NCBI GenBank assembly: GCA_919902505.1
Contig: CAKKRE010000021.1
Location: 43,674-107,673, forward strand
DNA: 64,000 bases
Origin: Nitrospiraceae bacterium
GTDB taxonomy: Bacteria; Nitrospirota; Nitrospiria; Nitrospirales; Nitrospiraceae
Direction of reading: 5' to 3'
The notes under the pieces are model-generated. The model was not told the origin of the DNA and made no database searches. It worked only from the letters and a program-made list of their open reading frames with translations. Positions 1 to 64,000 of this stretch are shown one piece after another (position 1 is the first letter of the stretch; each line of letters begins with the position of its first letter). The translations under genes were made by a program, and so were the position numbers.

Positions 1-1124
1 GAATGCGGCAACGGATTGGTTTTGGACAGGAACTCGGCCGTCGCCTTCGCCGTTTTCCTCGGTTGCGGGCACACACCGCTCGGGCCCGCACCGCTTCCCG
101 CCGCCTGCGCCACTTCGGCTCCGCCTTTGAACGTGGCTCGCAAATAGGCCATAACATCCGCGACACCCTGCTGCCCGATCGTCAGGCCCCAGTAAGGCAT
201 ACTTGGCGATTTTCCCATCGCCGCTCCACCGTGATTGATGACATTATAAAGATAGTCGGTCGGCACCTTGTCGAACGGAATGTTCGCATGGATCGCCGGC
301 TTCGGCTCCAGGCCGGATGCCGCGGGCCCGTCACCTTTTCCGGTCGCTCCGTGGCATTGCGAGCAATATTCTTTGTAGATCACCTTCCCGCGATCGACGC
401 TCACCATCCCGAACTCCGGCGCCGTCCAGGGCTCGTAATATTTGAAGTCCTTCACCCCCTGCACCATGAGGAACCCGATCACCGCGCGAAGCTGCGGCTC
501 CGTCGCATCGGCCAGGAACTCCCCGTTATGGACCGTGAAATCTTGCGGGTTCTGGCCGAAACGGAAGAGCCAATCCTTGTCGTACCGTTGACCGGCCGCG
601 ACGAGCGACGCGCTCTGCGGCCCGCCGATCAGCTTGCCGTTCTCCTCGATCAGGTGACAGCCGAGACAGGCGTGGGCCTTATAGGCCATGCCGCCAAACG
701 TCGCGTCGAACTTACTGACCTTCGAGAGATCGAAGGCACCGACTTTTACCCGCGGGTCCTTGTTGTACTGCTCGAAATATTCGGCGATGGCCACAGCTTC
801 GTCATCCGCGACGACCGGATGCCGCATCGGCCCCTCAGACAAATCCCATCGATACCCTTTGGGATAGAGCGGTGCTTCTTTCCCTGTGAGATACCGAAGC
901 AACCATGATCGCTGATACTTGCTCCCGGCCCAAATCAAATCAGGTGCCTTCAAGTTGAAACGCGAATCCGCGTTCCCTTCCAAGCGGTGGCATCCGGCGC
1001 AATTGTTCTGGATCAACGCTTTGGCTCGACTCTGGTCGCTTCCCAACAGCAGGCGCGGGAACGACACCAGCCCGAGTACGAATACCAACGCGCATCCGAT
1101 CATCACCGTTCGTCTTCCACCCAT
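1..1124 (-). CDS. tri-haem cytochrome c, 3' end cut by window edge
   Basis: This gene is absent from the ORF track because its stop lies outside the window. Reading the minus strand from the ATG at 1124 gives an open frame of 374 codons to position 1. It starts MGGRRTVMIGC with a hydrophobic export signal and has three CXXCH haem sites: CAGCH near residue 42, CLGCH near 165 and CSQCH near 260. The last is followed by a normal class I cytochrome c fold. It is probably a periplasmic electron carrier. It lies 37 bp downstream of the sulfite dehydrogenase cytochrome and points the same way, so it may accept electrons from that enzyme or from the bc complex upstream. The exact partner is inference. 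Confidence 0.85.
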   Translation of the reverse strand, partial: MGGRRTVMIGCALVFVLGLVSFPRLLLGSDQSRAKALIQNNCAGCHRLEGNADSRFNLKAPDLIWAGSKYQRSWLLRYLTGKEAPLYPKGYRWDLSEGPMRHPVVADDEAVAIAEYFEQYNKDPRVKVGAFDLSKVSKFDATFGGMAYKAHACLGCHLIEENGKLIGGPQSASLVAAGQRYDKDWLFRFGQNPQDFTVHNGEFLADATEPQLRAVIGFLMVQGVKDFKYYEPWTAPEFGMVSVDRGKVIYKEYCSQCHGATGKGDGPAASGLEPKPAIHANIPFDKVPTDYLYNVINHGGAAMGKSPSMPYWGLTIGQQGVADVMAYLRATFKGGAEVAQAAGSGAGPSGVCPQPRKTAKATAEFLSKTNPLPH

Positions 1125-1161
1125 GAGGCACCCCTTCCTTTCACTCCCTGCGATTTGCCCG

Positions 1162-1797
1162 TCAGCGTGTCTCAAGCCAGGCATGAATGTCTGCGATCTC
1201 CTGATGACTCAGCACTGAGCCCCAGGCCGGCATCGGGCCACGACCATGAAGCACCGTTTCCCAGAACGCCCCTTCATTCTTCAAGATCGTATTGCGCGCC
1301 AGTTTCGGTCCCGCCCCGCCGACGGCGCCTTCGCCATGGCAGGCCTGGCAATTGTGCGCAAACAGTCCCGCCCCTCTGGCCGCCACGCCGGTCACCGGGC
1401 CCTCAAGCCCAGGACGCGGGCCTGCCGCAGGCGCGATCATGGCCAACTCTTCTTCAATCGACGGCAGATGGTCCGGCGCACCGGGATGATACCGCGCCGT
1501 CACGAATTGCAAGACCACCGCTGTCTCTTCCCTGGACAAATCCGCTCCCCAATGCATCATCTTCTCAACCGTCACTGTCCATCGGTCGGCCGGCAACCGT
1601 TGCTGGACGATCAGGTCGGTCGTATGGCAGACGGCGCAACGGGCATGAATCAATGTTAGAGCTTGACGAGCCTGGGCCGGTTGAATCGTTCCACGGTCAT
1701 CTTCCTGAGCAGCCGTGATCGCGACCCAGCCAAGCAGGGTACAGAGCCATGCAGCGAGCAGGAAACCGGAGGTCTTTTTCGCCGTTCTCTGGATCAT
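1162..1797 (-). CDS. di-haem cytochrome c subunit of a sulfite dehydrogenase (SorB-like)
   Basis: The ORF track runs to 2298, but the residues before MIQRTAKK are the wrong frame of the upstream molybdoenzyme. The real start is the ATG at 1797, which overlaps the stop of that gene in an ATGA. The 211-residue product has an N-terminal hydrophobic signal, CAVCH at residues 54-58 and CQACH near residue 150, so it carries two c-type haems. A cytochrome c translationally coupled to a sulfite-oxidase-family enzyme is the arrangement of SorAB, where SorB takes electrons from the molybdenum subunit in the periplasm. The family role is well known; the substrate here is inferred. Confidence 0.8.
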   Translation of the reverse strand: MIQRTAKKTSGFLLAAWLCTLLGWVAITAAQEDDRGTIQPAQARQALTLIHARCAVCHTTDLIVQQRLPADRWTVTVEKMMHWGADLSREETAVVLQFVTARYHPGAPDHLPSIEEELAMIAPAAGPRPGLEGPVTGVAARGAGLFAHNCQACHGEGAVGGAGPKLARNTILKNEGAFWETVLHGRGPMPAWGSVLSHQEIADIHAWLETR

Positions 1798-2978
1798 GCC
1801 GCGACCGTCACGGCCAGGCGATCCCACCCATTCCAGAGAAACCCGCCCGGATTCCACGGGCTCATCGCCGGTTGTTGCTCCCCCTGCGCATCGCTGGCGC
1901 GGCAGAGAATGGCGGTGGGCCCCGGCGTACGTGCGTTCCACACGAACTGCCACTGCCGCCAGGCATAGGGTTGCCCGTCTCCCAATAACCGGGCCTGTTC
2001 CCAGGTCTTTCCGTCGTCGCAGGACACTTCGACCTTCAGAACCGGCGCCTCGCCGGCCCAGGCGACACCTTGAATCGTGACCGGCCCGATCCGTACCGTG
2101 TCTCCCTCGGCCGGAGCGGCGATGAGCGACTTGACGGGCATCTGCTCGACCGGAACCATCGCGCTTTCCGGCAACCCGGAAGACAGGCGAACGGCCGTCT
2201 CCGGAATGCGATAGGCCTGCTGCATGTAGTAACCTGGCGTCTCGTCGGCCCGCACCGTGATCTCGGTCAACCACTTCATGCAGGATTCGGCCATCCAACC
2301 GGGGGTAATGACCCGCAGCGGCGCGCCATGCAGCAAAGGCAGGGGACGACCGTTCATTTCATAGGCCAGGAGCGTGTCAGGATGAAGCGCCTTCGCGAGG
2401 GGGATACTTCGCGTGAACAGCGGCACCGTGGCCAGCACCGGTCGATCCGCCCCTTGCAACTGCACATGCAGTCCCTGAAGTTTCACCCCGGCTCGCTGCA
2501 ACACATCCCGCAGACGCACCCCGGTCCATTGCGCGTTGCCGACCGCTCCGCGTTCCCACTGCACACCGGGCACTTTGGGACGATGGTGCGCGCGTCCGTT
2601 TCCGCTGCATTGCAGGACGGCGGTCAGGGTGACGGCCTCGAGCTGTTGTAAGTCTTTGAGGTTGAGCGTCAGCTCCTCTTTGACCAGCCCTTTGACCGCC
2701 AGTCGCCACGTCTCGGAGCGCACCGCGTCGGCGGCAGGTGGACCGAAATGGCTCCGTACGAAGAACCGCTCATTCGAGGTCAAACGGGAGAGAAATTCGC
2801 GAACGGGTGTTTCTGCGTCGAACGGACGGGACACTCGCACCGTCAGGGGCCCGCTCGATTGGGCGGCCTCTCCCTCGATCGGATTCGCGCTCACCGTCAC
2901 TCCGCGTCCCTTTAGAACCAGCGCGGCACCCACACCCTGCAACAACGTCTTGGCCAGAGCACGCCGAGCAACCTTCAT
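1794..2978 (-). CDS. sulfite oxidase family molybdopterin enzyme (SorA-like)
   Basis: This 394-residue protein has a basic N-terminus with an RR pair and a hydrophobic stretch, consistent with Tat-type export. The molybdopterin-binding domain contains the motif LQCSGNGR, whose Cys is the molybdenum ligand of the sulfite oxidase family. A C-terminal Ig-like dimerisation domain with VEVSCDDGKTWEQA is also typical. It would oxidise sulfite to sulfate in the periplasm and pass electrons to the coupled di-haem cytochrome. Both ends overlap neighbours by ATGA (OsmC upstream, cytochrome downstream), so the three genes are one translational unit. Related YedY-type enzymes reduce sulfoxides instead, but the cytochrome partner favours sulfite oxidation. 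Confidence 0.85.
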   Translation of the reverse strand: MKVARRALAKTLLQGVGAALVLKGRGVTVSANPIEGEAAQSSGPLTVRVSRPFDAETPVREFLSRLTSNERFFVRSHFGPPAADAVRSETWRLAVKGLVKEELTLNLKDLQQLEAVTLTAVLQCSGNGRAHHRPKVPGVQWERGAVGNAQWTGVRLRDVLQRAGVKLQGLHVQLQGADRPVLATVPLFTRSIPLAKALHPDTLLAYEMNGRPLPLLHGAPLRVITPGWMAESCMKWLTEITVRADETPGYYMQQAYRIPETAVRLSSGLPESAMVPVEQMPVKSLIAAPAEGDTVRIGPVTIQGVAWAGEAPVLKVEVSCDDGKTWEQARLLGDGQPYAWRQWQFVWNARTPGPTAILCRASDAQGEQQPAMSPWNPGGFLWNGWDRLAVTVAA

Positions 2979-3412
2979 GATCCTCCTTCCGATTGCTCAG
3001 AGACCTCCCCGGGATGGCTATGCGGATTCAGCTCGATCGCGATAGCGGCAGGCACGACGATCGATTGATGCACCGTACACCCATGCGCCACCTTCAGTAG
3101 CCGTTCTCTCAGCTCGGGTGTCACTCGATGGGGAAGGCGAATCGCGAGTTGGATCTGCCCGACTCGATGCGGCGCTTCGGCTATCGTCCACTCCGCTTCT
3201 ACCTTCAGTCCTTCGCGTGAGATATCGTGTCGCGCGCAGAACTGGCCGACAAAGTACCCCACGCAGCTCGCCACCGAACCGACGAACAATTCCACGGGCG
3301 ACATGCCGGAATCCGCGCCGCCGTCGTCCGCCGGCTGATCCGTGACCACGCGATGCCGATCGCTGAGGATGTCGTAGCGCGTTCCTCCCTGATACGCCAC
3401 GCTGAGTTTCAT
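2975..3412 (-). CDS. OsmC/Ohr family protein
   Basis: A 145-residue OsmC-fold protein. Two conserved cysteines are visible, in GSVASCVGYF and in VAHGCTVHQSI, matching the redox-active pair used by this family to reduce organic hydroperoxides. I prefer the ATG at 3412 (MKLSVAYQGG) over the track start at 3433 because GGAGGA sits just upstream of it. The gene overlaps the sulfite dehydrogenase gene by ATGA, which suggests a role in sulfur handling, for example on persulfides, rather than general peroxide stress. That link is inference from context. Confidence 0.8.
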   Translation of the reverse strand: MKLSVAYQGGTRYDILSDRHRVVTDQPADDGGADSGMSPVELFVGSVASCVGYFVGQFCARHDISREGLKVEAEWTIAEAPHRVGQIQLAIRLPHRVTPELRERLLKVAHGCTVHQSIVVPAAIAIELNPHSHPGEVSEQSEGGS

Positions 3413-3511
3413 CTCGTCCTCCTCCGCTCGCATCTCGTACTTCGCATCTCGTTGTTCATTCCCAGGAGGGATGTGTCATGAGATACGCCTCACGAGACGC
3501 GTTGCACGCGT

Positions 3512-4357
3512 TCAATAGGGTGCATCCGCCGGTTTCTCTCCCTTCGGCCAGTCATTGCCCTTGTCGTGAAAATCCGGGCGTGGTTGGGAGTTGATATACG
3601 CCGCCACGTCATAGGCATCCTGATCCGACAGGGCCCATCCTCTGGTGCGAGGCATGTTCGATTTGATGAAAGAAGCGGCCACCGGAATACGCGCCATCTC
3701 CGCGCCGATGTTGTAAGACTGAGGCCCCCACACAGGGGGAGCTGCCATCGTGCCCTGCCCGTCCCCTCCGTGGCAAAACGCGCAACGGGACGTGAAGACC
3801 TTGGCACCGTTCACCACATCCGGCGGCTTGGGCGCTTGAATCCGTGGAATGCCGCGCCAGGCCATCCGGCTTCCTGCCGGAACATCCTTCGACAGCCATC
3901 CGATGTAGGCCACGATCGCCTGAAGCTTATGACTGTCTTGCGGGATCGGCTTACCGTTCAGGCTGCGCTCGAAACATTCATTGATACGGTCGGCCAGCGT
4001 CACGACGCGGCCGGTCCGCGCACGATATTCCGGATAGGCCCGCGAGAGCCCGACATAGGAGGCCGAATTGGGATCGAGCCCTGCGTCCAAATGACAATTG
4101 GCGCAGGTGAGCCGGTTTCCTACGTAGGGGGCGGCAAATTCCTGCGTATGGACGATCAACTGGTAACCCAACCGGATCTGCTCCCCGCGCTGCCCGCCGG
4201 AGATGGAATCGGGGGAGGGATGACTGAAGAGGGCATCGAGCCGTTCAGGCTCGGCTTGATTCACGGCAGGTTGTCCGCCGCTGCGCGATTCCTGAGAACC
4301 GACGCAACCTCCGGCGAACACGCCGAGTGCTATGGCACAGAGAAAAATGTGTCGCAT
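3512..4357 (-). CDS. tsdA: di-haem cytochrome c, TsdA-like thiosulfate dehydrogenase, lipoprotein
   Basis: From the ATG at 4357 the product is 281 residues and begins with a lipoprotein signal (MRHIFLCAIALGVFAGGC). The track start at 4426 would bury this signal. Haem sites are CANCH (85-89) and CAFCH (192-196). The stretch after the first haem, ending in RINECFERS, is typical of TsdA. The Cys at residue 128, 39 residues after the haem His, lies where TsdA uses a Cys as distal ligand of its active-site haem. TsdA couples two thiosulfate molecules to tetrathionate. A close SoxD/DoxD-type alternative cannot be excluded. Position beside the sulfite dehydrogenase operon supports a sulfur role. Confidence 0.75.
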   Translation of the reverse strand: MRHIFLCAIALGVFAGGCVGSQESRSGGQPAVNQAEPERLDALFSHPSPDSISGGQRGEQIRLGYQLIVHTQEFAAPYVGNRLTCANCHLDAGLDPNSASYVGLSRAYPEYRARTGRVVTLADRINECFERSLNGKPIPQDSHKLQAIVAYIGWLSKDVPAGSRMAWRGIPRIQAPKPPDVVNGAKVFTSRCAFCHGGDGQGTMAAPPVWGPQSYNIGAEMARIPVAASFIKSNMPRTRGWALSDQDAYDVAAYINSQPRPDFHDKGNDWPKGEKPADAPY

Positions 4358-4604
4358 ACTTAGATGATCACGCAAACTGCATACCACGTCGACACGAGCT
4401 CGACTAAGAGAATTAGCTTTTGGCATGCCCTATGGGGAATGCGTGCCTGCATACGTGGCGACAAAAGCCACAGTCCCCCTTTGCCGCCTGCGGCATCGTG
4501 CTACAGCGAACTCGTACGCCTGACCGTCTTGAATGTGATGATTAGGGACAGGTTTGGGGAAAAGGATTCGGGGAAATAGTCAGTCGCTCGGACCCACTGT
4601 TGGA

Positions 4605-4955
4605 TCACGGTTTGAGCGAGCGAATGTAGGCGATCACATCGGCTAACTTCTCCTCATTGAAGGCTATCGCATACCCGGTCATGGCCGTGCCGGGCCGCCC
4701 CTCCTGTATCACCTTGCGCAACTGCGCATCGGTCTTCTCCTGCGTCGCCTTGGCCGTGAGATTGGGCGGGGGCGGCGCAAGATAGGCCGCCATGTCGCTG
4801 TCGCCTTTTCCAGTCGGCCCATGACAGTTCTGGCAACTCTCGCGATACAGCTTCTGACCGGCCTCGGGATTCCCCTTTCCGGAGACGGCCAGACTGATCG
4901 GAATCACTCCCAGCGCAAACAGCATTGTGAGGCTCAGATTGACTATTGTTCGCAT
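4605..4955 (-). CDS. small mono-haem cytochrome c
   Basis: A 116-residue class I cytochrome c starting at the ATG at 4955, which follows GGGGAG; the track start at 4994 lacks such a site. It has an export signal, CQNCH near residue 41 and TAMTGY as the probable Met ligand loop near residue 92. It sits 50 bp downstream of the cytochrome b-c fusion gene in the same direction, so it is a good candidate for the soluble carrier reduced by that complex or by the nearby dehydrogenases. Confidence 0.8.
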   Translation of the reverse strand: MRTIVNLSLTMLFALGVIPISLAVSGKGNPEAGQKLYRESCQNCHGPTGKGDSDMAAYLAPPPPNLTAKATQEKTDAQLRKVIQEGRPGTAMTGYAIAFNEEKLADVIAYIRSLKP

Positions 4956-5005
4956 AACGATTCTCCCCAAAGAGGTTTCCAGGAACAGACGCATCTGCTC
5001 GCGTC

Positions 5006-6331
5006 TTACGTCGCCCGCTTCAAACTCAACATGTAGCTGGTCAAGTCATTGAGCTGTTGATCGGTGAGCGGGAACTTCGGCATGAACGATCCCGGCGATA
5101 CGGATTGCGGATCGCGGAAATGCTTGAGATGCCAGGCCCGGTCCGGCCTCGTGTCCCCGATCGTGGACAGGTCGGGGGCGACGGCGCCTCCTTCACCATG
5201 GATGCGATGGCACCCGGCGCAACCGAGCTGCGCATACATCGCTCTCCCCTGGGCGACGGCCGGATCGGTTCTCGGCACGGCGTACAGATTCTTGAGCGAG
5301 ATGCCTAAGAGGCCGAAGACGACGAACAGGAACAACAGGCCGCTGCCCAGCGCCACCGGCCTCCGTATGGGGTTTCGAACCGGGTTGCGATCGATGAACG
5401 GCCAGCACAACATGATCAGAATCACACAAAGAGGCAGGACCCAAGTCGCAAGCGGCTCAAGCGGTCCGTGCACGTACTTGAGCAGCTCGTAATAGAAGAG
5501 AAAGTACCATTCGGGCACCGGCACGAAGCTCGTATCGGACGGGTTGGCCTTATCCGTCAGGGGCAGGGGAATGCTGAACGCCAGCGTGGCGACCACGAGA
5601 AACACCGCGGCGATCACTACCGCATCCATGTAGACCTGCCGGGGAGCGAAGGTCTCGCTGCCCAGCGACGCCCGATCGTCGGTCCAGGGCCCGGCCGGCC
5701 CCACCCGCCGCAACACGAAAAGATGCAGGGCGATTCCGCCGATCAGAATCGCCGGCAGGAATAACACATGAATCGCAAAAAACCGCGAGAGCGTCAATGC
5801 ACCCAGGATTTCCCCTCCTCGCAAGACCCGGGAGAGGAAATCACCGACGAGCGGAACCGTGCCCACCATGTTGATGCCGATCTGCGTCGCCCAATAGGCA
5901 GTTTGATCCCAGGGCAGCAGGTAGCCGGTAAACGCAAAGGTCATCACGACGAGGAACAGCACCACCCCGACCATCCACATCGCTTCACGCGGCTTTTTGT
6001 AGGCACCATAGAGAAACGTCTGCAGCATATGGAGGCCGATCGCCACGACCATCGACGACGCGCCCCAATGGTGGAGCCCGCGCACGAACCATCCGAATGT
6101 GACCTCGGTTTCAATGAATCGGACGCTGTCGTAGGCGTGGTCCGGCGTGGGAGCATAATAAAGCGCGAGGAACATGCCGGTGGCGGCCTGAAGTACGAAC
6201 AAGAACAACGTGACGGAGCCGAAGACGTAAATCCAACTGGCTCCGCCCGGAATGGGTTCGTCAAGCAACGTACGCTGAACCGGCTTCAGATTCAGGCGAC
6301 TGTCGAGCCAGTCGTACAGGCGAGTAGGCAT
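5006..6331 (-). CDS. b6-type cytochrome b fused to a C-terminal cytochrome c
   Basis: The real start is the ATG at 6331 (MPTRLYDWLDSRL); upstream residues in the track overlap the Rieske gene out of frame. The 441-residue protein is a quinol:cytochrome c oxidoreductase core. The first pair of haem His is H-X13-H (HHWGASSMVVAIGLH) and the second H-X14-H, the spacing of b6 rather than mitochondrial b. The PEWY quinol-site motif is present in PEWYFLFYYELL, followed by subunit IV-like helices. The last ~90 residues carry CAGCH, a fused mono-haem cytochrome c that would replace cytochrome c1 or f. The Rieske gene lies 19 bp upstream, forming a two-gene bc operon. Confidence 0.9.
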   Translation of the reverse strand: MPTRLYDWLDSRLNLKPVQRTLLDEPIPGGASWIYVFGSVTLFLFVLQAATGMFLALYYAPTPDHAYDSVRFIETEVTFGWFVRGLHHWGASSMVVAIGLHMLQTFLYGAYKKPREAMWMVGVVLFLVVMTFAFTGYLLPWDQTAYWATQIGINMVGTVPLVGDFLSRVLRGGEILGALTLSRFFAIHVLFLPAILIGGIALHLFVLRRVGPAGPWTDDRASLGSETFAPRQVYMDAVVIAAVFLVVATLAFSIPLPLTDKANPSDTSFVPVPEWYFLFYYELLKYVHGPLEPLATWVLPLCVILIMLCWPFIDRNPVRNPIRRPVALGSGLLFLFVVFGLLGISLKNLYAVPRTDPAVAQGRAMYAQLGCAGCHRIHGEGGAVAPDLSTIGDTRPDRAWHLKHFRDPQSVSPGSFMPKFPLTDQQLNDLTSYMLSLKRAT

Positions 6332-6350
6332 ATTCCTCGTGGAAAGCGGG

Positions 6351-6902
6351 TTACAACTCCACACTCTGTGGAAGGCCGGATTTGAAGTCCTGATACATGA
6401 CGAGGAGCCGGCCTCCCTCCACTTTCGACGGCAGTACATCCAGCGGACGCGGCGCGGGTCCGCCCAGCACCTGACCGTTGATGTCATAGGCGCTCCCGTG
6501 ACAGGGACATAAGAACTTCTTTTCCGTGTCGTCCCACCGATACCCGCATCCCAGATGCGTGCAGATCGGCGAGAAGACCTTCACCTCGCCTTGCGCCTGC
6601 TTCACCGCCCATACCGCCTTCTGGGACTTCGCTTCCAGCCAGCCATCGCGGACGGTGGTCACATGATCCAATTGGGTAGGGCGCCCCGCGGGCAAGGTAT
6701 CCACCGGGCCGACATCGACCCATTCACGTTTGCGTCGCATGAAGGCCGGTGACACCAGCGAGCCGAGCAGTGGCACAGCCAACCCTGCCCCGACCACAGC
6801 GGCCGCGGCAACAGTCACCCAGTGAAAAAATGTACGCCGCGACCCGACCGGGGTCGACAGCCCTGCCCTTTCACTGCCCTGTGTGTCGTCGGAATGACTC
6901 AC
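6351..6902 (-). CDS. Rieske iron-sulfur protein of the bc complex
   Basis: A 183-residue Rieske protein. It has an N-terminal twin-arginine-like segment (SRRTFFHWVTVAAAAVVGAG) that also acts as membrane anchor. The two cluster-binding boxes are CTHLGCGY and CPCHGSAYD, giving two Cys and two His ligands for the 2Fe-2S cluster plus the disulfide pair. It would shuttle electrons from quinol to the fused cytochrome c of the downstream gene. The pair lies beside sulfur dehydrogenases and cytochromes, so it may serve forward electron transfer or, in a nitrite oxidiser, reverse flow; the direction cannot be told from sequence. Confidence 0.92.
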   Translation of the reverse strand: MSHSDDTQGSERAGLSTPVGSRRTFFHWVTVAAAAVVGAGLAVPLLGSLVSPAFMRRKREWVDVGPVDTLPAGRPTQLDHVTTVRDGWLEAKSQKAVWAVKQAQGEVKVFSPICTHLGCGYRWDDTEKKFLCPCHGSAYDINGQVLGGPAPRPLDVLPSKVEGGRLLVMYQDFKSGLPQSVEL

Positions 6903-6991
6903 GTTCGCAATCCATCGTGTAGGGTGATTCCGGACAGGAGGGGAGACGGCAGCATATTCACTCCCGCCCCCTCCGCCATTCGCAATTTGAT

Positions 6992-7435
6992 TCAGACCGT
7001 CTGGTTCTCAATATCCAGCCCCAGACCGATCCAGGCCCGCAGCAAATCGTGTCGGGTCAATGTGTATCTGATCGTGCCGTCCTTCTCGACGGGCAGATTG
7101 AGCAAGCGCTTCTCTTCCATCATTCGAACCGCATCGTCGATCGATGTCTCCGCCGTCACGGTAATCCGATCCTTGACCATGACCTGTTCTGCCGTCAGCT
7201 GATTGAGATCCTGGTTCGACCTCAGGGCTTTCAATAGATCGAATTCACTGATGAACCCGATGTACTGTCCCGCGTCATCGACCACCGGCGCCCCGGGTGT
7301 ATGAGTCGTCAGCAACTCCACCGCAATCGCCAATGCGCTTTGGTTCCGGTGAATGCGCAATTGGTTCGTCCCTACAATCTGTCCGACCGTCTTAAATCCG
7401 CCTACCGGCACACCCGGTCTTGCCATCGTCGTCAT
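6992..7435 (-). CDS. two-CBS-domain protein
   Basis: A 147-residue cytoplasmic protein made of a tandem CBS pair. The first repeat includes GAPVVDDAGQYIGFISEFDLL and the second LLNLPVEKDGTIRYTLTRHDLL, the usual end-of-repeat signature. Such stand-alone Bateman modules bind adenine nucleotides and regulate partners, but the partner is not shown by the sequence. It follows the bc operon with an 89 bp gap upstream of it. Confidence 0.8.
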   Translation of the reverse strand: MTTMARPGVPVGGFKTVGQIVGTNQLRIHRNQSALAIAVELLTTHTPGAPVVDDAGQYIGFISEFDLLKALRSNQDLNQLTAEQVMVKDRITVTAETSIDDAVRMMEEKRLLNLPVEKDGTIRYTLTRHDLLRAWIGLGLDIENQTV

Positions 7436-7541
7436 CCTGTCCTCCTTCGCGCTATTCCAGTGACGGAATTGCCACCGGCACTATCCACACCGTCTATGAT
7501 CGACAGTGCGCACACGCCACTTCACAGAGAAACCTGTTGGG

Positions 7542-7760
7542 TCAGGATTTTTTACCTGCCTCGATCGGGCAAGTATTGATCCCCAGCAGAGTCCATACCG
7601 GACAAAACCCGATGGCGCCGGTGACCAACGCAATCGCTCCCATTGCCAGCGCAATCCCCATCCCCACCGGCGGAAGCCCGGCGAAAGCACCGATTCCGAT
7701 CAACAAGACCCCGAGGACAATCCGGACCGGCCGCTCGATTCCACCGACATTGCATGCCAT
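7542..7760 (-). CDS. small YgaP-like transmembrane domain protein (DUF2892 type)
   Basis: A 72-residue protein with two hydrophobic helices and the N-terminal pattern ACNVGGIERPVRIVLG typical of the YgaP-type membrane domain. The C-terminus contains GFCPVWTLLGINTC. The ATG at 7760 is preferred over the GTG at 7763 because AGGAGG is seven bases upstream of it. In other bacteria this domain is fused to rhodanese modules that handle sulfane sulfur, which fits the sulfur genes nearby. A second member lies at 27302. Confidence 0.7.
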   Translation of the reverse strand: MACNVGGIERPVRIVLGVLLIGIGAFAGLPPVGMGIALAMGAIALVTGAIGFCPVWTLLGINTCPIEAGKKS

Positions 7761-7796
7761 CACAGCACCTCCTTCGTTGCGATCACGCTCTCAACT

Positions 7797-7965
7797 GCCA
7801 GCTTTCGGCCATCAGCATTCGGATTCAAAGACTGTCGGCTAATCGCTATCTTAATGGGTATGAGTCATCATCCAGAAGATGGATTCAGCTTTTGCAGGTT
7901 TCGCTCTCGACGATTTTTCAGCGACACCTTCCGCAGCCAGCTGACGGCTGATCGCTGACGGCTAC
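7797..7965. repeat. R2-type palindromic intergenic repeat
   Basis: The left arm (ccagctttcggccatcagc) and right arm (gccagctgacggctgatcgc) are imperfect inverted copies of the unit GCTGATCGCTGACGGCT seen again near 37.4 and 38.3 kb. The right arm ends at the TAG stop of the 7962 gene. The middle has no gene. Confidence 0.6.
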
Positions 7966-8432
7966 TTCGTTGTCGCAAACCGATACATGTCATGGCAGGT
8001 GGTGCAGCGCGCCGTCATGCTCGACAGACGATTGAGAATTTGCACGGAGGATTCCCCTTGCGCAATACCGTCCGCCAGATGATCCATATCCTTGTGGATC
8101 GACATGCCCATTTGCTTAAAAGCCAGGGGCAGTTTCAGCATGACAGCGGGATTGACGTCTGCCGCCATCGCCATGCCTGCCGAGCGAGCTGCGGCTTCTG
8201 CGGCCTTGAGGTTTTGGTCCTGGCTCCCTAATACCGTCACCACTCCATGTACCGACTTGAGCAATTGCCGCATCTCCGCCAGGATCAGATCCCGCTCCGC
8301 CGGCGCCAGGAGGACTTCCGTGCGCCCGTCGGCCCCCGGCCTGGTGTGCCCCTGCACGAACAACGCCACAATCACGCCCACCGTAACTATCCATAACACT
8401 GCGGTTCCCAACCCAAGCACACGCCAATTCAT
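7962..8432 (-). CDS. membrane-anchored cytochrome with C-terminal haem site (class II-like)
   Basis: A 156-residue protein with one N-terminal transmembrane segment (VLWIVTVGVIVALFV), a helical middle and a single CTTCH about ten residues from the C-terminus. A C-terminal CXXCH after a helical bundle is the layout of cytochrome c-prime type proteins. Function may be electron transfer or NO/sensor binding; sequence does not decide. The stop TAG coincides with the edge of an R2 repeat. It follows a small cytochrome c gene by 21 bp in the same direction. Confidence 0.65.
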   Translation of the reverse strand: MNWRVLGLGTAVLWIVTVGVIVALFVQGHTRPGADGRTEVLLAPAERDLILAEMRQLLKSVHGVVTVLGSQDQNLKAAEAAARSAGMAMAADVNPAVMLKLPLAFKQMGMSIHKDMDHLADGIAQGESSVQILNRLSSMTARCTTCHDMYRFATTK

Positions 8433-8453
8433 CAGGCAACCCTTTCCATTCGG

Positions 8454-8819
8454 TTACGGGAGCTTGCGACTGGCGTTACTCCCGAGCACTCGTACGTAAG
8501 CCGTCACGTCACGGATCTCCTCGTCGGAGAGGACAAATTTCCACGCTCCCATGGCAGTGTCTTTCCGTCCGTCGTGAATCGTTTTCATGAGGGACGCATC
8601 CAACTTGCTTTGTGCAGCGGGAGAGCTGAGATCGGCGACCGGCGGATTAAACTTCATAGAGGCGTCGCCCTTCCCATCGACTCCGTGGCAACGGATACAG
8701 AGATTGGTATAGAGCACCTTGCCTTTGGCCACATTCCCCCCGGCCGCATACGAACCACTGCCCACCGCCGCAGCGAAGAGCATCGACAGGAGAACCGGAC
8801 CGGTGACTCTGGCGTTCAT
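8454..8819 (-). CDS. small mono-haem cytochrome c
   Basis: Two ATGs stand in tandem; the second (8819) is six bases from AAGGAG and is chosen. The 121-residue product has a signal peptide ending near YAAGG, CIRCH in NLCIRCHGVDGKGD, and a Met ligand in TAMGAWKF. It resembles the cytochrome at 4605 in size and layout and is probably a paralogue. It forms a pair with the class II-like cytochrome downstream. Confidence 0.8.
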   Translation of the reverse strand: MNARVTGPVLLSMLFAAAVGSGSYAAGGNVAKGKVLYTNLCIRCHGVDGKGDASMKFNPPVADLSSPAAQSKLDASLMKTIHDGRKDTAMGAWKFVLSDEEIRDVTAYVRVLGSNASRKLP

Positions 8820-8927
8820 CATCTTCTCCTTTGTAAGGAGCTGCCGCACACCCGTGGCTTCCCCACATACAATGAGAATGCGATCCTCGTGCCAGTTTGA
8901 CAGGAAAGGACAATGAAGGGAACCGCG

Positions 8928-9108
8928 CTAGCCCGGATTATTCATGAATACCGCCGCGAGGCGTTCGAGACGGAAGCCCGCCGAGGCTGCTCGCATGTGA
9001 GGCCGACGCAGGCGTACTCGCAGTCCGTCGAGGAGGCCGAACGAGAACAGCCTCGCCGGGCGAGAGGATCGGACGCCGGAGCAGGTATTCATGAATAGTC
9101 TGGGCTAG
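8928..9108. mobile_element. MITE-like element A, copy 1
   Basis: This 181 bp element has terminal inverted repeats CTAGCCCGGATTATTCATGA and its complement at the right end (tattcatgaatagtctgggctag). Inner arms GCCCGCCGAGGCTG and CAGCCTCGCCGGGC are also inverted, so the whole could fold on itself. A close copy lies at 29658. No transposase is present. Both ends sit in CTAG, the type of site used by IS630/mariner elements. Confidence 0.8.
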
Positions 9109-9213
9109 GAGTAGCCGAGTAGCGGAAGAATCCGACGCGCAGCCGGGCAAACCGTGGAGACTATCGCCCCACCGCTCGATCCCGGCTGGCGCAGGATGCC
9201 CCAATCCGGAGCG

Positions 9214-9648
9214 TCAGGAGATGGTGGGCTCTAGGGTGATGCGTGTTTTCATCGAATTCGAGATCAGGCAGTTGGCCTCTGCCTTCTCGATGAGCTCCTT
9301 GGCTTTCGCCGCATCGCTACCAGACTGAAGGGTAATCTGCGGACGCAACGTAATCACGGTGACCTGAAACTTTCCTTCTACGAGTTCCAACCGTCCTTCC
9401 GCCTCACAGTGGTACGACGTGAACGCCAATCCGGCCCGTTCGGCGACCGCCAGAAATGTCGTCATCAGGCAGATGTTGGCCGCCGCCACATACAAGTCCT
9501 CAGGCGACCAGATGCCTTCATGTCCTTTGAACTCCGGAGGTGTCGCGACCCGGATCTCCGGTTTGCCGTCGCAGGTGATGATGCCCTTTTTCTGTTCCGT
9601 CCATTTCACTGCCGCGCGATACGTATACACCTTGCTGCGAACTTCCAT
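9214..9648 (-). CDS. OsmC family protein
   Basis: A 144-residue OsmC-fold protein starting at the ATG at 9648 behind GGAGG; the track start at 9696 runs into the UspA gene. Conserved cysteines are in NICLMTTFLAV and ANCLISNSM, matching the peroxidatic and resolving Cys. It follows the tandem UspA gene by 25 bp, so the two are probably co-expressed stress proteins. It is clearly a different subgroup from the OsmC protein at 2975. Confidence 0.8.
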   Translation of the reverse strand: MEVRSKVYTYRAAVKWTEQKKGIITCDGKPEIRVATPPEFKGHEGIWSPEDLYVAAANICLMTTFLAVAERAGLAFTSYHCEAEGRLELVEGKFQVTVITLRPQITLQSGSDAAKAKELIEKAEANCLISNSMKTRITLEPTIS

Positions 9649-9673
9649 CGTTCCCTCCAATTGAAAACAATTG

Positions 9674-10657
9674 TTACAGAATCCGATCCTCTGCACGTGT
9701 AATGTCCGACAGGCCGAGAGTCTCCGGGAGCACCCGACGGTAACCCGACGAAAATTTCGGCGTTTTCACGGTGACGACCGGGCAGGTAGCCCGGCGCAAG
9801 ACCGCATCCGCCACGCTTCCGAACCGTTCCACCGACACTCCGCGACGGCCATGGGCCCCCATGACAATGAGGTCGGCGTGATGCCGCAAGGCACAGGCCA
9901 GAATCGTATCGGATGGCAGCCCCACAGAAATTTCGAGATCGGCCGGCAACCCGAATGACGTGATGACCTCCTTGAGTTCCATCAGTTGCCGGTTCCAATA
10001 GTCACGTTTGCGCGCTTCCTCTTCGATGAGGCCAAGCCCGCAGTCCAAATCATACCCAACCGGCTCCAACACATGCATCAACGTCAGCGTGGCGCCGATC
10101 CCCTTGGCAAGTTGAATGGCATACTCAACTGCATCCAGCGACGGGCTCGAAAAATCCAGCGGCGCCAGGATATGCCGGATCTGCACCTGCCTGCCTGCCG
10201 CAGGCTGGCCCGCTTGTTCACGCAGCCCCGGCACCACGAGAACCGGACAGGGGCCTTCCTTCACAACCCGTTCCACCGTGCTGCCGATCAACCCGTACAG
10301 CGAAGTATTGAGCCCCTGAGCACCCATCGCGACAAGCTCCACCCCTTGGACCTTGGCAGCCAGACAGATATGCTCGGTCGGGTTCCCCAGCACCAGCCGT
10401 ACCTTGGCTGAAATGCCGTTGCGCGCCAGATCGTCACGTACCTGCTCCAACTGCCGCGCAGCCGCTGCTCGCGTCTGTGCAACCGCAGCAAGAGCCTCCG
10501 TCTCGGCACTCAACCACGGGGGCACCTCGATCACATGCAGGACTTCCAACGTGGCTCCCCAGTGGGAGGCGAGATAGACGGCATAGTCCTGTGCAGACGT
10601 TGCACCATCCGAAAAATCGGTCGCGAAGAGGATCCGTGTCATCGGTGGCGTATTCAT
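9674..10657 (-). CDS. tandem universal stress protein (UspA x2)
   Basis: 327 residues from the ATG at 10657, which has AGGAG five bases upstream. Two UspA domains are fused. Each keeps the ATP-binding pattern G-X2-G-X9-G-S: GAQGLNTSLYGLIGS in the first and GAHGRRGVSVERFGS in the second. Tandem Usp proteins bind nucleotide and act in stress persistence. The extreme C-terminus (LGLSDITRAEDRIL) is a short tail outside the fold. Confidence 0.85.
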   Translation of the reverse strand: MNTPPMTRILFATDFSDGATSAQDYAVYLASHWGATLEVLHVIEVPPWLSAETEALAAVAQTRAAAARQLEQVRDDLARNGISAKVRLVLGNPTEHICLAAKVQGVELVAMGAQGLNTSLYGLIGSTVERVVKEGPCPVLVVPGLREQAGQPAAGRQVQIRHILAPLDFSSPSLDAVEYAIQLAKGIGATLTLMHVLEPVGYDLDCGLGLIEEEARKRDYWNRQLMELKEVITSFGLPADLEISVGLPSDTILACALRHHADLIVMGAHGRRGVSVERFGSVADAVLRRATCPVVTVKTPKFSSGYRRVLPETLGLSDITRAEDRIL

Positions 10658-10709
10658 GGCAGCTCCTGTGAAACGGTTGGATGACTCCTCCTCCACGAAC
10701 GGCCGACCT

Positions 10710-10910
10710 TCAGCAGCCGACAGCCATCACGTTGAGCCCGGAGCCGGTGGACGTGATTGCCAGAATGAATAGAGGCTCCGGTGGCGATCGAACATTGCGA
10801 GCAACGTCGACATAGGGGGACGGCAGACGCATCCAGATCGCACACCCGTCGGGGAATTCCGGTGCTTCCGGCGCAGTCCTCTGCTTCCCGCATAGCATGA
10901 GTGTCGACAT
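10710..10910 (-). CDS. possible small hypothetical protein
   Basis: A 66-codon frame beginning MSTLMLCGKQRTAP. Its third codon positions are GC-rich, as in neighbouring genes, and a weak GAGG lies upstream. There is no recognisable domain. It sits in the 286 bp space between the UspA gene and the membrane protein gene. It could equally be non-coding; no other feature is seen in this gap. Confidence 0.25.
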   Translation of the reverse strand: MSTLMLCGKQRTAPEAPEFPDGCAIWMRLPSPYVDVARNVRSPPEPLFILAITSTGSGLNVMAVGC

Positions 10911-10943
10911 GACAGATACGTACCTCAACTCGGAATCACGCGC

Positions 10944-11498
10944 TTATCCGAAGGACAACGTGCTTGCGCGCACGACCTGAGTCAGCCCCCAGAGTAGAAA
11001 CAGCCCGTAGACCGTACCGAAGAACCAGGGAAAGCTGATCGCGCGATGCGCCCACCATTGACGATGTTGCCGGAACGCCCAGGACGGTTCGAAGGAACGC
11101 GGCTCATTGCTTTCCTCGACGATCGTTTCACGATGTTCACGGAGTCGATACAGACTATTCACCGGCCTTCGTTCCCCCCACTCAGGCATGGTTTCGATGC
11201 CCCGGAGCTGCCACTCCCAGAGCGCATTTTGCCCGGAGAAGCGCCCGAGCACGATCGCCATCTGCACACTCATGAGGATCCCGATGATGCTGAACAGCAC
11301 AATGATGATGGTAAAGGGAAGCGCCAGTGATTCCCGCGACACCAGCAACCCGATCACCGCGACAAAAATCGAATTGGCGGTCAGATAGTCCGACAGCATC
11401 GTGTGATAATCCCGCACGCCGGACGTCCACAACGTCAGCAGATGTGCATAATCGGATCGTAACCCCTCTTGATCCAAAGCCCTCACCTCAGGCTCCAT
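10944..11498 (-). CDS. membrane protein of unknown function
   Basis: 184 residues from the ATG at 11498, which overlaps the last 11 bases of the phosphorylase gene, suggesting translational coupling. There are three clear hydrophobic segments: two adjacent helices near residues 40-85 and one near the C-terminus (FFGTVYGLFLLWGLTQVV), with a hydrophilic helical middle rich in Arg and Glu. I do not recognise the family. The coupling ties its expression to glycogen/trehalose metabolism but gives no function. Confidence 0.6.
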   Translation of the reverse strand: MEPEVRALDQEGLRSDYAHLLTLWTSGVRDYHTMLSDYLTANSIFVAVIGLLVSRESLALPFTIIIVLFSIIGILMSVQMAIVLGRFSGQNALWEWQLRGIETMPEWGERRPVNSLYRLREHRETIVEESNEPRSFEPSWAFRQHRQWWAHRAISFPWFFGTVYGLFLLWGLTQVVRASTLSFG

Positions 11499-13209
11499 TG
11501 ACGTCTTGTCCGACCAGCCGATACGCATTGCGCAGATACTGCCCCACCATGCGCTGCGTGTTGAAGAACGCTCCGTTCATCGCAATCGCATGTTTCATAA
11601 TCTCGATAAAACCTTCCCGATCCTTGTAAAAACAGGGCAGGACCTTCTGCTCAAGCTTGTCGTACAGCGCCCGAGCATGGCAGGCCTCCATCTCATCCGC
11701 AGGCGAATCACAGGCTTCGATCTTCTCGCCGATCGACCAGCCCGTGACCCCTTCAATATGGCCTTCGACCCACCAGCCGTCCAGCACGCTGAAACTCGGA
11801 ACCCCGTTCATCGCCGCCTTCATGCCGCTCGTGCCGGAAGCCTCCATCGGCGGAAGCGGCGTATTCAGCCAGACATCCACGCCGGCGCAGAGGAGACGTG
11901 CCAGCGTCATGTCATAGTTGGCGAGATAGGCTACCGACAGCTGCCCGCGCATGCCGTGAATGCGATGGATCATGTCCTTACCGGCTTGATCCTGAGGATG
12001 CGCCTTCCCTGCAAAGACGAATTGAATCGGGCCTGCCTCTTTCAGCAGACGCCGCAACCGCTCGACATCGTGAAACACCAGCGTCCCTCGCTTATACGCC
12101 GTCGCGCGGCGGGCGAAGCCGATGGTGAGGACATCGCGGTCGAATCCCGCGTTGGTCTGGCGGTTTACTTCGTCCACCAAGGCCAACTTGGCCTCCCGAT
12201 GGGCCATCCAGATTTCCGAACCGGGAATACTGATGGCGTAACGAAGCGATAATTGATCGTAGCGCCAGTCGGGCAAATGACGGTCATAGAGGTGTTGAAA
12301 CGAGGGCGCGGTCCAGGTCACGGCATGCACCCCGTTGGTAATGGAATGGATCGGATAGCCGGGATACAACGAGTGGGACACCTCGCCATGCCGCATGGCG
12401 ACACCGTTGACGAAGCGGGATCCCCGCAAAGCCAGCAAGGTCATGTTCAGCGCATCCTGGTGCTGGCAGGCCTGCACGAGATCGCATCGCCGACTCCCCA
12501 ACACCCGATGCGCGAGTTCCACGGGGAATTGGTCGTGGCCCGCCGGCACCGGGGTATGTGTGGTGAACACGCATTGCTCCCGCACCTGCTCGATCACCTC
12601 CGGCGGCACATCTCCATTCCGCGGTGCCGTCCCGATGGCCGCCTCGATCAATGCCAGGACCAGCAGCGCCGCATGCCCTTCATTGAGGTGGTAACGAAAA
12701 ATGTTCCCGTGCCCCAACGCGCGCAAAAGAGCGAACCCGCCGAACCCCAGGATCATTTCCTGGCATAAGCGATAATGCGAGTCCCCGCCATAGAGCGTAT
12801 CCGTGATGGTCCGATCCCAGGGACTGTTTTCGGGCAGATCGGTATCGAGCAGATACACCGGAACGGTATGGCCCGACATGCCGGTGACGTGATGCCGCCA
12901 GGCACGAACGTGCACGGTCCGGCCCTCGATTTCGACAGAGACTCGCGGCTCCATCGCCTCGGCGAAATCGTTGACTGCCCAGGCCACCGGCTCCTCAGAC
13001 TGCCATCCCTTCTGATCGAGTCGCTGATAAAAATAGCCCCGCCGGTGGAGCAGCGTGACGCCGATCATCGGCACGCCCAGATCGGCCGCGGAACGAATCG
13101 TGTCGCCGGCCAGAACCCCGAGTCCTCCCGCATAGGTCGGCATCAGCGGATTCAGGCCGATCTCCATGGAAAAGTACGCCACGAGGGTGTGGCTGTTCTG
13201 CCGGGTCAT
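11488..13209 (-). CDS. glgP: alpha-glucan phosphorylase
   Basis: 573 residues, the short form of the GlgP family. It begins with HTLVAYFSMEIGL, typical of this subgroup, and has NEGHAALLVL in the active-site region. The pyridoxal-phosphate lysine is expected in EASGTSGMKAAMNG near residue 490, the counterpart of EASGTGNMK in longer phosphorylases. It releases glucose-1-phosphate from glycogen or maltodextrin. The start overlaps the stop of the TreT-like gene by ATGA, so the two enzymes are made together, linking glucan storage to trehalose. Confidence 0.88.
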   Translation of the reverse strand: MTRQNSHTLVAYFSMEIGLNPLMPTYAGGLGVLAGDTIRSAADLGVPMIGVTLLHRRGYFYQRLDQKGWQSEEPVAWAVNDFAEAMEPRVSVEIEGRTVHVRAWRHHVTGMSGHTVPVYLLDTDLPENSPWDRTITDTLYGGDSHYRLCQEMILGFGGFALLRALGHGNIFRYHLNEGHAALLVLALIEAAIGTAPRNGDVPPEVIEQVREQCVFTTHTPVPAGHDQFPVELAHRVLGSRRCDLVQACQHQDALNMTLLALRGSRFVNGVAMRHGEVSHSLYPGYPIHSITNGVHAVTWTAPSFQHLYDRHLPDWRYDQLSLRYAISIPGSEIWMAHREAKLALVDEVNRQTNAGFDRDVLTIGFARRATAYKRGTLVFHDVERLRRLLKEAGPIQFVFAGKAHPQDQAGKDMIHRIHGMRGQLSVAYLANYDMTLARLLCAGVDVWLNTPLPPMEASGTSGMKAAMNGVPSFSVLDGWWVEGHIEGVTGWSIGEKIEACDSPADEMEACHARALYDKLEQKVLPCFYKDREGFIEIMKHAIAMNGAFFNTQRMVGQYLRNAYRLVGQDVNGA

Positions 13210-14480
13210 GAGGCCTCCAGCACCTGCTTGATCAGTCGAAGCTCATCGCGCACCAGCCGCGGCATGAGAAAATGCCGCCGCACATGTTCACGCCCGGCCC
13301 GGCCGAACTCTCCACGTTCGCCCGGTCGCTGCAGCAGATGGAGCAGCCGCTCCGCGCAGGCGTCCACACTGTCGACCAGATTCTTCTGAAAGGACTCGGG
13401 GAATTGCATGGGAATGCCTCCGGTGTTCCCGGCGACCACCGGCTTCTCCTTCCATAACGCTTCGGACACGACCAACCCGAATCCCTCCCGCAAGGACTTC
13501 TGGATCACCACATCGCAGCCACGCTGGAACGCGTTGACCTCCATGCTCCCCACCCCGGCGAGATTCGTGAACACGAACAGGTCCGGGTCCTTCGCGGCTT
13601 CTTCTTCGACTCGATCCAGAATCTCCCAGCCCTCCGGATCGTCGCCCGCCATCGCGCCGATGAGCACCAATTGAACGGTTGGAATGGCCTCTTTGACCAG
13701 GCGGTAGGCCCGGACGACCCCGAGCGGATCTTTCCAGGGATCGAACCGCGAGACCTGCAACAGCAACGGCCTCGTCGGATCCACCCCGGAGTCCGCGATC
13801 GCGCGCCGGCACAAGTCTTCAGGCAATTCCATGTTCTTCGTGGCCAGGGGATCGATGGCCGGAGCGATGAAGGCCACCCGCTTCGCCGCCAATTGGGGTA
13901 GAACGAACTGGCTCATGGTGAAGACGACCGCCTCATACTCTTCGAGCAACGGCCGCAAAAACTGACTGACCTCCTGATCCGGCGCCGAGCTGTCGATATG
14001 GCACCGCCAAATCCATGTGGCATCGCGGGGCCCGGCAAAATGCCGGATAGCCGCCGGCTGCGGGTCGTGCACGATATACACATCGTAGTCATTGCCGAGC
14101 GCCTTGGCGCTGCGTTCATTGACCTTGAGGTACAGGTCCTGCGCCGCTTTCCCTAAGCCGTAGTGCCCGCCTTGCAGTGCGTTATGGAACGCCTTGGTGA
14201 TGGCAAAAAATTCCGGTTCGCCGTGGATCAAGCGCCAGTCCGCCTGCACACCGAGCGCCTGCAGCATCGGCACATACCGCGCCAGCAGTTCCGCCACACC
14301 CCCGCCGGCCGCCGTGGAGTTCACATGACAGACTTTGACGCCCTGCAGTTCTTTCGCGAGCGTCCTCAGCTCCTCATCGGCCTCTTCGCTCATCAGTGTG
14401 CGGTACCCATCCAGATTGGCCTGTATCGCTCCGCATCGTCGTCCGATGCCGACTTTCGGCAACTGCGTCTTCAATTCCAT
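13206..14480 (-). CDS. treT: GT4 glycosyltransferase, TreT-like trehalose synthase
   Basis: 424 residues with a GT-B fold. The N-terminal glycine loop is in VCHVNSTAAGGGVAELL and the C-terminal nucleotide-sugar site in SLREGFGLVVSEALWKEKPVV, with the usual E-X7-E spacing. The pattern AAGGGVAELL and the length match trehalose glycosyltransferring synthase, which joins NDP-glucose and glucose to trehalose. The gene is the first of a coupled set with alpha-glucan phosphorylase. A different GT4 specificity is possible. Confidence 0.75.
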   Translation of the reverse strand: MELKTQLPKVGIGRRCGAIQANLDGYRTLMSEEADEELRTLAKELQGVKVCHVNSTAAGGGVAELLARYVPMLQALGVQADWRLIHGEPEFFAITKAFHNALQGGHYGLGKAAQDLYLKVNERSAKALGNDYDVYIVHDPQPAAIRHFAGPRDATWIWRCHIDSSAPDQEVSQFLRPLLEEYEAVVFTMSQFVLPQLAAKRVAFIAPAIDPLATKNMELPEDLCRRAIADSGVDPTRPLLLQVSRFDPWKDPLGVVRAYRLVKEAIPTVQLVLIGAMAGDDPEGWEILDRVEEEAAKDPDLFVFTNLAGVGSMEVNAFQRGCDVVIQKSLREGFGLVVSEALWKEKPVVAGNTGGIPMQFPESFQKNLVDSVDACAERLLHLLQRPGERGEFGRAGREHVRRHFLMPRLVRDELRLIKQVLEAS

Positions 14481-14532
14481 TGTCCCTGAATCTCCCTCAT
14501 GAATCCGTATCCTGACCTCTATCGCTGCTCTG

Positions 14533-15009
14533 CTACCCGAACGTCACGCGAACCCAATCACCAAGATAGTGCGTGATCGCGACCACACAGAGTCCGATCA
14601 CGACATGTTCCCCGATCACCTTCCACGGCGGGACCCCTTGCGCGCGCGCCAGCGCATAACTGAGCACCGCCAACAGCGACAACCCCCAGACGAGGCTGGC
14701 CGCCACAGCCAGATCCAACGGCATGAACAACACCGGAACCGCAAAGGTCACGGCAATCACGAATTTCGCCGCGAAGGTCGCCAGGGTCGATTCCCAAATC
14801 TCATTGGTGTCCCCATGGTTCTTGGATTCTTCCGCAATGTGGATGCCCAACGCATCGGACATGGCGTCGGCGACCGCAATGGTGAGCAGCCCGCCCAGGA
14901 CCACGGACTTCGAATGGGTGCCCGCATGCAGTCCCACCATCAGCCCCAAGGTGGTAATCACGCCGGAAGTGAGCCCGAAACTGAACCCGATCTTCAACGG
15001 TGTGCGCAT
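14533..15009 (-). CDS. VIT/CCC1-like membrane protein
   Basis: 158 residues from the ATG at 15009 (MRTPLKIGFSFGLTSG). Four to five hydrophobic helices are visible. The early stretch with GFSFGLTSGVITTLGLMVGL and the following ADAMSDALGIHIAEESKN resemble the first half of VIT1/CCC1 iron or manganese transporters, where an acidic helix binds the metal. It is shorter than full transporters. It is downstream of the Mla lipoprotein gene by 61 bp. Confidence 0.55.
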   Translation of the reverse strand: MRTPLKIGFSFGLTSGVITTLGLMVGLHAGTHSKSVVLGGLLTIAVADAMSDALGIHIAEESKNHGDTNEIWESTLATFAAKFVIAVTFAVPVLFMPLDLAVAASLVWGLSLLAVLSYALARAQGVPPWKVIGEHVVIGLCVVAITHYLGDWVRVTFG

Positions 15010-15070
15010 ACCCCATACCTTGTCATCGCGGCAGACCGTCTCAGAGGGAGCGGGACGTCGGAGTCTTGGA

Positions 15071-15700
15071 TCAACAGGCTTCCTTCTCCGCTCCTCGCAG
15101 ACAAGACGCAATCCAGTCGTTCAGCGCCTCAAGCACCCGGGTCACTGCACGATTGGCCGCCAGCACGCCCCCATAGGCATCCTCACTCGGAGCCGGCTCG
15201 AACGATTCAAGACTCCTGGCGCCCATGATGCGTTGCGCTTTCGTTTCCGTCAGTTGAGCGCGCAGCCGTATCCTGGTGCCGCTCGGTCGCTGCAGAAACT
15301 CCTGTTGCACCACCAGGCCGGAAATGTCCAGCCGGTAATCTCCCCGGGCCGCCGTCGGCATCGGTACCACCACACGCCAGACGCTCGTGCGCTCCAGCGA
15401 CTGCAGCAGCAAGGGCGCCAACATCCGTGGCGGGGCATCGACCCACACATTGGTTGCGTAGTAGTTCACTTCATACGGCCGCTGGAGGTAGGCCATACGC
15501 GGCTGTTCGAATCCAGCTTCCGCCTGCGGCACTCCCACGACGAGGACGCCATGGGTACCCGCCGGCCCCGTTCGAGGGCTCGCCCCAGACAGAGACTCGT
15601 CCATTGCCAGCACGAACGTATGAACCGGATTGTCTCCCGATCGCGGCACGACACAGGCCGTCAGCGCGCAGGACCACAGCAGGACTCCGACCCATTTCAT
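15071..15700 (-). CDS. ABC transport auxiliary lipoprotein of Mla/Pqi type
   Basis: 209 residues from the ATG at 15700, which gives a clean lipoprotein signal ending LTAC. A GTG at 15715 with GAGGGA upstream is an alternative start. The body matches the layout of the DUF330/PqiC-type lipoprotein that follows MCE operons: an ATNVWVDAPPRMLAPLLLQSL segment and a C-terminal helix. It is the last gene of the MlaE-MlaF-MlaD series and probably links the inner-membrane transporter to the outer membrane. Confidence 0.75.
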   Translation of the reverse strand: MKWVGVLLWSCALTACVVPRSGDNPVHTFVLAMDESLSGASPRTGPAGTHGVLVVGVPQAEAGFEQPRMAYLQRPYEVNYYATNVWVDAPPRMLAPLLLQSLERTSVWRVVVPMPTAARGDYRLDISGLVVQQEFLQRPSGTRIRLRAQLTETKAQRIMGARSLESFEPAPSEDAYGGVLAANRAVTRVLEALNDWIASCLRGAEKEAC

Positions 15701-15728
15701 GACGCGCCGGTTCACGCCCACGTGTCCC

Positions 15729-16691
15729 TCACTCGCCGGGCCCCTTCGTTTGGGCGGATCGGCCAAGGACCAGCACATTCGGTTGCCGTTCGACCTGCTG
15801 CGCCACACGATTCAAGGTGGCGGTCAGTTGCCGAAGCTCCGTGACGAGCAGCCCCGCATCGGCCAGCGTCTGCCGCGAAAACTGTTCGATACCGGGCCGA
15901 CTGGCGTCGATCATCCCTCCGACCGAGCGGCTTGTCCGCGATAAGTCTTCCGTCATCTGCTGCAATCCAGCCGCGCTCCTGCTCATACGCTCCACCAATG
16001 CGGGAAGCTGTTTGCCGAGTTGCTCCGTCACACGCGACGACTGCTCCGCCGCCTGCACCGCGTTCTGCACTCCGCGGTCCATCTGGCTGCTGCGTTCCGC
16101 CAGCACCTTTGTGACTTCCGACAGATCTTTCAGGATCTGCTTCAAGACCGCACGATTATCTTCATCCAGCGCAGAAGAAGCATTTTGGGCCAGCCCGTTC
16201 AGATTGGCCACGAGGGTCGACAGGCCTTGGTCCGACAACAGTTTCGCCAGCGTCCCGTCCAGCCGGCCGAATAACGAGGGCACGCTCGTGATGACCGGAT
16301 AGGTCTGCCCGGCCGCCGGCGTCAAGGGAGGAGCCTCCCTAGTTCCACCGGTCAAATTGAGCGTCACCAATCCCGTGAGCCCCTGCGTGACCAGCACAGC
16401 CTGCGTATCGGTCTTGACGGGTGTCCCGCCGACAATGTCCAACGTCACCCGCACCTCTTCTGAATTCTCAGGGTTGAGGATGACTTGTTTCACCCGCCCG
16501 ACATCCACCCCGCGATATTTCACGGTCGAATCCACGCTGAGTCCGGCAACGGACTCGCGGGTATAGACGTAATACCGATCATAGATTCCACGATAGTCGG
16601 TTTTCCCCAACCAGAAAATCGCACCGAGGATCGTGGCACCCAGCAGCAGGACGAACGCGCCGACCAGGATATAGTTGACCTTCGGTTCCAT
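15729..16691 (-). CDS. mlaD: MCE domain protein (MlaD)
   Basis: 320 residues. One N-terminal transmembrane helix (YILVGAFVLLLGATILGAIF) is followed by a single MCE domain with TVKYRGVDVGRVKQV, then a long alpha-helical region rich in Gln and Ser that should form a tube or coiled coil across the periplasm. MlaD rings carry lipid between membranes. The gene is 10 bp downstream of the ATPase gene. Confidence 0.88.
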   Translation of the reverse strand: MEPKVNYILVGAFVLLLGATILGAIFWLGKTDYRGIYDRYYVYTRESVAGLSVDSTVKYRGVDVGRVKQVILNPENSEEVRVTLDIVGGTPVKTDTQAVLVTQGLTGLVTLNLTGGTREAPPLTPAAGQTYPVITSVPSLFGRLDGTLAKLLSDQGLSTLVANLNGLAQNASSALDEDNRAVLKQILKDLSEVTKVLAERSSQMDRGVQNAVQAAEQSSRVTEQLGKQLPALVERMSRSAAGLQQMTEDLSRTSRSVGGMIDASRPGIEQFSRQTLADAGLLVTELRQLTATLNRVAQQVERQPNVLVLGRSAQTKGPGE

Positions 16692-16701
16692 CCGCCACCT
16701 C

Positions 16702-17529
16702 TCAATCCCGGTGCAGTCCTCTTCCGGAATGATTCAGATGTGCCGCACGCCCACGGGGACCGTGAAAATAGCTCCGGATAACGGGATCGTCCGAACGGGC
16801 CAGCGCTTCCATCGTTCCCAACCCAAGCACCTGCCCTTCGCCCAGCACCGCGACCCGATCCGCAATGCGCCACAAGGAATCCAAATCGTGCGTCACCATC
16901 ACCACGGTCAACCCCAACAACCGTTTCAGATTCAACACCAGATCGTCGAATCCGGCGGCAATGATCGGATCCAATCCGGCCGTCGGTTCATCGAGAAACA
17001 GCAGCTCCGGATCCATGACGATCGCACGAGCCAGCGCCGCGCGTCTCCTCATCCCGCCGCTGAGCTCACTCGGGAATTTGATCGCGCTGTCCGGAGGTAA
17101 TCCGACCAAGGCAATTTTGAGCGCCACGATATCCCGGATCGCTTCAGCGCTCAACGGCGTATGCTCACGAAGCGGCACCGCCACGTTCTCCGCCAGGGTC
17201 ATGGAACTGAACAGGGCGCCATGCTGGAACATCACGCCGAACCGGCGATGCAGCGGGCTTCCGTTCGAATGTGTCAGTTGACGGCTGTCTGTGCCCAACA
17301 GGCGAATCGTCCCCGTCGTCGGAGTCAGCAATCCGATGATTTCTCGCAGCAACGTCGATTTCCCGCAACCGTTGCCGCCCGCAATGGCGAACACCTCGCC
17401 ACGCACGACCGTGAGACTCACATCTTGATGCACGACCGCCGTGCCGAACCGCGTCGAGACATGACTGACCTCGATCACAGGCCATTCAGCCTGATCGCTC
17501 GATGCGCCGATGGGAGGTGGATGGTCCAT
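16702..17529 (-). CDS. mlaF: ABC transporter ATPase (MlaF)
   Basis: 275 residues with Walker A GGNGCGKST, the signature LSGGMRRRAALARA and Walker B LLFLDEPTAGLD. The long Q-loop stretch VMFQHGALFSSMTL is characteristic of MlaF. It powers the MlaE permease. Position between permease and MCE genes (12 and 10 bp gaps) supports this. Confidence 0.92.
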   Translation of the reverse strand: MDHPPPIGASSDQAEWPVIEVSHVSTRFGTAVVHQDVSLTVVRGEVFAIAGGNGCGKSTLLREIIGLLTPTTGTIRLLGTDSRQLTHSNGSPLHRRFGVMFQHGALFSSMTLAENVAVPLREHTPLSAEAIRDIVALKIALVGLPPDSAIKFPSELSGGMRRRAALARAIVMDPELLFLDEPTAGLDPIIAAGFDDLVLNLKRLLGLTVVMVTHDLDSLWRIADRVAVLGEGQVLGLGTMEALARSDDPVIRSYFHGPRGRAAHLNHSGRGLHRD

Positions 17530-17541
17530 GAAGCGTCCCTG

Positions 17542-18681
17542 CTATAAACTCCACCAGTTCAGAAGAATGCTGCAAATCGCATCGAAGATAATGACGAGAA
17601 AAATACTTTGCACCACACTGATCGTCGTATGCCGCCCCACATCATCCACCCCGCCGCGAATCTGGAACCCCTGATAACAGCCGACCAGCGCGATGATGAC
17701 GGCGAAGAAGGGCGCCTTGCCGAGACCGATGAGCATATGCCGTAGCGCCACGGCCTCCTCGAAGCGCGAGAGAAAGGCGCTGAAACTCACGTTGAGCTGA
17801 TTCGACGCGATCAACATGCCGCCGAAAACACCCAGCACATCGGCATAGGCGGTCAGCAGCGGCAGCGCCACGACCAACGCCAGGACCCGCGGCAACACCA
17901 ACAGCTCGATCGGCGACAGGCCGAAGGTTTGCAACGCATCCAGCTCCTCGGTCACCTTCATCGTGCCGATCTGCGCCGCATAGGCCGACCCGGACCGCCC
18001 GGCGATCAGAATCGCGGCAATCAGCGGGGCGATTTCCCGCAACAGCGAGATGCCCACCAGATCCACGATAAAAATATTCGTCCCGAACTTCCGGAGCTGC
18101 TCGGCACCCTGGTACGCAATCACCACGCCGATGAGAAACGTCAGCAGCCCGGTGATCGGCAACGCATTGACCCCGTCCAGCCGGAGGCTATTCAGGCAAC
18201 TGCGCCAACGCATGCGACGGGGCGCCGCCACCAAACGAACCAGCGCCGTCGCACTCTCCCCGAGAAACTCCAGCCCTCGAATCATCCGGACAAGATGATT
18301 GCCGATCGCTGTCTTGAGCCGCTCACTCCCGTTCGACCGCGGGGCGACCTCAGCGACCATCGCGGCCCAATTGGACGACACCAGGCTCATCAGCTGCGCA
18401 TAGTCCGACCGAAGGCCTTCAATCGAGACCTCGCAGCCCTGGCGTCTGGCTTCCATCAAGGCGCGATACAACACGACCGCACCGCCGGTGTCGAACGCCT
18501 CGATCCCGCTCGCCTCGAAGACCAACACACTTCGAGCAGGCCAGACCATTCCTCTGAGCGCACGTTCGACCGGTGCCACATCGGGCATGGTCCAGGCTCC
18601 CCAACAACGGAGGGTCCGGCCCTCCAGCCACGTCACACCGGCCGGCTGCTGCTGGTTAGCCATTGGTTGACCGCGCTTCAT
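17542..18681 (-). CDS. mlaE: MlaE permease with fused N-terminal STAS-like domain
   Basis: 379 residues. About the first 110 form a STAS-like domain (RSVLVFEASGIEAFDTGGAV), the fold of MlaB, which is a separate protein in Escherichia coli. The rest is a full MlaE permease with about five to six helices and the conserved REIAPLIAAILIAGRSGSA and EELDAL stretches. The fusion explains why no mlaB gene is present. Start is uncertain between 18681 and 18663, neither having a strong ribosome site. Element C begins 25 bp upstream. Confidence 0.88.
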   Translation of the reverse strand: MKRGQPMANQQQPAGVTWLEGRTLRCWGAWTMPDVAPVERALRGMVWPARSVLVFEASGIEAFDTGGAVVLYRALMEARRQGCEVSIEGLRSDYAQLMSLVSSNWAAMVAEVAPRSNGSERLKTAIGNHLVRMIRGLEFLGESATALVRLVAAPRRMRWRSCLNSLRLDGVNALPITGLLTFLIGVVIAYQGAEQLRKFGTNIFIVDLVGISLLREIAPLIAAILIAGRSGSAYAAQIGTMKVTEELDALQTFGLSPIELLVLPRVLALVVALPLLTAYADVLGVFGGMLIASNQLNVSFSAFLSRFEEAVALRHMLIGLGKAPFFAVIIALVGCYQGFQIRGGVDDVGRHTTISVVQSIFLVIIFDAICSILLNWWSL

Positions 18682-18705
18682 CTACCGCATCGACTCGTGC
18701 CTTAG

Positions 18706-18861
18706 CAGGATGCGGAAAAAGTCCGCCAGCGGCGTTCTCGACACCCGTGAAGCGTGAATCGTGAAACGTATCTCGCGAGCATGTCGCAACCGATTCTGCA
18801 ACGAGAGACGAACGACGTTTCACGAACGACGGACGAGGGGATGGCCTTTTTGCGCGTCCTG
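18706..18861. mobile_element. element C, copy 1, with R3 repeat inside
   Basis: The left end CAGGATGCGGAAAAAGTCC and the right end (ggcctttttgcgcgtcctg) are inverted repeats. The first 37 bases closely match the right end of the element at 56027. An R3 palindrome (18744-18838) fills the interior, so this looks like one repeat nested in, or carried by, another. No reading frame is convincing here. Confidence 0.65.
18744..18838. repeat. R3 palindromic repeat (CGTGAAACG type)
   Basis: The left arm CGTGAAGCGTGAATCGTGAA and the right arm with GTTTCACGAACGACGG are inverted. The unit CGTGAA(N)CG recurs at 22.8, 25.2 and 35.3 kb. Confidence 0.6.
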
Positions 18862-18939
18862 CGGGTTATTGTCATACCGCCACGGCGCATGAGTTGATCG
18901 TAGCCTATTGCGCAACAATCGAGTTTTTCTGCAGTCTTG

Positions 18940-20094
18940 TTACACCTGATTCTGTTCGCGCAATGTCGCAATGAGTTCTTTCTTACTGACCAGCAGCGCA
19001 CCCAACCCGAACAGCACCGTCAGCAACGTCACCAGCCCTCCGACCACCGGAATAAGCGACAGCACCGAATACAGGACCAGCCCCGCCACGAAGGGCCAGG
19101 CCAGCGACGACGACTCCTCCTGCCGGCGAATCAGGATTTGTCCCACATAGGTGATGGCATACACTCTCGCCAGATAGACCGTCGCCCCATACAAGGCGAG
19201 CAGCAAGACGCCGATCGGAAGCGCGAACAATGTGACCACGAAACTCAACGCCACGACGGGCGTGGCGACCAGAGCCACCGTGCCCCAGCCGAGAGCCGCT
19301 GTCGGACGTTCACCGATCGTCGCGGTGACCCGCCCGGCAAACACCGGGTAGACCCGTAAGAGCACCAATCCCAGGATCAACGTCGAGACGAATCCGATGA
19401 ATGCAACCATGAGCCGGATGCCGATGAGCCCCTGGCGCGCCCGTTCAATGCTCCAACCTTCTGGCAACGGCCGCTGTGTAATCGCGCCCCGAACGGTCGC
19501 CTCTTCGTCGATTGAGGGGGCCGCTTCACCCCAGTACCTCAGCCTGCCCCCGACCGTGGCCTTCGAGGTGAGACGCACCGACCCTGCCGCCACGATCAAA
19601 TCTCGCTCAATCTGGTTTGACAGCGTCGCATTCCAGGCACCGACCCTCGCATCCCGACCGACAGTCCCGGCAAGTTGCACATGGCCGCCGCCGGCGATGA
19701 GGTTGTCCCGCACCTTGGCCGTTCCGGTCATATGCACATCCGCGCCACCGAGGGTGGCATTCCTCCCGATGGTTCCACTCACCGTCACCTGCGCACCGGC
19801 AATTCTGGCATCCTGAGCCACGGTGCCGGACAGAATCACTTTGGCTCCCGCCACGATCACATCGCCGTTGACCACTCCATCGATCAGCACCTCACCACCG
19901 GCGGCATAGAGATCGCCGTTGACGATGCCGGAAATTTCCACATGCGGGCCGAAGGCGAAATAGTCCCCCTGTACAATCTGCCCCGCACGTAACACAGCCC
20001 GCTCCTTCCACGGCGCGCGAGCCAACGGTTCATCGGCCTGGACAGTGGCAGGCAGCATGCACAGGATCAACAACAGCACCATACGTGTCGTCAT
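18940..20094 (-). CDS. exported beta-helix (bactofilin-like) protein with C-terminal membrane domain
   Basis: 384 residues from the ATG at 20094, which has AGGAGG eight bases upstream; the signal peptide ends near VQADE. Residues ~35-200 are short repeats such as GDLYAAGGEVLIDGVVNGDVIVAGAKV, the regular pattern of polymer-forming right-handed beta-helix proteins. Residues ~215-375 hold about four transmembrane helices rich in Val and Leu. A beta-helix facing the periplasm on a membrane anchor suggests an envelope scaffold; no enzyme motif is seen. Confidence 0.75.
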   Translation of the reverse strand: MTTRMVLLLILCMLPATVQADEPLARAPWKERAVLRAGQIVQGDYFAFGPHVEISGIVNGDLYAAGGEVLIDGVVNGDVIVAGAKVILSGTVAQDARIAGAQVTVSGTIGRNATLGGADVHMTGTAKVRDNLIAGGGHVQLAGTVGRDARVGAWNATLSNQIERDLIVAAGSVRLTSKATVGGRLRYWGEAAPSIDEEATVRGAITQRPLPEGWSIERARQGLIGIRLMVAFIGFVSTLILGLVLLRVYPVFAGRVTATIGERPTAALGWGTVALVATPVVALSFVVTLFALPIGVLLLALYGATVYLARVYAITYVGQILIRRQEESSSLAWPFVAGLVLYSVLSLIPVVGGLVTLLTVLFGLGALLVSKKELIATLREQNQV

Positions 20095-20145
20095 GTGAAT
20101 GGCCTCCTGAATGGTCACAGGTTGAACCCGACCCGGGACCCGCGT

Positions 20146-20571
20146 TCATCGTGGCAGGACGCCGGCGCCGAATCGATAGACCAGATCTCCGCCGAAATAA
20201 CTCGCAATCAACAACAACAGCCCGCCACTCAGGCCGATGACCAGCACCAGCGCCGGCTGTTCGCGCACCCAGCCCAAAAAGGAGGCCAGACGCAGCCCGA
20301 ACAGGCCGAGAAATACCCAGAACACGGAGCCGCCCAACTCCTCATGCATTTCGAGGGCCTGTTTCGGGATCCCGCTACGCTCCACCGCTTCTTCAGCAAA
20401 GTGCCCGGTGATCACCGCCACTCCGGCCGCCAGGATGCCGAGCACCAGCAGAGACAAACTGGTCTCCCGGAACTGTTCAGTCCGCCATCGAAACGCCAAC
20501 GCATCGAACAGGGTGCTCGCCAACAACAATGCGATAGGAAAATGGACGACCATGGGATGAATCGGGTGCAT
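20146..20571 (-). CDS. DUF2231-like membrane protein
   Basis: 141 residues from the ATG at 20571, preceded by AAGGAGAG. It begins MHPIHPMVVHFPIALLLAS; the N-terminal HPxxVHFPIAL motif and four helices are typical of the DUF2231 family. The conserved His residues could bind haem or metal. Function is unknown. It is 51 bp upstream of the beta-helix gene. Confidence 0.75.
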   Translation of the reverse strand: MHPIHPMVVHFPIALLLASTLFDALAFRWRTEQFRETSLSLLVLGILAAGVAVITGHFAEEAVERSGIPKQALEMHEELGGSVFWVFLGLFGLRLASFLGWVREQPALVLVIGLSGGLLLLIASYFGGDLVYRFGAGVLPR

Positions 20572-20888
20572 GCCCTCTCCTTCATCGATCAAGGTAACTC
20601 GGCGCGGCCTCATCTGGAGTCGCCAGGACAGACAGGACCGTCCAGAAATCGGCGCCTTTCAACCCAGAAGTGCAAGGATGGAGCCCTACTCCTTCCCGAC
20701 GCAGAGGCCGCTGAAAGCTTACAGCAAGACCGGAGAAGGAGATGCGGGAGCCTAAGAGGGTGAGGAACAATCGGGGAGGACTGCTACAGAGAGAGCCCTT
20801 GGCCCTGGGGCAGAATGCAACAGACTCGATGGATCAGAATAGGACACCGGCACGGCCTTCGCATGAAACGGCTCGCCGCTTGCCCGGC
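20572..20888. other. intergenic gap, no feature recognised
   Basis: About 317 bp between the glycosyltransferase stop and the DUF2231 start. Short frames exist on both strands but none has a ribosome site plus a recognisable product. No strong hairpin or repeat family was seen. Confidence 0.5.
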
Positions 20889-22580
20889 TCACGGCACCCG
20901 AGCGGACGTCTGCTCCTGAACAGAAAGCAGGAACAGATGTTTGCGACCAGGCTGCCGGAACTCCTGAAGCTTCCCCACGACCAACCCCGTGTGCGCTTGC
21001 AGCGCAGCGGCAGGTTGCTCTTCCGTAACGACTCGGATAGCGCCATGTTTGCGCACCGCTTCAAGCACCGCATCCTGACTCGGCAGATCCGGCACCACAT
21101 TGTCCCGCTTCAGATAATACAGGGCATCTTCATTCTTCGGCCACCCGGGGATATACATGAACAGGGCGGGCTGAGTGCCCAGGGCCATGGTTTTGATTTC
21201 CTCGACGGCCTTCCGGGGCGACGCGGCCTGATCGATCGCGGGAAACACGTAGTTCACCACCAGCACCACGTAGGCGACCGCAAGAGCCCCGACCATGCTG
21301 AGTGCGAGGCGTACGCGTGATCGAAGCACGGCATAGAGGAGCAAGCCGGCCAGTGAAACGATCGTCACGATGAACATCGGAGACACCACGGCAGTGGACA
21401 CCAGCCACCGGCGGCGAAGCGGTGCTGCGCCAAAGAACATCCCGGCGGCGAACGTCACGGCCAACACACCAAGCAACACGCGGAGCAGGGGCGCCATCGC
21501 AGCAGAGTCCTCGGCCGACGAGAACAGCCGGTGATAGTAGTATCCGATCATCAAGCCGATACCGGGCACGACCGTCGTGAGATAGGGCTCACGTTTGAGG
21601 GTGGCCAGGCTGAAGGCGGTGAAGAGGCCCAGCACCCAGACGAGCAGCAGCAGCTCCGTGGGATGAGCACGGAACGGTCGTTGGGCCCAGAGCAAGAGCA
21701 GCGCCGACGGAAGCACCGCGCACCAGGGGAAAAAGTCGGCCCACATCATCCCCAGATACCAATACAGGGGATGCCCGTCGGTAGTCGGGCCGGTTTTGCC
21801 GATGAATCCGGTATTCCACGTCGACTCGATGGCTTTGCCGATTCGAAAATGGTGCTGATACCCGGGCCCCAGCATCTGCGCGTATGCTCCCATCATCGCG
21901 ACAGCCAGCGCGAACCCGGCCCAGAAGTATCCATTTTTCAGCATCCGCGTATCGCGCTGAATGGCGGCATACAGGGCCATCACGAGCAACGGCAGAAAAA
22001 ACCCGTGCATCTCTTTCAACATCGCACCGAGGGCCATGCTGACGAAGGCGAGCAGATACCAGCGTGAGCTTCGCCCCAGCAGTTGCACCTGAATCCAAGC
22101 GAACAGGGCGAGGGTGACCAGGAAGGTAAGCGTCGAATCGAACAGCACGCGACGCCCGTACCAGAGGAAGACGTGGCTGGTGGCGACGACCAGCGCCGCC
22201 CAGAATCCCGCCGTCGGCGACACCAGCCTCACTCCAAGGACATACGTCAGGACGATGGTGCCCACTGCGGCCAGCGAGCCGGGCAGGCGCAAGGCAATTT
22301 CGTGATCGCCCCATATCGATGTCGAGAGATTGAGCAGCCAAAAAAACAGCGGCGGTTTATTGAAATAGGGAACGTCGTGGTAGGTCAGGTCGAAAAATTC
22401 ACGCCGGCGCCCCATTTCTCCCGCAATGCCGGCATACAGTCCTTCGCTCCCCTCCAATAACGACAGATGGAGATTGGCAAAATAGGCCCAACCGCCGACC
22501 AACGCCAGTAACACCATTTCAAGATACTGGCGACTTGCAAGACTCCGCGTCTGCCATTGATGCGATCCTTTCTGGCTCAT
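20889..22580 (-). CDS. ArnT/PMT-like membrane glycosyltransferase (GT83 type)
   Basis: About 563 residues with 11-12 hydrophobic helices. The first periplasmic loop has EGSEGLYAGIAGEMGRR and HDVPYFNKPPLFFWL, the acidic and KPP motifs shared by ArnT and related lipid-dependent glycosyltransferases. These transfer a sugar from a polyprenyl carrier to lipid A or protein. The soluble C-terminal domain of ~100 residues is also typical. I take the ATG at 22580 after GGGAAGGG; 22598 is an alternative. Confidence 0.8.
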   Translation of the reverse strand: MSQKGSHQWQTRSLASRQYLEMVLLALVGGWAYFANLHLSLLEGSEGLYAGIAGEMGRRREFFDLTYHDVPYFNKPPLFFWLLNLSTSIWGDHEIALRLPGSLAAVGTIVLTYVLGVRLVSPTAGFWAALVVATSHVFLWYGRRVLFDSTLTFLVTLALFAWIQVQLLGRSSRWYLLAFVSMALGAMLKEMHGFFLPLLVMALYAAIQRDTRMLKNGYFWAGFALAVAMMGAYAQMLGPGYQHHFRIGKAIESTWNTGFIGKTGPTTDGHPLYWYLGMMWADFFPWCAVLPSALLLLWAQRPFRAHPTELLLLVWVLGLFTAFSLATLKREPYLTTVVPGIGLMIGYYYHRLFSSAEDSAAMAPLLRVLLGVLAVTFAAGMFFGAAPLRRRWLVSTAVVSPMFIVTIVSLAGLLLYAVLRSRVRLALSMVGALAVAYVVLVVNYVFPAIDQAASPRKAVEEIKTMALGTQPALFMYIPGWPKNEDALYYLKRDNVVPDLPSQDAVLEAVRKHGAIRVVTEEQPAAALQAHTGLVVGKLQEFRQPGRKHLFLLSVQEQTSARVP

Positions 22581-22819
22581 CACCCTTCCCGTCGACATGT
22601 CCCCACGACCTCCCCTGGTCCTGAATGTCTCGTCTCGGTTGACCGTCCTACCCCATGGCTCACGCAGTATAAGTTTTCAGCGATCTCATTAGAAGCCCTT
22701 AGCCGACAGAGTCGTTCGTGCCGCGTCGCTCGTCCGCAGAAAATGAGCCTCTGGCAGAGAGCTCATGGCGTATGGCCAGCAATCGAGCGTGGGCGTCTTG
22801 GCTGTCAGCTCTACGCCAT

Positions 22820-22859
22820 CTTTACGGTTCACATTTTACGTTTCACGTTTCACGCCTAA
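22820..22859. repeat. R3 repeat at the 3' end of the RND gene
   Basis: On the minus strand the RND gene ends CGTTAG and runs straight into GCGTGAAACGTGAAACG. The same CGTTAG(N)CGTGAAA sequence occurs inside that gene at 25177-25239. A weaker R1-like fragment (ctcatggcgtatggcc) lies just beyond at about 22764. Confidence 0.6.
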
Positions 22860-25800
22860 CGACCTCCACCGATCCACAGGTAGTAGAGCACGGGAATGAC
22901 GACCAGCGTCAGAACCGTCGAGGCGCCGACGCCGAACAGCAGCGAGACGGCCAGTCCTTGGAAAATCGGGTCGAGAATAATCACGAAGGCTCCGACCATC
23001 AAGGCCGCGGCCGTCAACAGAATGGGACGGGTCCTGATCGCGCCCGCGCGAATGACGGCCTCCAACAGCGACACCCCCTCCGCCTCCTGATGTTGGATGA
23101 AATCGACCAGCAGAATCGAATTGCGCACGATGATACCGGCGAGGGCGATAAACCCGATCATCGACGTGGCCGTGAAATAGGACCCGGTGAGCCAGTGGCC
23201 GGGAAGAATGCCGATGAGCGTGAGCGGAATGGGCGCCATGATCACCACCGGCGTGAGAAACGATTGGAACTGCGCCACGATCAGCACATAGATCAACAGC
23301 AGCGCCACCGCAAAGGCGATGCCCATATCTCGAAATGTTTCATAGGTGATGTGCCATTCGCCGTCCCACTTCATCGCAAACCGCTGTTCCGACCAGGGCT
23401 GCACGGCATACTGCTGCGTCAACGCATACCCTTCCGGCAACACCAGCTGCTCCAGTTTCTTCCCGATGCCCATCACACCATAGACCGGGCTCTCGCCCTT
23501 GTCAGGGCCTACTCCCCCGACATCCGCAATCACGTAGACGACCGGCTTTTGATTCTTGTGGTAGATCGCTTTATCCCGCACAGTCTGTTCCACTCGAATC
23601 AGCTCGGACAGCGGCACCATATGGCCGGCGGTCGTGCGCAACGAAATCTCGCCGAGATGCTCCAGGCCGGTCCGTTCGACGATCGGCAGGCGCAGCCGCA
23701 CCTGCACCGGCCGATTCTCTTTGGGAATGTGCACCAGTCCCACATCGGCGCCTTCCAACGCCAGTCGTAACGTCCGGACGATTTCCTCCGACGGAATCCC
23801 GGCCAGCGCCGCCTTCGCGCGATCCACGGTGAACACATACTTCACCTGGTCGGCTTCGAGGTAGTCATCGACATCGACGACGCCGGCCGTCGTCTCGAAC
23901 AATCCGCGAACCTCTCGCGCAATCGCCCTCTGCCGCTCGTAGTCGGGCCCATAGATCTCCGCCACCAGCACAGATTGCACAGGCGGGCCGGGTGGCACCT
24001 CCAGCACTTTCACGTTCGCTCCGAAGGGCTGCCCGATGTCCTGCACCGCGGAACGAATCCGTTGCGCGATGTCATGGCTTTGCGTCTTCCGTCGCTCCTT
24101 GGCGACCAGATTGATTTGAATGTCGGCCTCGTACGGCTGGTCGCGCAGATAGTAGTGCCGAACCAGTCCGTTGAAATTGAACGGCGAGGCCGTGCCGACA
24201 TAGGCCTGGTAATCGCGGGTCTCCGGAATCGTGCGCACGTACTGCGTCAAGGCCTTCGTCACCCGGGCCGTTTCCTCCAGCGTCGTGCCTTCCGGCATAT
24301 CGATCACCAGCTGCAATTCGCTCTTGTTGTCGAACGGCAGCATCTTCACCACCACCGCCCGGGTATAGAAGAGCGCAACCGACCCGACCAGCAACAGCGC
24401 AATAACCGCCAACACAAGATAGGCCATGACCGGATGCGACAAGACCGGGGCCAGGAGCCGCTGGTACAGGCGATAACTGCGACTGCCCTCGAACGATTCG
24501 TGATCGACCCCGGCCATGTGCACACCGGGCCGGTAACAGGTCTGGCAGAACCAGGGAATGACGATGAACGCGACCAGCAGGGACACGAACATGGCAATCG
24601 ACGCATTCACCGGGATGGGCCGCATGTAGGGCCCCATCAAGCCCGAGACAAACGCCATGGGCAGGAGCGCGGCAATCACCGTCAGGGTGGCCAGAATCGT
24701 CGGGTTGCCGACCTCGTCGACGGCAAACAGCGAGGCTTCGCGGTGCGGGCGAATCCGCAACGTGAGATGCCGGTAGGTGTTCTCCACCACCACGATGGCA
24801 TCATCCACAAGAATACCGATGGAAAAGATCAACGCAAACAGCGTCACGCGGTTGATGCTGTAGCCGATGAGCATGGAAATGAACAGGGTCAGGGCGAGCG
24901 TGAGTGGAATCGCGATTGAGACCACCAGTGCGGGGCGCAGCCCCAGTGTCAGTCCAAGAAACACCACGACGGCGACCACTGCGATCAGGAGATGCCAGAG
25001 CAGCTCGTTGGCTTTTTCATCGGCGGTTTCTCCGTAGTCGCGCGTCACCGTCACGCGCACATCATCGGGAATCAGGGTCCCTTTAAGTTCCTCGACTTTT
25101 CGAATGACGCCCTGCGCAATCGTCACGGCGTTGGTTCCGGCCTGCTTGGCAATGGCCACGGTCACAGCCTGATTTTCGTGAGATGTGAAAGGTACAAGGT
25201 GAGAAGCGGGAGTATTCGTTTCACCTTTCACGTCTAACGTGTCATGCGCACCGCCGGGTCCCTCGCCATGCCACACATAACTGGTCGCTTCGGTCGGACC
25301 ATCGGTCACCTCGGCCACCTGGCGAAGGTACACCGGCCGTTGTTCGTTGACGCCGACGACCACCCCTTCCAGATCCTCTTTCGAGCGGATGAACCGGCCG
25401 GTCTCCACGAGAAAACTCTCATTCCGGCTTTCGAACCGGCCGGTCGGCAACGCGAGGTTTTCGCCCTGAATGACGCCGGCGACCCGCAACGGCGTCAGGC
25501 CATAGGCCTTCAATCGTGAGGGATCGATCTGCACGCGCAACTCGCGGCCGCGACCGCCCACCACAAAACCAGCTGCAGTGCCGGGGACCTTCTTCGCATC
25601 TTCCAGGACCTGATCGCCCAGTTGCCGCAGCTGGAAATCCGTATACCGTTCGCTGGACAGGGTCAGGGTGACGATCGGCACATCGTTCACATCCCTCGGT
25701 TTGACTTGGAACGGCTGAGCGCCCGGCGGCAGCAGATCCTGGTTCGACATCAATTTATCGTAGAGATCCACCAGACTCTGTTCCATCGGCTCGCCGACAT

Positions 25801-26128
25801 AAAAGCGCACGATGATCAACGCCCCGCCGGGACGGGAGATAGAGTACACGTATTCAACGGTCTTGATTTCGGACAGCTTGCGCTCAATGGGCTTAGTGAG
25901 CTGCTCTTCGACTACCTTCGCGGAGGCCCCGGGAAACGACAGCCAGACGTCGGCCATGGGCACCACGATCTGCGGCTCTTCTTCGCGCGGCGTCAGGACA
26001 ATGGCGAACAGTCCGAGCAGGAGGCTGGCAATGATGATCAACGGGGTGAGTTTGCTGCCGACAAACAGCGCGGCGAGCCGGCCGCTCAAGCCGAGGGGAG
26101 CCGGGGAGTGGGGGGGAGCTGATAGCAT
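22856..26128 (-). CDS. RND efflux transporter with in-frame repeat-derived insertion
   Basis: 1090 residues, slightly long for an RND pump. Two halves each show a periplasmic porter and transmembrane helices; the conserved stretch GILVDDAIVVVEN carries the paired Asp of the proton relay. It groups with AcrB/CzcA-type pumps; the substrate is not readable. Two oddities are visible. The start ATG lies inside an R1 repeat, so MLSAPPHSPAP may be recent sequence and a downstream TTG could be the older start. Residues near 300-320 (DVKGETNTPASHLVPFTSHE) are encoded by an R3 palindrome. The stop TAG also abuts an R3 repeat. The adaptor gene is 98 bp upstream. Confidence 0.9.
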   Translation of the reverse strand: MLSAPPHSPAPLGLSGRLAALFVGSKLTPLIIIASLLLGLFAIVLTPREEEPQIVVPMADVWLSFPGASAKVVEEQLTKPIERKLSEIKTVEYVYSISRPGGALIIVRFYVGEPMEQSLVDLYDKLMSNQDLLPPGAQPFQVKPRDVNDVPIVTLTLSSERYTDFQLRQLGDQVLEDAKKVPGTAAGFVVGGRGRELRVQIDPSRLKAYGLTPLRVAGVIQGENLALPTGRFESRNESFLVETGRFIRSKEDLEGVVVGVNEQRPVYLRQVAEVTDGPTEATSYVWHGEGPGGAHDTLDVKGETNTPASHLVPFTSHENQAVTVAIAKQAGTNAVTIAQGVIRKVEELKGTLIPDDVRVTVTRDYGETADEKANELLWHLLIAVVAVVVFLGLTLGLRPALVVSIAIPLTLALTLFISMLIGYSINRVTLFALIFSIGILVDDAIVVVENTYRHLTLRIRPHREASLFAVDEVGNPTILATLTVIAALLPMAFVSGLMGPYMRPIPVNASIAMFVSLLVAFIVIPWFCQTCYRPGVHMAGVDHESFEGSRSYRLYQRLLAPVLSHPVMAYLVLAVIALLLVGSVALFYTRAVVVKMLPFDNKSELQLVIDMPEGTTLEETARVTKALTQYVRTIPETRDYQAYVGTASPFNFNGLVRHYYLRDQPYEADIQINLVAKERRKTQSHDIAQRIRSAVQDIGQPFGANVKVLEVPPGPPVQSVLVAEIYGPDYERQRAIAREVRGLFETTAGVVDVDDYLEADQVKYVFTVDRAKAALAGIPSEEIVRTLRLALEGADVGLVHIPKENRPVQVRLRLPIVERTGLEHLGEISLRTTAGHMVPLSELIRVEQTVRDKAIYHKNQKPVVYVIADVGGVGPDKGESPVYGVMGIGKKLEQLVLPEGYALTQQYAVQPWSEQRFAMKWDGEWHITYETFRDMGIAFAVALLLIYVLIVAQFQSFLTPVVIMAPIPLTLIGILPGHWLTGSYFTATSMIGFIALAGIIVRNSILLVDFIQHQEAEGVSLLEAVIRAGAIRTRPILLTAAALMVGAFVIILDPIFQGLAVSLLFGVGASTVLTLVVIPVLYYLWIGGGR
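25177..25239. repeat. R3 palindromic repeat inside the RND gene, in frame
   Basis: On the minus strand the sequence CGTTAGACGTGAAAGGTGAA, a short spacer, then CACCTTGTACCTTTCACATC forms an imperfect palindrome. It matches the R3 copy at the 3' end of the same gene over CGTTAG(N)CGTGAAA(N)GTGAAACG. It is translated through without a stop. Confidence 0.65.
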
Positions 26129-26215
26129 ATGGCTTATAGCGTATGGATGGGATTCGAGGTCATGTGATAGGTCGTCCTGTTTTCACTCTTGCCATACGCC
26201 ATAGGCTATTTGCTC
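26118..26215. repeat. R1 palindromic repeat between pump and adaptor genes
   Basis: Left arm agctgatagcatatggctta and right arm gccatacgccataggctat are inverted copies. The right arm in complement, GCGTATGGCAAGAGTGAAAA, matches the R1 copies at 47.25 and 53.06 kb. The RND start codon lies in the left arm. Confidence 0.7.
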
Positions 26216-26226
26216 TTTTCCGGGAG

Positions 26227-27315
26227 TCACGGCGCCTGAGGCGGCAATGCCACCGCCGTCATGTCTTGCACCAACGCGCCGTCCCGGCCCTTGCTCCCGT
26301 CCACGATGACTCGCTCACCGGCATCCACACCGGAGAGGACTTCAACCCCCTGCTCCAGCGTACGGCCGATCTTGACCCATCGAAGACGTGCCACCCGGTC
26401 GCTCCCGACCACAAACAAGCTGGCCAGCTCGCCGCGCTCGATGAAGGCCGACTTCGGGAGGAGCAGCGTCGTGTTCATCCCTTTTTCCAGGCGGAGCCGA
26501 CCGAACATTCCCGACTTGAGCCCGCCCGTCTTGGGAAGGTCCACCTTCATCGTGAAGGTATGGGTTTGCGGATCGCCGGCCGGAAGAATCTGCGACACGT
26601 TCCCTTTGAGAGGATCGGCACCGAGCGCATCGATGACGACGGGGACCGATGAGCCGATCGAGACCACCCGCACATCGCTTTCGGCCACGGTCGCTTCCAG
26701 CCGGAGTCGTTCGGGATCTTCCATTTTGAGCAGCGGCTGCCCAGGGGAGGCCAGTTCCCCGATCTCAACCTTCTTCTCCGTGATGACGCCATCGAACGGC
26801 GCTTTCACGATCGTGTAGCTCAACTGCGCGAGAATAGCCTTGCGAGCGGCTTCGGCCACCCGTAACCCGCGCGTGGCGTTCTCCAGCTCCTGCTTGGATA
26901 CCGCATCCTTCCGGTAGAGGTCTTCCATACGGGCCTGGTGTGCTTTGGCATTGTCGAGCTCCGCCGTCACCCGGGATAACTCGGCCTGCAAGTCACGATT
27001 GTCGAGCACCATCAGGGTCTGTCCCTTGCGTACGACGCTGCCTTCACGGACCAGCAGATTGTCGATGGTGCCCTGGATGCGGCTGGCCAACGTCGCCTGA
27101 TAGACGGCCGCCACTTGTCCGGTCACTTCAACCGTCACCGGCACCTGGCTGGTCTTCACCTCGATCACCGCCAGCTGGAGGGCGGGCTGAACGGCCGTCA
27201 CCGACGGGGCCTCTCCGGTCCGGGGCGGCTGCTCGGACTGCCCGCAGCCCGCCGCTACCAGGAGAGCGACCACAAGCCATCTCGCCTGCCTAAACAGTTC
27301 GTTATTCCTGGACAC
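26227..27315 (-). CDS. RND periplasmic adaptor (membrane fusion) lipoprotein
   Basis: 362 residues starting at a GTG at 27315 behind GGAGG. The signal peptide ends in LLVAAGC, a lipobox, so the protein is lipid-anchored. Then come the HlyD-like barrel-sandwich hybrid (GTIDNLLVREGSVVRKGQ), a coiled-coil hairpin (residues ~105-160) and beta-barrel domains. It bridges the downstream RND pump to an outer-membrane channel, which is not encoded next to it. The start overlaps the end of the upstream YgaP-like gene by 14 bp. Confidence 0.88.
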   Translation of the reverse strand: MSRNNELFRQARWLVVALLVAAGCGQSEQPPRTGEAPSVTAVQPALQLAVIEVKTSQVPVTVEVTGQVAAVYQATLASRIQGTIDNLLVREGSVVRKGQTLMVLDNRDLQAELSRVTAELDNAKAHQARMEDLYRKDAVSKQELENATRGLRVAEAARKAILAQLSYTIVKAPFDGVITEKKVEIGELASPGQPLLKMEDPERLRLEATVAESDVRVVSIGSSVPVVIDALGADPLKGNVSQILPAGDPQTHTFTMKVDLPKTGGLKSGMFGRLRLEKGMNTTLLLPKSAFIERGELASLFVVGSDRVARLRWVKIGRTLEQGVEVLSGVDAGERVIVDGSKGRDGALVQDMTAVALPPQAP

Positions 27316-27490
27316 CCAACCTCCGCAAAAGAGCCATCATCGGACACCAGCCGCTGAATGACGACTGGATCAGATTCACCGCGACGAACGCGGCGAAATA
27401 ATTATAGTAGGGGTGCACTGTGGCGCCCAGCACCACCGCACCCAGCACAAACACCCCAGCGATCAAACGAAGCAAGTCATTGAGTTTCAT
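27302..27490 (-). CDS. small YgaP-like transmembrane domain protein
   Basis: 62 residues from the ATG at 27490, preceded by GGGGGG. Two helices, an early MKLNDLLRLIAGVFVLG and a Cys-containing SGWCPMMALLRRLG at the end match the DUF2892 membrane domain also found at 7542. Its stop lies inside the adaptor gene start, so it leads the efflux operon. It may be a remnant of a rhodanese-fused protein or an independent membrane thiol protein. Confidence 0.7.
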   Translation of the reverse strand: MKLNDLLRLIAGVFVLGAVVLGATVHPYYNYFAAFVAVNLIQSSFSGWCPMMALLRRLGVQE

Positions 27491-27648
27491 GTGCCGCCCC
27501 CCTTTCTTACACCATATGAGTAAGCAGAGGGAAAAAGGATTCGAAACAAGGAGAAGTCCGCCATGAATCAAGGACTTCCCTCGTCTCCGGCACAAACGCC
27601 CTTCTTACCCCGGCACCAACTTGAGCGCGCCATCCTGTACGCGAACGA

Positions 27649-28674
27649 TCAGAAGCGATATTGACCGCCGATGGAAAGAATCGAGTCCTGAAAGTCGCGC
27701 AGCGCATTCGTCGAGGTACGTTTGCCGTATTGAAAGGACAGCATCACCGTCGCAGCTGCCGACATGTGATACCGCAGTTCCGCGATGCCCTGGTGCGTGG
27801 CATCGAACCGGCCCACGTGCGTATCGCCCGCGAGGCCGCTGGTAAATGTTTTTCGCCGATGAATATAGGTGAACCCGAGATCCCACTGCCGATTGAGTCG
27901 AACCTCCGTACCGGCCGACACCATATGGAGGTAGTAGGACACGTCGTCCGCAAACTGCGTGTCCTTGTGACCATCGGCCAGCCCCCGTTCATAGAGATAG
28001 GTCAGCGTCACTGCCAGCCAATCCATGGCACGGTAGTCGACGCGGGGGCCGAGGGTGAAAAAGTTCGTATTCCGTTCCGCAAATGAGTCGTTGTAACGCC
28101 TGAGCCCGTACCGGGTCATCAACGTGCCTGTGACGCTGTCCGTCAATCGGCGTTCGATTTCGGCGCGCCAATGGTGCGAGCTGACCCGCTCCTCCTGAAT
28201 CGAGCGGGTGCCGGTGCGCCGCTCGAAATTCGGGCCCAGAAAGAGGTTGGGCACATACCGATACCGCACCAACAGCGTGGTCGCCCGGTCGAGCGACAAT
28301 CGGTCCTGGATGCGGTAGTCGGCATGGTTGAAGATGGGGTTATTGGTGTAGATCGCCCCCTGCGCCTTCACCGAGAGTTCATTCTTCCCCTGCGCCGTAG
28401 GCGTGGAGTGCACCACCTCCAGCGCCGGCTCCCAAATCAGATCCTCCGGCTTGTCGGCGGACACCACCGTCGGTTGTGAAGGATCTTCTGTCAGGCGAAG
28501 TCGACGCGCGGAAGAAAACTGAAAGGCATCGGAGGTATAGCTCGTCTTCTGCTCAGCGACGGCCGACCACTCGGCCTGCGCCGGCCGATCCGGCCCCCAC
28601 ATCAGACTTGCCAGCACCCCCCACAAGGCGGCACGACACACATTGGGCAGGAGGGAGTGCGGATACCGCATCAT
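27649..28674 (-). CDS. outer-membrane beta-barrel protein
   Basis: About 341 residues if started at the tandem ATGs at 28674/28671, which give a signal peptide ending near AQAEW; the track start at 28803 is unlikely. The body alternates hydrophobic and polar residues in strands, and the last residues GGQYRF end in Phe as in outer-membrane proteins. About 14-18 strands are plausible. No specific family is recognised. It may be an efflux or porin component given its place before the efflux operon. Confidence 0.65.
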   Translation of the reverse strand: MMRYPHSLLPNVCRAALWGVLASLMWGPDRPAQAEWSAVAEQKTSYTSDAFQFSSARRLRLTEDPSQPTVVSADKPEDLIWEPALEVVHSTPTAQGKNELSVKAQGAIYTNNPIFNHADYRIQDRLSLDRATTLLVRYRYVPNLFLGPNFERRTGTRSIQEERVSSHHWRAEIERRLTDSVTGTLMTRYGLRRYNDSFAERNTNFFTLGPRVDYRAMDWLAVTLTYLYERGLADGHKDTQFADDVSYYLHMVSAGTEVRLNRQWDLGFTYIHRRKTFTSGLAGDTHVGRFDATHQGIAELRYHMSAAATVMLSFQYGKRTSTNALRDFQDSILSIGGQYRF

Positions 28675-28809
28675 CGACTTGTGTGGCCCACAGAAGCATG
28701 GAATGGGGAACGCATCCCCGTCAGTTTCGCGCGCCGTCGCGGAACAGGGACCATCCCACGAGAGCCTGTTGCTGAGCGTCCGACAGAACGAGCCTCCCGT
28801 CAACCAAGT

Positions 28810-29607
28810 TCATATTTGCGGACCCCATAACTTCACCAGATTCACCACGATCATGCTGACGGCGATCGAAACCGTGATGAAGGCCGTAATGCGACCCATC
28901 GTGGTCGGAGAAAGCCAGGTGCCGACCCGCACCCCCAGAAGCATCCCCGCCAGACTTCCTGCCAAGACCCACGCCGTCAGCGGCCAGTTGATCCGCCCGA
29001 ATTGGAGATGGCCGACCACCCCGCCGATAGAGATACAGGCGATGATGCTGAGAGACGTTCCGATCGCCAGCCTGGTCGGGAACCCGAGGATGAGGATCAG
29101 GGCCGGGACCACCATGAATCCGCCACCGACTCCGAACAAACCGTTCATGGTTCCCACAGCCAGGCCGATGCCACCGACCTTCAGCCAGCAGGTGCGGGGG
29201 AAGCGGGTCGCACAACTTTCTTCCCCGTCAGGGCCGGACGGCATCTGACGATAGCGAGTCATCGCCGCTCTGACCAGCAGCAGCAGGAACCCGAACAGCA
29301 CCAGCAGGATTTCCTCACGAACCAGGCGATGCCCGAACGCGCCCGCCCACGAACCGATCGCGCCGGTCCAACTGAACGCCAGGACGGCTGTGGCCTCGAC
29401 CTGTCCTTGCCTCCCATATTCCCACGCGCCCAGCAGCGACGAGGTCGCCACAATGATCAACGACATCGCCGCCGCCTGCTGCATGGGAATCCCGGCAAGG
29501 TAGACCATGAGGGGGAGGCCCAGAATCGCGCCCCCCGTCCCCGTCGCGCCGAGTTGCAAGCCGATGGGGACGCCCGCCAGCAGGGAACGCAACGCCTGGT
29601 CGATCAT
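28810..29607 (-). CDS. TauE/SafE family sulfite/sulfonate exporter
   Basis: 265 residues with about eight helices and the two-fold repeat of TauE/SafE proteins: GATGTGGAILGLPLMVYL in the first half and GLFGVGGGFMVVPALIL in the second. Family members export sulfite, sulfoacetate or related anions. In a genome stretch with sulfite dehydrogenase and an SQR-like protein, sulfite export is a sensible inference. Element A lies between it and the SQR-like gene. Confidence 0.82.
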   Translation of the reverse strand: MIDQALRSLLAGVPIGLQLGATGTGGAILGLPLMVYLAGIPMQQAAAMSLIIVATSSLLGAWEYGRQGQVEATAVLAFSWTGAIGSWAGAFGHRLVREEILLVLFGFLLLLVRAAMTRYRQMPSGPDGEESCATRFPRTCWLKVGGIGLAVGTMNGLFGVGGGFMVVPALILILGFPTRLAIGTSLSIIACISIGGVVGHLQFGRINWPLTAWVLAGSLAGMLLGVRVGTWLSPTTMGRITAFITVSIAVSMIVVNLVKLWGPQI

Positions 29608-29657
29608 GCCGGTTCCTTCTCGATCGTCGCCACGCGATGCCCCGTCCCCATATCGTT

Positions 29658-29836
29658 TAGCCCGGATTATTCATGAATGTCGTCGCGAGGCGTTCGAGAC
29701 CGAAGCCCGCCGGGGCTTCTCGCAAGCGAGGCCGACGCAGGCGTACTGACAGTCCGTCGAGGAGGCCGAACGAGAACAGCCCCGCCGGGCGAGAGAATCG
29801 GACGACGGAGCAGGCATTCATGAATAGTCCGGGTTA
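29658..29836. mobile_element. MITE-like element A, copy 2
   Basis: About 179 bp, the same family as 8928-9108 and similar over its full length, with ends TAGCCCGGATTATTCATGAA and (attcatgaatagtccgggtta). The right end contributes TTA, which read on the minus strand is the TAA stop of the SQR-like gene. Both ends sit in TTAG. Confidence 0.82.
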
Positions 29837-31081
29837 GGCCGGTCCTTCCAACTTGGCAATGCCCATGGCCTTCAAAATCACCTTCTCGTAGTACGGCTCG
29901 CTTACGCCCTTTTTCATCTTGCGCAAGAAATACTTCTCCAGCGCAATTTTGGCAAGGTGCACCCACTTGCCCTTCTTCGCCCAGGTGACATTCCGCGGCG
30001 CCATTTGCGGCAACGCCACAAAGGCCACACCCGTGTCCCCCATGTCGGCGAGACAGATCGCATTCCAGGTCGCGGTCTCGCGCTTCGGGTCATCCTCGAT
30101 ATCGGCCTTGATGTTGTGCACCGCCGCCGACACCATCGACTCGATCATGTACCCGGTCTTGGGCGCACCGGTCGGAATCGGAGTCTGCTCCACCGGCGGA
30201 ATGGCCACGCAGACACCGACCGAATAGATATTTTTATACTTCGGATTGGCCTGATACGCATCGATATTGACAAACCCTTTGGGGTTGCAGAGCCCCGGCG
30301 TCCCTGCCACCGCGTCCACTCCGGCGAACGGCGGAATGATCATCGAATACCGGAACGGGATCTCCTGCCCTCCGTCGAGCAAGAGTTTGCCCGGCTGCAC
30401 TTCTTTGATCGCCGTATTGCAGATAGGCTTCATCGAATGATCGGCAAACTCATCTTCCATCAAACGGCGGGAGGCGCCCACACCTGCGAGCCCCATATGG
30501 CCGATATAGGGTTCCGGCGTCACAAAATAGATCGGCACCTTCTTCCGGAGTTTCTTCTTGCGGAGATCGGCATCCAGAATGAACGCCATTTCGTAGGCCG
30601 GTCCAAAACAGGAGGCGCCTTGCGCCGCCCCGACCACGATGGGACCGGGGTCTTTCAGAAAGGCTTGATACGTGCCCCAGGCCTGCTCGGCATGGTCCAC
30701 ATTGCAGACCGATTGCGTGTACCCGCTGGGCCCGAGTCCTGGCACCGCGCCGAAATTGAGCTTCGGCCCGGTGGCGATAATCAGGTAGTCATAGGGGACT
30801 TCGCCCTTCGAGGTGATGACACGATTCTGTTCAGGCTCAATCCGCTCCGCCATGGCATGAATGTATTCCACGCCTTTTTTCTCCAGCACCGGGCCCAGGG
30901 CAAAACTGATGTCTTTCCTCGTTCGCCATCCGACCGCCACCCAGGGATTGGAGGGGACGAAATGGAACGACTCCACGTTGGAGATCACCGTCACTTTGTG
31001 TTTCTTCGCCAGCAATTCCCGGGCTTCATAGGCTGCCGGCAACCCGCCGATGGACGCGCCGATGATGACGACCTTTGCCAT
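29834..31081 (-). CDS. sulfide:quinone oxidoreductase-like FAD protein
   Basis: 415 residues from the ATG at 31081 with GGGAGG upstream; the track start at 31219 is too early. The N-terminal FAD loop is VVIIGASIGGLPAAYEA. Cysteines in SVCNVDHAEQ, GAAQGASCFGPAYE and GVCVAIPP are placed like the redox cysteines of SQR and flavocytochrome c sulfide dehydrogenase. It would oxidise sulfide (or polysulfide) and reduce quinone at the inner membrane. The C-terminal YFLRKMKKG looks like a membrane-binding amphipathic end. The stop codon is provided by element A. Confidence 0.8.
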   Translation of the reverse strand: MAKVVIIGASIGGLPAAYEARELLAKKHKVTVISNVESFHFVPSNPWVAVGWRTRKDISFALGPVLEKKGVEYIHAMAERIEPEQNRVITSKGEVPYDYLIIATGPKLNFGAVPGLGPSGYTQSVCNVDHAEQAWGTYQAFLKDPGPIVVGAAQGASCFGPAYEMAFILDADLRKKKLRKKVPIYFVTPEPYIGHMGLAGVGASRRLMEDEFADHSMKPICNTAIKEVQPGKLLLDGGQEIPFRYSMIIPPFAGVDAVAGTPGLCNPKGFVNIDAYQANPKYKNIYSVGVCVAIPPVEQTPIPTGAPKTGYMIESMVSAAVHNIKADIEDDPKRETATWNAICLADMGDTGVAFVALPQMAPRNVTWAKKGKWVHLAKIALEKYFLRKMKKGVSEPYYEKVILKAMGIAKLEGPA

Positions 31082-31434
31082 GATCCACCTCCCCTCAAAG
31101 TAGATTCCTACCGTCCCCGCCTCGCTGCGTGATCCCGTCCCTCCCGCGAGTAACCCGTCCTGCTCCAAACCTGGGACTAAGCACGATCCGTTTCCACCCC
31201 TCTTGTTAAGAGCCAGCACAGATCATTTGGATTCAGCCGGAGTAGAGATAAACCGGTGTGCGGGAAATTTTATGCCCCGCGGCAAGACTGAGGTCGGGTA
31301 GTGATCCCTCATTGCACTGTGTCTCGAACGAACACTTCGACAGATCTTACGATACCTAGGGGATTTGTCGGGTTGACATAGCCGCTGGCGGGCCGGTACT
31401 CCTATTATGGACGTATTATCGAGGAGGGTTCCCC
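31082..31434. other. divergent intergenic region
   Basis: About 353 bp between the minus-strand SQR-like gene and the plus-strand CHASE3 gene; it must hold promoters for both. A plausible -35/-10 for the CHASE3 gene is listed separately. No repeat family or small gene is evident. Confidence 0.6.
31373..31402 (+). promoter_or_regulatory. possible sigma-70 promoter for the CHASE3 gene
   Basis: TTGACA at 31373-31378 is followed after 18 bp by TACTCC, a weak -10. The gene starts 32 bp further on behind GAGGAGG. The -10 match is poor, so this is tentative. Confidence 0.4.
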
Positions 31435-32136
31435 ATGCTCCATCGTCTTTTTGCCGGCAAAGGCCTGATCATCGCCCTTGCCGTGGGATTTATAGCGGTC
31501 GAGTCCATCGTCGCAGCTAGTTTCCTGAGCCTGCTGCACTTCAAGACTTCCAACAATTGGGCCACGAAAAGTGAGCAGGTGCTGCTTGAGTTGGAACGGA
31601 TGATGAGCGCCGTGGCGGGGGCTGAAACCAGCCAACGCGGATACATCATTACCGGCTCGGACGAGCACCTTGCACCCTATCGCGAGGCAGTCGTCACGCT
31701 TGAAGACCAGATCCGGCGGATCGGAGGGCTGACAAGGGACAATTCGATCCAGCAGGACCGGGTGGCCTACCTTGCCACACAGGTCGAACAGCGATCGGAG
31801 GAAATGGACCAGGCCATCGTGACACGCCGCAGCAAGGGGCTCCCCTATGCCAAGTCGGTCGTGGCGGTGAATCAACAGAACCGGACGATGGATACCATCC
31901 AGGATATCAGCGCGCAAATCCGGAAGGAGGAAACCAGGGTCCTGGAGCGCCACCGGGCGGACTCCGACGCCTGGGCCTTTACGACTGGCTCGTTCGCCGC
32001 CGTGTTCTTCATCTTGAATGCGGTGGTGTTCACTCTCTGCGGCATCGTGATCAAAATGGCCCTCACCAGCCAGGCACAGGCTGAACGCCTCCTCCACGCG
32101 TTGCCGCATTCCTCCTCCGCTCAGACAACACAATAG
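31435..32136 (+). CDS. CHASE3 sensory-domain membrane protein without output domain
   Basis: 233 residues, one of the few plus-strand genes. GAGGAGG lies upstream of the ATG. A first helix (residues ~10-35) and a second (~185-205) bracket an extracytoplasmic helical domain with AETSQRGYIITGSDEHLAPY, the CHASE3 signature. Normally CHASE3 is joined to a kinase or cyclase; here the protein ends ~25 residues after the second helix. It may work with a separate partner. Confidence 0.7.
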   Translation: MLHRLFAGKGLIIALAVGFIAVESIVAASFLSLLHFKTSNNWATKSEQVLLELERMMSAVAGAETSQRGYIITGSDEHLAPYREAVVTLEDQIRRIGGLTRDNSIQQDRVAYLATQVEQRSEEMDQAIVTRRSKGLPYAKSVVAVNQQNRTMDTIQDISAQIRKEETRVLERHRADSDAWAFTTGSFAAVFFILNAVVFTLCGIVIKMALTSQAQAERLLHALPHSSSAQTTQ

Positions 32137-32140
32137 TGGC

Positions 32141-32614
32141 CTACGTCCTGGCAAGGACCACGGCCAGCAACAACACCAGAAGGGCCACCAGCAACGAAAT
32201 GCGCGGCACGAGCACCGAATAGCGGAGCAGCATGCGGTCCCGCGCGGTCCTTGCTGGCTCAGGCGTTCTCAAACTTTGCCGCACGCGCGGCCCGACCACG
32301 AGATCGTGCAGCAGCGTCAGGGTAAACAAGAGCGTCACCAATCCGATCTTGGCGGCAAAAATCGTGGGCCAGCGGGATGGTTCCATCAACGGAATCGATC
32401 GACCCGCAGCGAGCGTGAGCCCGGTTACTACCAGGATCCCCATGGCCCCCCAGACCACCGCTCTGAACCGATAGGCGACCGTTCGAAACAGCACCGCGTA
32501 CTGCGCGAATGCCCCATCCCGCTTCAGCACCGGCACCAGCACGACGGACAAGAACACCATCCCCCCGATCCATACCATAGCCGCCAGCAAGTGAATCCAG
32601 ACCAGTGCAAACAC
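32141..32614 (-). CDS. CopD-like integral membrane protein
   Basis: 157 residues with four helices. The opening FALVWIHLLAAMVWIGGMVF, with its His and Trp, and the later LLHDLVVGPRV resemble the CopD/DUF4149 type of small membrane proteins linked to copper handling or haem. It is convergent with the CHASE3 gene, with 4 bp between stops. Function is tentative. Confidence 0.6.
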   Translation of the reverse strand: MFALVWIHLLAAMVWIGGMVFLSVVLVPVLKRDGAFAQYAVLFRTVAYRFRAVVWGAMGILVVTGLTLAAGRSIPLMEPSRWPTIFAAKIGLVTLLFTLTLLHDLVVGPRVRQSLRTPEPARTARDRMLLRYSVLVPRISLLVALLVLLLAVVLART

Positions 32615-32694
32615 AAGACCATCCTTTCGCTCTCATCGATGGACGTACTATGACCGAGGAGAGCGCGAAGCGGCAAGACAGGGGCGGCATAGAG

Positions 32695-32884
32695 CTAGGA
32701 GTCTGTCCGAGTCATCCTTCGTTGCGAGGCGAAGGAGCTGCTGGTAGATGCGAGGCTGCAGGCGCGAAAAAACCGGAGGCGTATTCGCTGGAATACGTTG
32801 AGGATTTTTTCGGGCCGAGAACGACGCAGATGCCGGCAGCTCGTTTGCCGCAGCAGAATGGCATTACTCGGACAGACTCCTAGG
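32695..32884. mobile_element. MITE-like element B, long palindrome
   Basis: The ends CTAGGAGTCTGTCCGAGT (32695-32712) are repeated exactly in inverted orientation at the right end (32867-32884). The centre is cgtattc-gctg-gaatacg, and arms such as CGAAAAAACC against ggattttttcg pair in between, so the whole 190 bp is one near-palindrome. There is no coding frame. Its right-end CTAG supplies the TAG stop of the next gene. Confidence 0.8.
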
Positions 32885-33380
32885 CGGGACGACGCAGATT
32901 CGGACACCAGTCGATTTCACCCAATACGGCCAGCACCTGCGTCTCTGGATGGACCAGAGCCGTGGGAGGATGAATGCCGATCAGGGCGCAGTCGCGGCAC
33001 AGAAACTGGCAGGGAGCCGCACAGGATTCCGCACTGCAGCCTAATTTTGCCTGCAGTGTGACCGCCTTGCTCGTGCAAAACGCCTGCGGGTCGGCGACGG
33101 TCAGACTCTGCCGATAACAGTCCAATCGATTCCACAAGGCCACCAGGCTGGACATGCGTTGACCATTCACCGTTGCCCAGGAGCCTGGAATCCGTACGGA
33201 CTCACCGATGACCTGCAGGGCAACCTCAATGTGCTCCGGCAGACTCGCGAAGGTGACAACGTGTGAGCGCTCGGCTCCCTGCGCGTCGATGCTGTGGGTG
33301 AACGTATGCAGCCACGCCTCTTCGCCCAGCGGGTGCGGCAAGGAACAGTCGTCCGGTAGATGCACCGCGATCGTCACCAA
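32880..33380 (-). CDS. cysteine-rich protein of unknown function
   Basis: 166 residues with no export signal. There are nine cysteines, clustered in the second half (GCSAESCAAPCQFLCRDC), a spacing suited to an Fe-S cluster or zinc. I do not recognise the family. The TAG stop is made by the end of element B, so the C-terminus LRRPA may have been altered by the insertion. A hairpin lies upstream. Confidence 0.6.
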   Translation of the reverse strand: MVTIAVHLPDDCSLPHPLGEEAWLHTFTHSIDAQGAERSHVVTFASLPEHIEVALQVIGESVRIPGSWATVNGQRMSSLVALWNRLDCYRQSLTVADPQAFCTSKAVTLQAKLGCSAESCAAPCQFLCRDCALIGIHPPTALVHPETQVLAVLGEIDWCPNLRRPA

Positions 33381-33416
33381 GACCCGACCTCATGAGTCCT
33401 GCGTGCAGGACCGTCG

Positions 33417-33453
33417 CCATGCCGGTCGAGCCTCTCGGCACCGACCGGCATGG
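33417..33453. terminator. strong hairpin, probable terminator
   Basis: Perfect 12 bp arms CCATGCCGGTCG and CGACCGGCATGG around a 13-base loop. It lies after the outer-membrane protein gene and before the Cys-rich gene on the minus strand. No U-run follows, so it may act with Rho or as an attenuator. Confidence 0.5.
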
Positions 33454-33530
33454 CAGCGTCGTATTCCTGTGCCTACAGTCGAATTCGCGATCTTGAACCA
33501 GGGCGTCGTTCTTACCGCCTTTATTTCCTC

Positions 33531-34232
33531 CTAGAACGAAATCCCGACATACGGCCCGACCTGGAAGTAATCGTTGTTGGTGTTGGTCAGACGCGCCGTC
33601 AGGTGATACCGGGCATCGACCCCGACCTTAAACGCCTTCCATACCGCGTATTCGAACCCGCCGCCGAACTGCACCCCGAGGTCGAGGTATTGCGTTCGAT
33701 TCGACGGGGGACTGATCACATGGATGTCCAAACCGATCGGAATGACCCAGGGCCTGAACGCGCTGCCTTCCATAAACTTGATCTTCGGGGCCACGTCGAT
33801 CGTGACCATCGTAAGCTGCACCTTTTGCGGATCAAGGGCAGTTGTGCCGGTTAGAGTATGAGCCGCTGCGCTTCCTATGGTGTTATTCACTCGGGATGAA
33901 TTGATGCTGTTAAATTGCAGTCCGATCTCCCCGACCACCCAGGTCTTGTCCATTCCGCCCCAAACGTCCTTCGACATGACCAGATCCAAACCCGCACCGG
34001 CATACCATCCGGCATTGCCTCCATTGGCGCCCGTGAGCCCCGCCGTATCCGTAAAAATCTGCCCGCTCCGGTCCTGGTTCAAATTCATGAACCCGCCTTT
34101 GAAGAACACCATGTTGCCGGTGCCTTCCTCAGCCAATGCCGGCCGCGCACAAGCAACACCGAACACCGCGGCGATCGCAACTGCCGCACCCCACATTCCA
34201 ATGTTCCGCACGACTCTCCGAACCCGCATCAT
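33531..34232 (-). CDS. porin-like outer-membrane beta-barrel protein
   Basis: 233 residues with a signal peptide ending ARPALAEE, then about eight predicted strands and a C-terminal VGPYVGISF that ends in Phe. Size and pattern match small OmpA/OmpW-like barrels. The substrate is unknown. It stands alone between hairpins and a 245 bp upstream gap that holds small GC-rich hairpins but no gene. Confidence 0.65.
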   Translation of the reverse strand: MMRVRRVVRNIGMWGAAVAIAAVFGVACARPALAEEGTGNMVFFKGGFMNLNQDRSGQIFTDTAGLTGANGGNAGWYAGAGLDLVMSKDVWGGMDKTWVVGEIGLQFNSINSSRVNNTIGSAAAHTLTGTTALDPQKVQLTMVTIDVAPKIKFMEGSAFRPWVIPIGLDIHVISPPSNRTQYLDLGVQFGGGFEYAVWKAFKVGVDARYHLTARLTNTNNDYFQVGPYVGISF

Positions 34233-34477
34233 GTTCCCCTCCTTGATGTGTCACCGAAGCGCCTGACTGGCGCCCGGGTTGGCTTCCCGTCTTGTCCTCG
34301 CCGGCCTGAGGCAGGAGCAGCGCAAGCATGTGGTTTACTACTCTTCTGAACAGCATAGACATTCCTCGTCTTAGCCCTGCTTCGATCATCGAACGCAGCG
34401 GCGACGCTCGTGCCGGCCTCACACCGGCGAGTCGCGCTCCTCATTGGTCCCGCGCCCGTTGCCACTCATGCGCGACT

Positions 34478-35026
34478 TCACACTTGCAGCATGCGCCGAC
34501 TGATTCGCCGTCGCTGCACGGCGGTCAACCGCATCTCGGCTAAGGCGAACAGCAGCCGCTCCTCACAGGCGATGTGTCCACGATAGCGACGAATCAGCGC
34601 GTGAAGCTCCGCGGTCAGCGCCCGCCATCCGCCGAATGTTTTTGACGCCGCCGCGTTTTGACCGTTGACCCGCTTTCTCGCAAGCTGTCTCATCACCGCT
34701 GTCGCATCGGCTTTCAGCGCCCGGTGTTCGTCCAAGAAGCTCTGGAACTGCTCTTGCCCATCCTGCTTCCGACCGAGGATTCGCAGGAGATCGCCGACCA
34801 GCACCTCTTCCCGTTTGAAATGCACGTCCACGGGGCCGGTAAAGAATTCGAGCAGTTCTCGCAGCGTGTCCCGGTTCGTTCCCTTGACCGTACCGCTCCC
34901 GGATGAGCGAGGACTCATCGCCGTTTCGACCATGGCCAGTCGGTCCAGAATCATTCGGTGCTCCCGTTTGAGCAGGGCCAACGGATCGACGGTGAGACTC
35001 GTTCGCCTGCTACCTTGAGACACCAT
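34478..35026 (-). CDS. haemerythrin (HHE) domain protein
   Basis: 182 residues from the ATG at 35026; the track start at 35119 adds a Cys-rich stretch unlike the family. Iron-binding signatures of the four-helix bundle are visible: LKREHRMILDRLAMVE, VDVHFKREEVLVGDLL, FLDEHRAL and RGHIACEERLLF. The diiron site could bind O2 or NO or help in Fe-S repair. The next upstream regulator gene is of Crp/Fnr type, a common companion of such sensors. Confidence 0.82.
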   Translation of the reverse strand: MVSQGSRRTSLTVDPLALLKREHRMILDRLAMVETAMSPRSSGSGTVKGTNRDTLRELLEFFTGPVDVHFKREEVLVGDLLRILGRKQDGQEQFQSFLDEHRALKADATAVMRQLARKRVNGQNAAASKTFGGWRALTAELHALIRRYRGHIACEERLLFALAEMRLTAVQRRRISRRMLQV

Positions 35027-35347
35027 CGTTCCGGGATCCCATGGACGGAAGCTCCAACATGCGAGCAATGCGACAGCGTCATGCCGTGCGCACTGTACCG
35101 AACAGGTAGGCGGGCACACACTGGCATCGGCCGGTCTGACACATGATTTATCTCAAGGTTTCGGATAGGCCATTGGACCTATGCCTGCGGGGACGAGGCA
35201 AGGGGCGAGATGAACGAACCATACGAGAACGACGAGATGGAGGAGAGCCCGAGGCGTTCGGAATGTCGAACCCGGAACCTTGAACTTCGCGTCGCGCCTG
35301 TCGCGCTTCACGAACGACGCTTCACGAATAACGTCTGACGGGTTCGT
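35027..35347. repeat. intergenic region with R3 repeat
   Basis: About 321 bp between the Crp/Fnr gene stop and the haemerythrin start. The part 35290-35341 carries R3 units (gcttcacgaacgacgcttcacgaataacgtc). The rest shows no gene or strong hairpin. Confidence 0.5.
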
Positions 35348-36058
35348 TCAGCGCTGGGCAATTCTGGAGAGGCGGTCTGGATTCAACAAGGTGATGGTTC
35401 TTCCATCGATGGTGAGGACCCCCTCATCGCGAAAAACACCGAGCAGGCGGATGGCGGTTTCAACCGTGATCCCAGCCATCTCGGCCACTTCTTCCCGTTT
35501 GAGCGTAAGTCCAACCCGGACATGATCGTCATTTTTTTTACCGAATCGATCGCCGAGTTCCAGCAGCAGGCCGGCTAATCGCGCGCGGGCAGTCTTGAAC
35601 GTGAATTGATCGAGATGATCCATATTGACCCCGACTTCATTACTGAGGAGCTGGATCAGCTTGATCGCCAGTTGAGGATTTCTGTGGATGACCGCGAGGT
35701 AGCGTTCCTTGTCGATGACGCAGACTTGAGAGGGTTCCAATGTCTCGCACGTCACTTCATGAAGGGCTCTCTCGCCGAATACGTGCTTCTCGATCAACTC
35801 ACCAGGGCCCAAGATCCGGACGATCTGCCGCCGGCCTCGCGTCGAAGAGCGAGTCAGCTTGACCTTGCCCGAGCATAACAAATAGAGGCCCAAGCACAAA
35901 TGACCTTCGTAGAAGACGGTCTGGTGAGGCGCGTAATCGAGCGTGCGTTTGATTTTCTGAAATTCGGCGAGATCGCTTCCTGCAAGATCGCACAGCACGA
36001 CCTTCGCGCGAAGCCCGCAGGTGTCGCAATTTTCGATGAGGCAGGGCTTCCGTTTCAC
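35348..36058 (-). CDS. Crp/Fnr family transcription regulator
   Basis: 236 residues: a cyclic-nucleotide-binding-like beta-roll (residues ~35-140), a long dimer helix and a C-terminal helix-turn-helix with LKREEVAEMAGITVETAIRLL. Cysteines at the N-terminus (CLIENCDTCGLRAKVVLC) resemble but do not copy the FNR cluster spacing, so oxygen, redox or NO sensing is possible. Target genes are not shown; the haemerythrin gene downstream is a candidate. Confidence 0.85.
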   Translation of the reverse strand: MKRKPCLIENCDTCGLRAKVVLCDLAGSDLAEFQKIKRTLDYAPHQTVFYEGHLCLGLYLLCSGKVKLTRSSTRGRRQIVRILGPGELIEKHVFGERALHEVTCETLEPSQVCVIDKERYLAVIHRNPQLAIKLIQLLSNEVGVNMDHLDQFTFKTARARLAGLLLELGDRFGKKNDDHVRVGLTLKREEVAEMAGITVETAIRLLGVFRDEGVLTIDGRTITLLNPDRLSRIAQR

Positions 36059-36396
36059 GACTTGTCGATTCCTGGCGCTAGTCCAACACCGTGCTCTCGA
36101 AGACTGCTCGAAACACGGTCAAACCGGACCTTTCACACCGAATTCAGATGAACCCTTCATTCCCGGCCATCCACCTCCGGTCGGCCTTTCCTGTGTGCCA
36201 GAATTTCTTCGGACTGCCCGCGCCAAGGAGTGGGGGCTGTCTACGCTTCTTGAGCGGCCCGCCATTGGCCGACGCGACATCAAGGCGCGCAGGCCGGGGC
36301 GCCGGGGAGCCGGTCGTCTCGCGATCCAGCCTGGAGACGAACCGGCCCATAGGCTTGGCAAGTAGGAATCCGTTCCCTCCGCCCCCTCTCCCCATA
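36059..36396. other. intergenic gap, no gene recognised
   Basis: About 338 bp between the first SUMF1-like gene stop and the Crp/Fnr start. Frames here are poor and lack ribosome sites. It should contain the Crp/Fnr promoter and a terminator for the SUMF1 gene, but no clear motif was found. Confidence 0.5.
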
Positions 36397-37359
36397 CTAC
36401 TCCTTCGTCAGTGACACCTTCGCTCCCGCGTCCTCCTGGGCATCCTGCGCGCAACGGAATCCCATCCAATTGATCTTGGTCTTGGGATCGGTGCCGTTCC
36501 GCATTGCCGCCCGCATCGTAGTGGTGCTATCCATCCATCCACCGCCACGGAACGCTTTCTGCGTGCCGGTCTCCGGCCCTTTCGGGTTCCGGCCCGGCGA
36601 CTTCTTGTAATAATCCTGGTCGTACCAATCGGAGACCCACTCGGACACGTTCCCGATGGTTTGATAGAGACCATACGGACTCACGGCATTGTCGTACCTG
36701 TCGACGGAAATGATCGGTGGATAGAGCAACAGCCGCTCCGGACGATCCCGCACGGGACCGGACAATCCGGTTCTGCCGAAATTGGCCCGGGTCGGACCGG
36801 CATATTCACTTCCCCACGGGAATAGTCTGCCATCCACTCCACGCGCGGCCTTCTCCCACTCGGCCTCGGTCGGCAACCGCTTGCCCGCCCATTTGCAGTA
36901 CGCGTCAGCGTCGTACCAGCTGACGTGCATGATCGGATGATGCGCCATCGTATCCTGGAAGTTTCCTCCGTCGTACCGCCAATCCAGCTGCGGCAGACGA
37001 TCCGTAGCCAGGACAAACTTGAGATACTCGAGCGCCGTGACTTCGTACTTGCCGATCATGAACGCGTCCAGATACACCGACCGCTGCGGAATTTCGCTCC
37101 GGTACGCCAACCGATCCGCCTTCTTATCGCTCCCCATGAGGAACTCGCCGGCTGGAATGAGGACCATGTCTTCCTTGGTCTTCCACTTTGCGACCCGCTC
37201 CTGCGCGAGCTTCTTGCCTTCCTCGGTCCACTCGATCACGATGTCCTGTGTATCCAACGCCCGTGCGGCAGGAGCCAGCGCAAACAGCGCGGCTCCGATC
37301 AACAGAGCCTGCCTGGCTAGTTTTCCCCTCCGTGAGACATTCCTTCGTTGTTTGTTCAT
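36397..37359 (-). CDS. exported SUMF1/FGE-fold protein lacking catalytic Cys
   Basis: 320 residues with an export signal (GKLARQALLIGAALFALAPAARA). The FGE-sulfatase fold is clear from MVLIPAGEFLMGSD, KRLPTEAEWEKAARG, GNVSEWVSDWYD and FRGGGWMDS. True FGE has a catalytic Cys pair after the RGGS motif; here the segment reads RGGGWMDSTTTMRAAMRNG with none. It is therefore probably a structural or metal-binding relative, like PvdO. It is the last gene of the multicopper oxidase neighbourhood. Confidence 0.8.
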   Translation of the reverse strand: MNKQRRNVSRRGKLARQALLIGAALFALAPAARALDTQDIVIEWTEEGKKLAQERVAKWKTKEDMVLIPAGEFLMGSDKKADRLAYRSEIPQRSVYLDAFMIGKYEVTALEYLKFVLATDRLPQLDWRYDGGNFQDTMAHHPIMHVSWYDADAYCKWAGKRLPTEAEWEKAARGVDGRLFPWGSEYAGPTRANFGRTGLSGPVRDRPERLLLYPPIISVDRYDNAVSPYGLYQTIGNVSEWVSDWYDQDYYKKSPGRNPKGPETGTQKAFRGGGWMDSTTTMRAAMRNGTDPKTKINWMGFRCAQDAQEDAGAKVSLTKE

Positions 37360-37377
37360 CCTCGGCCTCCTCCTCTC

Positions 37378-37446
37378 CTAGCTATCAGCATTCAGCGATC
37401 AGCTTTCAGCAACAGCTCCTGGCTGACGGCTGATAGCTGACTGCTC
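37378..37446. repeat. R2 palindromic repeat overlapping a gene end
   Basis: The sequence ctatcagcattcagcgatca ... gctgacggctgatagctgac is made of the R2 unit in two orientations. Its left part is read as the last ~16 codons of the second SUMF1-like gene. Confidence 0.65.
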
Positions 37447-38315
37447 GCTGTGATTGATGTTGCGCAACGAAACCCTGTCAAATAACTCCAGTGATCCAGC
37501 CCCCCAGCATTACGCCCGGCCGACCGGGCCACCTCGGGATCTTCATTCCATGATCCTCCGCGAAACACTTTGTCCTGCCCGGATTCAGGCCCCTGGGGAT
37601 TGCGATTCCCCTGGCGCCGGTAATACTCCGGATCGAACCAATCAGAGACCCACTCACTCACATTGCCGGCAAGCTGATGCACCCCGTAAGGACTCACGCC
37701 GTTGTCGTAACGATCCACATTCGCGAGCGGCGGATACTTAGCGCCGCGCTTCGAACCGGAATGGGCAATGTTGCTCTTGATCCAGCCGGCCGGCTCATTG
37801 CCCCAGGGAAACATCCGTCCGTCTTCACCACGAGCCGCCTTCTCCCATTCGGCCTCGGTGGGCAAACGAGCCCCCCGCCAGCGGCAATAGGCATCGGCTT
37901 CCCGCCAGGTCACGCCGATCACCGGATGTTTGGCCATCTTCTCCGGGAACGGCTGTGCCCTCCAGTAATGCGGCCAGGCCGCGCCGGTTGCCAACACATA
38001 CCGCAGATAGTTCACGTTGCTGACCTCGTAGCGGTCGATGCTGAACGCATCCACATAGACCTGGTGCTGAGGCAGCTCCTGCGGCCCCGCGGCCCGATCG
38101 AACTTCGGATCGCTACCCATCAGAAACGGGCCGGCCGGCACCGGCACCATCCCGTCCGGCGCCTCGATCAACGCCAGCCGCTCGACATCATCGAGCGGGG
38201 ACCAGAGCGGCGGCGGCTTCGGCAATTCATGGTCGGCATGAACAAGGCCGTGAGGCAGCACGCTCATCAAGAGCACCGCTGCCATCACGATGTTGATGCT
38301 TACTGTTCTGGTCAT
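37392..38315 (-). CDS. exported SUMF1/FGE-fold protein with repeat-encoded tail
   Basis: 307 residues, paralogue of the gene downstream. The signal peptide is MTRTVSINIVMAAVLLMSVLPHGLVHA. FGE-fold landmarks are MVPVPAGPFLMGSD, ARLPTEAEWEKAARG, GNVSEWVSDWFD and FRGGSWNEDPEVARSAGRN; again no catalytic Cys pair. The conserved end is GFRCATS; the following SSQLSAVSQELLLKADR is encoded by an R2 repeat and is unlike the family, so the original stop was probably lost. The gap to the next gene is 32 bp. Confidence 0.8.
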   Translation of the reverse strand: MTRTVSINIVMAAVLLMSVLPHGLVHADHELPKPPPLWSPLDDVERLALIEAPDGMVPVPAGPFLMGSDPKFDRAAGPQELPQHQVYVDAFSIDRYEVSNVNYLRYVLATGAAWPHYWRAQPFPEKMAKHPVIGVTWREADAYCRWRGARLPTEAEWEKAARGEDGRMFPWGNEPAGWIKSNIAHSGSKRGAKYPPLANVDRYDNGVSPYGVHQLAGNVSEWVSDWFDPEYYRRQGNRNPQGPESGQDKVFRGGSWNEDPEVARSAGRNAGGLDHWSYLTGFRCATSITASSQLSAVSQELLLKADR

Positions 38316-38324
38316 GGCCGCTCG

Positions 38325-38396
38325 GCTTTCAGCTCTCCGCAGTCAGCCCCCGCAATCAGAGACTGACTGCCGATTGCTGACTGCTTCCGTCCCCTT
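38325..38396. repeat. R2-type repeat between genes
   Basis: Units such as ctttcagctctccgcagtca and tgccgattgctgactgcttc show the R2 pattern in both directions. It fills the gap between the SUMF1-like gene and the copper-protein-like gene. Confidence 0.55.
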
Positions 38397-39386
38397 TCAA
38401 TGACCCTGCTTTTTGACCAGCGGATCGATTTCCTTCTTCGCTTCCTCGGTCACGTTATAGCGGGCATACGCATGGTCCAGGACCTCATTGGCATAGAGCC
38501 GCCCGGTCGGCGCCGGGACCCCGATCATGGCCTCAACGGTGCCCTTCGGACCGATGGTGACGGTTTGTTCCGTCGCCGTCCTGATATAGGGATGCCAGAC
38601 GACCAACTTATAGGTGCCCGGCGGCACATCGGTCATGGTGAACCGGCCCTGTTCGTCCGTCTTGGCAAAGTAGGGATTCATGATAGCCACGCCCCAGCTC
38701 TCCATGTAGGCATGGAAACCGCACTGCATGACAAAGATCCGGCGGTTTTTGCTGAGTTTCACCAACTCTTTCATCGGCGGACCGGCCATGTGTTTGTGAT
38801 ACATCCCAGCCTCGGTACGGTCCTTGAAATTGCGCGGATGCTGCGGATTCATCGGCAGCGGCACGTTGAACAGAACACGCGCGCCCAAATTCGACGTTTC
38901 ATAGGCCTGAATGTCGTGCATCACCGGATCCATGTTGACGACCGTGACCGACTGATCGTCCCGCACGACGGTCGTAAACGGCAGGAACAGGCAATCCTTC
39001 GCCTCTATTTGCGGCACTTCTTTCTCAGCGAACGGTTTTCCCTTCTCAATCCCCTCCAGATACACGACGACTTCACGAAACTCGCCTCTCGGTCCGACGT
39101 TGAACGGTTGCAGAATGCGCCAGCCTTCCCCGTCGGAAATGCGCCCGCAATAGAACGGGTCCGGCAGTGTGGTGAGGTTGTACCCTTTCGGTTTCGGGAC
39201 TGTCCCCTCCAACTTCACGATCCCCGTCAGTGTCCCGCCATCCGATACAGTAACTTCTTCATAGGCTGACACAGGACTGCTCGCGAGAGACGATGCGAGA
39301 GCAACCGTAGCCAACCCCAAGACCCACCCGAAACAACTCTTCTTCATCGCCTGCTGCTGACGCTTCGTTGTAGTACCCAGTGTCAC
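38397..39386 (-). CDS. exported cupredoxin-like protein with C-terminal carboxypeptidase-regulatory domain
   Basis: 329 residues if started at the GTG at 39386, which has GAGGAGG six bases upstream; the ATG at 39347 is an alternative. After the signal peptide comes a cupredoxin-like domain with NMDPVMHDIQAYE and, later, VMQCGFHAYMESW, giving a His, Cys, His, Met set suited to a type 1 copper site. Residues ~245-290 (DEQGRFTMTDVPPGTYKLVVWHP) are a carboxypeptidase-regulatory beta-sandwich. It is a likely electron partner of the giant multicopper oxidase upstream. A terminator separates the two genes. Confidence 0.72.
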   Translation of the reverse strand: MTLGTTTKRQQQAMKKSCFGWVLGLATVALASSLASSPVSAYEEVTVSDGGTLTGIVKLEGTVPKPKGYNLTTLPDPFYCGRISDGEGWRILQPFNVGPRGEFREVVVYLEGIEKGKPFAEKEVPQIEAKDCLFLPFTTVVRDDQSVTVVNMDPVMHDIQAYETSNLGARVLFNVPLPMNPQHPRNFKDRTEAGMYHKHMAGPPMKELVKLSKNRRIFVMQCGFHAYMESWGVAIMNPYFAKTDEQGRFTMTDVPPGTYKLVVWHPYIRTATEQTVTIGPKGTVEAMIGVPAPTGRLYANEVLDHAYARYNVTEEAKKEIDPLVKKQGH

Positions 39387-39474
39387 GTCCGGCCTCCTCT
39401 GTGATTGGTCCATGGTGCGATCGACTGATACCATCGATCATACAGGGAAGCCATCACGTTTTTCTTCCCCCGAG

Positions 39475-39523
39475 ACTTAAAATACAGATGGGGGAGCTGC
39501 GTGATACAGGCAGCTCCCCCATC
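39475..39523 (-). terminator. intrinsic terminator after the multicopper oxidase
   Basis: A perfect 14 bp stem, GATGGGGGAGCTGC and GCAGCTCCCCCATC with a 9-base loop, is followed on the minus strand by TGTATTTT. It is 26 bp past the oxidase stop. Confidence 0.85.
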
Positions 39524-39548
39524 CGGTGTTACGCCATGACTGACCCGC

Positions 39549-42500
39549 TTACTTCATGGCAGTCGGAATCGCCTGCGGCTCGGGCAGCACTTCGGCTTGA
39601 CGTGCACCCGCTCCACTTGCGCTGAGAGGCTGAATCCGCGCATCGCCGGTCGGCAACACACGCAGATAGCCCCACTGTCCGGACTGCGTGTAGGGCAGCC
39701 GTGCATTCGACCACACGAAGTCGCCCACCTGACGATACGGTCCGCCCGCACCGCCACGGATGAAGACATCGAGGGTCTCAGACCCGGCGTATTCCACCAC
39801 GCTGATCATGTCGGCACCCGCCATGTACGGCTCGATCGGCCACTCGTGGCCCTCGACGCTGAACATGCCGTTCTGCTCGCTGTTCGCCCCGATCACATGG
39901 ATACGGAGCGCATCACCCGCGTGCGCCTCGATCAGAGGCGTGACGGGATCTTCGGGCTTATCCACCGCGCAAGGCTGGAAGATCTTGCCCAACGAGCACC
40001 CTTGTTCCTCGCGGAACTTGTACGGTTCAGCGCGGTAGTTCACCGACGTCAAACCGGCCACGTTCTGCACATAGGGCATGAACGCGGTTCCGATGATGTT
40101 GTCCTCGTCTTGGAAGAAGAGGGCCACGTCACGGTAGTTCCGCTTGCCGGCGTTTTCAGAAAGGGTGGTGTCGACGATGACGTCGGCCCGCCACACGTTC
40201 TTCTGTGACACATCGGCACCGGTGACGGGATCACGATACTGCGATCCCTTCGGACCGATGACGATCGCGCCGTACAATCCGTTACGCGGATTGACGACGA
40301 TGTTGCCACCGTCCCACACCAACGACGTCGTTTCCTTGTTGGAAGGATGCGCGTAATAGGTGTAGGTGCGGCTCTCGCCCGGAGCCACGGTCTGATCGCC
40401 GGCATTGTTGCCGACATTCAAGCCCTGGCTGTCTTTCGGATCGAAGGCCAGACCCGGCGCAAAGAACGACGCCCGGCTCGCCTTCATCTTGTTCTTCAGA
40501 TTCACCTTGAGGCAATCGCCCAGATTGGCGCGCAGCGTGAGCGGATTCGGCATCACGTTGCCCGCGACGGTCGCGGCTTCTTCCTCCAGCGCGAAGATCT
40601 TGCCTTCCGGCATGGTCATTTCGATCTTCCGCTCGAAATCCACCTCGATCGCATCCGGGGCCTTCGGATTGAGCTTCATCGGGCGATCCAACGCCACGAC
40701 GTTGAAGCTCTTCACCGGAGCATCCGACGGACACACGGAATTGGGAGTCGCCGGGATCCCGAGAGGATTGGTCCCCCTGGGCAGCGGCTTCAAGTCCGCC
40801 ACTTCCTTATCGAGCACGCGGATGATGCCCCATCCACCTTCGGCGAAGTGCGACGTTCTGCCGTTGAAGTGGATGTAGTCACCCGGCATACCCTGGAATC
40901 CACCCGCCTTGGTGACGAGGTCGTACCGCTCGGCGATCCCGACGTGAATCGAGTTCTTCCGGTTGGCCTCCGGGGCATACCGCTCCGTGAGGAAGGTATG
41001 TCCGGCGATCGTCCAGACGTGGGATTCGTTCATCAGCTGATGCAACAGGCGGAACACCATGGTGTCGCCCGTGTACGCCCGCAAGAGCGGCGTGCCCGGA
41101 TCACCGTGGATCGCGCTGCTGAACAGCTTCGAGGTGTCCGGATTGTTGGACAGGCGTTGTGCAAACGGAGCCGCGCGGAAGTTGAAACCGCTACCGGTCG
41201 TGTGCGTCCCGCCGTTGATGTACTTGTTCGGCGCATTCAGGATCTTGTCCGGCATCTGGAAGGACACCGTCTTTCCTGCTTCCAACGCCACTTCGATCGG
41301 CTGTCCGGGAGGATTGCCGGCTTCGATGACGTTGACCGTGTGCGGCACCGTGTCGTGGATGGAGACCATCAACTCACGGAAGCTGCCGCTGACACCGGCA
41401 CCGATCGGCTCGTTGCTGTGAATGTCCGCGATCGGACCGCTATACACCAACTTGCCGTTCTTCGGATCATGATAGGTGGACCCGAACGGCTCCACGATCG
41501 TCACGCCGAACCCGCCATGGGGCCAGGTCGTCGCGCCGAACGCGTGGTCATGCCAGAACACGGTTCCCATATCCACGTCCACCCACCACCGGTACCGCAC
41601 GAACTCCGGCGACACAAGATCGCCCGCCGGGTGGTTGTGCTTCAGTGGCTTGAAGAACGTGATTTGATCGCCCTTGATTTCCTTGATACGAACGACTTCC
41701 TGACAGCTCTTATCCCGCGGCAGTGACGCCGCTGGATCGTTGCCCTTCTCCAAGCAATCCATCCCCACCATCAGTTCCGTGTTGGGATGGAACAATGCCG
41801 CGCCAGGTGCCATCTGGATCTTCATAGCGGTGGCGCCGGCTTTCGCCTCGCCCGTGAGCTTCGCAACCATCGGAGCCGGCAATCCATGCTTGGTCTTCTT
41901 CCCCCACATGGTGAACGGCCGGACCGACATTTCATACTCCATCCCGGAGATCACACCGTCTGAGTTCCCGGTGTCGAACTGGAAGAAGTGGGGATGGATG
42001 TTGATCTTGGACGACTGGAAGTTCGTGTAATCGTCGTCGTCCCATTCGCTGGTCAACAACAAGTCCACGCAGTCATACACGTTGGCGCGGATGACGGCGG
42101 GCAGTTTCAGATCGTCATTGGCTCTGGTCAAACGCTCTTCTTCGTGAAGGACGTAGATCAGACCGTCCTTGTCCACCATGGCCGGCTCTTTCCCCTGCTT
42201 CTTGGCCAAGGTGATCGGCATGCGGACAAAGTGGATGTTGTAATGCTTCCGATTGGCGTTGTCAGGGCACAGGCTCCAACGGCCCTGTTCGCCCGGCATC
42301 GCCGGCTCGGAGGTCCGCTCACCGTTGGCATCCTGGTGAATCGGCTCCAACCATGGCGCACCGCTGTGGTTCGCCGAGAACGGCACGCGCTTGCCGAAGT
42401 GCGGCTTGAACAACGGCCAGGCCATTTTCCCTGTCGTCGGATCGAACAGGATCGCCGGTCTGGTGCTGTCATCCCACTTCGCGGCCCACGTATACTTCGG

Positions 42501-44489
42501 ATTCGGAGCGGTGCTTTCCCGCTCACCGCGAGCGATGTTGCCGTCCCACTTCCAGTCCCACACCGTCGAATCGTAGGCCATGATCTGGCCCTTTTCATCA
42601 TTGGTGTGGCCCGGCTGACCCTGGGCCGGAACAAACATCTCGACCCAATCCTTGATGTTCACGATCACAGGATCGGACTTCCAGTTCGTCTTCTGGCTCT
42701 TGTCGACGATCTTGAAGGTCTTGCCGAACCAGTCGACCGTGCTGCCGATCAACTTATCCGACGAAACACCCTGCTTCATACGGCCCAGACGATCCGGCAA
42801 CTCACGCATATCCGGCATCGTGTCGGTATGCGCTGCACCGACCTGCAACGTATTGTAGAACCGGCCGTACCCCCACATGCCCGCCACATAGTGGTGCGCG
42901 ACGTGGCAGTGATAGAGGAACTCGCCGGCCAGGTGCTGACAGCCACCGCCGCCGCATTCCGGTTCCAGGTCGAGCGCTTCGGACGGACCAACCACTTCCA
43001 CGTCCACCCGATCGGACTTCGTCCGGACCACCGGATACTTCACCGGACCGTCCTGTCCCTTAAACCAATGCTCTTCCTGATCGGCACGCGGGCTGCGCTG
43101 CCAACGGATGGTGCCGCTGTGCGGATGGTGGGAGTGGAACACTTCCGATCCACCATGCACCAAACGCCACTTGACCGGATCACCGAGGTAGCCACGGGCC
43201 ACCGTGGTGGGCGGGTCACCGAAGGTGTAGGCGCTGTAGGCCAGCGACTCATCTTCGAAGCCGAAATATTCATGCTGCAAGTGCATCTGATCGATGCCGA
43301 ACGGCTCGCTGCGATAGTTGATCGCGCGGCCACCCGGACGATAGGCATCGGTCAACGGATCGCGCTGCGGCAAGAAGTCACCCTTCTTGTTCAGCGGACG
43401 GAACGCTTCGTCGCCGATCTCGTGATAGAAGAGCACGAATTCGCGGAAGTCCGGTCCGGATCCGTTGTCGATCATGACCTCCCATCCACCGTCGATCTCG
43501 GGCGCGGCGCCCGTTCCGAGCGGATCGAGGTACTTGGAGCCCTTCGGTTCGACGATGAAGGCACCGAAGAGGCCCAACACCGTCAACTCGCGATCATGAC
43601 TCCATGAGTGGAACTGCCGCACACCTTCCTGCATCTGCGGATGGATGTACCATTCGAACTCCTGCGCCTTGCCCGGCGAGACTACCGTGTCCGGGTTCGT
43701 CGTCGTCGCAGGCTTCCCGGTGGCGCTTACGATCATGCTGGAAGCTGCGATGACCAAGCTACCGTCCTCACCCTCCATCTGATTGCGCAGCGTCATCTTG
43801 ACGCAATCGCCCTGGTTGGCACGAAGCACCAGCGGCTGAATCGCATCGCCCTGGTTGCCGGTCGTCACCGCGCCAGGATCGAATCCGTCCTTTTCGCGCG
43901 CTTCCTTGTTCTTGGTTTCCTCAGCGCGAACCTTGTCGATTTCCCCGGTGTGGACGTACATATAGCCGGGATAGAAGTCGAGCCAGCGGTTCAAGCTGAT
44001 TTCGATGTTGATCATCGACACGTCGTACTTCTTCACCGGCGCATTGGCGGGACATTTCCCCCCTGACGTCATCACCGGTTCGCCCTTCGACGAATCGGAC
44101 GCCAGCAGGAAGCTGCTCCCGTCCTGTCCCATATACTGGTGCATCATCGACATTTCGTTGAATGCACCGGAAGTCTGCTGCGCCTTCGCGTCCGTCTGCG
44201 CCTGTTGTTCCAACTTCTCCATCAGGCGGTGGTGCTGCATCTCCATCTTTTCTGCATTCCCGGCACGACCCTCCATGGCGTTTTCCACCACGGTCTGACC
44301 CTTCAGGGTCTGGGTCCAGCCCGGCATGGCGACAGGCGTCGCATGTCCATCATGCGACTGATCGCCCGGCCCGGCCGCAAATACCCACGGCGCCGCGAGC
44401 AAACTGCCCGATAGCAGCGCCGCCTGCAGGCTCAGCATCGCCTTGCGACTGATGCGCCTGCGCTTTGACACATGCACTGAAGACCTCAT
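39549..44489 (-). CDS. giant three-module multicopper oxidase
   Basis: 1646 residues, start ATG after AAGGAGGGAGG, Tat-like exported N-terminus (SKRRRISRKAML). Three related modules begin at about residues 143 (KCPANAPVKKYDV), 737 (LCPDNANRKHYNI) and 1250 (VCPSDAPVKSFNV). Each shows an LRAN-x-GDC strand and an EP/GPKGS-x-Y-x-DP turn. Copper motifs are spread: HSHHPHSG (~450) and HCHVAHHYVAGM (~525) at the end of module 1, IHPHFFQF (~829) and FWHDHAFG (~973) in module 2. Module 3 has lost nearly all. So one full set of four motifs exists, in the order C, D, A, B. Size and order recall the MnxG-type Mn oxidases. The substrate is unproven. It is probably periplasmic or secreted. Confidence 0.85.
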   Translation of the reverse strand: MRSSVHVSKRRRISRKAMLSLQAALLSGSLLAAPWVFAAGPGDQSHDGHATPVAMPGWTQTLKGQTVVENAMEGRAGNAEKMEMQHHRLMEKLEQQAQTDAKAQQTSGAFNEMSMMHQYMGQDGSSFLLASDSSKGEPVMTSGGKCPANAPVKKYDVSMINIEISLNRWLDFYPGYMYVHTGEIDKVRAEETKNKEAREKDGFDPGAVTTGNQGDAIQPLVLRANQGDCVKMTLRNQMEGEDGSLVIAASSMIVSATGKPATTTNPDTVVSPGKAQEFEWYIHPQMQEGVRQFHSWSHDRELTVLGLFGAFIVEPKGSKYLDPLGTGAAPEIDGGWEVMIDNGSGPDFREFVLFYHEIGDEAFRPLNKKGDFLPQRDPLTDAYRPGGRAINYRSEPFGIDQMHLQHEYFGFEDESLAYSAYTFGDPPTTVARGYLGDPVKWRLVHGGSEVFHSHHPHSGTIRWQRSPRADQEEHWFKGQDGPVKYPVVRTKSDRVDVEVVGPSEALDLEPECGGGGCQHLAGEFLYHCHVAHHYVAGMWGYGRFYNTLQVGAAHTDTMPDMRELPDRLGRMKQGVSSDKLIGSTVDWFGKTFKIVDKSQKTNWKSDPVIVNIKDWVEMFVPAQGQPGHTNDEKGQIMAYDSTVWDWKWDGNIARGERESTAPNPKYTWAAKWDDSTRPAILFDPTTGKMAWPLFKPHFGKRVPFSANHSGAPWLEPIHQDANGERTSEPAMPGEQGRWSLCPDNANRKHYNIHFVRMPITLAKKQGKEPAMVDKDGLIYVLHEEERLTRANDDLKLPAVIRANVYDCVDLLLTSEWDDDDYTNFQSSKINIHPHFFQFDTGNSDGVISGMEYEMSVRPFTMWGKKTKHGLPAPMVAKLTGEAKAGATAMKIQMAPGAALFHPNTELMVGMDCLEKGNDPAASLPRDKSCQEVVRIKEIKGDQITFFKPLKHNHPAGDLVSPEFVRYRWWVDVDMGTVFWHDHAFGATTWPHGGFGVTIVEPFGSTYHDPKNGKLVYSGPIADIHSNEPIGAGVSGSFRELMVSIHDTVPHTVNVIEAGNPPGQPIEVALEAGKTVSFQMPDKILNAPNKYINGGTHTTGSGFNFRAAPFAQRLSNNPDTSKLFSSAIHGDPGTPLLRAYTGDTMVFRLLHQLMNESHVWTIAGHTFLTERYAPEANRKNSIHVGIAERYDLVTKAGGFQGMPGDYIHFNGRTSHFAEGGWGIIRVLDKEVADLKPLPRGTNPLGIPATPNSVCPSDAPVKSFNVVALDRPMKLNPKAPDAIEVDFERKIEMTMPEGKIFALEEEAATVAGNVMPNPLTLRANLGDCLKVNLKNKMKASRASFFAPGLAFDPKDSQGLNVGNNAGDQTVAPGESRTYTYYAHPSNKETTSLVWDGGNIVVNPRNGLYGAIVIGPKGSQYRDPVTGADVSQKNVWRADVIVDTTLSENAGKRNYRDVALFFQDEDNIIGTAFMPYVQNVAGLTSVNYRAEPYKFREEQGCSLGKIFQPCAVDKPEDPVTPLIEAHAGDALRIHVIGANSEQNGMFSVEGHEWPIEPYMAGADMISVVEYAGSETLDVFIRGGAGGPYRQVGDFVWSNARLPYTQSGQWGYLRVLPTGDARIQPLSASGAGARQAEVLPEPQAIPTAMK

Positions 44490-44717
44490 ATGTCGGCCTC
44501 CCTCCTTGATAATCCCGCGCCCTTCCGCGGGAGTGGTTAAAAAGCGTGGTCGTGTGACCGGCCTCCGTCAGGCAGGACCCCGGCTCCTCCGGCCTCTCCT
44601 TTTTCCCTCCACGAAACGCTCCCAAAAGGAAAAAGGGCTGGTGAAGGATGTCCTCAAAGTTCGAGGGAGCAGGTCATTCGGAGGCCGGTCCTAATCACCC
44701 GCACCTTCACCAGCACT
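44490..44717 (-). ncRNA. structured mRNA leader of the multicopper oxidase (candidate cis-regulator)
   Basis: The expected transcript has a ~228-base leader. Inverted pairs are CTGGTGAAGG (44704-44713) with CCTTCACCAG (44638-44647), GACCGGCCTCCG (44679-44690) with CGGAGGCCGGTC (44556-44567), CCTTTTTCC with GGAAAAAGG (44598-44636), and CCCGCG with CGCGGG just before the ribosome site. The first two pairs interleave, so they form either a pseudoknot or alternative states. It does not match a riboswitch class I know. Confidence 0.5.
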
Positions 44718-44728
44718 GCGGCTACAAC

Positions 44729-44743
44729 GCAATTGATGTGCCC
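44729..44743 (-). promoter_or_regulatory. sigma-54 promoter of the multicopper oxidase
   Basis: On the minus strand the sequence GGGCACATCAATTGC matches TGGCAC-N5-TTGC with only the first base different and exact -24/-12 spacing. The oxidase start is 240 bp downstream. A sigma-54 activator gene lies immediately upstream. Confidence 0.78.
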
Positions 44744-44849
44744 ACTAGTGGAATTTCTCACTCACAGGATTTTGCACGCGTTATGAAGGTGTTAGGCAAT
44801 GATGTAGGAAAAATTAACCGGGCGTGAAATGCCACAGTTTTCCAGACGA

Positions 44850-44910
44850 TTAGACAGCACACCTCGATACCGACATGAACACTTAAAATACAACTACTTA
44901 GACTGTCTAA
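44850..44910. promoter_or_regulatory. candidate enhancer sites for the sigma-54 activator
   Basis: A perfect palindrome TTAGAC-T-GTCTAA lies at 44898-44910 and a half site TTAGACAG at 44850-44857, about 110-170 bp upstream of the -24 element, the usual distance for NtrC-type enhancers. Confidence 0.6.
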
Positions 44911-44923
44911 ATAGATGGACATC

Positions 44924-44935
44924 AAATCATGATTT
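44924..44935. promoter_or_regulatory. palindrome AAATCATGATTT upstream of the oxidase promoter
   Basis: A perfect 12 bp palindrome, unlike the TTAGAC site, in an AT-rich patch between activator gene and promoter. It may bind a second regulator or belong to the enhancer. Confidence 0.35.
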
Positions 44936-45065
44936 TTGGGGCAATACGGGACAGCCACCTCGCTCCACGGTTGCGAAAGGAAGAGTCATCGGACTGATTC
45001 TGAAGAGGATTTGAATGGATGCAGGGAGCGGATGAGGGACCTGAAGCCAGGCTCTCTTGTCCGAA

Positions 45066-46469
45066 CTACTGAATGCCGAGCTCGTGCAGCTTGTTGTAGA
45101 GACTGGCCCGACTGATTTTGAGCACACGGGCCGCTTGCACTCGATTCCCGGAGGTCTGCTGCAATGCCTGCAGGATACGAGCCCGCTCGGCCTGTCGCGC
45201 CGCGCCCCGGCCGACCGTCCTGAGGTCGGTATCCTGAGGGTGACTCCCCAGTTCGACCAGATCCGCACAGGTCAGCTCCGTATGGGTCGTGGTCACCACG
45301 GCTCGCTCGATATAATGCTGCAGCTCACGAACATTCCCGGGCCAGGGCGCAGCGGTCAAGGCACGCATGGCCTCTTCGCTCACCTGACGCAGGTCCTGCC
45401 GATGCCGCTGGCAGGAGTCGGCAATAAATTTTTCGACCAAGAGGGGAATGTCCACCCTTCGGTCACGGAGCGGAGGCAAATGAACAGGCAACACGGCCAG
45501 CCGATAGTAGAGGTCCTGACGAAACGCCTTCGCCTTGACCAAATCGGTCAGATCCTTGTTGGTGGCAGAAATGACACGGACATCGATCTTGACCGGCTGC
45601 GTCCCGCCGACTCGCTTAATCTCGCCTTCTTGCAAGACGCGAAGAAGTTTAGCCTGGAAGGTCGGAGAGGTATCGGCAATCTCATCCAGAAAGATCGTGC
45701 CACCGTCGGCCTCTTCGAACAGACCGGGCTTGGCCCCGGCCGCTCCGGTAAAGGCGCCTTTGACATGGCCGAACAGCTCACTCTCCAGCAACGTTTCCGG
45801 GAGCGCCCCGCAATCGACCACCACAAACGGCTTGTCGCGACGGTAGCTCGTCTGGTGAATAGTCCGGGCCACGAGTTCCTTTCCCGTGCCGCTTTCACCC
45901 TGGATCAACACCGTGGCCGAACTGTCGGCCACCAACCGGATCATTTCAAACAGCTGATTCATGGCCGGACTCGCACCGACCAGATCGCCCAATCTCGATT
46001 CGGTCCGTTCCGGACGCGATCGGCCAGGCCTTTGCTGCGACAGCGCCGCTGGAATACTGAGCGGCTCCGACCGCTTGTGAAACAGCACGAGGACCGAGGC
46101 CACTTCTCCTGTCGAGGAGACGAGCGGAAACGCCTGGTGCATGCCGCAGGCAGTCCCATCGCCCGACGTGTTGCAGGAGACCGTGAGTACTTCCCCCGTC
46201 TTAAAAACCGACTCAGCCGGACAGGTCCCGCAGGGGTCTGTCATTTGAACGAAGGACTGAAAACACTTGGCCGGCTTGGCGACCGCAGACGGCTCGCCGG
46301 AGTGCGCCCACGCGGCGTCATTGGCATAGACCACGTTGAGTTCTCGATCTATCACGGCGACGCGGTCCGTCAGCCCGTCAGCCAATTGCTTCAACGCTTC
46401 CAAACGAGCGGCCAAAATCGGATCGGCGAAGGGGGAAAGGGGCGTTACCTGTGAGTGAGATCCGGCCAT
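45066..46469 (-). CDS. sigma-54 activator with Cys-rich PAS sensor
   Basis: 467 residues from the ATG at 46469 (GGAG seven bases upstream). An N-terminal PAS domain ([20 protein letters not shown]) contains CFQSF, DPCGTC and [14 protein letters not shown], six cysteines that could hold a metal, haem or Fe-S cluster. The AAA+ domain has Walker A GESGTGKE, the sigma-54 contact loop GAFTGA in [15 protein letters not shown], and Walker [11 protein letters not shown] Fis-type helix-turn-helix ([20 protein letters not shown]) ends the protein. It probably activates the oxidase promoter directly downstream, sensing redox state or metal without a kinase. Confidence 0.88.
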
Positions 46470-46500
46470 CTCATCACTCCTCATTTCTATGGGAACCACG

Positions 46501-46583
46501 AGGGGCCTTTCTACACTGTAGAGGCCCTATTTGTACTACGCCCACGACTACGAAGACAACCCTCCCCCCTTGGGGGAGACCTC
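46501..46583. terminator. two hairpins between receiver and activator genes
   Basis: One hairpin is ggggcctttctac against gtagaggccc (46502-46528); the other is CTCCCCC around AA against GGGGGAG (46562-46578). They lie after the receiver gene on the minus strand. A clear U-run is missing, so termination is tentative. Confidence 0.4.
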
Positions 46584-46610
46584 GCGAAAACACGTATCAA
46601 CCGCCCATGT

Positions 46611-47015
46611 TCAGTGCAGCAGTCCATCCTCTGGCCGGCCTCCGGGATGTTGCAGGAGTTGCTTGACCGTCGCTTTGAGCTCCGATAGCCTGACCGGCTT
46701 GTCGAAGTAGGCCGTCGCGCCGTTCTTTATCGCCTCGTCCTTGGTCTGGGCATCACCAAAGGCGGTCATGACGATAATCGGACAACCGGGCACACAGCTT
46801 CTCAATCGATGGACATAGTCGAAACCGCCGGCCGGCATTTTCAAGTCGGTCACGATCAGATCGGGAGCCGCTCGTATGACCGCAGCCAGCCCCTCTTCCC
46901 CGTTGCTGGCCTCGCGCAATTGGTATCCCTCTCCCCACAGCTCATCGCAGAGCAAGCTCCGCATATCCTTATCGTCTTCCACCACCAGTAATACGGCTGG
47001 TGTTCGACTGTCCAC
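46611..47015 (-). CDS. stand-alone response-regulator receiver domain
   Basis: 134 residues, started at the GTG at 47015 behind GAGGG; an ATG at 47042 has no ribosome site. The phospho-acceptor region is LLVVEDDKD ... LIVTDLKMP, with MTAFGD and the Lys in FDKPV. There is no output domain. Its first part (EDDKDMRSLLCDELWGEGYQ) closely resembles the receiver of the NtrC-type gene at 50060, so it probably arose by duplication and may share the kinase between them. Confidence 0.82.
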   Translation of the reverse strand: MDSRTPAVLLVVEDDKDMRSLLCDELWGEGYQLREASNGEEGLAAVIRAAPDLIVTDLKMPAGGFDYVHRLRSCVPGCPIIVMTAFGDAQTKDEAIKNGATAYFDKPVRLSELKATVKQLLQHPGGRPEDGLLH

Positions 47016-47222
47016 GTTCGAACCCTCGGAATAGGTCACCATGGGGACAACACAACGCAAACCATGTGCCACTCGCGCCGGCGCGTGAAAGCGAGCAACT
47101 CCTTGTATTCACTGGACAACTGGACGCGAAGGTTTTTCCAACCAGTAGGTGCATGAACCGGCCTCTGGCGAGAAAGACCCCACCCTCTGAAAAAGCCCTG
47201 TCCCGAAGCGCCACAACGGGAC

Positions 47223-47338
47223 GAGCAGAGCGTATGGCGAATAGCCGATGGCGTATGGCACGAGCGAAGAAAAGAGTCCAACCATTCCCAAGGGCTGTTC
47301 AATCCCAGCCATAAGCTAGATGCCATACGCTATCAGCT
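47223..47338. repeat. R1 palindromic repeat after the kinase gene
   Basis: The left arm gcgtatggcacgagcgaaga and right arm agccataagctagatgccat form an inverted pair related to 26118 and 53031. Its edge supplies the TGA stop of the kinase gene (tatcagct read on the minus strand). Confidence 0.65.
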
Positions 47339-50023
47339 CTTGTCTATCGGTAGGCAAACGGTGAAGGTCGTCCCCCGCTCAGGTTCACTCTCCACCTCGA
47401 TCGTTCCGCTGTGTTCCTCAATGATGCCCTTCACCACCGTCAGACCTAACCCGGTTCCCTTCCCGAACTCCTTGGTGGTGAAAAACGGGTCGAACACCTT
47501 GGCGATCACGTCCCGGGGCATCCCGTGACCGGTATCCGCCACCGACAACCGGACCATGTCTCGGTCCGGCGCCAGTGCCAGCTTCAAGACCCCTCCCCCG
47601 GGCATCGCATGGATCGCATTCATCACCAGGTTGATCAGGACCTGACTCATCTGATCGGCATCGGCATGCACCAACGGGCAGGCGTCGGCGAACGAGGTTT
47701 CCACGCGGATGTTGCTGTGAGACAGGCGTTCCTGGAAAATTTCCAGGTTGTCCTCGATGGTCTGGCGCAAGTCCAAGGCGCGGTGCTCGACCGGACGTCG
47801 CCGGGCAAACGCCAGCAACTGATTCATCACCCGCGTAATTCGCTCGACCTGACTGACGATAGTTTGAAGCCCCTTCCTGACCGGCTCCTCCTTCGTTCGC
47901 TCCATCAGATATTCGGCCCGGCCCAAAATGACGTTCATGGGTGTGCCGATCTCATGCGCCATGCCGGATGCCACGGTTCCCAGTTCGGCCACGCGCTCCG
48001 TCCGACGGAGTTGCGCCTGCAGGCGCTTCCGCTCCGTGATGTCGCTGGCGATGCCGTCGATCCGCAACGGACGGCCTTCGGCATCCTTGATGACCCGCCC
48101 GCGGTCATGCAGCCAACGCAGGTCGCCGTCGAGCCTGACGATGCGATACTCCACATCGAACTCCCCCATGGTCAAGAGGGCCTGTCTCGCCTGTTCCGCA
48201 ATCACGCGATCGTCGGGATGAACGACCTCCAGCCATAACGAGGGCCGGGCCAAAAACGCGTCGGTCGGGCGTCCATAGATCTCCAGCACAGACGGACTGA
48301 CATAAAACAGCGTGGACAGATCCAGCGACGACGACCAGATCACGTCCTCCATCGCCCCCAATAAACTTTGAAGCCGCTCTTCACTCTCCCGCAACTTCTG
48401 CTCGGCCGCTTTGCGCATCGAAATATCCCGCAAGACGACCAGTATGCCGAACCCCTCTTCATCCTGGAACCGGGCGGCCCTGACAGCCACATCCACGCTC
48501 ACCCCGTCCAACCGCACGATCTTTTCCTCGACCTCAGGCACCGTGTTACCGGGCTCCAGGAGATGCCGGATCCGTTCACCGATCAACTCGTGGTAGTCGG
48601 GATGCGCCAGGTCGTACAGCGACTTGCCGAGAATCTCCTCTCCCGACCGGGCCCCGAACAACCGAAGGCCCTGTTCGTTGGTAAAGATGATCCGGTTCTC
48701 CCGGTTAACCAGGATGGCATCCGGCAAGACCGCCAACAGCCGGCGATACCGGTCTTCGCTTTGGCGCAGCAACGCCTCGGCCTTTTTCCACTCGGTCACA
48801 TCGCGCGTCACACCCAAAACCGCCGTAATGGTGCCATCGGCTGATCGCAGAGGCACCACATGCATATCCAGCCACCGGTGAGTCCCCAGAAGACCGACCA
48901 TCTGAAACTCCAATCGCCCCGCTTCCCCTCGCCCTGCCTTACGGACCAGCTCACGGTAGATCGTTCGAAACTCGGCGGTGACCAGATGGCACACATCCCG
49001 TCCGATGATGTCGGCACTGCTCATCACCTCGATCATGGCAAGGCCTGCGGCGTTGATGGTCCGGACGGTTCCATCCAGGTTGAGCAGTTTCACACATTCG
49101 GGCTCGGTCTCAATAATCGCCCGTAACAGGGCCTCGCGTTCCGCCAGCTCCTGTTCGAGCCGTTTGCGTTCGGTAATATCGCGGAGGATGACGGTGTAAT
49201 ACCGCGTCCCTTCCACCGCGATCTGCGAGATCGCGGCTTCGATCGGAAATTCCTCTCCGTCGGCCCGGACCCCCATCACCATGCCCAGCGCGCCCATTTG
49301 GCGCGTCGTGATACCGGAACGGCCGAACGCCCGGATATGCTCATCATGGGCGCTGCGGAAACGCTCGGGAAGCAGTCGATCCAGCGGCCGTCCCAACACT
49401 TCCTCGGCGCTCCACTGAAACATCTTTGCAGCCGCCTGATTGAACAGCACGATCTTGTGCCCTTCGTCGATGGTGATAATGGCATCCATGGCCGAGCGAA
49501 TGATGCCTTCAAAGCGCAGTTTCTCCCCCTGCATTTCTGCTTCAGCACGACGTTGTCCCGCCTCGGCACCCACCACCGCCGCTTCAGCCCGGATACGCGC
49601 TTCCGCCGCTAGAGCCTCTGCGGCCTCAGTTTGATGTGGCTCAGCCCGCGCGGTCGTGAGTGCCTGAGACATCCGGCCGGGACCCACGTCCGGCCTATCC
49701 GGACTAAGCGGGCGACCGGTCACCAATGCAGCCACGGCCCCCATGATCCCGATGCCCAGCAGACGATTGAGCCATGAGGAAAGCGGCAGAGAGCCGGCGG
49801 AGGACGCAAGAGGGCCGATCAGCGCCAGCAACGCCACCAGCCCCATAAAATAGCGGGAAACCTGCCCGAGTGAGGAAGCCGCGATCAGAATGAACGGAAT
49901 CGCATAGAGCAGCCACAGGTCGATCCCGGCGGGCGCCGACAGATCCAGGACGAAGATCCCGACCGTCAGCAGCAATGGAACGCCGTATTCAAACCGCGGA
50001 GATTTCTGATGAAGGGGCTGCAC
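47333..50023 (-). CDS. membrane histidine kinase with four PAS domains
   Basis: 896 residues from a GTG at 50023 with GGGAG upstream. Residues ~12-100 are three to four short helices without a large outer loop. Four PAS domains follow, at about residues 185, 310, 430 and 555. The HisKA box is SGMAHEIGTPMNVILGR, with the phospho-His in AHEIGTP. ATP-binding boxes are NLVMNAIHAM, VADTGHGMP and GKGTGLGLTVV. It lies between the NtrC-type regulator and the lone receiver, its likely partners. Confidence 0.9.
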   Translation of the reverse strand: MQPLHQKSPRFEYGVPLLLTVGIFVLDLSAPAGIDLWLLYAIPFILIAASSLGQVSRYFMGLVALLALIGPLASSAGSLPLSSWLNRLLGIGIMGAVAALVTGRPLSPDRPDVGPGRMSQALTTARAEPHQTEAAEALAAEARIRAEAAVVGAEAGQRRAEAEMQGEKLRFEGIIRSAMDAIITIDEGHKIVLFNQAAAKMFQWSAEEVLGRPLDRLLPERFRSAHDEHIRAFGRSGITTRQMGALGMVMGVRADGEEFPIEAAISQIAVEGTRYYTVILRDITERKRLEQELAEREALLRAIIETEPECVKLLNLDGTVRTINAAGLAMIEVMSSADIIGRDVCHLVTAEFRTIYRELVRKAGRGEAGRLEFQMVGLLGTHRWLDMHVVPLRSADGTITAVLGVTRDVTEWKKAEALLRQSEDRYRRLLAVLPDAILVNRENRIIFTNEQGLRLFGARSGEEILGKSLYDLAHPDYHELIGERIRHLLEPGNTVPEVEEKIVRLDGVSVDVAVRAARFQDEEGFGILVVLRDISMRKAAEQKLRESEERLQSLLGAMEDVIWSSSLDLSTLFYVSPSVLEIYGRPTDAFLARPSLWLEVVHPDDRVIAEQARQALLTMGEFDVEYRIVRLDGDLRWLHDRGRVIKDAEGRPLRIDGIASDITERKRLQAQLRRTERVAELGTVASGMAHEIGTPMNVILGRAEYLMERTKEEPVRKGLQTIVSQVERITRVMNQLLAFARRRPVEHRALDLRQTIEDNLEIFQERLSHSNIRVETSFADACPLVHADADQMSQVLINLVMNAIHAMPGGGVLKLALAPDRDMVRLSVADTGHGMPRDVIAKVFDPFFTTKEFGKGTGLGLTVVKGIIEEHSGTIEVESEPERGTTFTVCLPIDKS

Positions 50024-50059
50024 GCCGATGGCTCCCAGCGCGAGGGTGAGACGGTGAAG

Positions 50060-51439
50060 CTACGCGTCTGAGTGTGGTTTGCCTTCGATTTCAGCGAGTT
50101 TCCGGTACAGAGTCTTCCGGTCGATACCCAGGACATGCGCGGCCTGATACTTGTTGCCGCCCGTCTTTTCCAAAATTTTCACGATGTACTCTTTTTCCAC
50201 TTCGTGCAACGGCAGGGTGCGTTCCGCGGCTTCATCGAGAATCCGGCGATCGCCTCGGGAGCCTTGCACCTGCACCGGCAAGTCGTCCGCGCCGATCATG
50301 TCCCCATGGCTCAGCGTGACGGCCCGCTCAATGACGTTCTCCAACTCCCGCACATTCCCCGGCCAGGCGTAGTCGGCCAGCATGGCGAGAGCCGATTCGC
50401 TGATCCCCTTGACCTGTTTGCCTCTGCTGCCGGCGCACTTCTTCAAGAACGCATCCACGAGAATCGGAATATCCTCCCGACGTTCGCGCAGCGGGGGGAG
50501 CCGCAACTCGATCACATTGAGGCGATAGTAGAAATCTTCGCGGAATCGCTTATTCTTCACTTCTTCGGCAAGGTTCAAGTTCGTGGCGGCGATAATACGC
50601 ACGTCCACGGGAATAGACTTGGTCGCCCCCACGCGACGGATTTCCCGTTCCTGAATGGCGCGCAGGAGTTTTGCCTGGAGCATGAGCGGAAGTTCGCTGA
50701 TTTCATCCAGAAACAACGTGCCCTTTTGTGCCTCTTCAAAGAGCCCGCGCTTGTCCATTTTGGCATCTGTAAACGAGCCGCGCATGTGCCCGAAGAGTTC
50801 ACTTTCCAGCAATTGTTCAGGGATCGCGGCGCAGTTCACCGGGACAAACGGCGCATCCCGCCGGTCGCTGTTGTAATGAATGGCCTTGGCGACCAGTTCT
50901 TTCCCCGTCCCGCTCTCTCCCGTGATCAACACGTTGGTCGGACTGTCGGCCACGCGTCGAATCAGATCGAAGACCGCCTGCATCGGCTTGCTCTTACCGA
51001 GAATCTGATGAAAGCTGTACTCCTTATGCACCTCTTTCCGCAGCCGGCTGACTTCGCGCCGGAGCGCCGCTTCCCGAATCGCGCGCTCGACCACCCGCAC
51101 CAGTTCCTCGGTTTTCACCGGTTTGGTCAGATAGTCGCTGGCGCCATGCCGGATTGCCTCGACCGCCGTCTCCACAGATCCGAAGGCCGTCATCAGGATC
51201 ACGCCGATATCGGGATAGCGGTGCTTCACCTCCGCCAACAACTCGGTACCTAACATACCTTTCATGCGGAGGTCGGTCAGGACCACGGCATAGTCTTCCT
51301 CGCTCAGCCGCTGAAGCGCGTCGGCACCGCTGCCGACGCCCGTGCATTGATGCCCGCGGCCCTGCAAGACATCGCACAGCAGGCTGCGCATGTCGGCATC
51401 ATCGTCGACCACCAAGACCGCGCCCCATTCCTCAGTCAT
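50060..51439 (-). CDS. NtrC-type response regulator with altered GAFTGA loop
   Basis: 459 residues: receiver (VLVVDDDADM, Asp in VVLTDLRMKG), AAA+ domain ([17 protein letters not shown]) and a Fis-type DNA-binding end (NKYQAAHVLGIDRKTLYRKL). The loop that contacts sigma-54 reads GSFTDA (GHMRGSFTDAKMD) where the consensus is GAFTGA, so activation may be weak or changed. It is the first gene of the kinase operon, 36 bp before the kinase start. Confidence 0.9.
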   Translation of the reverse strand: MTEEWGAVLVVDDDADMRSLLCDVLQGRGHQCTGVGSGADALQRLSEEDYAVVLTDLRMKGMLGTELLAEVKHRYPDIGVILMTAFGSVETAVEAIRHGASDYLTKPVKTEELVRVVERAIREAALRREVSRLRKEVHKEYSFHQILGKSKPMQAVFDLIRRVADSPTNVLITGESGTGKELVAKAIHYNSDRRDAPFVPVNCAAIPEQLLESELFGHMRGSFTDAKMDKRGLFEEAQKGTLFLDEISELPLMLQAKLLRAIQEREIRRVGATKSIPVDVRIIAATNLNLAEEVKNKRFREDFYYRLNVIELRLPPLRERREDIPILVDAFLKKCAGSRGKQVKGISESALAMLADYAWPGNVRELENVIERAVTLSHGDMIGADDLPVQVQGSRGDRRILDEAAERTLPLHEVEKEYIVKILEKTGGNKYQAAHVLGIDRKTLYRKLAEIEGKPHSDA

Positions 51440-51700
51440 ACAGCTCCCTCACGTGCTCCTCTCATCGGACCGGCTCTCCAGCGAGTGCGCGCACAGCCTA
51501 ATCGGCTTACTCCCGAGCGGTCAAGGGGCGTCCTGCCGCAGGTCATTGCCGCCTGCTGTCGCGAAATGCCCCAGCGTCACTCGCAGACCAATCTTCGAGC
51601 CACCACGCCTATGAGGCGAGCACGCCACTTCATCGAGTTGTGGCCCCATTCCTCAACGGCACTTCTCTTGCGTCTTCCCTGGCGAGACGGGAGGTCGTTG

Positions 51701-53020
51701 ATGGCAGCAGATCACTCGGAACAGGACCCGCGGCAAACCACCCGCCCGGCACCGGTCATGCTGGCTCCCGTTCCGGTAGTGCAAGGTCAGGGCCATGATC
51801 AGGTTCCTGTCAGAGTCGGCGCGAGCCCCCTTCCTGACAGAAAGCGACGGGTGCCGCTCCTACTCGCGACGGTGGGACTTCTGGCGATCCTGGCTCTTGG
51901 ATTGTGGCATTGGTGGTCCAATGACCCGGTTGCCGGTCGCTATAAGACCCTCCCCGTCGACCGTGGCCCGATCACCTCGCTGGTCACAGCCACGGGAGCC
52001 GTGAACCCCGTCATCTCAGTGCAGGTCGGCAGTCAGGTTTCCGGCAAGATCGCGAAAATCTACGCCGACTTTAACTCCATCGTGCGGGAAGGCCAGGTCC
52101 TCGCCTCCATCGACCAGAAACCCTATCAAGCCAAGGTCAGCCAGGCCAAAGCCGCCCTCAAAAGCGCCAAAGCCACATTGGCCAAAGCCCGGAACATGCT
52201 CGCGCAGAGGACACTCGAACTCGATCGCATGGCGGCGCTGCGGGAGCAACAATTCGTCGCCCAGTCGGATCTGGATCTGTCGAGAACCAACTATCGCGAT
52301 GCCGAAGCACAGGTGGATCTGTCTCAGGCACAAGTCGACCAAGCCAAGGCCACCCTCTCTTCTGCGGAATTGGACCTGGGCTACACCACGATTATTTCGC
52401 CGGTCAACGGCACCGTCGTCTCCCGTAACGTGGAGGAAGGGCAGACGGTCGTCGCCAGCTTTCAAACCCCGACCCTCTTCGTGATCGCCCAGGACCTCAC
52501 CCGCATGCAGGTCATCGCCAATGTCAGCGAATCGGATATCGGCGGCGTCAGCGAGGGCACCTCCGCCGACTTTCGTGTGGATGCGTACCCGCGTGAGTTT
52601 TTTCACGGGGTCGTGACGCAGGTCCGGAATGCTCCGGTCAGCATCCAAAATGTGGTCACCTACGACGTGATCATCTCCGTCGAAAACCCCGAGCTCAAAC
52701 TCAAACCCGGCATGACGGCCAACATCACCATCGTGACGGCGCGCAACGAAGATGCGCTCCGTGCCCCCAACGCGGCCTTACGATTTCGTATGCCCGGCGT
52801 GCCGGTGGATCGCAAGACGGCGCAGCTGTGGGTGCTGGAGCCAACAGGTCGTGTGCGGGCGGCACCGATCAGCACGGGTATTGCCGACTCGCTGTTCACA
52901 GAAATTACGACCGGCGAGGCGCGCGAGGGCGATGCCGCCATCGTGGGGATTGCGTCGGCAGAAGACAGCGCCCAGGAGAAACTCCCGCCTGGCTTTGAGT
53001 TCGGGCCGAAGATCAGGTAG
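51701..53020 (+). CDS. macA: MacA-like periplasmic adaptor protein
   Basis: 439 residues from the ATG at 51701, with GGGAGG upstream; the track start at 51347 runs through the opposite gene. A single N-terminal helix (LLLATVGLLAILALGLW) follows a basic stretch. Domains are a barrel-sandwich hybrid (SVQVGSQVSGKIAKIYADFN), a long coiled-coil hairpin (residues ~95-190), beta-barrel and a membrane-proximal domain. The SVQVGSQVSG stretch is typical of MacA, the adaptor of ABC-type MacB pumps. The permease gene follows after an R1 repeat. Confidence 0.85.
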   Translation: MAADHSEQDPRQTTRPAPVMLAPVPVVQGQGHDQVPVRVGASPLPDRKRRVPLLLATVGLLAILALGLWHWWSNDPVAGRYKTLPVDRGPITSLVTATGAVNPVISVQVGSQVSGKIAKIYADFNSIVREGQVLASIDQKPYQAKVSQAKAALKSAKATLAKARNMLAQRTLELDRMAALREQQFVAQSDLDLSRTNYRDAEAQVDLSQAQVDQAKATLSSAELDLGYTTIISPVNGTVVSRNVEEGQTVVASFQTPTLFVIAQDLTRMQVIANVSESDIGGVSEGTSADFRVDAYPREFFHGVVTQVRNAPVSIQNVVTYDVIISVENPELKLKPGMTANITIVTARNEDALRAPNAALRFRMPGVPVDRKTAQLWVLEPTGRVRAAPISTGIADSLFTEITTGEAREGDAAIVGIASAEDSAQEKLPPGFEFGPKIR

Positions 53021-53030
53021 AAGCGGAGCT

Positions 53031-53161
53031 GATAGCTCATGGCCTATGGCGTATAGCACGAGTGAAGAACCTGTATTTTCCGGACCATACGTTATGGGGT
53101 AGCTGCCAACAGCTCTTCGCATTGCTTATGCCATAGGCTACCAGCCATACGCGATAAGCTT
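53031..53161. repeat. R1 palindromic repeat between macA and macB-like genes
   Basis: Left arm gctgatagctcatggcctat and right arm gccataggctaccagccata are inverted. The stretch GCGTATAGCACGAGTGAAGA matches the 47.25 kb copy with two differences. Confidence 0.7.
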
Positions 53162-53172
53162 TCACAAGTTCT

Positions 53173-54405
53173 ATGAGCTTTCTCTGGCTGACCATTCAAT
53201 CCGCCCTACGTGTGCTGCGGCGTAATCCGCTCCGCGCAGGGTTGACCATGCTCGGCATTGTCATCGGCGTCGGCGCCGTCGTCGGCATGGTGAGTCTCGG
53301 ACAGGGCGCGACCGCCTCGGTCCAGCGTGAGATCGCCAGCCTCGGCACCAATGTGCTCATTATCATCCCCGGCGCCACCACGACGGGCGGCGTCCGCGGC
53401 GGACTCGGCTCGGTCTCGACGCTCACCGTGGACGATGCGCGCGACATCGAAAAACGGATCGGCGATATCAGCCTTGTCACCTATGCTTCCCGATCGGTCC
53501 TCCAGGTCATCCACGAACATAAGAATTGGAATACCATCGCGCTCGGCACCACCACCGCCTTTCCCGATCTTCGCAACTGGCCTGTGGCCGACGGCAATTT
53601 CTTCACCCAGGCGGATGAGGACGCCGCCGCCAAAGTCGTGGTGCTCGGGAAAACCGTCGCGGACAACCTGTTCGAGCGCGGAGAGGAAGTCCTCGGGGCG
53701 CAGATCCGGGTCAAGAATGTGCCGCTGCGTGTGATCGGCATCCTCTCGTCCAAGGGCCAATCCCTCTCCGGACAGGACCAGGACGACATCGTCGTCCTGC
53801 CGTTCACCACCGCAGAGCGAAAAGTCCTGGGCACGAAATTCCTGGGCACCGTCGGGATCATCATGGTCGCCACCCAGCACCGCTACAGCATCCCGGCTGC
53901 CGTGGAGGAGATCAAAGAACTCCTGCGCGCACGACACCGGATTCACCCGGCCGAGGAGAACGATTTTACGATCCGCACCATGGAGGATGTGGCCAAAACG
54001 GTCGCCGGAGCCAGCCGCACGATGATGGTGATGCTGCTCAGCATCGCCTCCATCTCGCTGGTAGTCGGCGGAATCGGGATCATGAACATCCTCTTGGTCT
54101 CGGTCACGGAACGGACGAGAGAAATCGGCATCCGTATGGCGGTCGGAGCCAAACGCGCCCACATTCTGCTGCAATTTCTGGTCGAGGCAATCATCCTTAC
54201 GGCAATCGGCGGAGTGGCCGGGGTGATATTCGGCATCGCCGGGGCGCGACTCCTCACCCGCCTCATCGGCTGGCCCACGATCATCTCGTCGCAAGCAGTG
54301 GCCGTGGCTTTCCTCTTCTCGCTGGCCGTGGGCATCTTCTTCGGCCTCTACCCGGCCAACAAAGCTTCGCGGATGAATCCCATCGAAGCGTTGCATTATG
54401 AGTAG
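53173..54405 (+). CDS. MacB-type FtsX permease without ATPase domain
   Basis: 410 residues with the layout of the MacB membrane part: helix 1 (LTMLGIVIGVGAVVGMV), a large periplasmic domain (residues ~45-280) and three C-terminal helices with VTERTREIGIRMAVGAK and YPANKASRMNPIEALHYE. A full MacB (~650 residues) has an N-terminal ATPase; here it is absent and no ATPase gene lies between or after the two genes. The ATPase may be elsewhere. The start has no clear ribosome site. Confidence 0.85.
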   Translation: MSFLWLTIQSALRVLRRNPLRAGLTMLGIVIGVGAVVGMVSLGQGATASVQREIASLGTNVLIIIPGATTTGGVRGGLGSVSTLTVDDARDIEKRIGDISLVTYASRSVLQVIHEHKNWNTIALGTTTAFPDLRNWPVADGNFFTQADEDAAAKVVVLGKTVADNLFERGEEVLGAQIRVKNVPLRVIGILSSKGQSLSGQDQDDIVVLPFTTAERKVLGTKFLGTVGIIMVATQHRYSIPAAVEEIKELLRARHRIHPAEENDFTIRTMEDVAKTVAGASRTMMVMLLSIASISLVVGGIGIMNILLVSVTERTREIGIRMAVGAKRAHILLQFLVEAIILTAIGGVAGVIFGIAGARLLTRLIGWPTIISSQAVAVAFLFSLAVGIFFGLYPANKASRMNPIEALHYE

Positions 54406-54467
54406 CAGCGCCAATCAGAGGCGGAAGCGGTATCCCGACCTTGACACCTCTTGTGAATTTTCCGAGT

Positions 54468-54713
54468 ATGCACCTCGTGGGTACGAGGGAGAAAAATGAG
54501 CGGAAGTTTCCAACGTGGCAGGATCTGCCAGACGGCGAAAGACGGTATTGGATCGATGTTCCAAGCCGGTCAGGCTGGCGTGTCCGATATGTCAAAGAAG
54601 TCGGATCCGATGAAGTCACGCTCCGTTTCTACCAGGAGGTCTACGATGCAAAAGGGGATTTGATTGAGGTCCATCACAAGTATCCGGTAGACTTGGGCCA
54701 TCGAAAGGTATAG
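54468..54713 (+). CDS. small hypothetical protein, first of a pair
   Basis: 81 residues from the ATG at 54468 (an upstream TTG at 54441 is less likely). The product is rich in charged and aromatic residues (RSGWRVRYVKEV, VTLRFYQEVYDAKGD) and looks like a small beta-rich soluble domain. It is 5 bp upstream of another small gene, so the two form one unit. Family not recognised; a toxin-antitoxin or immunity-type pair is possible but unsupported. Confidence 0.6.
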   Translation: MHLVGTREKNERKFPTWQDLPDGERRYWIDVPSRSGWRVRYVKEVGSDEVTLRFYQEVYDAKGDLIEVHHKYPVDLGHRKV

Positions 54714-54718
54714 CTGCT

Positions 54719-54982
54719 ATGGAGATCATCTCCCGCGAAGCCGTAGCCAAAAAGCTTGCCGCCTATTTGCATCACGATCTGTCGCTGACCGACCTGGTGG
54801 CGTGGGCGGAATCGGCACTGATGGCAAGTGACTTCGATCCCGCCCATTTCGCCGCTATTCGCGATGTCATCGCACGGCTTGGTGTCGCCGACGTCCGGAC
54901 CTTCGGGCTCGCATGGGAAGATTGCGAACAACTCCTTGCTAGGCTCGGCTATTCCGCACAGATCAGTATTGTGGCGCGATAA
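54719..54982 (+). CDS. small hypothetical helical protein, second of a pair
   Basis: 87 residues, predicted all-helical, acidic, beginning MEIISREAVAKKLAAYLHHD. Hydrophobic positions repeat as in small helical bundles (DLVAWAESALMASD, DVIARLGVADVRTFG). No catalytic motif is seen. It follows the preceding small gene by 5 bp, so their products probably act together. Confidence 0.6.
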   Translation: MEIISREAVAKKLAAYLHHDLSLTDLVAWAESALMASDFDPAHFAAIRDVIARLGVADVRTFGLAWEDCEQLLARLGYSAQISIVAR

Positions 54983-55084
54983 CTGTGGGTTTCCTCAGTG
55001 CTATCCCCGTAACCTTTCTCTGCTGGCGTCTTGAACCGGAAATGTGCGCGAGCTGGATTCATTAGCCAAGAAGAGCGTTGGAAT

Positions 55085-55525
55085 ATGTCAAAGTTTGTAT
55101 CGGTTTTTGTGATTCTGTTTATCGCTGGTTGCGGAAGCCCGTCTCAATGGAATGACATGGACAAAGTATCAGTCACATCGTTTATTAGATCAATAGCATT
55201 GGTGACCAAAGCCCATTCTGTTAGCAACGCGAGGGGGCCAGGTGTTGTTTCAAAAAGCCAGATGCAGGAAATGATGCGCCTATATGAGGAAGCTTATCAG
55301 TTAAGTCGGAAAACCACTGACGAGTCATTGGCAAAAGCAAACCCCGAGCTGCCAAAGCATTACTCATTGTATTTCCGAGAAGGCCTACGGCTCAGATTAG
55401 AAGCATGGAACACAGGAAAAAATTATTCCGAGATTCAAGGTTCCTCTTTGCTCGATTCATGGGCTGATTGGTATGGAAAGGCCGAAATACACATCCCCAA
55501 GAAAATGGTCATCGCCTCACCTTAG
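55085..55525 (+). CDS. small lipoprotein of unknown function
   Basis: 146 residues from the ATG at 55085, giving the lipoprotein signal MSKFVSVFVILFIAGCGS; the track start at 55031 is upstream of it. The remainder is helical and polar. Codon use is clearly more AT-rich than the surrounding genes, pointing to horizontal acquisition. No family recognised. Confidence 0.6.
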   Translation: MSKFVSVFVILFIAGCGSPSQWNDMDKVSVTSFIRSIALVTKAHSVSNARGPGVVSKSQMQEMMRLYEEAYQLSRKTTDESLAKANPELPKHYSLYFREGLRLRLEAWNTGKNYSEIQGSSLLDSWADWYGKAEIHIPKKMVIASP

Positions 55526-55558
55526 GCCTAGCGAGTCGTTCCAGCCGATACGGTAACC

Positions 55559-55883
55559 ATGCGGCCGAGCATTCGACCCGCGAGGCCGAATTTACTCGTT
55601 GGGCGCGGCTCAATCAGGCTATATGCAAGGAGAGCTTGGAGCGCTCTTTCTGTGCTTCTGCTTGTGTCGTGTGCATCGGTTAAGCCGCAGGAGTTCAGAG
55701 GCCCGAGCGGAAAAACAGCTTATTCGATGAGGTGCAGGCCATGGGGCGAACTTTGGATGATGGCTACAAGAAAGTCGGCGAGCTTTGCCCTAGTGGCTGA
55801 TCGTACGTCTGGTATTGTCGCAGCTCCCATGAGCGACAGAGGTACAATCGCCGCACCACGACCTTGCAGTTGAGTGCAAGTGA
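55559..55883 (+). pseudogene. decayed small lipoprotein gene with frameshifts
   Basis: The pieces of one protein lie in different frames. One frame gives SALSVLLLVSCASVKPQEF and GPSGKTAYSMRC, the next MGRTLDDGYKKVGELCPSG, then VADRTSGIVAAPM and GTIAAP, and finally DLAVECK with a stop at 55881-55883. Together they match the layout of a common ~110-residue lipoprotein with a CxGMGRTLDDCY-type core. At least three frame changes are needed, so the gene is not functional. Confidence 0.6.
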
Positions 55884-56026
55884 ACAACCGGTCATTTACA
55901 ACAGATACTTACCAGGGGAACCAAATCTTTCGTTGACATAGCGGTGAGGGACTGACAGCGCAAGACGCAGGTCTACCCCCCATCTACTCCATCGAGCACC
56001 CATGGCCTGTCACCCAAAACGACTTA

Positions 56027-56151
56027 CAGGATGTCCAAAATGGTCGCCCGACTAGGCCGCAGCGAGCGAAAGGCCGAGACGTACATGTGAGCCGTACGGT
56101 GAGGTCTTGAACGGGGCGAGAACGACGGCGGAGGCCATTTTCAACATCCTG
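56027..56151. mobile_element. element C, copy 2
   Basis: The ends CAGGATGTCCAAAATGG and, inverted, ccattttcaacatcctg bound a 125 bp element. Its right 37 bases match the left end of the 18706 copy. The inner part has cgtacatgtgagccgtacg. The inverted end supplies the last codons and TGA stop of lipA. Between 55884 and 56026 nothing is recognised. Confidence 0.65.
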
Positions 56152-57070
56152 GGACCTGTTGTTCCGCGTGGTAGGAACTACGGACCAGCGGGCCCGATTC
56201 GACGTGGCGGAAGCCGAGGGCTAAGCCTTCCTCTTTCAGGACGGCGAATTCGTCGGGGTGGTAGAAACGCGCCACGGAAAGATGCTCTTTTGTTGGCTGG
56301 AGGTATTGGCCGATGGTCATGATGTCGCAGTCGACTGAGCGCAGGTCTCGCATGACCTCCCTGGCTTCATCCGTCGTTTCGCCCATGCCGACGATCAATC
56401 CCGACTTGGTCGTCATGCCCATCTGCTTGGCCCGGCCCAGCAACTCAATCGACCGCTGATATTTCCCCTGCGGCCGGATCGAGGGGAACAAGCGCCGCAC
56501 CGTTTCGATGTTGTGATTCAGAATGTTGGGCTTCTCGGCGGCGACCAGGGCAAGCGCCGTCTCATTGCCTTCAAAATCGGGAATGAGCACCTCGATCGTG
56601 CAGCTGGGGATCAAGCGCCGGATATGGCCAATCGTCTCGGCAAACACCGACGCGCCGCCGTCATCCAATTCATCCCGGTTCACTGACGTAATCACGGCAT
56701 GTCTCAAGTTGAGGGCCTGGACTGCTTCCGCCACGCGTAACGGCTCTTCCCGATCCACTTCATGCGGCCGGCCGGTGGCGACCGAGCAGTAATGACAGCG
56801 CCTCGTGCAGATGTCGCCGAGAATCAGAAAGGTCGCGGTGCGGGCGTTCCAACATTCCCACATGTTCGGACAGCGCGCCTCTTCACAAATCGTGTGGAGG
56901 TTGAGCCGGTCCATGGTCTTGCGAATGTCGTGATAATCCGGACCGGTCTGAAGCTTCACCTTGAACCAGGGCGGCAGGCGGCGAGGTTGAGCAGCTGAGT
57001 GCTGATCACTCAAAGCAGTCGCAGATTCCACGCCAGGCTTTCGCACATCATCAATACGAATGAAGCTCAT
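56141..57070 (-). CDS. lipA: lipoyl synthase
   Basis: 309 residues from the ATG at 57070, which overlaps the E2 stop by ATGA; the track start at 57175 lies inside the E2 gene. The radical-SAM cluster motif CTRRCHYC and the auxiliary-cluster motif CEEARCPNMWEC are complete, and the conserved RSSYHA is near the C-terminus. It inserts sulfur into octanoyl groups to form lipoyl cofactor, here for the co-encoded E2. The last residues PGC and stop come from element C, so the original C-terminus was probably slightly different. Confidence 0.95.
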   Translation of the reverse strand: MSFIRIDDVRKPGVESATALSDQHSAAQPRRLPPWFKVKLQTGPDYHDIRKTMDRLNLHTICEEARCPNMWECWNARTATFLILGDICTRRCHYCSVATGRPHEVDREEPLRVAEAVQALNLRHAVITSVNRDELDDGGASVFAETIGHIRRLIPSCTIEVLIPDFEGNETALALVAAEKPNILNHNIETVRRLFPSIRPQGKYQRSIELLGRAKQMGMTTKSGLIVGMGETTDEAREVMRDLRSVDCDIMTIGQYLQPTKEHLSVARFYHPDEFAVLKEEGLALGFRHVESGPLVRSSYHAEQQVPGC

Positions 57071-58269
57071 GGTTTTACCACCGGAGCCACCAGCTCCTGC
57101 GGATGTTCCAGCACCCGTTTGAACTCTTTCAGAAACTGCGCGCCCATCAAGCCATCGAGCGCCCGATGATCGCACGACAACGTGACCTTCATCCGTCGTC
57201 CGGCGGTCACTGTTCCTTTCGTCACAACCGGTACATCCCGAACAGCACCCACGGCGATCGCAGCGGCCTGGGGCGGCATGAGCAGCGCGATAAAGTTATC
57301 CACGTCGAACATCCCCAGATTGGAGATGGCAAACGTCGCCCCCGTATATTCCTGCGGCTGCAAGCGCTTCTGCCTGGCCCGTTCGATCAACGACTTGGTC
57401 TCCGCCGAAATCTCGGCCAGCGTTTTCGCGCCGCAGTCTCGAATCACCGGCGTAATCAAACCATCCTCCATGCCGACGGCCACCCCGATATCAATCTGCT
57501 CGAACCGTCTGATCGCGTCGCCGGCAAAGGAGACGTTGATCTCCGGGTGCCGACGCAACGCCAGCGCCGATGCTTTGATAAGCAGATCGGTGATGGACGG
57601 ATGCGTCTGACGGCTCTGTTTGAATTGATCGCGGACCCGCTCCGCCTGCTCCATGTCGATTTCGACTGTCAGATAAAAATGGGGGACCGGCGCCTTGCTC
57701 TGTACCGTCGCTCTGGCGATGGCTTTTCGCATCTGGCTCAACGGCTGATCCGTTCCGGCCGGCAGTGCCTGCGCGGGCCGAGCGGTCGCCTGAACCACAT
57801 CGTCTTCGACAATTCGCCCGCCCGGACCGCTGCCGGTCAGGGCGGAAAGATCGATGCCCCGTTCAGCGGCCAGGGCTTTCGCTCGCGGAGAGGCGAATGG
57901 ACGCGCACCCTCAGGACGCGCCGCTGCAGTTGGGGCAGGGGCCACTCCCGGCGCGGCGCCGGTTTTGGCGCCATTGCCGATCGACGGCGCGGCCGTCACA
58001 CCGTCTGACAAGGCCGACGCAATGTCTTCATCAGCCTCGGCGATCACCGCGATCAACGTGCCGGACTGCACGGTCTCACCATCTCGCACCAGAATCTTGC
58101 GCAAAATCCCGGGGGCAAAGGCTTCAAGATCCATGACGGCCTTGTCGGTTTCGATCTCCGCGATCACTTCGCCCGCGTGCACCTGATCACCTTCGCGCTT
58201 CTTCCAGGCCAGCAGCACGCCCTCTTCCATCGTATCCGTCAATTTGGGCATGACCACACGACTAGCCAT
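57067..58269 (-). CDS. pdhC: dihydrolipoamide acetyltransferase (pyruvate dehydrogenase E2)
   Basis: 400 residues: one lipoyl domain with the modified Lys in EIETDKAVMDLE, an Ala/Pro linker, a peripheral-subunit-binding domain (ASPRAKALAAERGIDLSALTG) and the catalytic domain ending with SCDHRALDG, where His and Asp act in acyl transfer. It is coupled by ATGA to lipA. Gene order E1 alpha, E1 beta, E2, lipA suggests a complete PDH unit except for E3, which is not in the window. Confidence 0.93.
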   Translation of the reverse strand: MASRVVMPKLTDTMEEGVLLAWKKREGDQVHAGEVIAEIETDKAVMDLEAFAPGILRKILVRDGETVQSGTLIAVIAEADEDIASALSDGVTAAPSIGNGAKTGAAPGVAPAPTAAARPEGARPFASPRAKALAAERGIDLSALTGSGPGGRIVEDDVVQATARPAQALPAGTDQPLSQMRKAIARATVQSKAPVPHFYLTVEIDMEQAERVRDQFKQSRQTHPSITDLLIKASALALRRHPEINVSFAGDAIRRFEQIDIGVAVGMEDGLITPVIRDCGAKTLAEISAETKSLIERARQKRLQPQEYTGATFAISNLGMFDVDNFIALLMPPQAAAIAVGAVRDVPVVTKGTVTAGRRMKVTLSCDHRALDGLMGAQFLKEFKRVLEHPQELVAPVVKP

Positions 58270-58332
58270 GGATTCCCCTCCAGGATGCAGACCACCTTCG
58301 AAGTCCGGCGCGGACCAGACGGCGACCGCTCC

Positions 58333-59310
58333 TCATGCGGCACCACAGACTGACTTGACGGCAGCGATCACACGCGGCACATCCGGAATGGCGGCGTCTT
58401 CCAGCGGACGGCTGTACGGCATCGGCACCTCCTCGCCGGTCACGCGAACGATGGGGCCGTCCAGGTAATCGAACGCCGCCGTGTAGATGCTGTCGGCAAT
58501 CTGCGCGCCCAGTCCGCAAAAGCGCCACCCTTCTTCGACGATCACCAGGCGCCCGGTCTTTTGGACCGAGGTGACGATCGTGTCGAGGTCCAAGGGCTTG
58601 AGGGTGCGCGGGTCGATTACCTCGACATCGAGCCCCTCACGACTCAGCTGATCCGCTGCCTCCATCGCCACCAGCAACATCTTGGAATAGGCCACGACGG
58701 TCACATCCGCCCCCGCGCGCTTCACCTCGGCCTGACCGAGCGGAATCGTGTACTCCCCTTCCGTCACTTCCCCCTTCGTGCCGTAGAGCAGTTGCGCCTC
58801 GATAAAGATCACGGGATTCTGGTCGCGGATCGCGCTCTTCAGCAACCCCTTCGCATCCCTTGGCGTCGACGGCGCGACCACCTTCAAGCCAGGCACATGA
58901 CAGAACCAGGCTTCCAGGCTTTGGGAATGTTGCGCCCCCAGTTGATGCGCGGCGCTGCCGGGGCCACGAATCACGATGGGAACAGATAGCTGGCCGCCCG
59001 ACATGTAGCGGATTTTGGCGGCGTTGTTCACGATCTGATCCAGCGCCACGATGCCGAAATTCATGGTCATCAGCTCCACGATCGGCTGCAATCCCGCCAT
59101 AGCCGCCCCGATGGCCAAGCCGGTGAAACCCGCTTCGGTAATCGGCGTATCGACCACCCGCTGCGGTCCGAATTCTTCAACGAACCCCTTGGTCACCTTA
59201 AACGCGCCCTGGTAATAGCCCACTTCTTCGCCGATCAGAAAGATGCGCGGGTCGCGGCGCATTTCTTCCCGCATCGCCTGGTTGAGAGCTTCCCGGTAGG
59301 ACAACAACAT
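58333..59310 (-). CDS. pdhB: pyruvate dehydrogenase E1 beta subunit
   Basis: 325 residues, the full length of the family. Conserved parts include REALNQAMREEMRRDPRIFLIGEEVG at the thiamine-diphosphate site, PITEAGFTGLAIGAAM, and the C-terminal VIVEEGWRFCG. With the alpha subunit it decarboxylates pyruvate and acetylates the E2 lipoyl group. It begins 7 bp after the alpha gene. Confidence 0.94.
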   Translation of the reverse strand: MLLSYREALNQAMREEMRRDPRIFLIGEEVGYYQGAFKVTKGFVEEFGPQRVVDTPITEAGFTGLAIGAAMAGLQPIVELMTMNFGIVALDQIVNNAAKIRYMSGGQLSVPIVIRGPGSAAHQLGAQHSQSLEAWFCHVPGLKVVAPSTPRDAKGLLKSAIRDQNPVIFIEAQLLYGTKGEVTEGEYTIPLGQAEVKRAGADVTVVAYSKMLLVAMEAADQLSREGLDVEVIDPRTLKPLDLDTIVTSVQKTGRLVIVEEGWRFCGLGAQIADSIYTAAFDYLDGPIVRVTGEEVPMPYSRPLEDAAIPDVPRVIAAVKSVCGAA

Positions 59311-59317
59311 CGTGATG

Positions 59318-60286
59318 CTAGTCCTCCACCATCACGTCGGCATGCAAAGCCGATGGATCCGGGAATGGACTCTCGTCGGCAAATTTCACCGCCGCTGCCA
59401 CGATGTCCCCGACCTCCTGCTCAAGCGGTTTGAAGTCGGCTTCCACACAAAGCGCCTGATCCAGGATCTGCTGCTTCAGCAGCACCAGCGGATCTCGCTT
59501 GCGATGTTCCTCGACTTCATCCTTACTCCGGTAATGGCCATGCGAGGGATCGGCCATCGAATGGCCCATGAACCGATAAGTCATCGCCTCAATGAAAAAC
59601 GGCCCATGCCCGGCACGCACCTGATCCACCACCGTCCGCATCAGCGCCCGCACCGCGAGCACATCCATGCCGTCCACACGCTCGGCCATAATGCCGTAGG
59701 AACGCGCCGCCTCCGCCACGTTCTCGTACAACGCCACCGCCCGATGCACCGGCGTGCCCATCCCGTATCGATTATTTTCACAGATGAAGATCACCGGGAG
59801 TTTCCACAAGGCCGCCAGATTGAAGGCTTCATGCGCCTGGCCGCTCGGCACGGCGCCTTCGCCGAAGAAACAGACGGTCACCAGCTCCTGCTTCTGATAC
59901 TTGGTCGCGAAAGCCAACCCTGTGGCCAACGGAATGTGTCCGCCGACGATGGCGTATCCGCCCATGAACCGGTGCGCGAGGTCTACCAGATGCATGGAGC
60001 CGCCCTTGCCCTGACACAACCCCGTCGCTTTACCGAACAGTTCGGCCATCACCTTGCCGGGATCAGAACCTCGAGCCAGACAATGCCCATGGTCGCGATA
60101 GGCGCTGATCGCATAATCGTCCGGCCGCAACGCCGCGATCGCTCCGACGGCAATCGCTTCTTCGCCGATATAGAGATGCAGGAACCCGGCTATTTTGGCG
60201 AGGGCGTACATTTCCGCCGACTTTTCTTCAAACCGGCGGATCAACAACATCTGGCGATAGAGCGAGAGGAGATCTTTTCTATCCAT
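59318..60286 (-). CDS. pdhA: pyruvate dehydrogenase E1 alpha subunit
   Basis: 322 residues from the ATG at 60286 (MDRKDLLSLYRQMLL); ATG 60295 is also possible and 60370 unlikely. The thiamine-diphosphate motif is GEGAVPSGQAHEAFNLAA to ENN, with GEG in place of the usual GDG. The phosphorylation-loop-like YRFMGHSMADPSHGHYR is present. It is the first gene of the pdh-lipA unit; its promoter should lie in the 125 bp before it, where no clear motif was seen. Confidence 0.92.
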   Translation of the reverse strand: MDRKDLLSLYRQMLLIRRFEEKSAEMYALAKIAGFLHLYIGEEAIAVGAIAALRPDDYAISAYRDHGHCLARGSDPGKVMAELFGKATGLCQGKGGSMHLVDLAHRFMGGYAIVGGHIPLATGLAFATKYQKQELVTVCFFGEGAVPSGQAHEAFNLAALWKLPVIFICENNRYGMGTPVHRAVALYENVAEAARSYGIMAERVDGMDVLAVRALMRTVVDQVRAGHGPFFIEAMTYRFMGHSMADPSHGHYRSKDEVEEHRKRDPLVLLKQQILDQALCVEADFKPLEQEVGDIVAAAVKFADESPFPDPSALHADVMVED

Positions 60287-60411
60287 GCCGGCCATTATGC
60301 ATGCCACGACAAGACGACTCAACCGTGATGTTCGGGAAGCAGATCGCACAGGAAACGAGATCAAGATCAAGAAGGTGGGACCTGATTTGCCAGTCTATCG
60401 TGCGCTCCTTC

Positions 60412-61878
60412 TTAGTTCTCCGCATGCTGGAGGGCCTCGAATGCCGTGGCGACTCTCAGCTGATCCTCCCGTGAGAGTTGATCCAGATCAACCTTCTTGC
60501 CATGTTTGGTCACCAATGAAGTGGAAGAAGTTTCGCCAAGTCCCACTGCCATCATGACGTGGTCCACTTCTTCTCCGTCAATGAGGGGGAACAAACGGGC
60601 AATGGTCGGAGGGATGTTGAAATTGGCATACACAATCAAAACCGAGACTTGGCTGGGAGTGAGCGTCACATTCGCGGTCGCAGTGGAAGAGGCAAAACTC
60701 CCACTTGAGGCGCCGCTCGTGACCGTCACCATGGGGCTGGAGGTTGTTGGTAAATGAACCTGCACTGTGAACAGTGTCGGCACTGGGATATTGCTGGCGG
60801 TCAGGACGACCGGGACCAAACTGCCAGTTCCGACCGGGAGTGTCACATCCGGTGTTGTGGCGGCCCCGATCGGAACCGGCGGCATAGCCACGCCGGCGAT
60901 CGAGGCAATCCGCAAGCTCGGCGCGCTGATCAGCGGGGGCACACTGGCCGCTGTCACCCCGGTCGGGGCGCCAGGCGAGAGACCGGGCGTACTCGTTCCG
61001 GTGAAAGACAATGTGTTGGCCTCGACCCGGATACGGCCACTGTTCGACAAATTGTAAAAACACGACGGCTGGATGCCAGGAGTGGCCTGCAGGGCCCCCG
61101 CACCGAGAATCTGTGGCGCGACCAGGCGAATCGCGCCGCCGCTCCCACTTCCGGCAACCGTATTAAAAGAGCAATTAGCACCGAGCATTCCTCCTTTGCC
61201 GCCGTTTGCCGTCACCGCTCCGTTGATGGTGATTTGGGTTGACGACGCAATCACAATCGCGCCGCCCCCGCCGCCACCGGACCCACCGGCTATCGTCTGT
61301 CCCGACGTAGAATTTGCACGAGTTCCTCCTCCTCCGGACCCGCCGAAGAGTGGGACGAGCGACACAAAGGACAGATCGGCGCCATAGGTGCCATGTCCCT
61401 GTGGAGCATTGTTGCACGTGCTGGACGCACATCCCGGCCCCCCGCCTGGCCCTTGCCCAGTCGTTCCCGAGTCATTGGTCCCTCGCTGCCCTCCATTGCC
61501 CCCTGAAAATCCGCCAGGGCCACCGAGGGCCCCGACGTTCAATGTGGGACCAGTGCTCGACTGAGGCACCCCATCGAACCCATTCACACTCACGGTTCCG
61601 GCAATCGTGACATCGCCTGAGGCCAACAGGGCCGCCGACGTGTTGCTCACATTCGGGGTAAAGGTGAGGGTGACACCGGCGGGAATGTTCACGGTCGTGT
61701 AATTCAAGACCCCGTCCGGCGGCAGGGCGATGGCCGTATTGGAGGTCGGGTTCAGAGCGCCCAACACTCCCGTACTGCCGCTGTTGAACGGCACTTGTGC
61801 CAGGGCCGATGGACTTCCGACCAATCCCCAGACAAGGCAAGATAGAGCAAGGATGATACCGCGTAGATAGCCAGTCAT
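60412..61878 (-). CDS. secreted glycine-rich protein
   Basis: 488 residues from the ATG at 61878 with AAGGAG upstream; the signal peptide ends PSALAQV. A beta-rich N-terminal part is followed by a Gly-rich stretch (GGSGGGGTRANSTSGQTIAGG) and further repeats typical of extracellular adhesin-like or surface proteins. The C-terminal ~60 residues are charged and include VDLDQLSREDQLRVATAFEAL. No enzyme motif is seen. It neighbours RHS/IPT genes and may belong to the same surface system. Confidence 0.6.
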   Translation of the reverse strand: MTGYLRGIILALSCLVWGLVGSPSALAQVPFNSGSTGVLGALNPTSNTAIALPPDGVLNYTTVNIPAGVTLTFTPNVSNTSAALLASGDVTIAGTVSVNGFDGVPQSSTGPTLNVGALGGPGGFSGGNGGQRGTNDSGTTGQGPGGGPGCASSTCNNAPQGHGTYGADLSFVSLVPLFGGSGGGGTRANSTSGQTIAGGSGGGGGGAIVIASSTQITINGAVTANGGKGGMLGANCSFNTVAGSGSGGAIRLVAPQILGAGALQATPGIQPSCFYNLSNSGRIRVEANTLSFTGTSTPGLSPGAPTGVTAASVPPLISAPSLRIASIAGVAMPPVPIGAATTPDVTLPVGTGSLVPVVLTASNIPVPTLFTVQVHLPTTSSPMVTVTSGASSGSFASSTATANVTLTPSQVSVLIVYANFNIPPTIARLFPLIDGEEVDHVMMAVGLGETSSTSLVTKHGKKVDLDQLSREDQLRVATAFEALQHAEN

Positions 61879-61937
61879 AATCAACTCCTTGTGGCCAGTC
61901 ATCTCAACGCATGCCCAACAACCCTGACGGGCTTCTC

Positions 61938-62837
61938 TCATGGCAACAGCACGCTACCCTTCGCCACACCGAATGACGGACCGGTATGGGGCCCGTCGAG
62001 GAGGACGCTCCCCATGGTCACGCTCGATGACGAACCGGTTGACGGCCCATGGCGAAACACGCTGCCTTTCGCAACCGCCGACGAGGACTGCGCAGGTGTC
62101 ACAGTCACTGTTACGGGTCCACTGGTCGCCGTGCCGCCGAGCGTGTCAATTGAGAAGGTATAGGCTTGCAGTGGCGCAGAAGCCGGGACCGTCACCGTCA
62201 TCGTGATCTCCTGCGGATTATTCCCCTGCACCACCGTGGCCGTGAGATTGGACGGAGCAAACGTGATGGCAGGGGTATTCCCCAAATTAAATCCCCCGAC
62301 CACGAGCTGAACGGTACTCCCTTGCGGGACCCTATTGGGCGTGACGCTCGCAATGACGGGTGGAATCAGCACGGTGAACGCCAGGGAACTGGTGGCGGTC
62401 CCATTCGTATTGGTCACCGTGACAGGACCCGTAGATGCGCCAACCGGCACGTTCACGACCAGACTCGTCCCCGTTGCCGAAAGGACGGTGCCTGCGACAC
62501 CGTTGAACGACACCTGATTGCTCGAAGGCGGAGCAGTAAAGCCGAAGCCTTGAATGGTCACAGCTATGTTCACACGTGCGCTGCCGGGTGCGACGGCAAA
62601 CATCCCCACTCCGCCGCCGCTCGTCGTGAATCGTTGAATGCCGAGGAGGTTGCCGACCTCATCGTAGGTGTAGACTGCAACCTGTCCTTGTCCATCGATC
62701 ACTCCTGCCAGCCGACCCAGCTCATCGTAGAAATATTGGGCGGTGTCGGCAGGTAAAGCCGTCGGCATCAAAAGACTCGCGCAGAGCAGAGTCATCAGGC
62801 CAAATCTCGCTACACTATATGAAGGGAACCTGTTCAT
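61938..62837 (-). CDS. short RHS/YD-repeat protein with IPT/TIG domains
   Basis: 299 residues. After a signal peptide come two YD-type repeats (YFYDELGRLAGVIDGQGQ and YTYDEVGNLLGI), then two IPT/TIG Ig-like domains (residues ~80-245). The tail has three imperfect units based on AVAKGSVFRHGP, VTMGSVLLDGP and GVAKGSVLLP. It looks like the head of a much larger RHS protein. Its ATG overlaps the stop of a transposase remnant, whose ribosome site may drive it. Confidence 0.7.
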   Translation of the reverse strand: MNRFPSYSVARFGLMTLLCASLLMPTALPADTAQYFYDELGRLAGVIDGQGQVAVYTYDEVGNLLGIQRFTTSGGGVGMFAVAPGSARVNIAVTIQGFGFTAPPSSNQVSFNGVAGTVLSATGTSLVVNVPVGASTGPVTVTNTNGTATSSLAFTVLIPPVIASVTPNRVPQGSTVQLVVGGFNLGNTPAITFAPSNLTATVVQGNNPQEITMTVTVPASAPLQAYTFSIDTLGGTATSGPVTVTVTPAQSSSAVAKGSVFRHGPSTGSSSSVTMGSVLLDGPHTGPSFGVAKGSVLLP

Positions 62838-62893
62838 TCGACAGACCTCAACACGCCCACCTTGGTCTTGATGATCTTCTGTTCCGTCGTCAT
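62834..62893 (-). mobile_element. transposase remnant acting as leader peptide (IS481-like N-terminus)
   Basis: A 19-codon frame, MTTEQKIIKTKVGVLRSVE, is preceded by GGAAGGAG and ends in TGA overlapping the next ATG. The first ~15 residues match, from memory, the N-terminus of IS481-type helix-turn-helix transposases. The rest of the gene is missing. AACTTAATCTGACAG about 40 bp upstream may be the IS end. Confidence 0.5.
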
Positions 62894-62954
62894 GGTCCTC
62901 ACTCCTTCCGTGAAGGCGAGGACTCTACCGGACTGTCAGATTAAGTTCTAGCTT

Positions 62955-63281
62955 TTACAGATTAAACACGAACAGAAACCATCCAGATGTCATTGCCGCT
63001 GCTAGCGTTGCTAAAATCACGATCAGCATTAGTTTGAAAAATCTCAGCTTCAACTCCTCAAGTTGTGTCCGGTCCGCTTGAGGGTCAAGTTCTCCAAGAG
63101 CTTCCTTCTTGGTTTCCGCATAGCGCAAGTAAATAACAACCAAGACCAGAGGGCCGGTCATGGTGACGTAGATAAATTTTTCGAGCGGGGATGCGCTATT
63201 CGCGCGAAGCACCAAGAGAATCGGCCCGAAAAATATGCTCAAGAGTGCAAGAAAGCCAATATAATTTGTTTTGGTTTCCAT
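62955..63281 (-). CDS. small membrane protein of unknown function
   Basis: 108 residues with helices at about residues 8-25, 36-53 and 83-104 and a charged cytoplasmic loop (RYAETKKEALGELDPQADRTQ). Base composition is more AT-rich than the genome, as for other cargo genes around RHS loci. An immunity-type role is possible but unsupported. Confidence 0.55.
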   Translation of the reverse strand: METKTNYIGFLALLSIFFGPILLVLRANSASPLEKFIYVTMTGPLVLVVIYLRYAETKKEALGELDPQADRTQLEELKLRFFKLMLIVILATLAAAMTSGWFLFVFNL

Positions 63282-63318
63282 ACAGACATCCCGACCTGCT
63301 CCCTTTTTGCAATTCTAC

Positions 63319-63942
63319 TTATGGTCGTCCGATGTTTCCTCCAAGGGCAGAACCAATCGCCGGTAGACCCACTTGAGGGGCGAGACCCAAACCTGCTCCT
63401 ATTGCGTTAGTGACCGCAATTGACAGTGTTTGGCCTGTTGCTGTTATAGCGCCAGCTAGTTGTGCCTGAATTGCAGTTTTAGCTGCTGCTCCCAATCCAC
63501 CTCCCACGGCGGCGCCGACGACCGAGCCTATATTGATTGGCTTGCGCCCAGATAATGTTTGCCCGATGAGGTTACTGAGCCCTGAAGTAATCACCCCGAA
63601 AGCGGCAGGAGGCAAAGGATATCCGACACTGGCAGCAGCACCGGCTAAGATACCGTTAGCGATACCAAAAGTGGTGAGGGTAGCAAACTTCGCGGAGAAA
63701 ACAGGAACCCCTTGAGCAATTGCACCTGTTGCAGCACCGACTCCACCAAATATTGCGCCAGCGATAAGAAAAGGAGGAACCTGCGCAATCTGACCCGATG
63801 GATCACGATAAGAAACAGGATCATTGAGCACGTAGGAGTATTGATTGAGAGTTTGAGAATTTGTTGGAATGGCTAACGCTGGGTCCTCCTGAATAAATCT
63901 GTGATGAAGCGAACTGAGGTATCGTGCCCGATAATAATACAA
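63319..63942 (-). CDS. RHS C-terminal fragment, apparently truncated upstream
   Basis: 208 codons. It begins at the RHS core end, YYYRARYLSSLHHRFIQEDP ... YVLNDPVSYRDPSG, followed by a ~150-residue Gly/Ala-rich hydrophobic C-terminal domain, the variable tip of RHS proteins. Upstream of TTG 63942 the frame stays open to the window edge, but the residues (QWVCATGS) no longer look like RHS sequence. An insertion-sequence end seems to cut it at about 63947, so it is probably a fragment rather than a full gene. Confidence 0.6.
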   Translation of the reverse strand: MYYYRARYLSSLHHRFIQEDPALAIPTNSQTLNQYSYVLNDPVSYRDPSGQIAQVPPFLIAGAIFGGVGAATGAIAQGVPVFSAKFATLTTFGIANGILAGAAASVGYPLPPAAFGVITSGLSNLIGQTLSGRKPINIGSVVGAAVGGGLGAAAKTAIQAQLAGAITATGQTLSIAVTNAIGAGLGLAPQVGLPAIGSALGGNIGRP

Positions 63943-63946
63943 ACCT

Positions 63947-64000
63947 GAGCCTGTTGCACAAACCCATTGACACCTAGGTAATACTATGCATAATAAGCGC
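63947..64000. mobile_element. possible end of an insertion sequence running off the window
   Basis: GAGCCTGTTGCACAAACCCA starts exactly where RHS similarity stops; GTTGCACAAA-like ends occur in several IS families. No transposase is visible in the 54 bp left. Tentative. Confidence 0.35.

Follow-up and report, generated by a model that had tools for sequence, protein, structure and literature searches.

The oxidase locus and its orthologues

The window, meaning the whole stretch of 64,000 nucleotides that was analysed, comes from a Nitrospira sp. close to Ca. N. defluvii (the oxidases are 98% identical). On its reverse strand it encodes a giant multicopper oxidase, whose surroundings are laid out in Table 1. 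The oxidase matches MnxG (PDB 9bxa) over several stretches (E 2.8e-83) and reaches 108 bits with the MnxG equivalog model (NCBIfam NF041487), which has a curated cutoff of 3100; judged by its sequence, it is distantly related to a manganese oxidase. On the same strand and 5' of the oxidase gene follow, in this order, EBP1, a stand-alone receiver, a multi-PAS kinase and the NtrC-type regulator EBP2. On the 3' side (window positions 36397-39434) lie genes for a carboxypeptidase-regulatory-type protein and two FGE-sulfatase-domain proteins, which are kept with the oxidase in many orthologues.

Table 1. Features of the oxidase control region and neighbouring regulatory genes (window positions).
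Feature	Position	Strand	Remarks
Giant multicopper oxidase, 1646 aa	39549..44489	-	Distant MnxG relative
Extended Shine-Dalgarno GGAGGCCG and oxidase start codon ATG	44487..44501	-	
Mid-leader element CGGAGGCCGGUC	44556..44567	-	Full 12-bp complement of P2 loop
Leader element AGAGGCCGGA	44588..44597	-	Complementary to P2 hexaloop
Leader RNA, three-way junction P1/P2/P3	44637..44714	-	Covariance model 83.5 bits
P1 3' strand CCUUCACCAGC	44637..44647	-	Pairs in P1
P3 hairpin CCCUCGAACUUUGAGG	44652..44667	-	Both-side changes in 5/5 pairs, 87% of cells paired
P2 terminal loop GGACCGGCCUCCG	44679..44691	-	Contains anti-Shine-Dalgarno CCUCC
P1 5' strand GCUGGUGAAGG	44704..44714	-	14 nt after -12, predicted ~+1 to +3
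Sigma-54 -24/-12 element GGGCAC-ATCAA-TTGC	44729..44743	-	Conserved in orthologues
UAS2 TGTCTAATCGTCTGGAAA, consensus TGTCYA-N6-TRGAMA	44839..44856	-	At least 10/12 in 56/64 orthologues
UAS1 TGTCCATCTATTTAGACA, consensus TGTCYA-N6-TRGACA	44904..44921	-	Overlaps palindrome 44898-44910
EBP1, sigma-54 activator	45066..46499	-	PAS-like domain, AAA+ with GAFTGA, Fis-type HTH (Pfam)
Stand-alone receiver domain	46611..47072	-	Syntenic; Pfam and synteny
Multi-PAS histidine kinase	47333..50023	-	Syntenic; Pfam and synteny
EBP2, NtrC-type response regulator	50060..51439	-	GSFTDA replaces GAFTGA

The region was compared across 64 distinct upstream regions of orthologues with an oxidase protein identity of 76-100%. 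This set covers several genera, with diverged intervening sequence, and includes many close relatives; since many of the sequences are closely related, the orthologue counts given below are not independent events. One orthologue (L030, G020:C12:138416-143338) has six in-frame TGA codons across the match and an intact leader RNA, and is either a decayed gene or an assembly error.

Promoter, upstream activator sites and candidate activators

The initial annotation placed a near-perfect sigma-54 -24/-12 element upstream of the oxidase, preceded by a palindrome and a half site. All three words are found where it located them, and the element is on the correct strand, given that the oxidase runs from 44489 to 39549 on the minus strand. 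The word at 44743-44729 is thus real, but it has two mismatches to TGGCACN5TTGCW and is no better than chance: allowing up to two mismatches, the window contains 26 matches where 30.5 would be expected, so that taken by itself the motif proves nothing. The promoter and the sites upstream of it gain their significance from conservation across orthologues. The core GGCAY-N5-TTGC is exact in 60 of the 64, with the GG at -24 and the GC at -12 of the sigma-54 pattern TGGCAC-N5-TTGC, and differs at one position in the remaining four.

Two dyads precede this promoter. UAS1 scores 12/12 against its consensus in 42 orthologues, 11/12 in 21 and 10/12 in one, compared with a best score of at least 11 in 0.06% of shuffled sequences. 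Its distance upstream of the -24 element is 176-196 bp, and the starts of UAS1 and UAS2 are 65-68 bp apart in 62 of 64 orthologues. Conserved upstream dyads of this kind (UAS1 in 64/64, UAS2 in 56/64) are what an enhancer-binding protein/UAS system is expected to have. The palindrome of the initial annotation, TTAGACAGTCTAA (TTAGACTGTCTAA on the plus strand), occupies 44898-44910, its exact form being single copy in the 4.24-Mb genome, and the half site CTGTCTAA/TTAGACAG occupies 44850-44857. As an operator, the palindrome did not hold up: when TTAGAC-N-GTCTAA was sought upstream of orthologous oxidase genes, it proved not to be kept by the relatives, which retain TGTCYA-N6-TRGACA instead (for example TTGGACAGTCTAA, TAGACAGCGCAA and TAGACAGTGCAA, from orthologues with the site and without the palindrome). 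The candidate functional dyad is TGTCYA-N6-TRGACA (44904-44921 and 44839-44856), and the palindrome, which is out of register with it, owes its existence to the overlap between the right half of UAS1 and an AGTCTAA tail that is conserved in part.

Within its own genome, UAS1 is the sole site with no mismatch, and the motif search found UAS1, UAS2 and promoter together at this locus only; a wider regulon in this genome was rejected on this basis. The C16 site lacks a promoter and lies inside the coding sequence of an apparent repeat-type protein. The genome also encodes a 68% paralogue of the oxidase (G000:C16:321693-326510), and paralogues of this type start without UAS, promoter or RNA in the set examined. 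The promoter and UAS pair are likewise absent from paralogues with 63-71% identity in the same upstream set. Lack of conservation at orthologous loci would have spoken against the initial proposal of a sigma-54 promoter with upstream activator sites driving the oxidase; both elements are conserved across the 64 loci, and the predicted control of oxidase transcription by a sigma-54 promoter and an activator is well supported.

The gene before the oxidase does encode a sigma-54 activator, as annotated: EBP1 combines an AAA+ domain, the GAFTGA loop and a Fis-type HTH. It adjoins the oxidase in most orthologues. Where it is not adjacent (e.g. L044, L047, L050, L051, L068, L070 and L071), the genome encodes a homologue with 64-70% identity at another place and has kept an intact UAS. 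Across 61 relatives, EBP1 (scored by its conserved C-terminal match) is present in 34 of 38 genomes positive for the leader RNA described below, counting the weak match in G054 as positive, and in none of 23 RNA-negative genomes (Fisher p 5e-13, with no correction for phylogeny). At the level of sequence, the conserved promoter, the UAS pair and the co-occurrence of EBP1 are thereby shown. Synteny and co-occurrence with the RNA also support the earlier suggestion that the adjacent activator is the likely partner of the UAS, and EBP1 is probably the protein that binds it. Five Cys residues are kept in 24-25 of 25 orthologues in the PAS-like region of EBP1, only 31% of which is >90% conserved; from these residues we infer metal or redox sensing by this domain. 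EBP2 is syntenic in most orthologues and better conserved than EBP1, and could bind the UAS in its place or jointly with it. That EBP2 rather than EBP1 is the binder nevertheless seems unlikely, considering its GSFTDA in place of GAFTGA, the position of EBP1 nearest to the oxidase and the co-occurrence of EBP1 with the RNA.

A three-way-junction leader RNA

A conserved leader RNA downstream of the promoter had been missed by the initial annotation. It is about 78 nt long in the window and present in every orthologue directly 3' of the promoter; 50 different sequences, 73-79 nt in length, are found among the 64 copies. The P2 loop GGACCGGCCUCCG is identical in 64/64 orthologues, and GGACYGGCYUYY recurs at this position in nearly all 91 aligned RNA copies, while the junction strands vary freely. 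Among 88 distinct sequences, the 11 pairs of P1 are formed in 99.7% of cells and all show both-side changes; for the whole RNA, 94.6% of cells are paired and 20 of 21 pairs show both-side changes, in an alignment that was fitted to the covariance model and leans towards it. None of 500 shuffles of this alignment matched these values, and sliding the partner strand dropped pairing to 39-53%. The first alignment, of 34 sequences and not fitted to the model, has both-side changes in 12 of 21 pairs, and again 0/500 shuffles reached the observed values. Covarying stems across diverse sequences are a hallmark of cis-regulatory RNAs, and the existence of the three-way-junction leader RNA is well supported by these alignments.

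A search of the window with Rfam 15 (4227 families) gave no match above the gathering threshold, the best sub-threshold match being a chance miRNA match (E 4). A known riboswitch or other Rfam family was therefore rejected for the leader, and by this test the RNA is a new family. P1 was also considered as an intrinsic terminator or attenuator and rejected, since on inspection the U tract after it is not conserved. A leader peptide was rejected because the RNA varies in length between 73 and 79 nt among orthologues, passing through all frames, and so has no conserved reading frame.

Covariance-model scans, sampled within Nitrospirota, detected the RNA in 38 of 61 relatives and in 115 of 396 Nitrospirota genomes, all of them Nitrospirales save one weak exception. 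With a second covariance model, it was found in 183 of 236 Nitrospirales genomes, representing 27 of 37 genera. The match in a distant member of the phylum (G115/L197) was rejected, being weak, lacking the loop and promoter and apparently lying in coding sequence. Nearly all fetched matches stand directly 5' of a multicopper oxidase gene on the same strand, and such a steady position before one gene type, here the MnxG-like multicopper oxidase, is characteristic of cis-regulatory RNAs. At the one clear exception (L175, G049:C108, 4112-4186, minus strand), the UAS pair, promoter and RNA precede an outer-membrane beta-barrel-like gene, a possible second target type.

The spacing between promoter and RNA is narrow: 13 or 14 nt separate TTGC from the first base of P1 in 61 of 64 orthologues, and from P1 to the ATG the distance ranges from 111 to 351 nt. 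Transcription from sigma-54 promoters normally starts about 12 nt after the -12 element. The structure would thus begin almost at the 5' end, with no more than a few bases between the predicted transcription start and P1, and this fit supports both promoter and RNA. Among another 80 loci with the RNA, an exact promoter stands 13-16 nt ahead of it in 64. About 15 of the others carry a variant RNA without a promoter at that distance, before paralogues of 48-53% identity (62% in one case), which indicates that the RNA is a separate module. The class-2 variant has UCUGG/CCAGA P1 ends and the loop GGACYGGCCUCCU; its copies (L176 10193-10264, L186-L198) have neither UAS nor promoter at the usual distance and precede oxidase paralogues with 48-62% identity, and in some a TGGAA-N6-TTGC-like element was seen by eye about 35 nt further upstream. 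Because the conserved block sits directly behind a conserved promoter, it could be read as DNA only, an extended promoter or operator without any RNA function. This is highly improbable, as it is contradicted by stem covariation together with length variation, by the strand asymmetry of the model score (83.5 against 22.1 bits) and by the occurrence of the block without a promoter at that position.

Loop complementarity, proposed control and known systems

The P2 loop is complementary to the extended Shine-Dalgarno GGAGGCC over at least 7 bp (7-9 bp) in 62 of 64 orthologues, against a background in which GGAGGCC, common in this lineage, occurs at 54 of 228 (24%) other GGAGG-type sites. An AGGCC(GG)-type element lies at most 75 nt 3' of P1 in 60 of 64 leaders, compared with 13% in shuffles, and a mid-leader complement of the loop of at least 10 bp is found in 43 of 64, compared with 2.4% in shuffles; this long complement is missing from about a third of the leaders. 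L071 has lost both mid-leader complements: relative to its sister L070, GGCCGG has become TGCCAG and AGGCCGGT has become AGCTGGCT, with loop and Shine-Dalgarno intact. In some copies of the class-2 paralogues, the Shine-Dalgarno match is reduced to GGAGG. For the window species, the P1 fold and the alternative with a 12-bp helix between the loop and the mid-leader element are predicted to be 2.3 kcal/mol apart. The P1 fold is the energy minimum in 37 of 50 distinct leaders, and minimum-energy folds contain the loop-Shine-Dalgarno pairing in one species only. As the loop is invariant, this pairing is beyond the covariation test.

We propose that the MnxG-like multicopper oxidase of Nitrospirales has a two-layer control region, in which a sigma-54 promoter with its activator is combined with RNA-based control of translation, and we put the probability of this reading at roughly three in four. 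RNA polymerase-sigma-54 would bind GGCAY-N5-TTGC, and EBP1 would most likely bind TGTCYA-N6-TRGACA and TGTCYA-N6-TRGAMA, about 115-180 bp upstream, opening the promoter upon a signal received through its Cys-rich PAS domain and/or the linked kinase/receiver pathway. The transcript would start within a few bases of stem P1. Its P2 loop GGACCGGCCUCCG could then pair with GGAGGCC, the extended Shine-Dalgarno, and keep ribosomes off, or it could pair with the leader elements AGGCCGG and CGGAGGCCGGU and leave the Shine-Dalgarno free; in this way the RNA would adjust oxidase translation to a signal. The leader RNA may thus control the amount of oxidase made, and competition for the loop is the simplest reading of how the Shine-Dalgarno would be kept free or not.

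Other roles for the RNA have to be weighed against such competition. A conserved fold with an invariant loop that precedes metal-enzyme genes independently of the promoter, with two predicted folds of nearly equal energy for the window species (a difference of 2.3 kcal/mol), would suit a riboswitch in which direct binding of a metal ion or metabolite moves the loop between the leader elements and the Shine-Dalgarno. We regard this as doubtful, considering that the conserved residues sit in a single hairpin loop with an obvious base-pairing partner, that the varying junction strands argue against a classic ligand pocket there, and that the RNA nearly always precedes one gene type, with no transporter or biosynthesis genes to name a ligand. 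In a bolder version, the RNA would belong to a new class of riboswitches, with direct sensing of a metal ion or redox cofactor, and would gate oxidase translation, forming a double lock with sigma-54 and the EBP; this is speculative, and we think it improbable.

CsrA targets combine GGA in a hairpin loop with a GGAGG Shine-Dalgarno. The leader has the same arrangement, and its loop is more conserved than pairing needs, so the P2 hairpin might be the site at which a protein, either a GGA binder resembling CsrA or a dedicated repressor, controls translation or the stability of the mRNA. The 13 invariant nucleotides go beyond the CsrA consensus, and we hold this reading to be rather unlikely. Finally, the predicted 5' end of the transcript coincides with the start of P1, and the C-rich loop is exposed in most predicted folds, as might be expected of a passive 5' stabilizer or of a processed small RNA acting in trans through its CCUCC loop. 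Both seem quite unlikely, given that a passive hairpin has no need of an invariant loop and that loop-complementary leader elements are present in cis in 60 of 64 orthologues.

Nitrospira are suspected of manganese oxidation in drinking-water sand filters because they are abundant there and have MnxG-type genes in their genomes (PMC12070406). Our literature search found no described regulation of a Nitrospira MnxG-type gene, no structured leader of a multicopper oxidase and no Nitrospira cis-RNA. The locus offers a defined promoter, two predicted activator sites, a Cys-rich candidate activator and an RNA element, each separately testable, and knowing what induces the oxidase should give a pointer to its natural substrate. 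The leader RNA would be an addition to catalogues of RNA families, and ligands or binding partners could readily be sought with it.

Several known systems share parts of this arrangement. The oxidase is a sequence relative of MnxG (PDB 9bxa), scoring far below the equivalog cutoff. As in NtrC/NifA-type promoters, there is a -24/-12 element with two dyads about 115-180 bp upstream and an activator with GAFTGA and a Fis-type HTH, although TGTCYA-N6-TRGACA was matched to no described activator. With Shine-Dalgarno-hiding leaders and translational riboswitches, the RNA shares a 5'-terminal three-way junction, a loop complementary to the Shine-Dalgarno and an alternative element upstream of it; it differs from them in that the residues it conserves sit in a hairpin loop and not in the junction, and in having no Rfam match. 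The initial annotation held that few oxidases of this type have a visible set of activator, promoter and sites, but the set is not unique. In Pseudomonas putida GB-1, which belongs to another phylum, the available parts of two reports describe mnxG and mcoA, also encoding large manganese oxidase-type enzymes, with MnxS1/MnxS2/MnxR: PmnxG and PmcoA have predicted IHF and sigma-54 sites (PMC11930936), the sigma-54 activator is required for manganese oxidation, and this activator, MnxR, is a sigma-54 response regulator (PMC11409713). Given this precedent, the sigma-54 layer is already known in kind. The Nitrospira locus differs in its adjacent orphan PAS-type EBP, upstream of which stands a second regulator of the NtrC type, and in its leader RNA, of which the available parts of the GB-1 reports make no mention (PMC11930936, PMC11409713). 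The RNA family is the new part, and the added interest of this locus comes from it.
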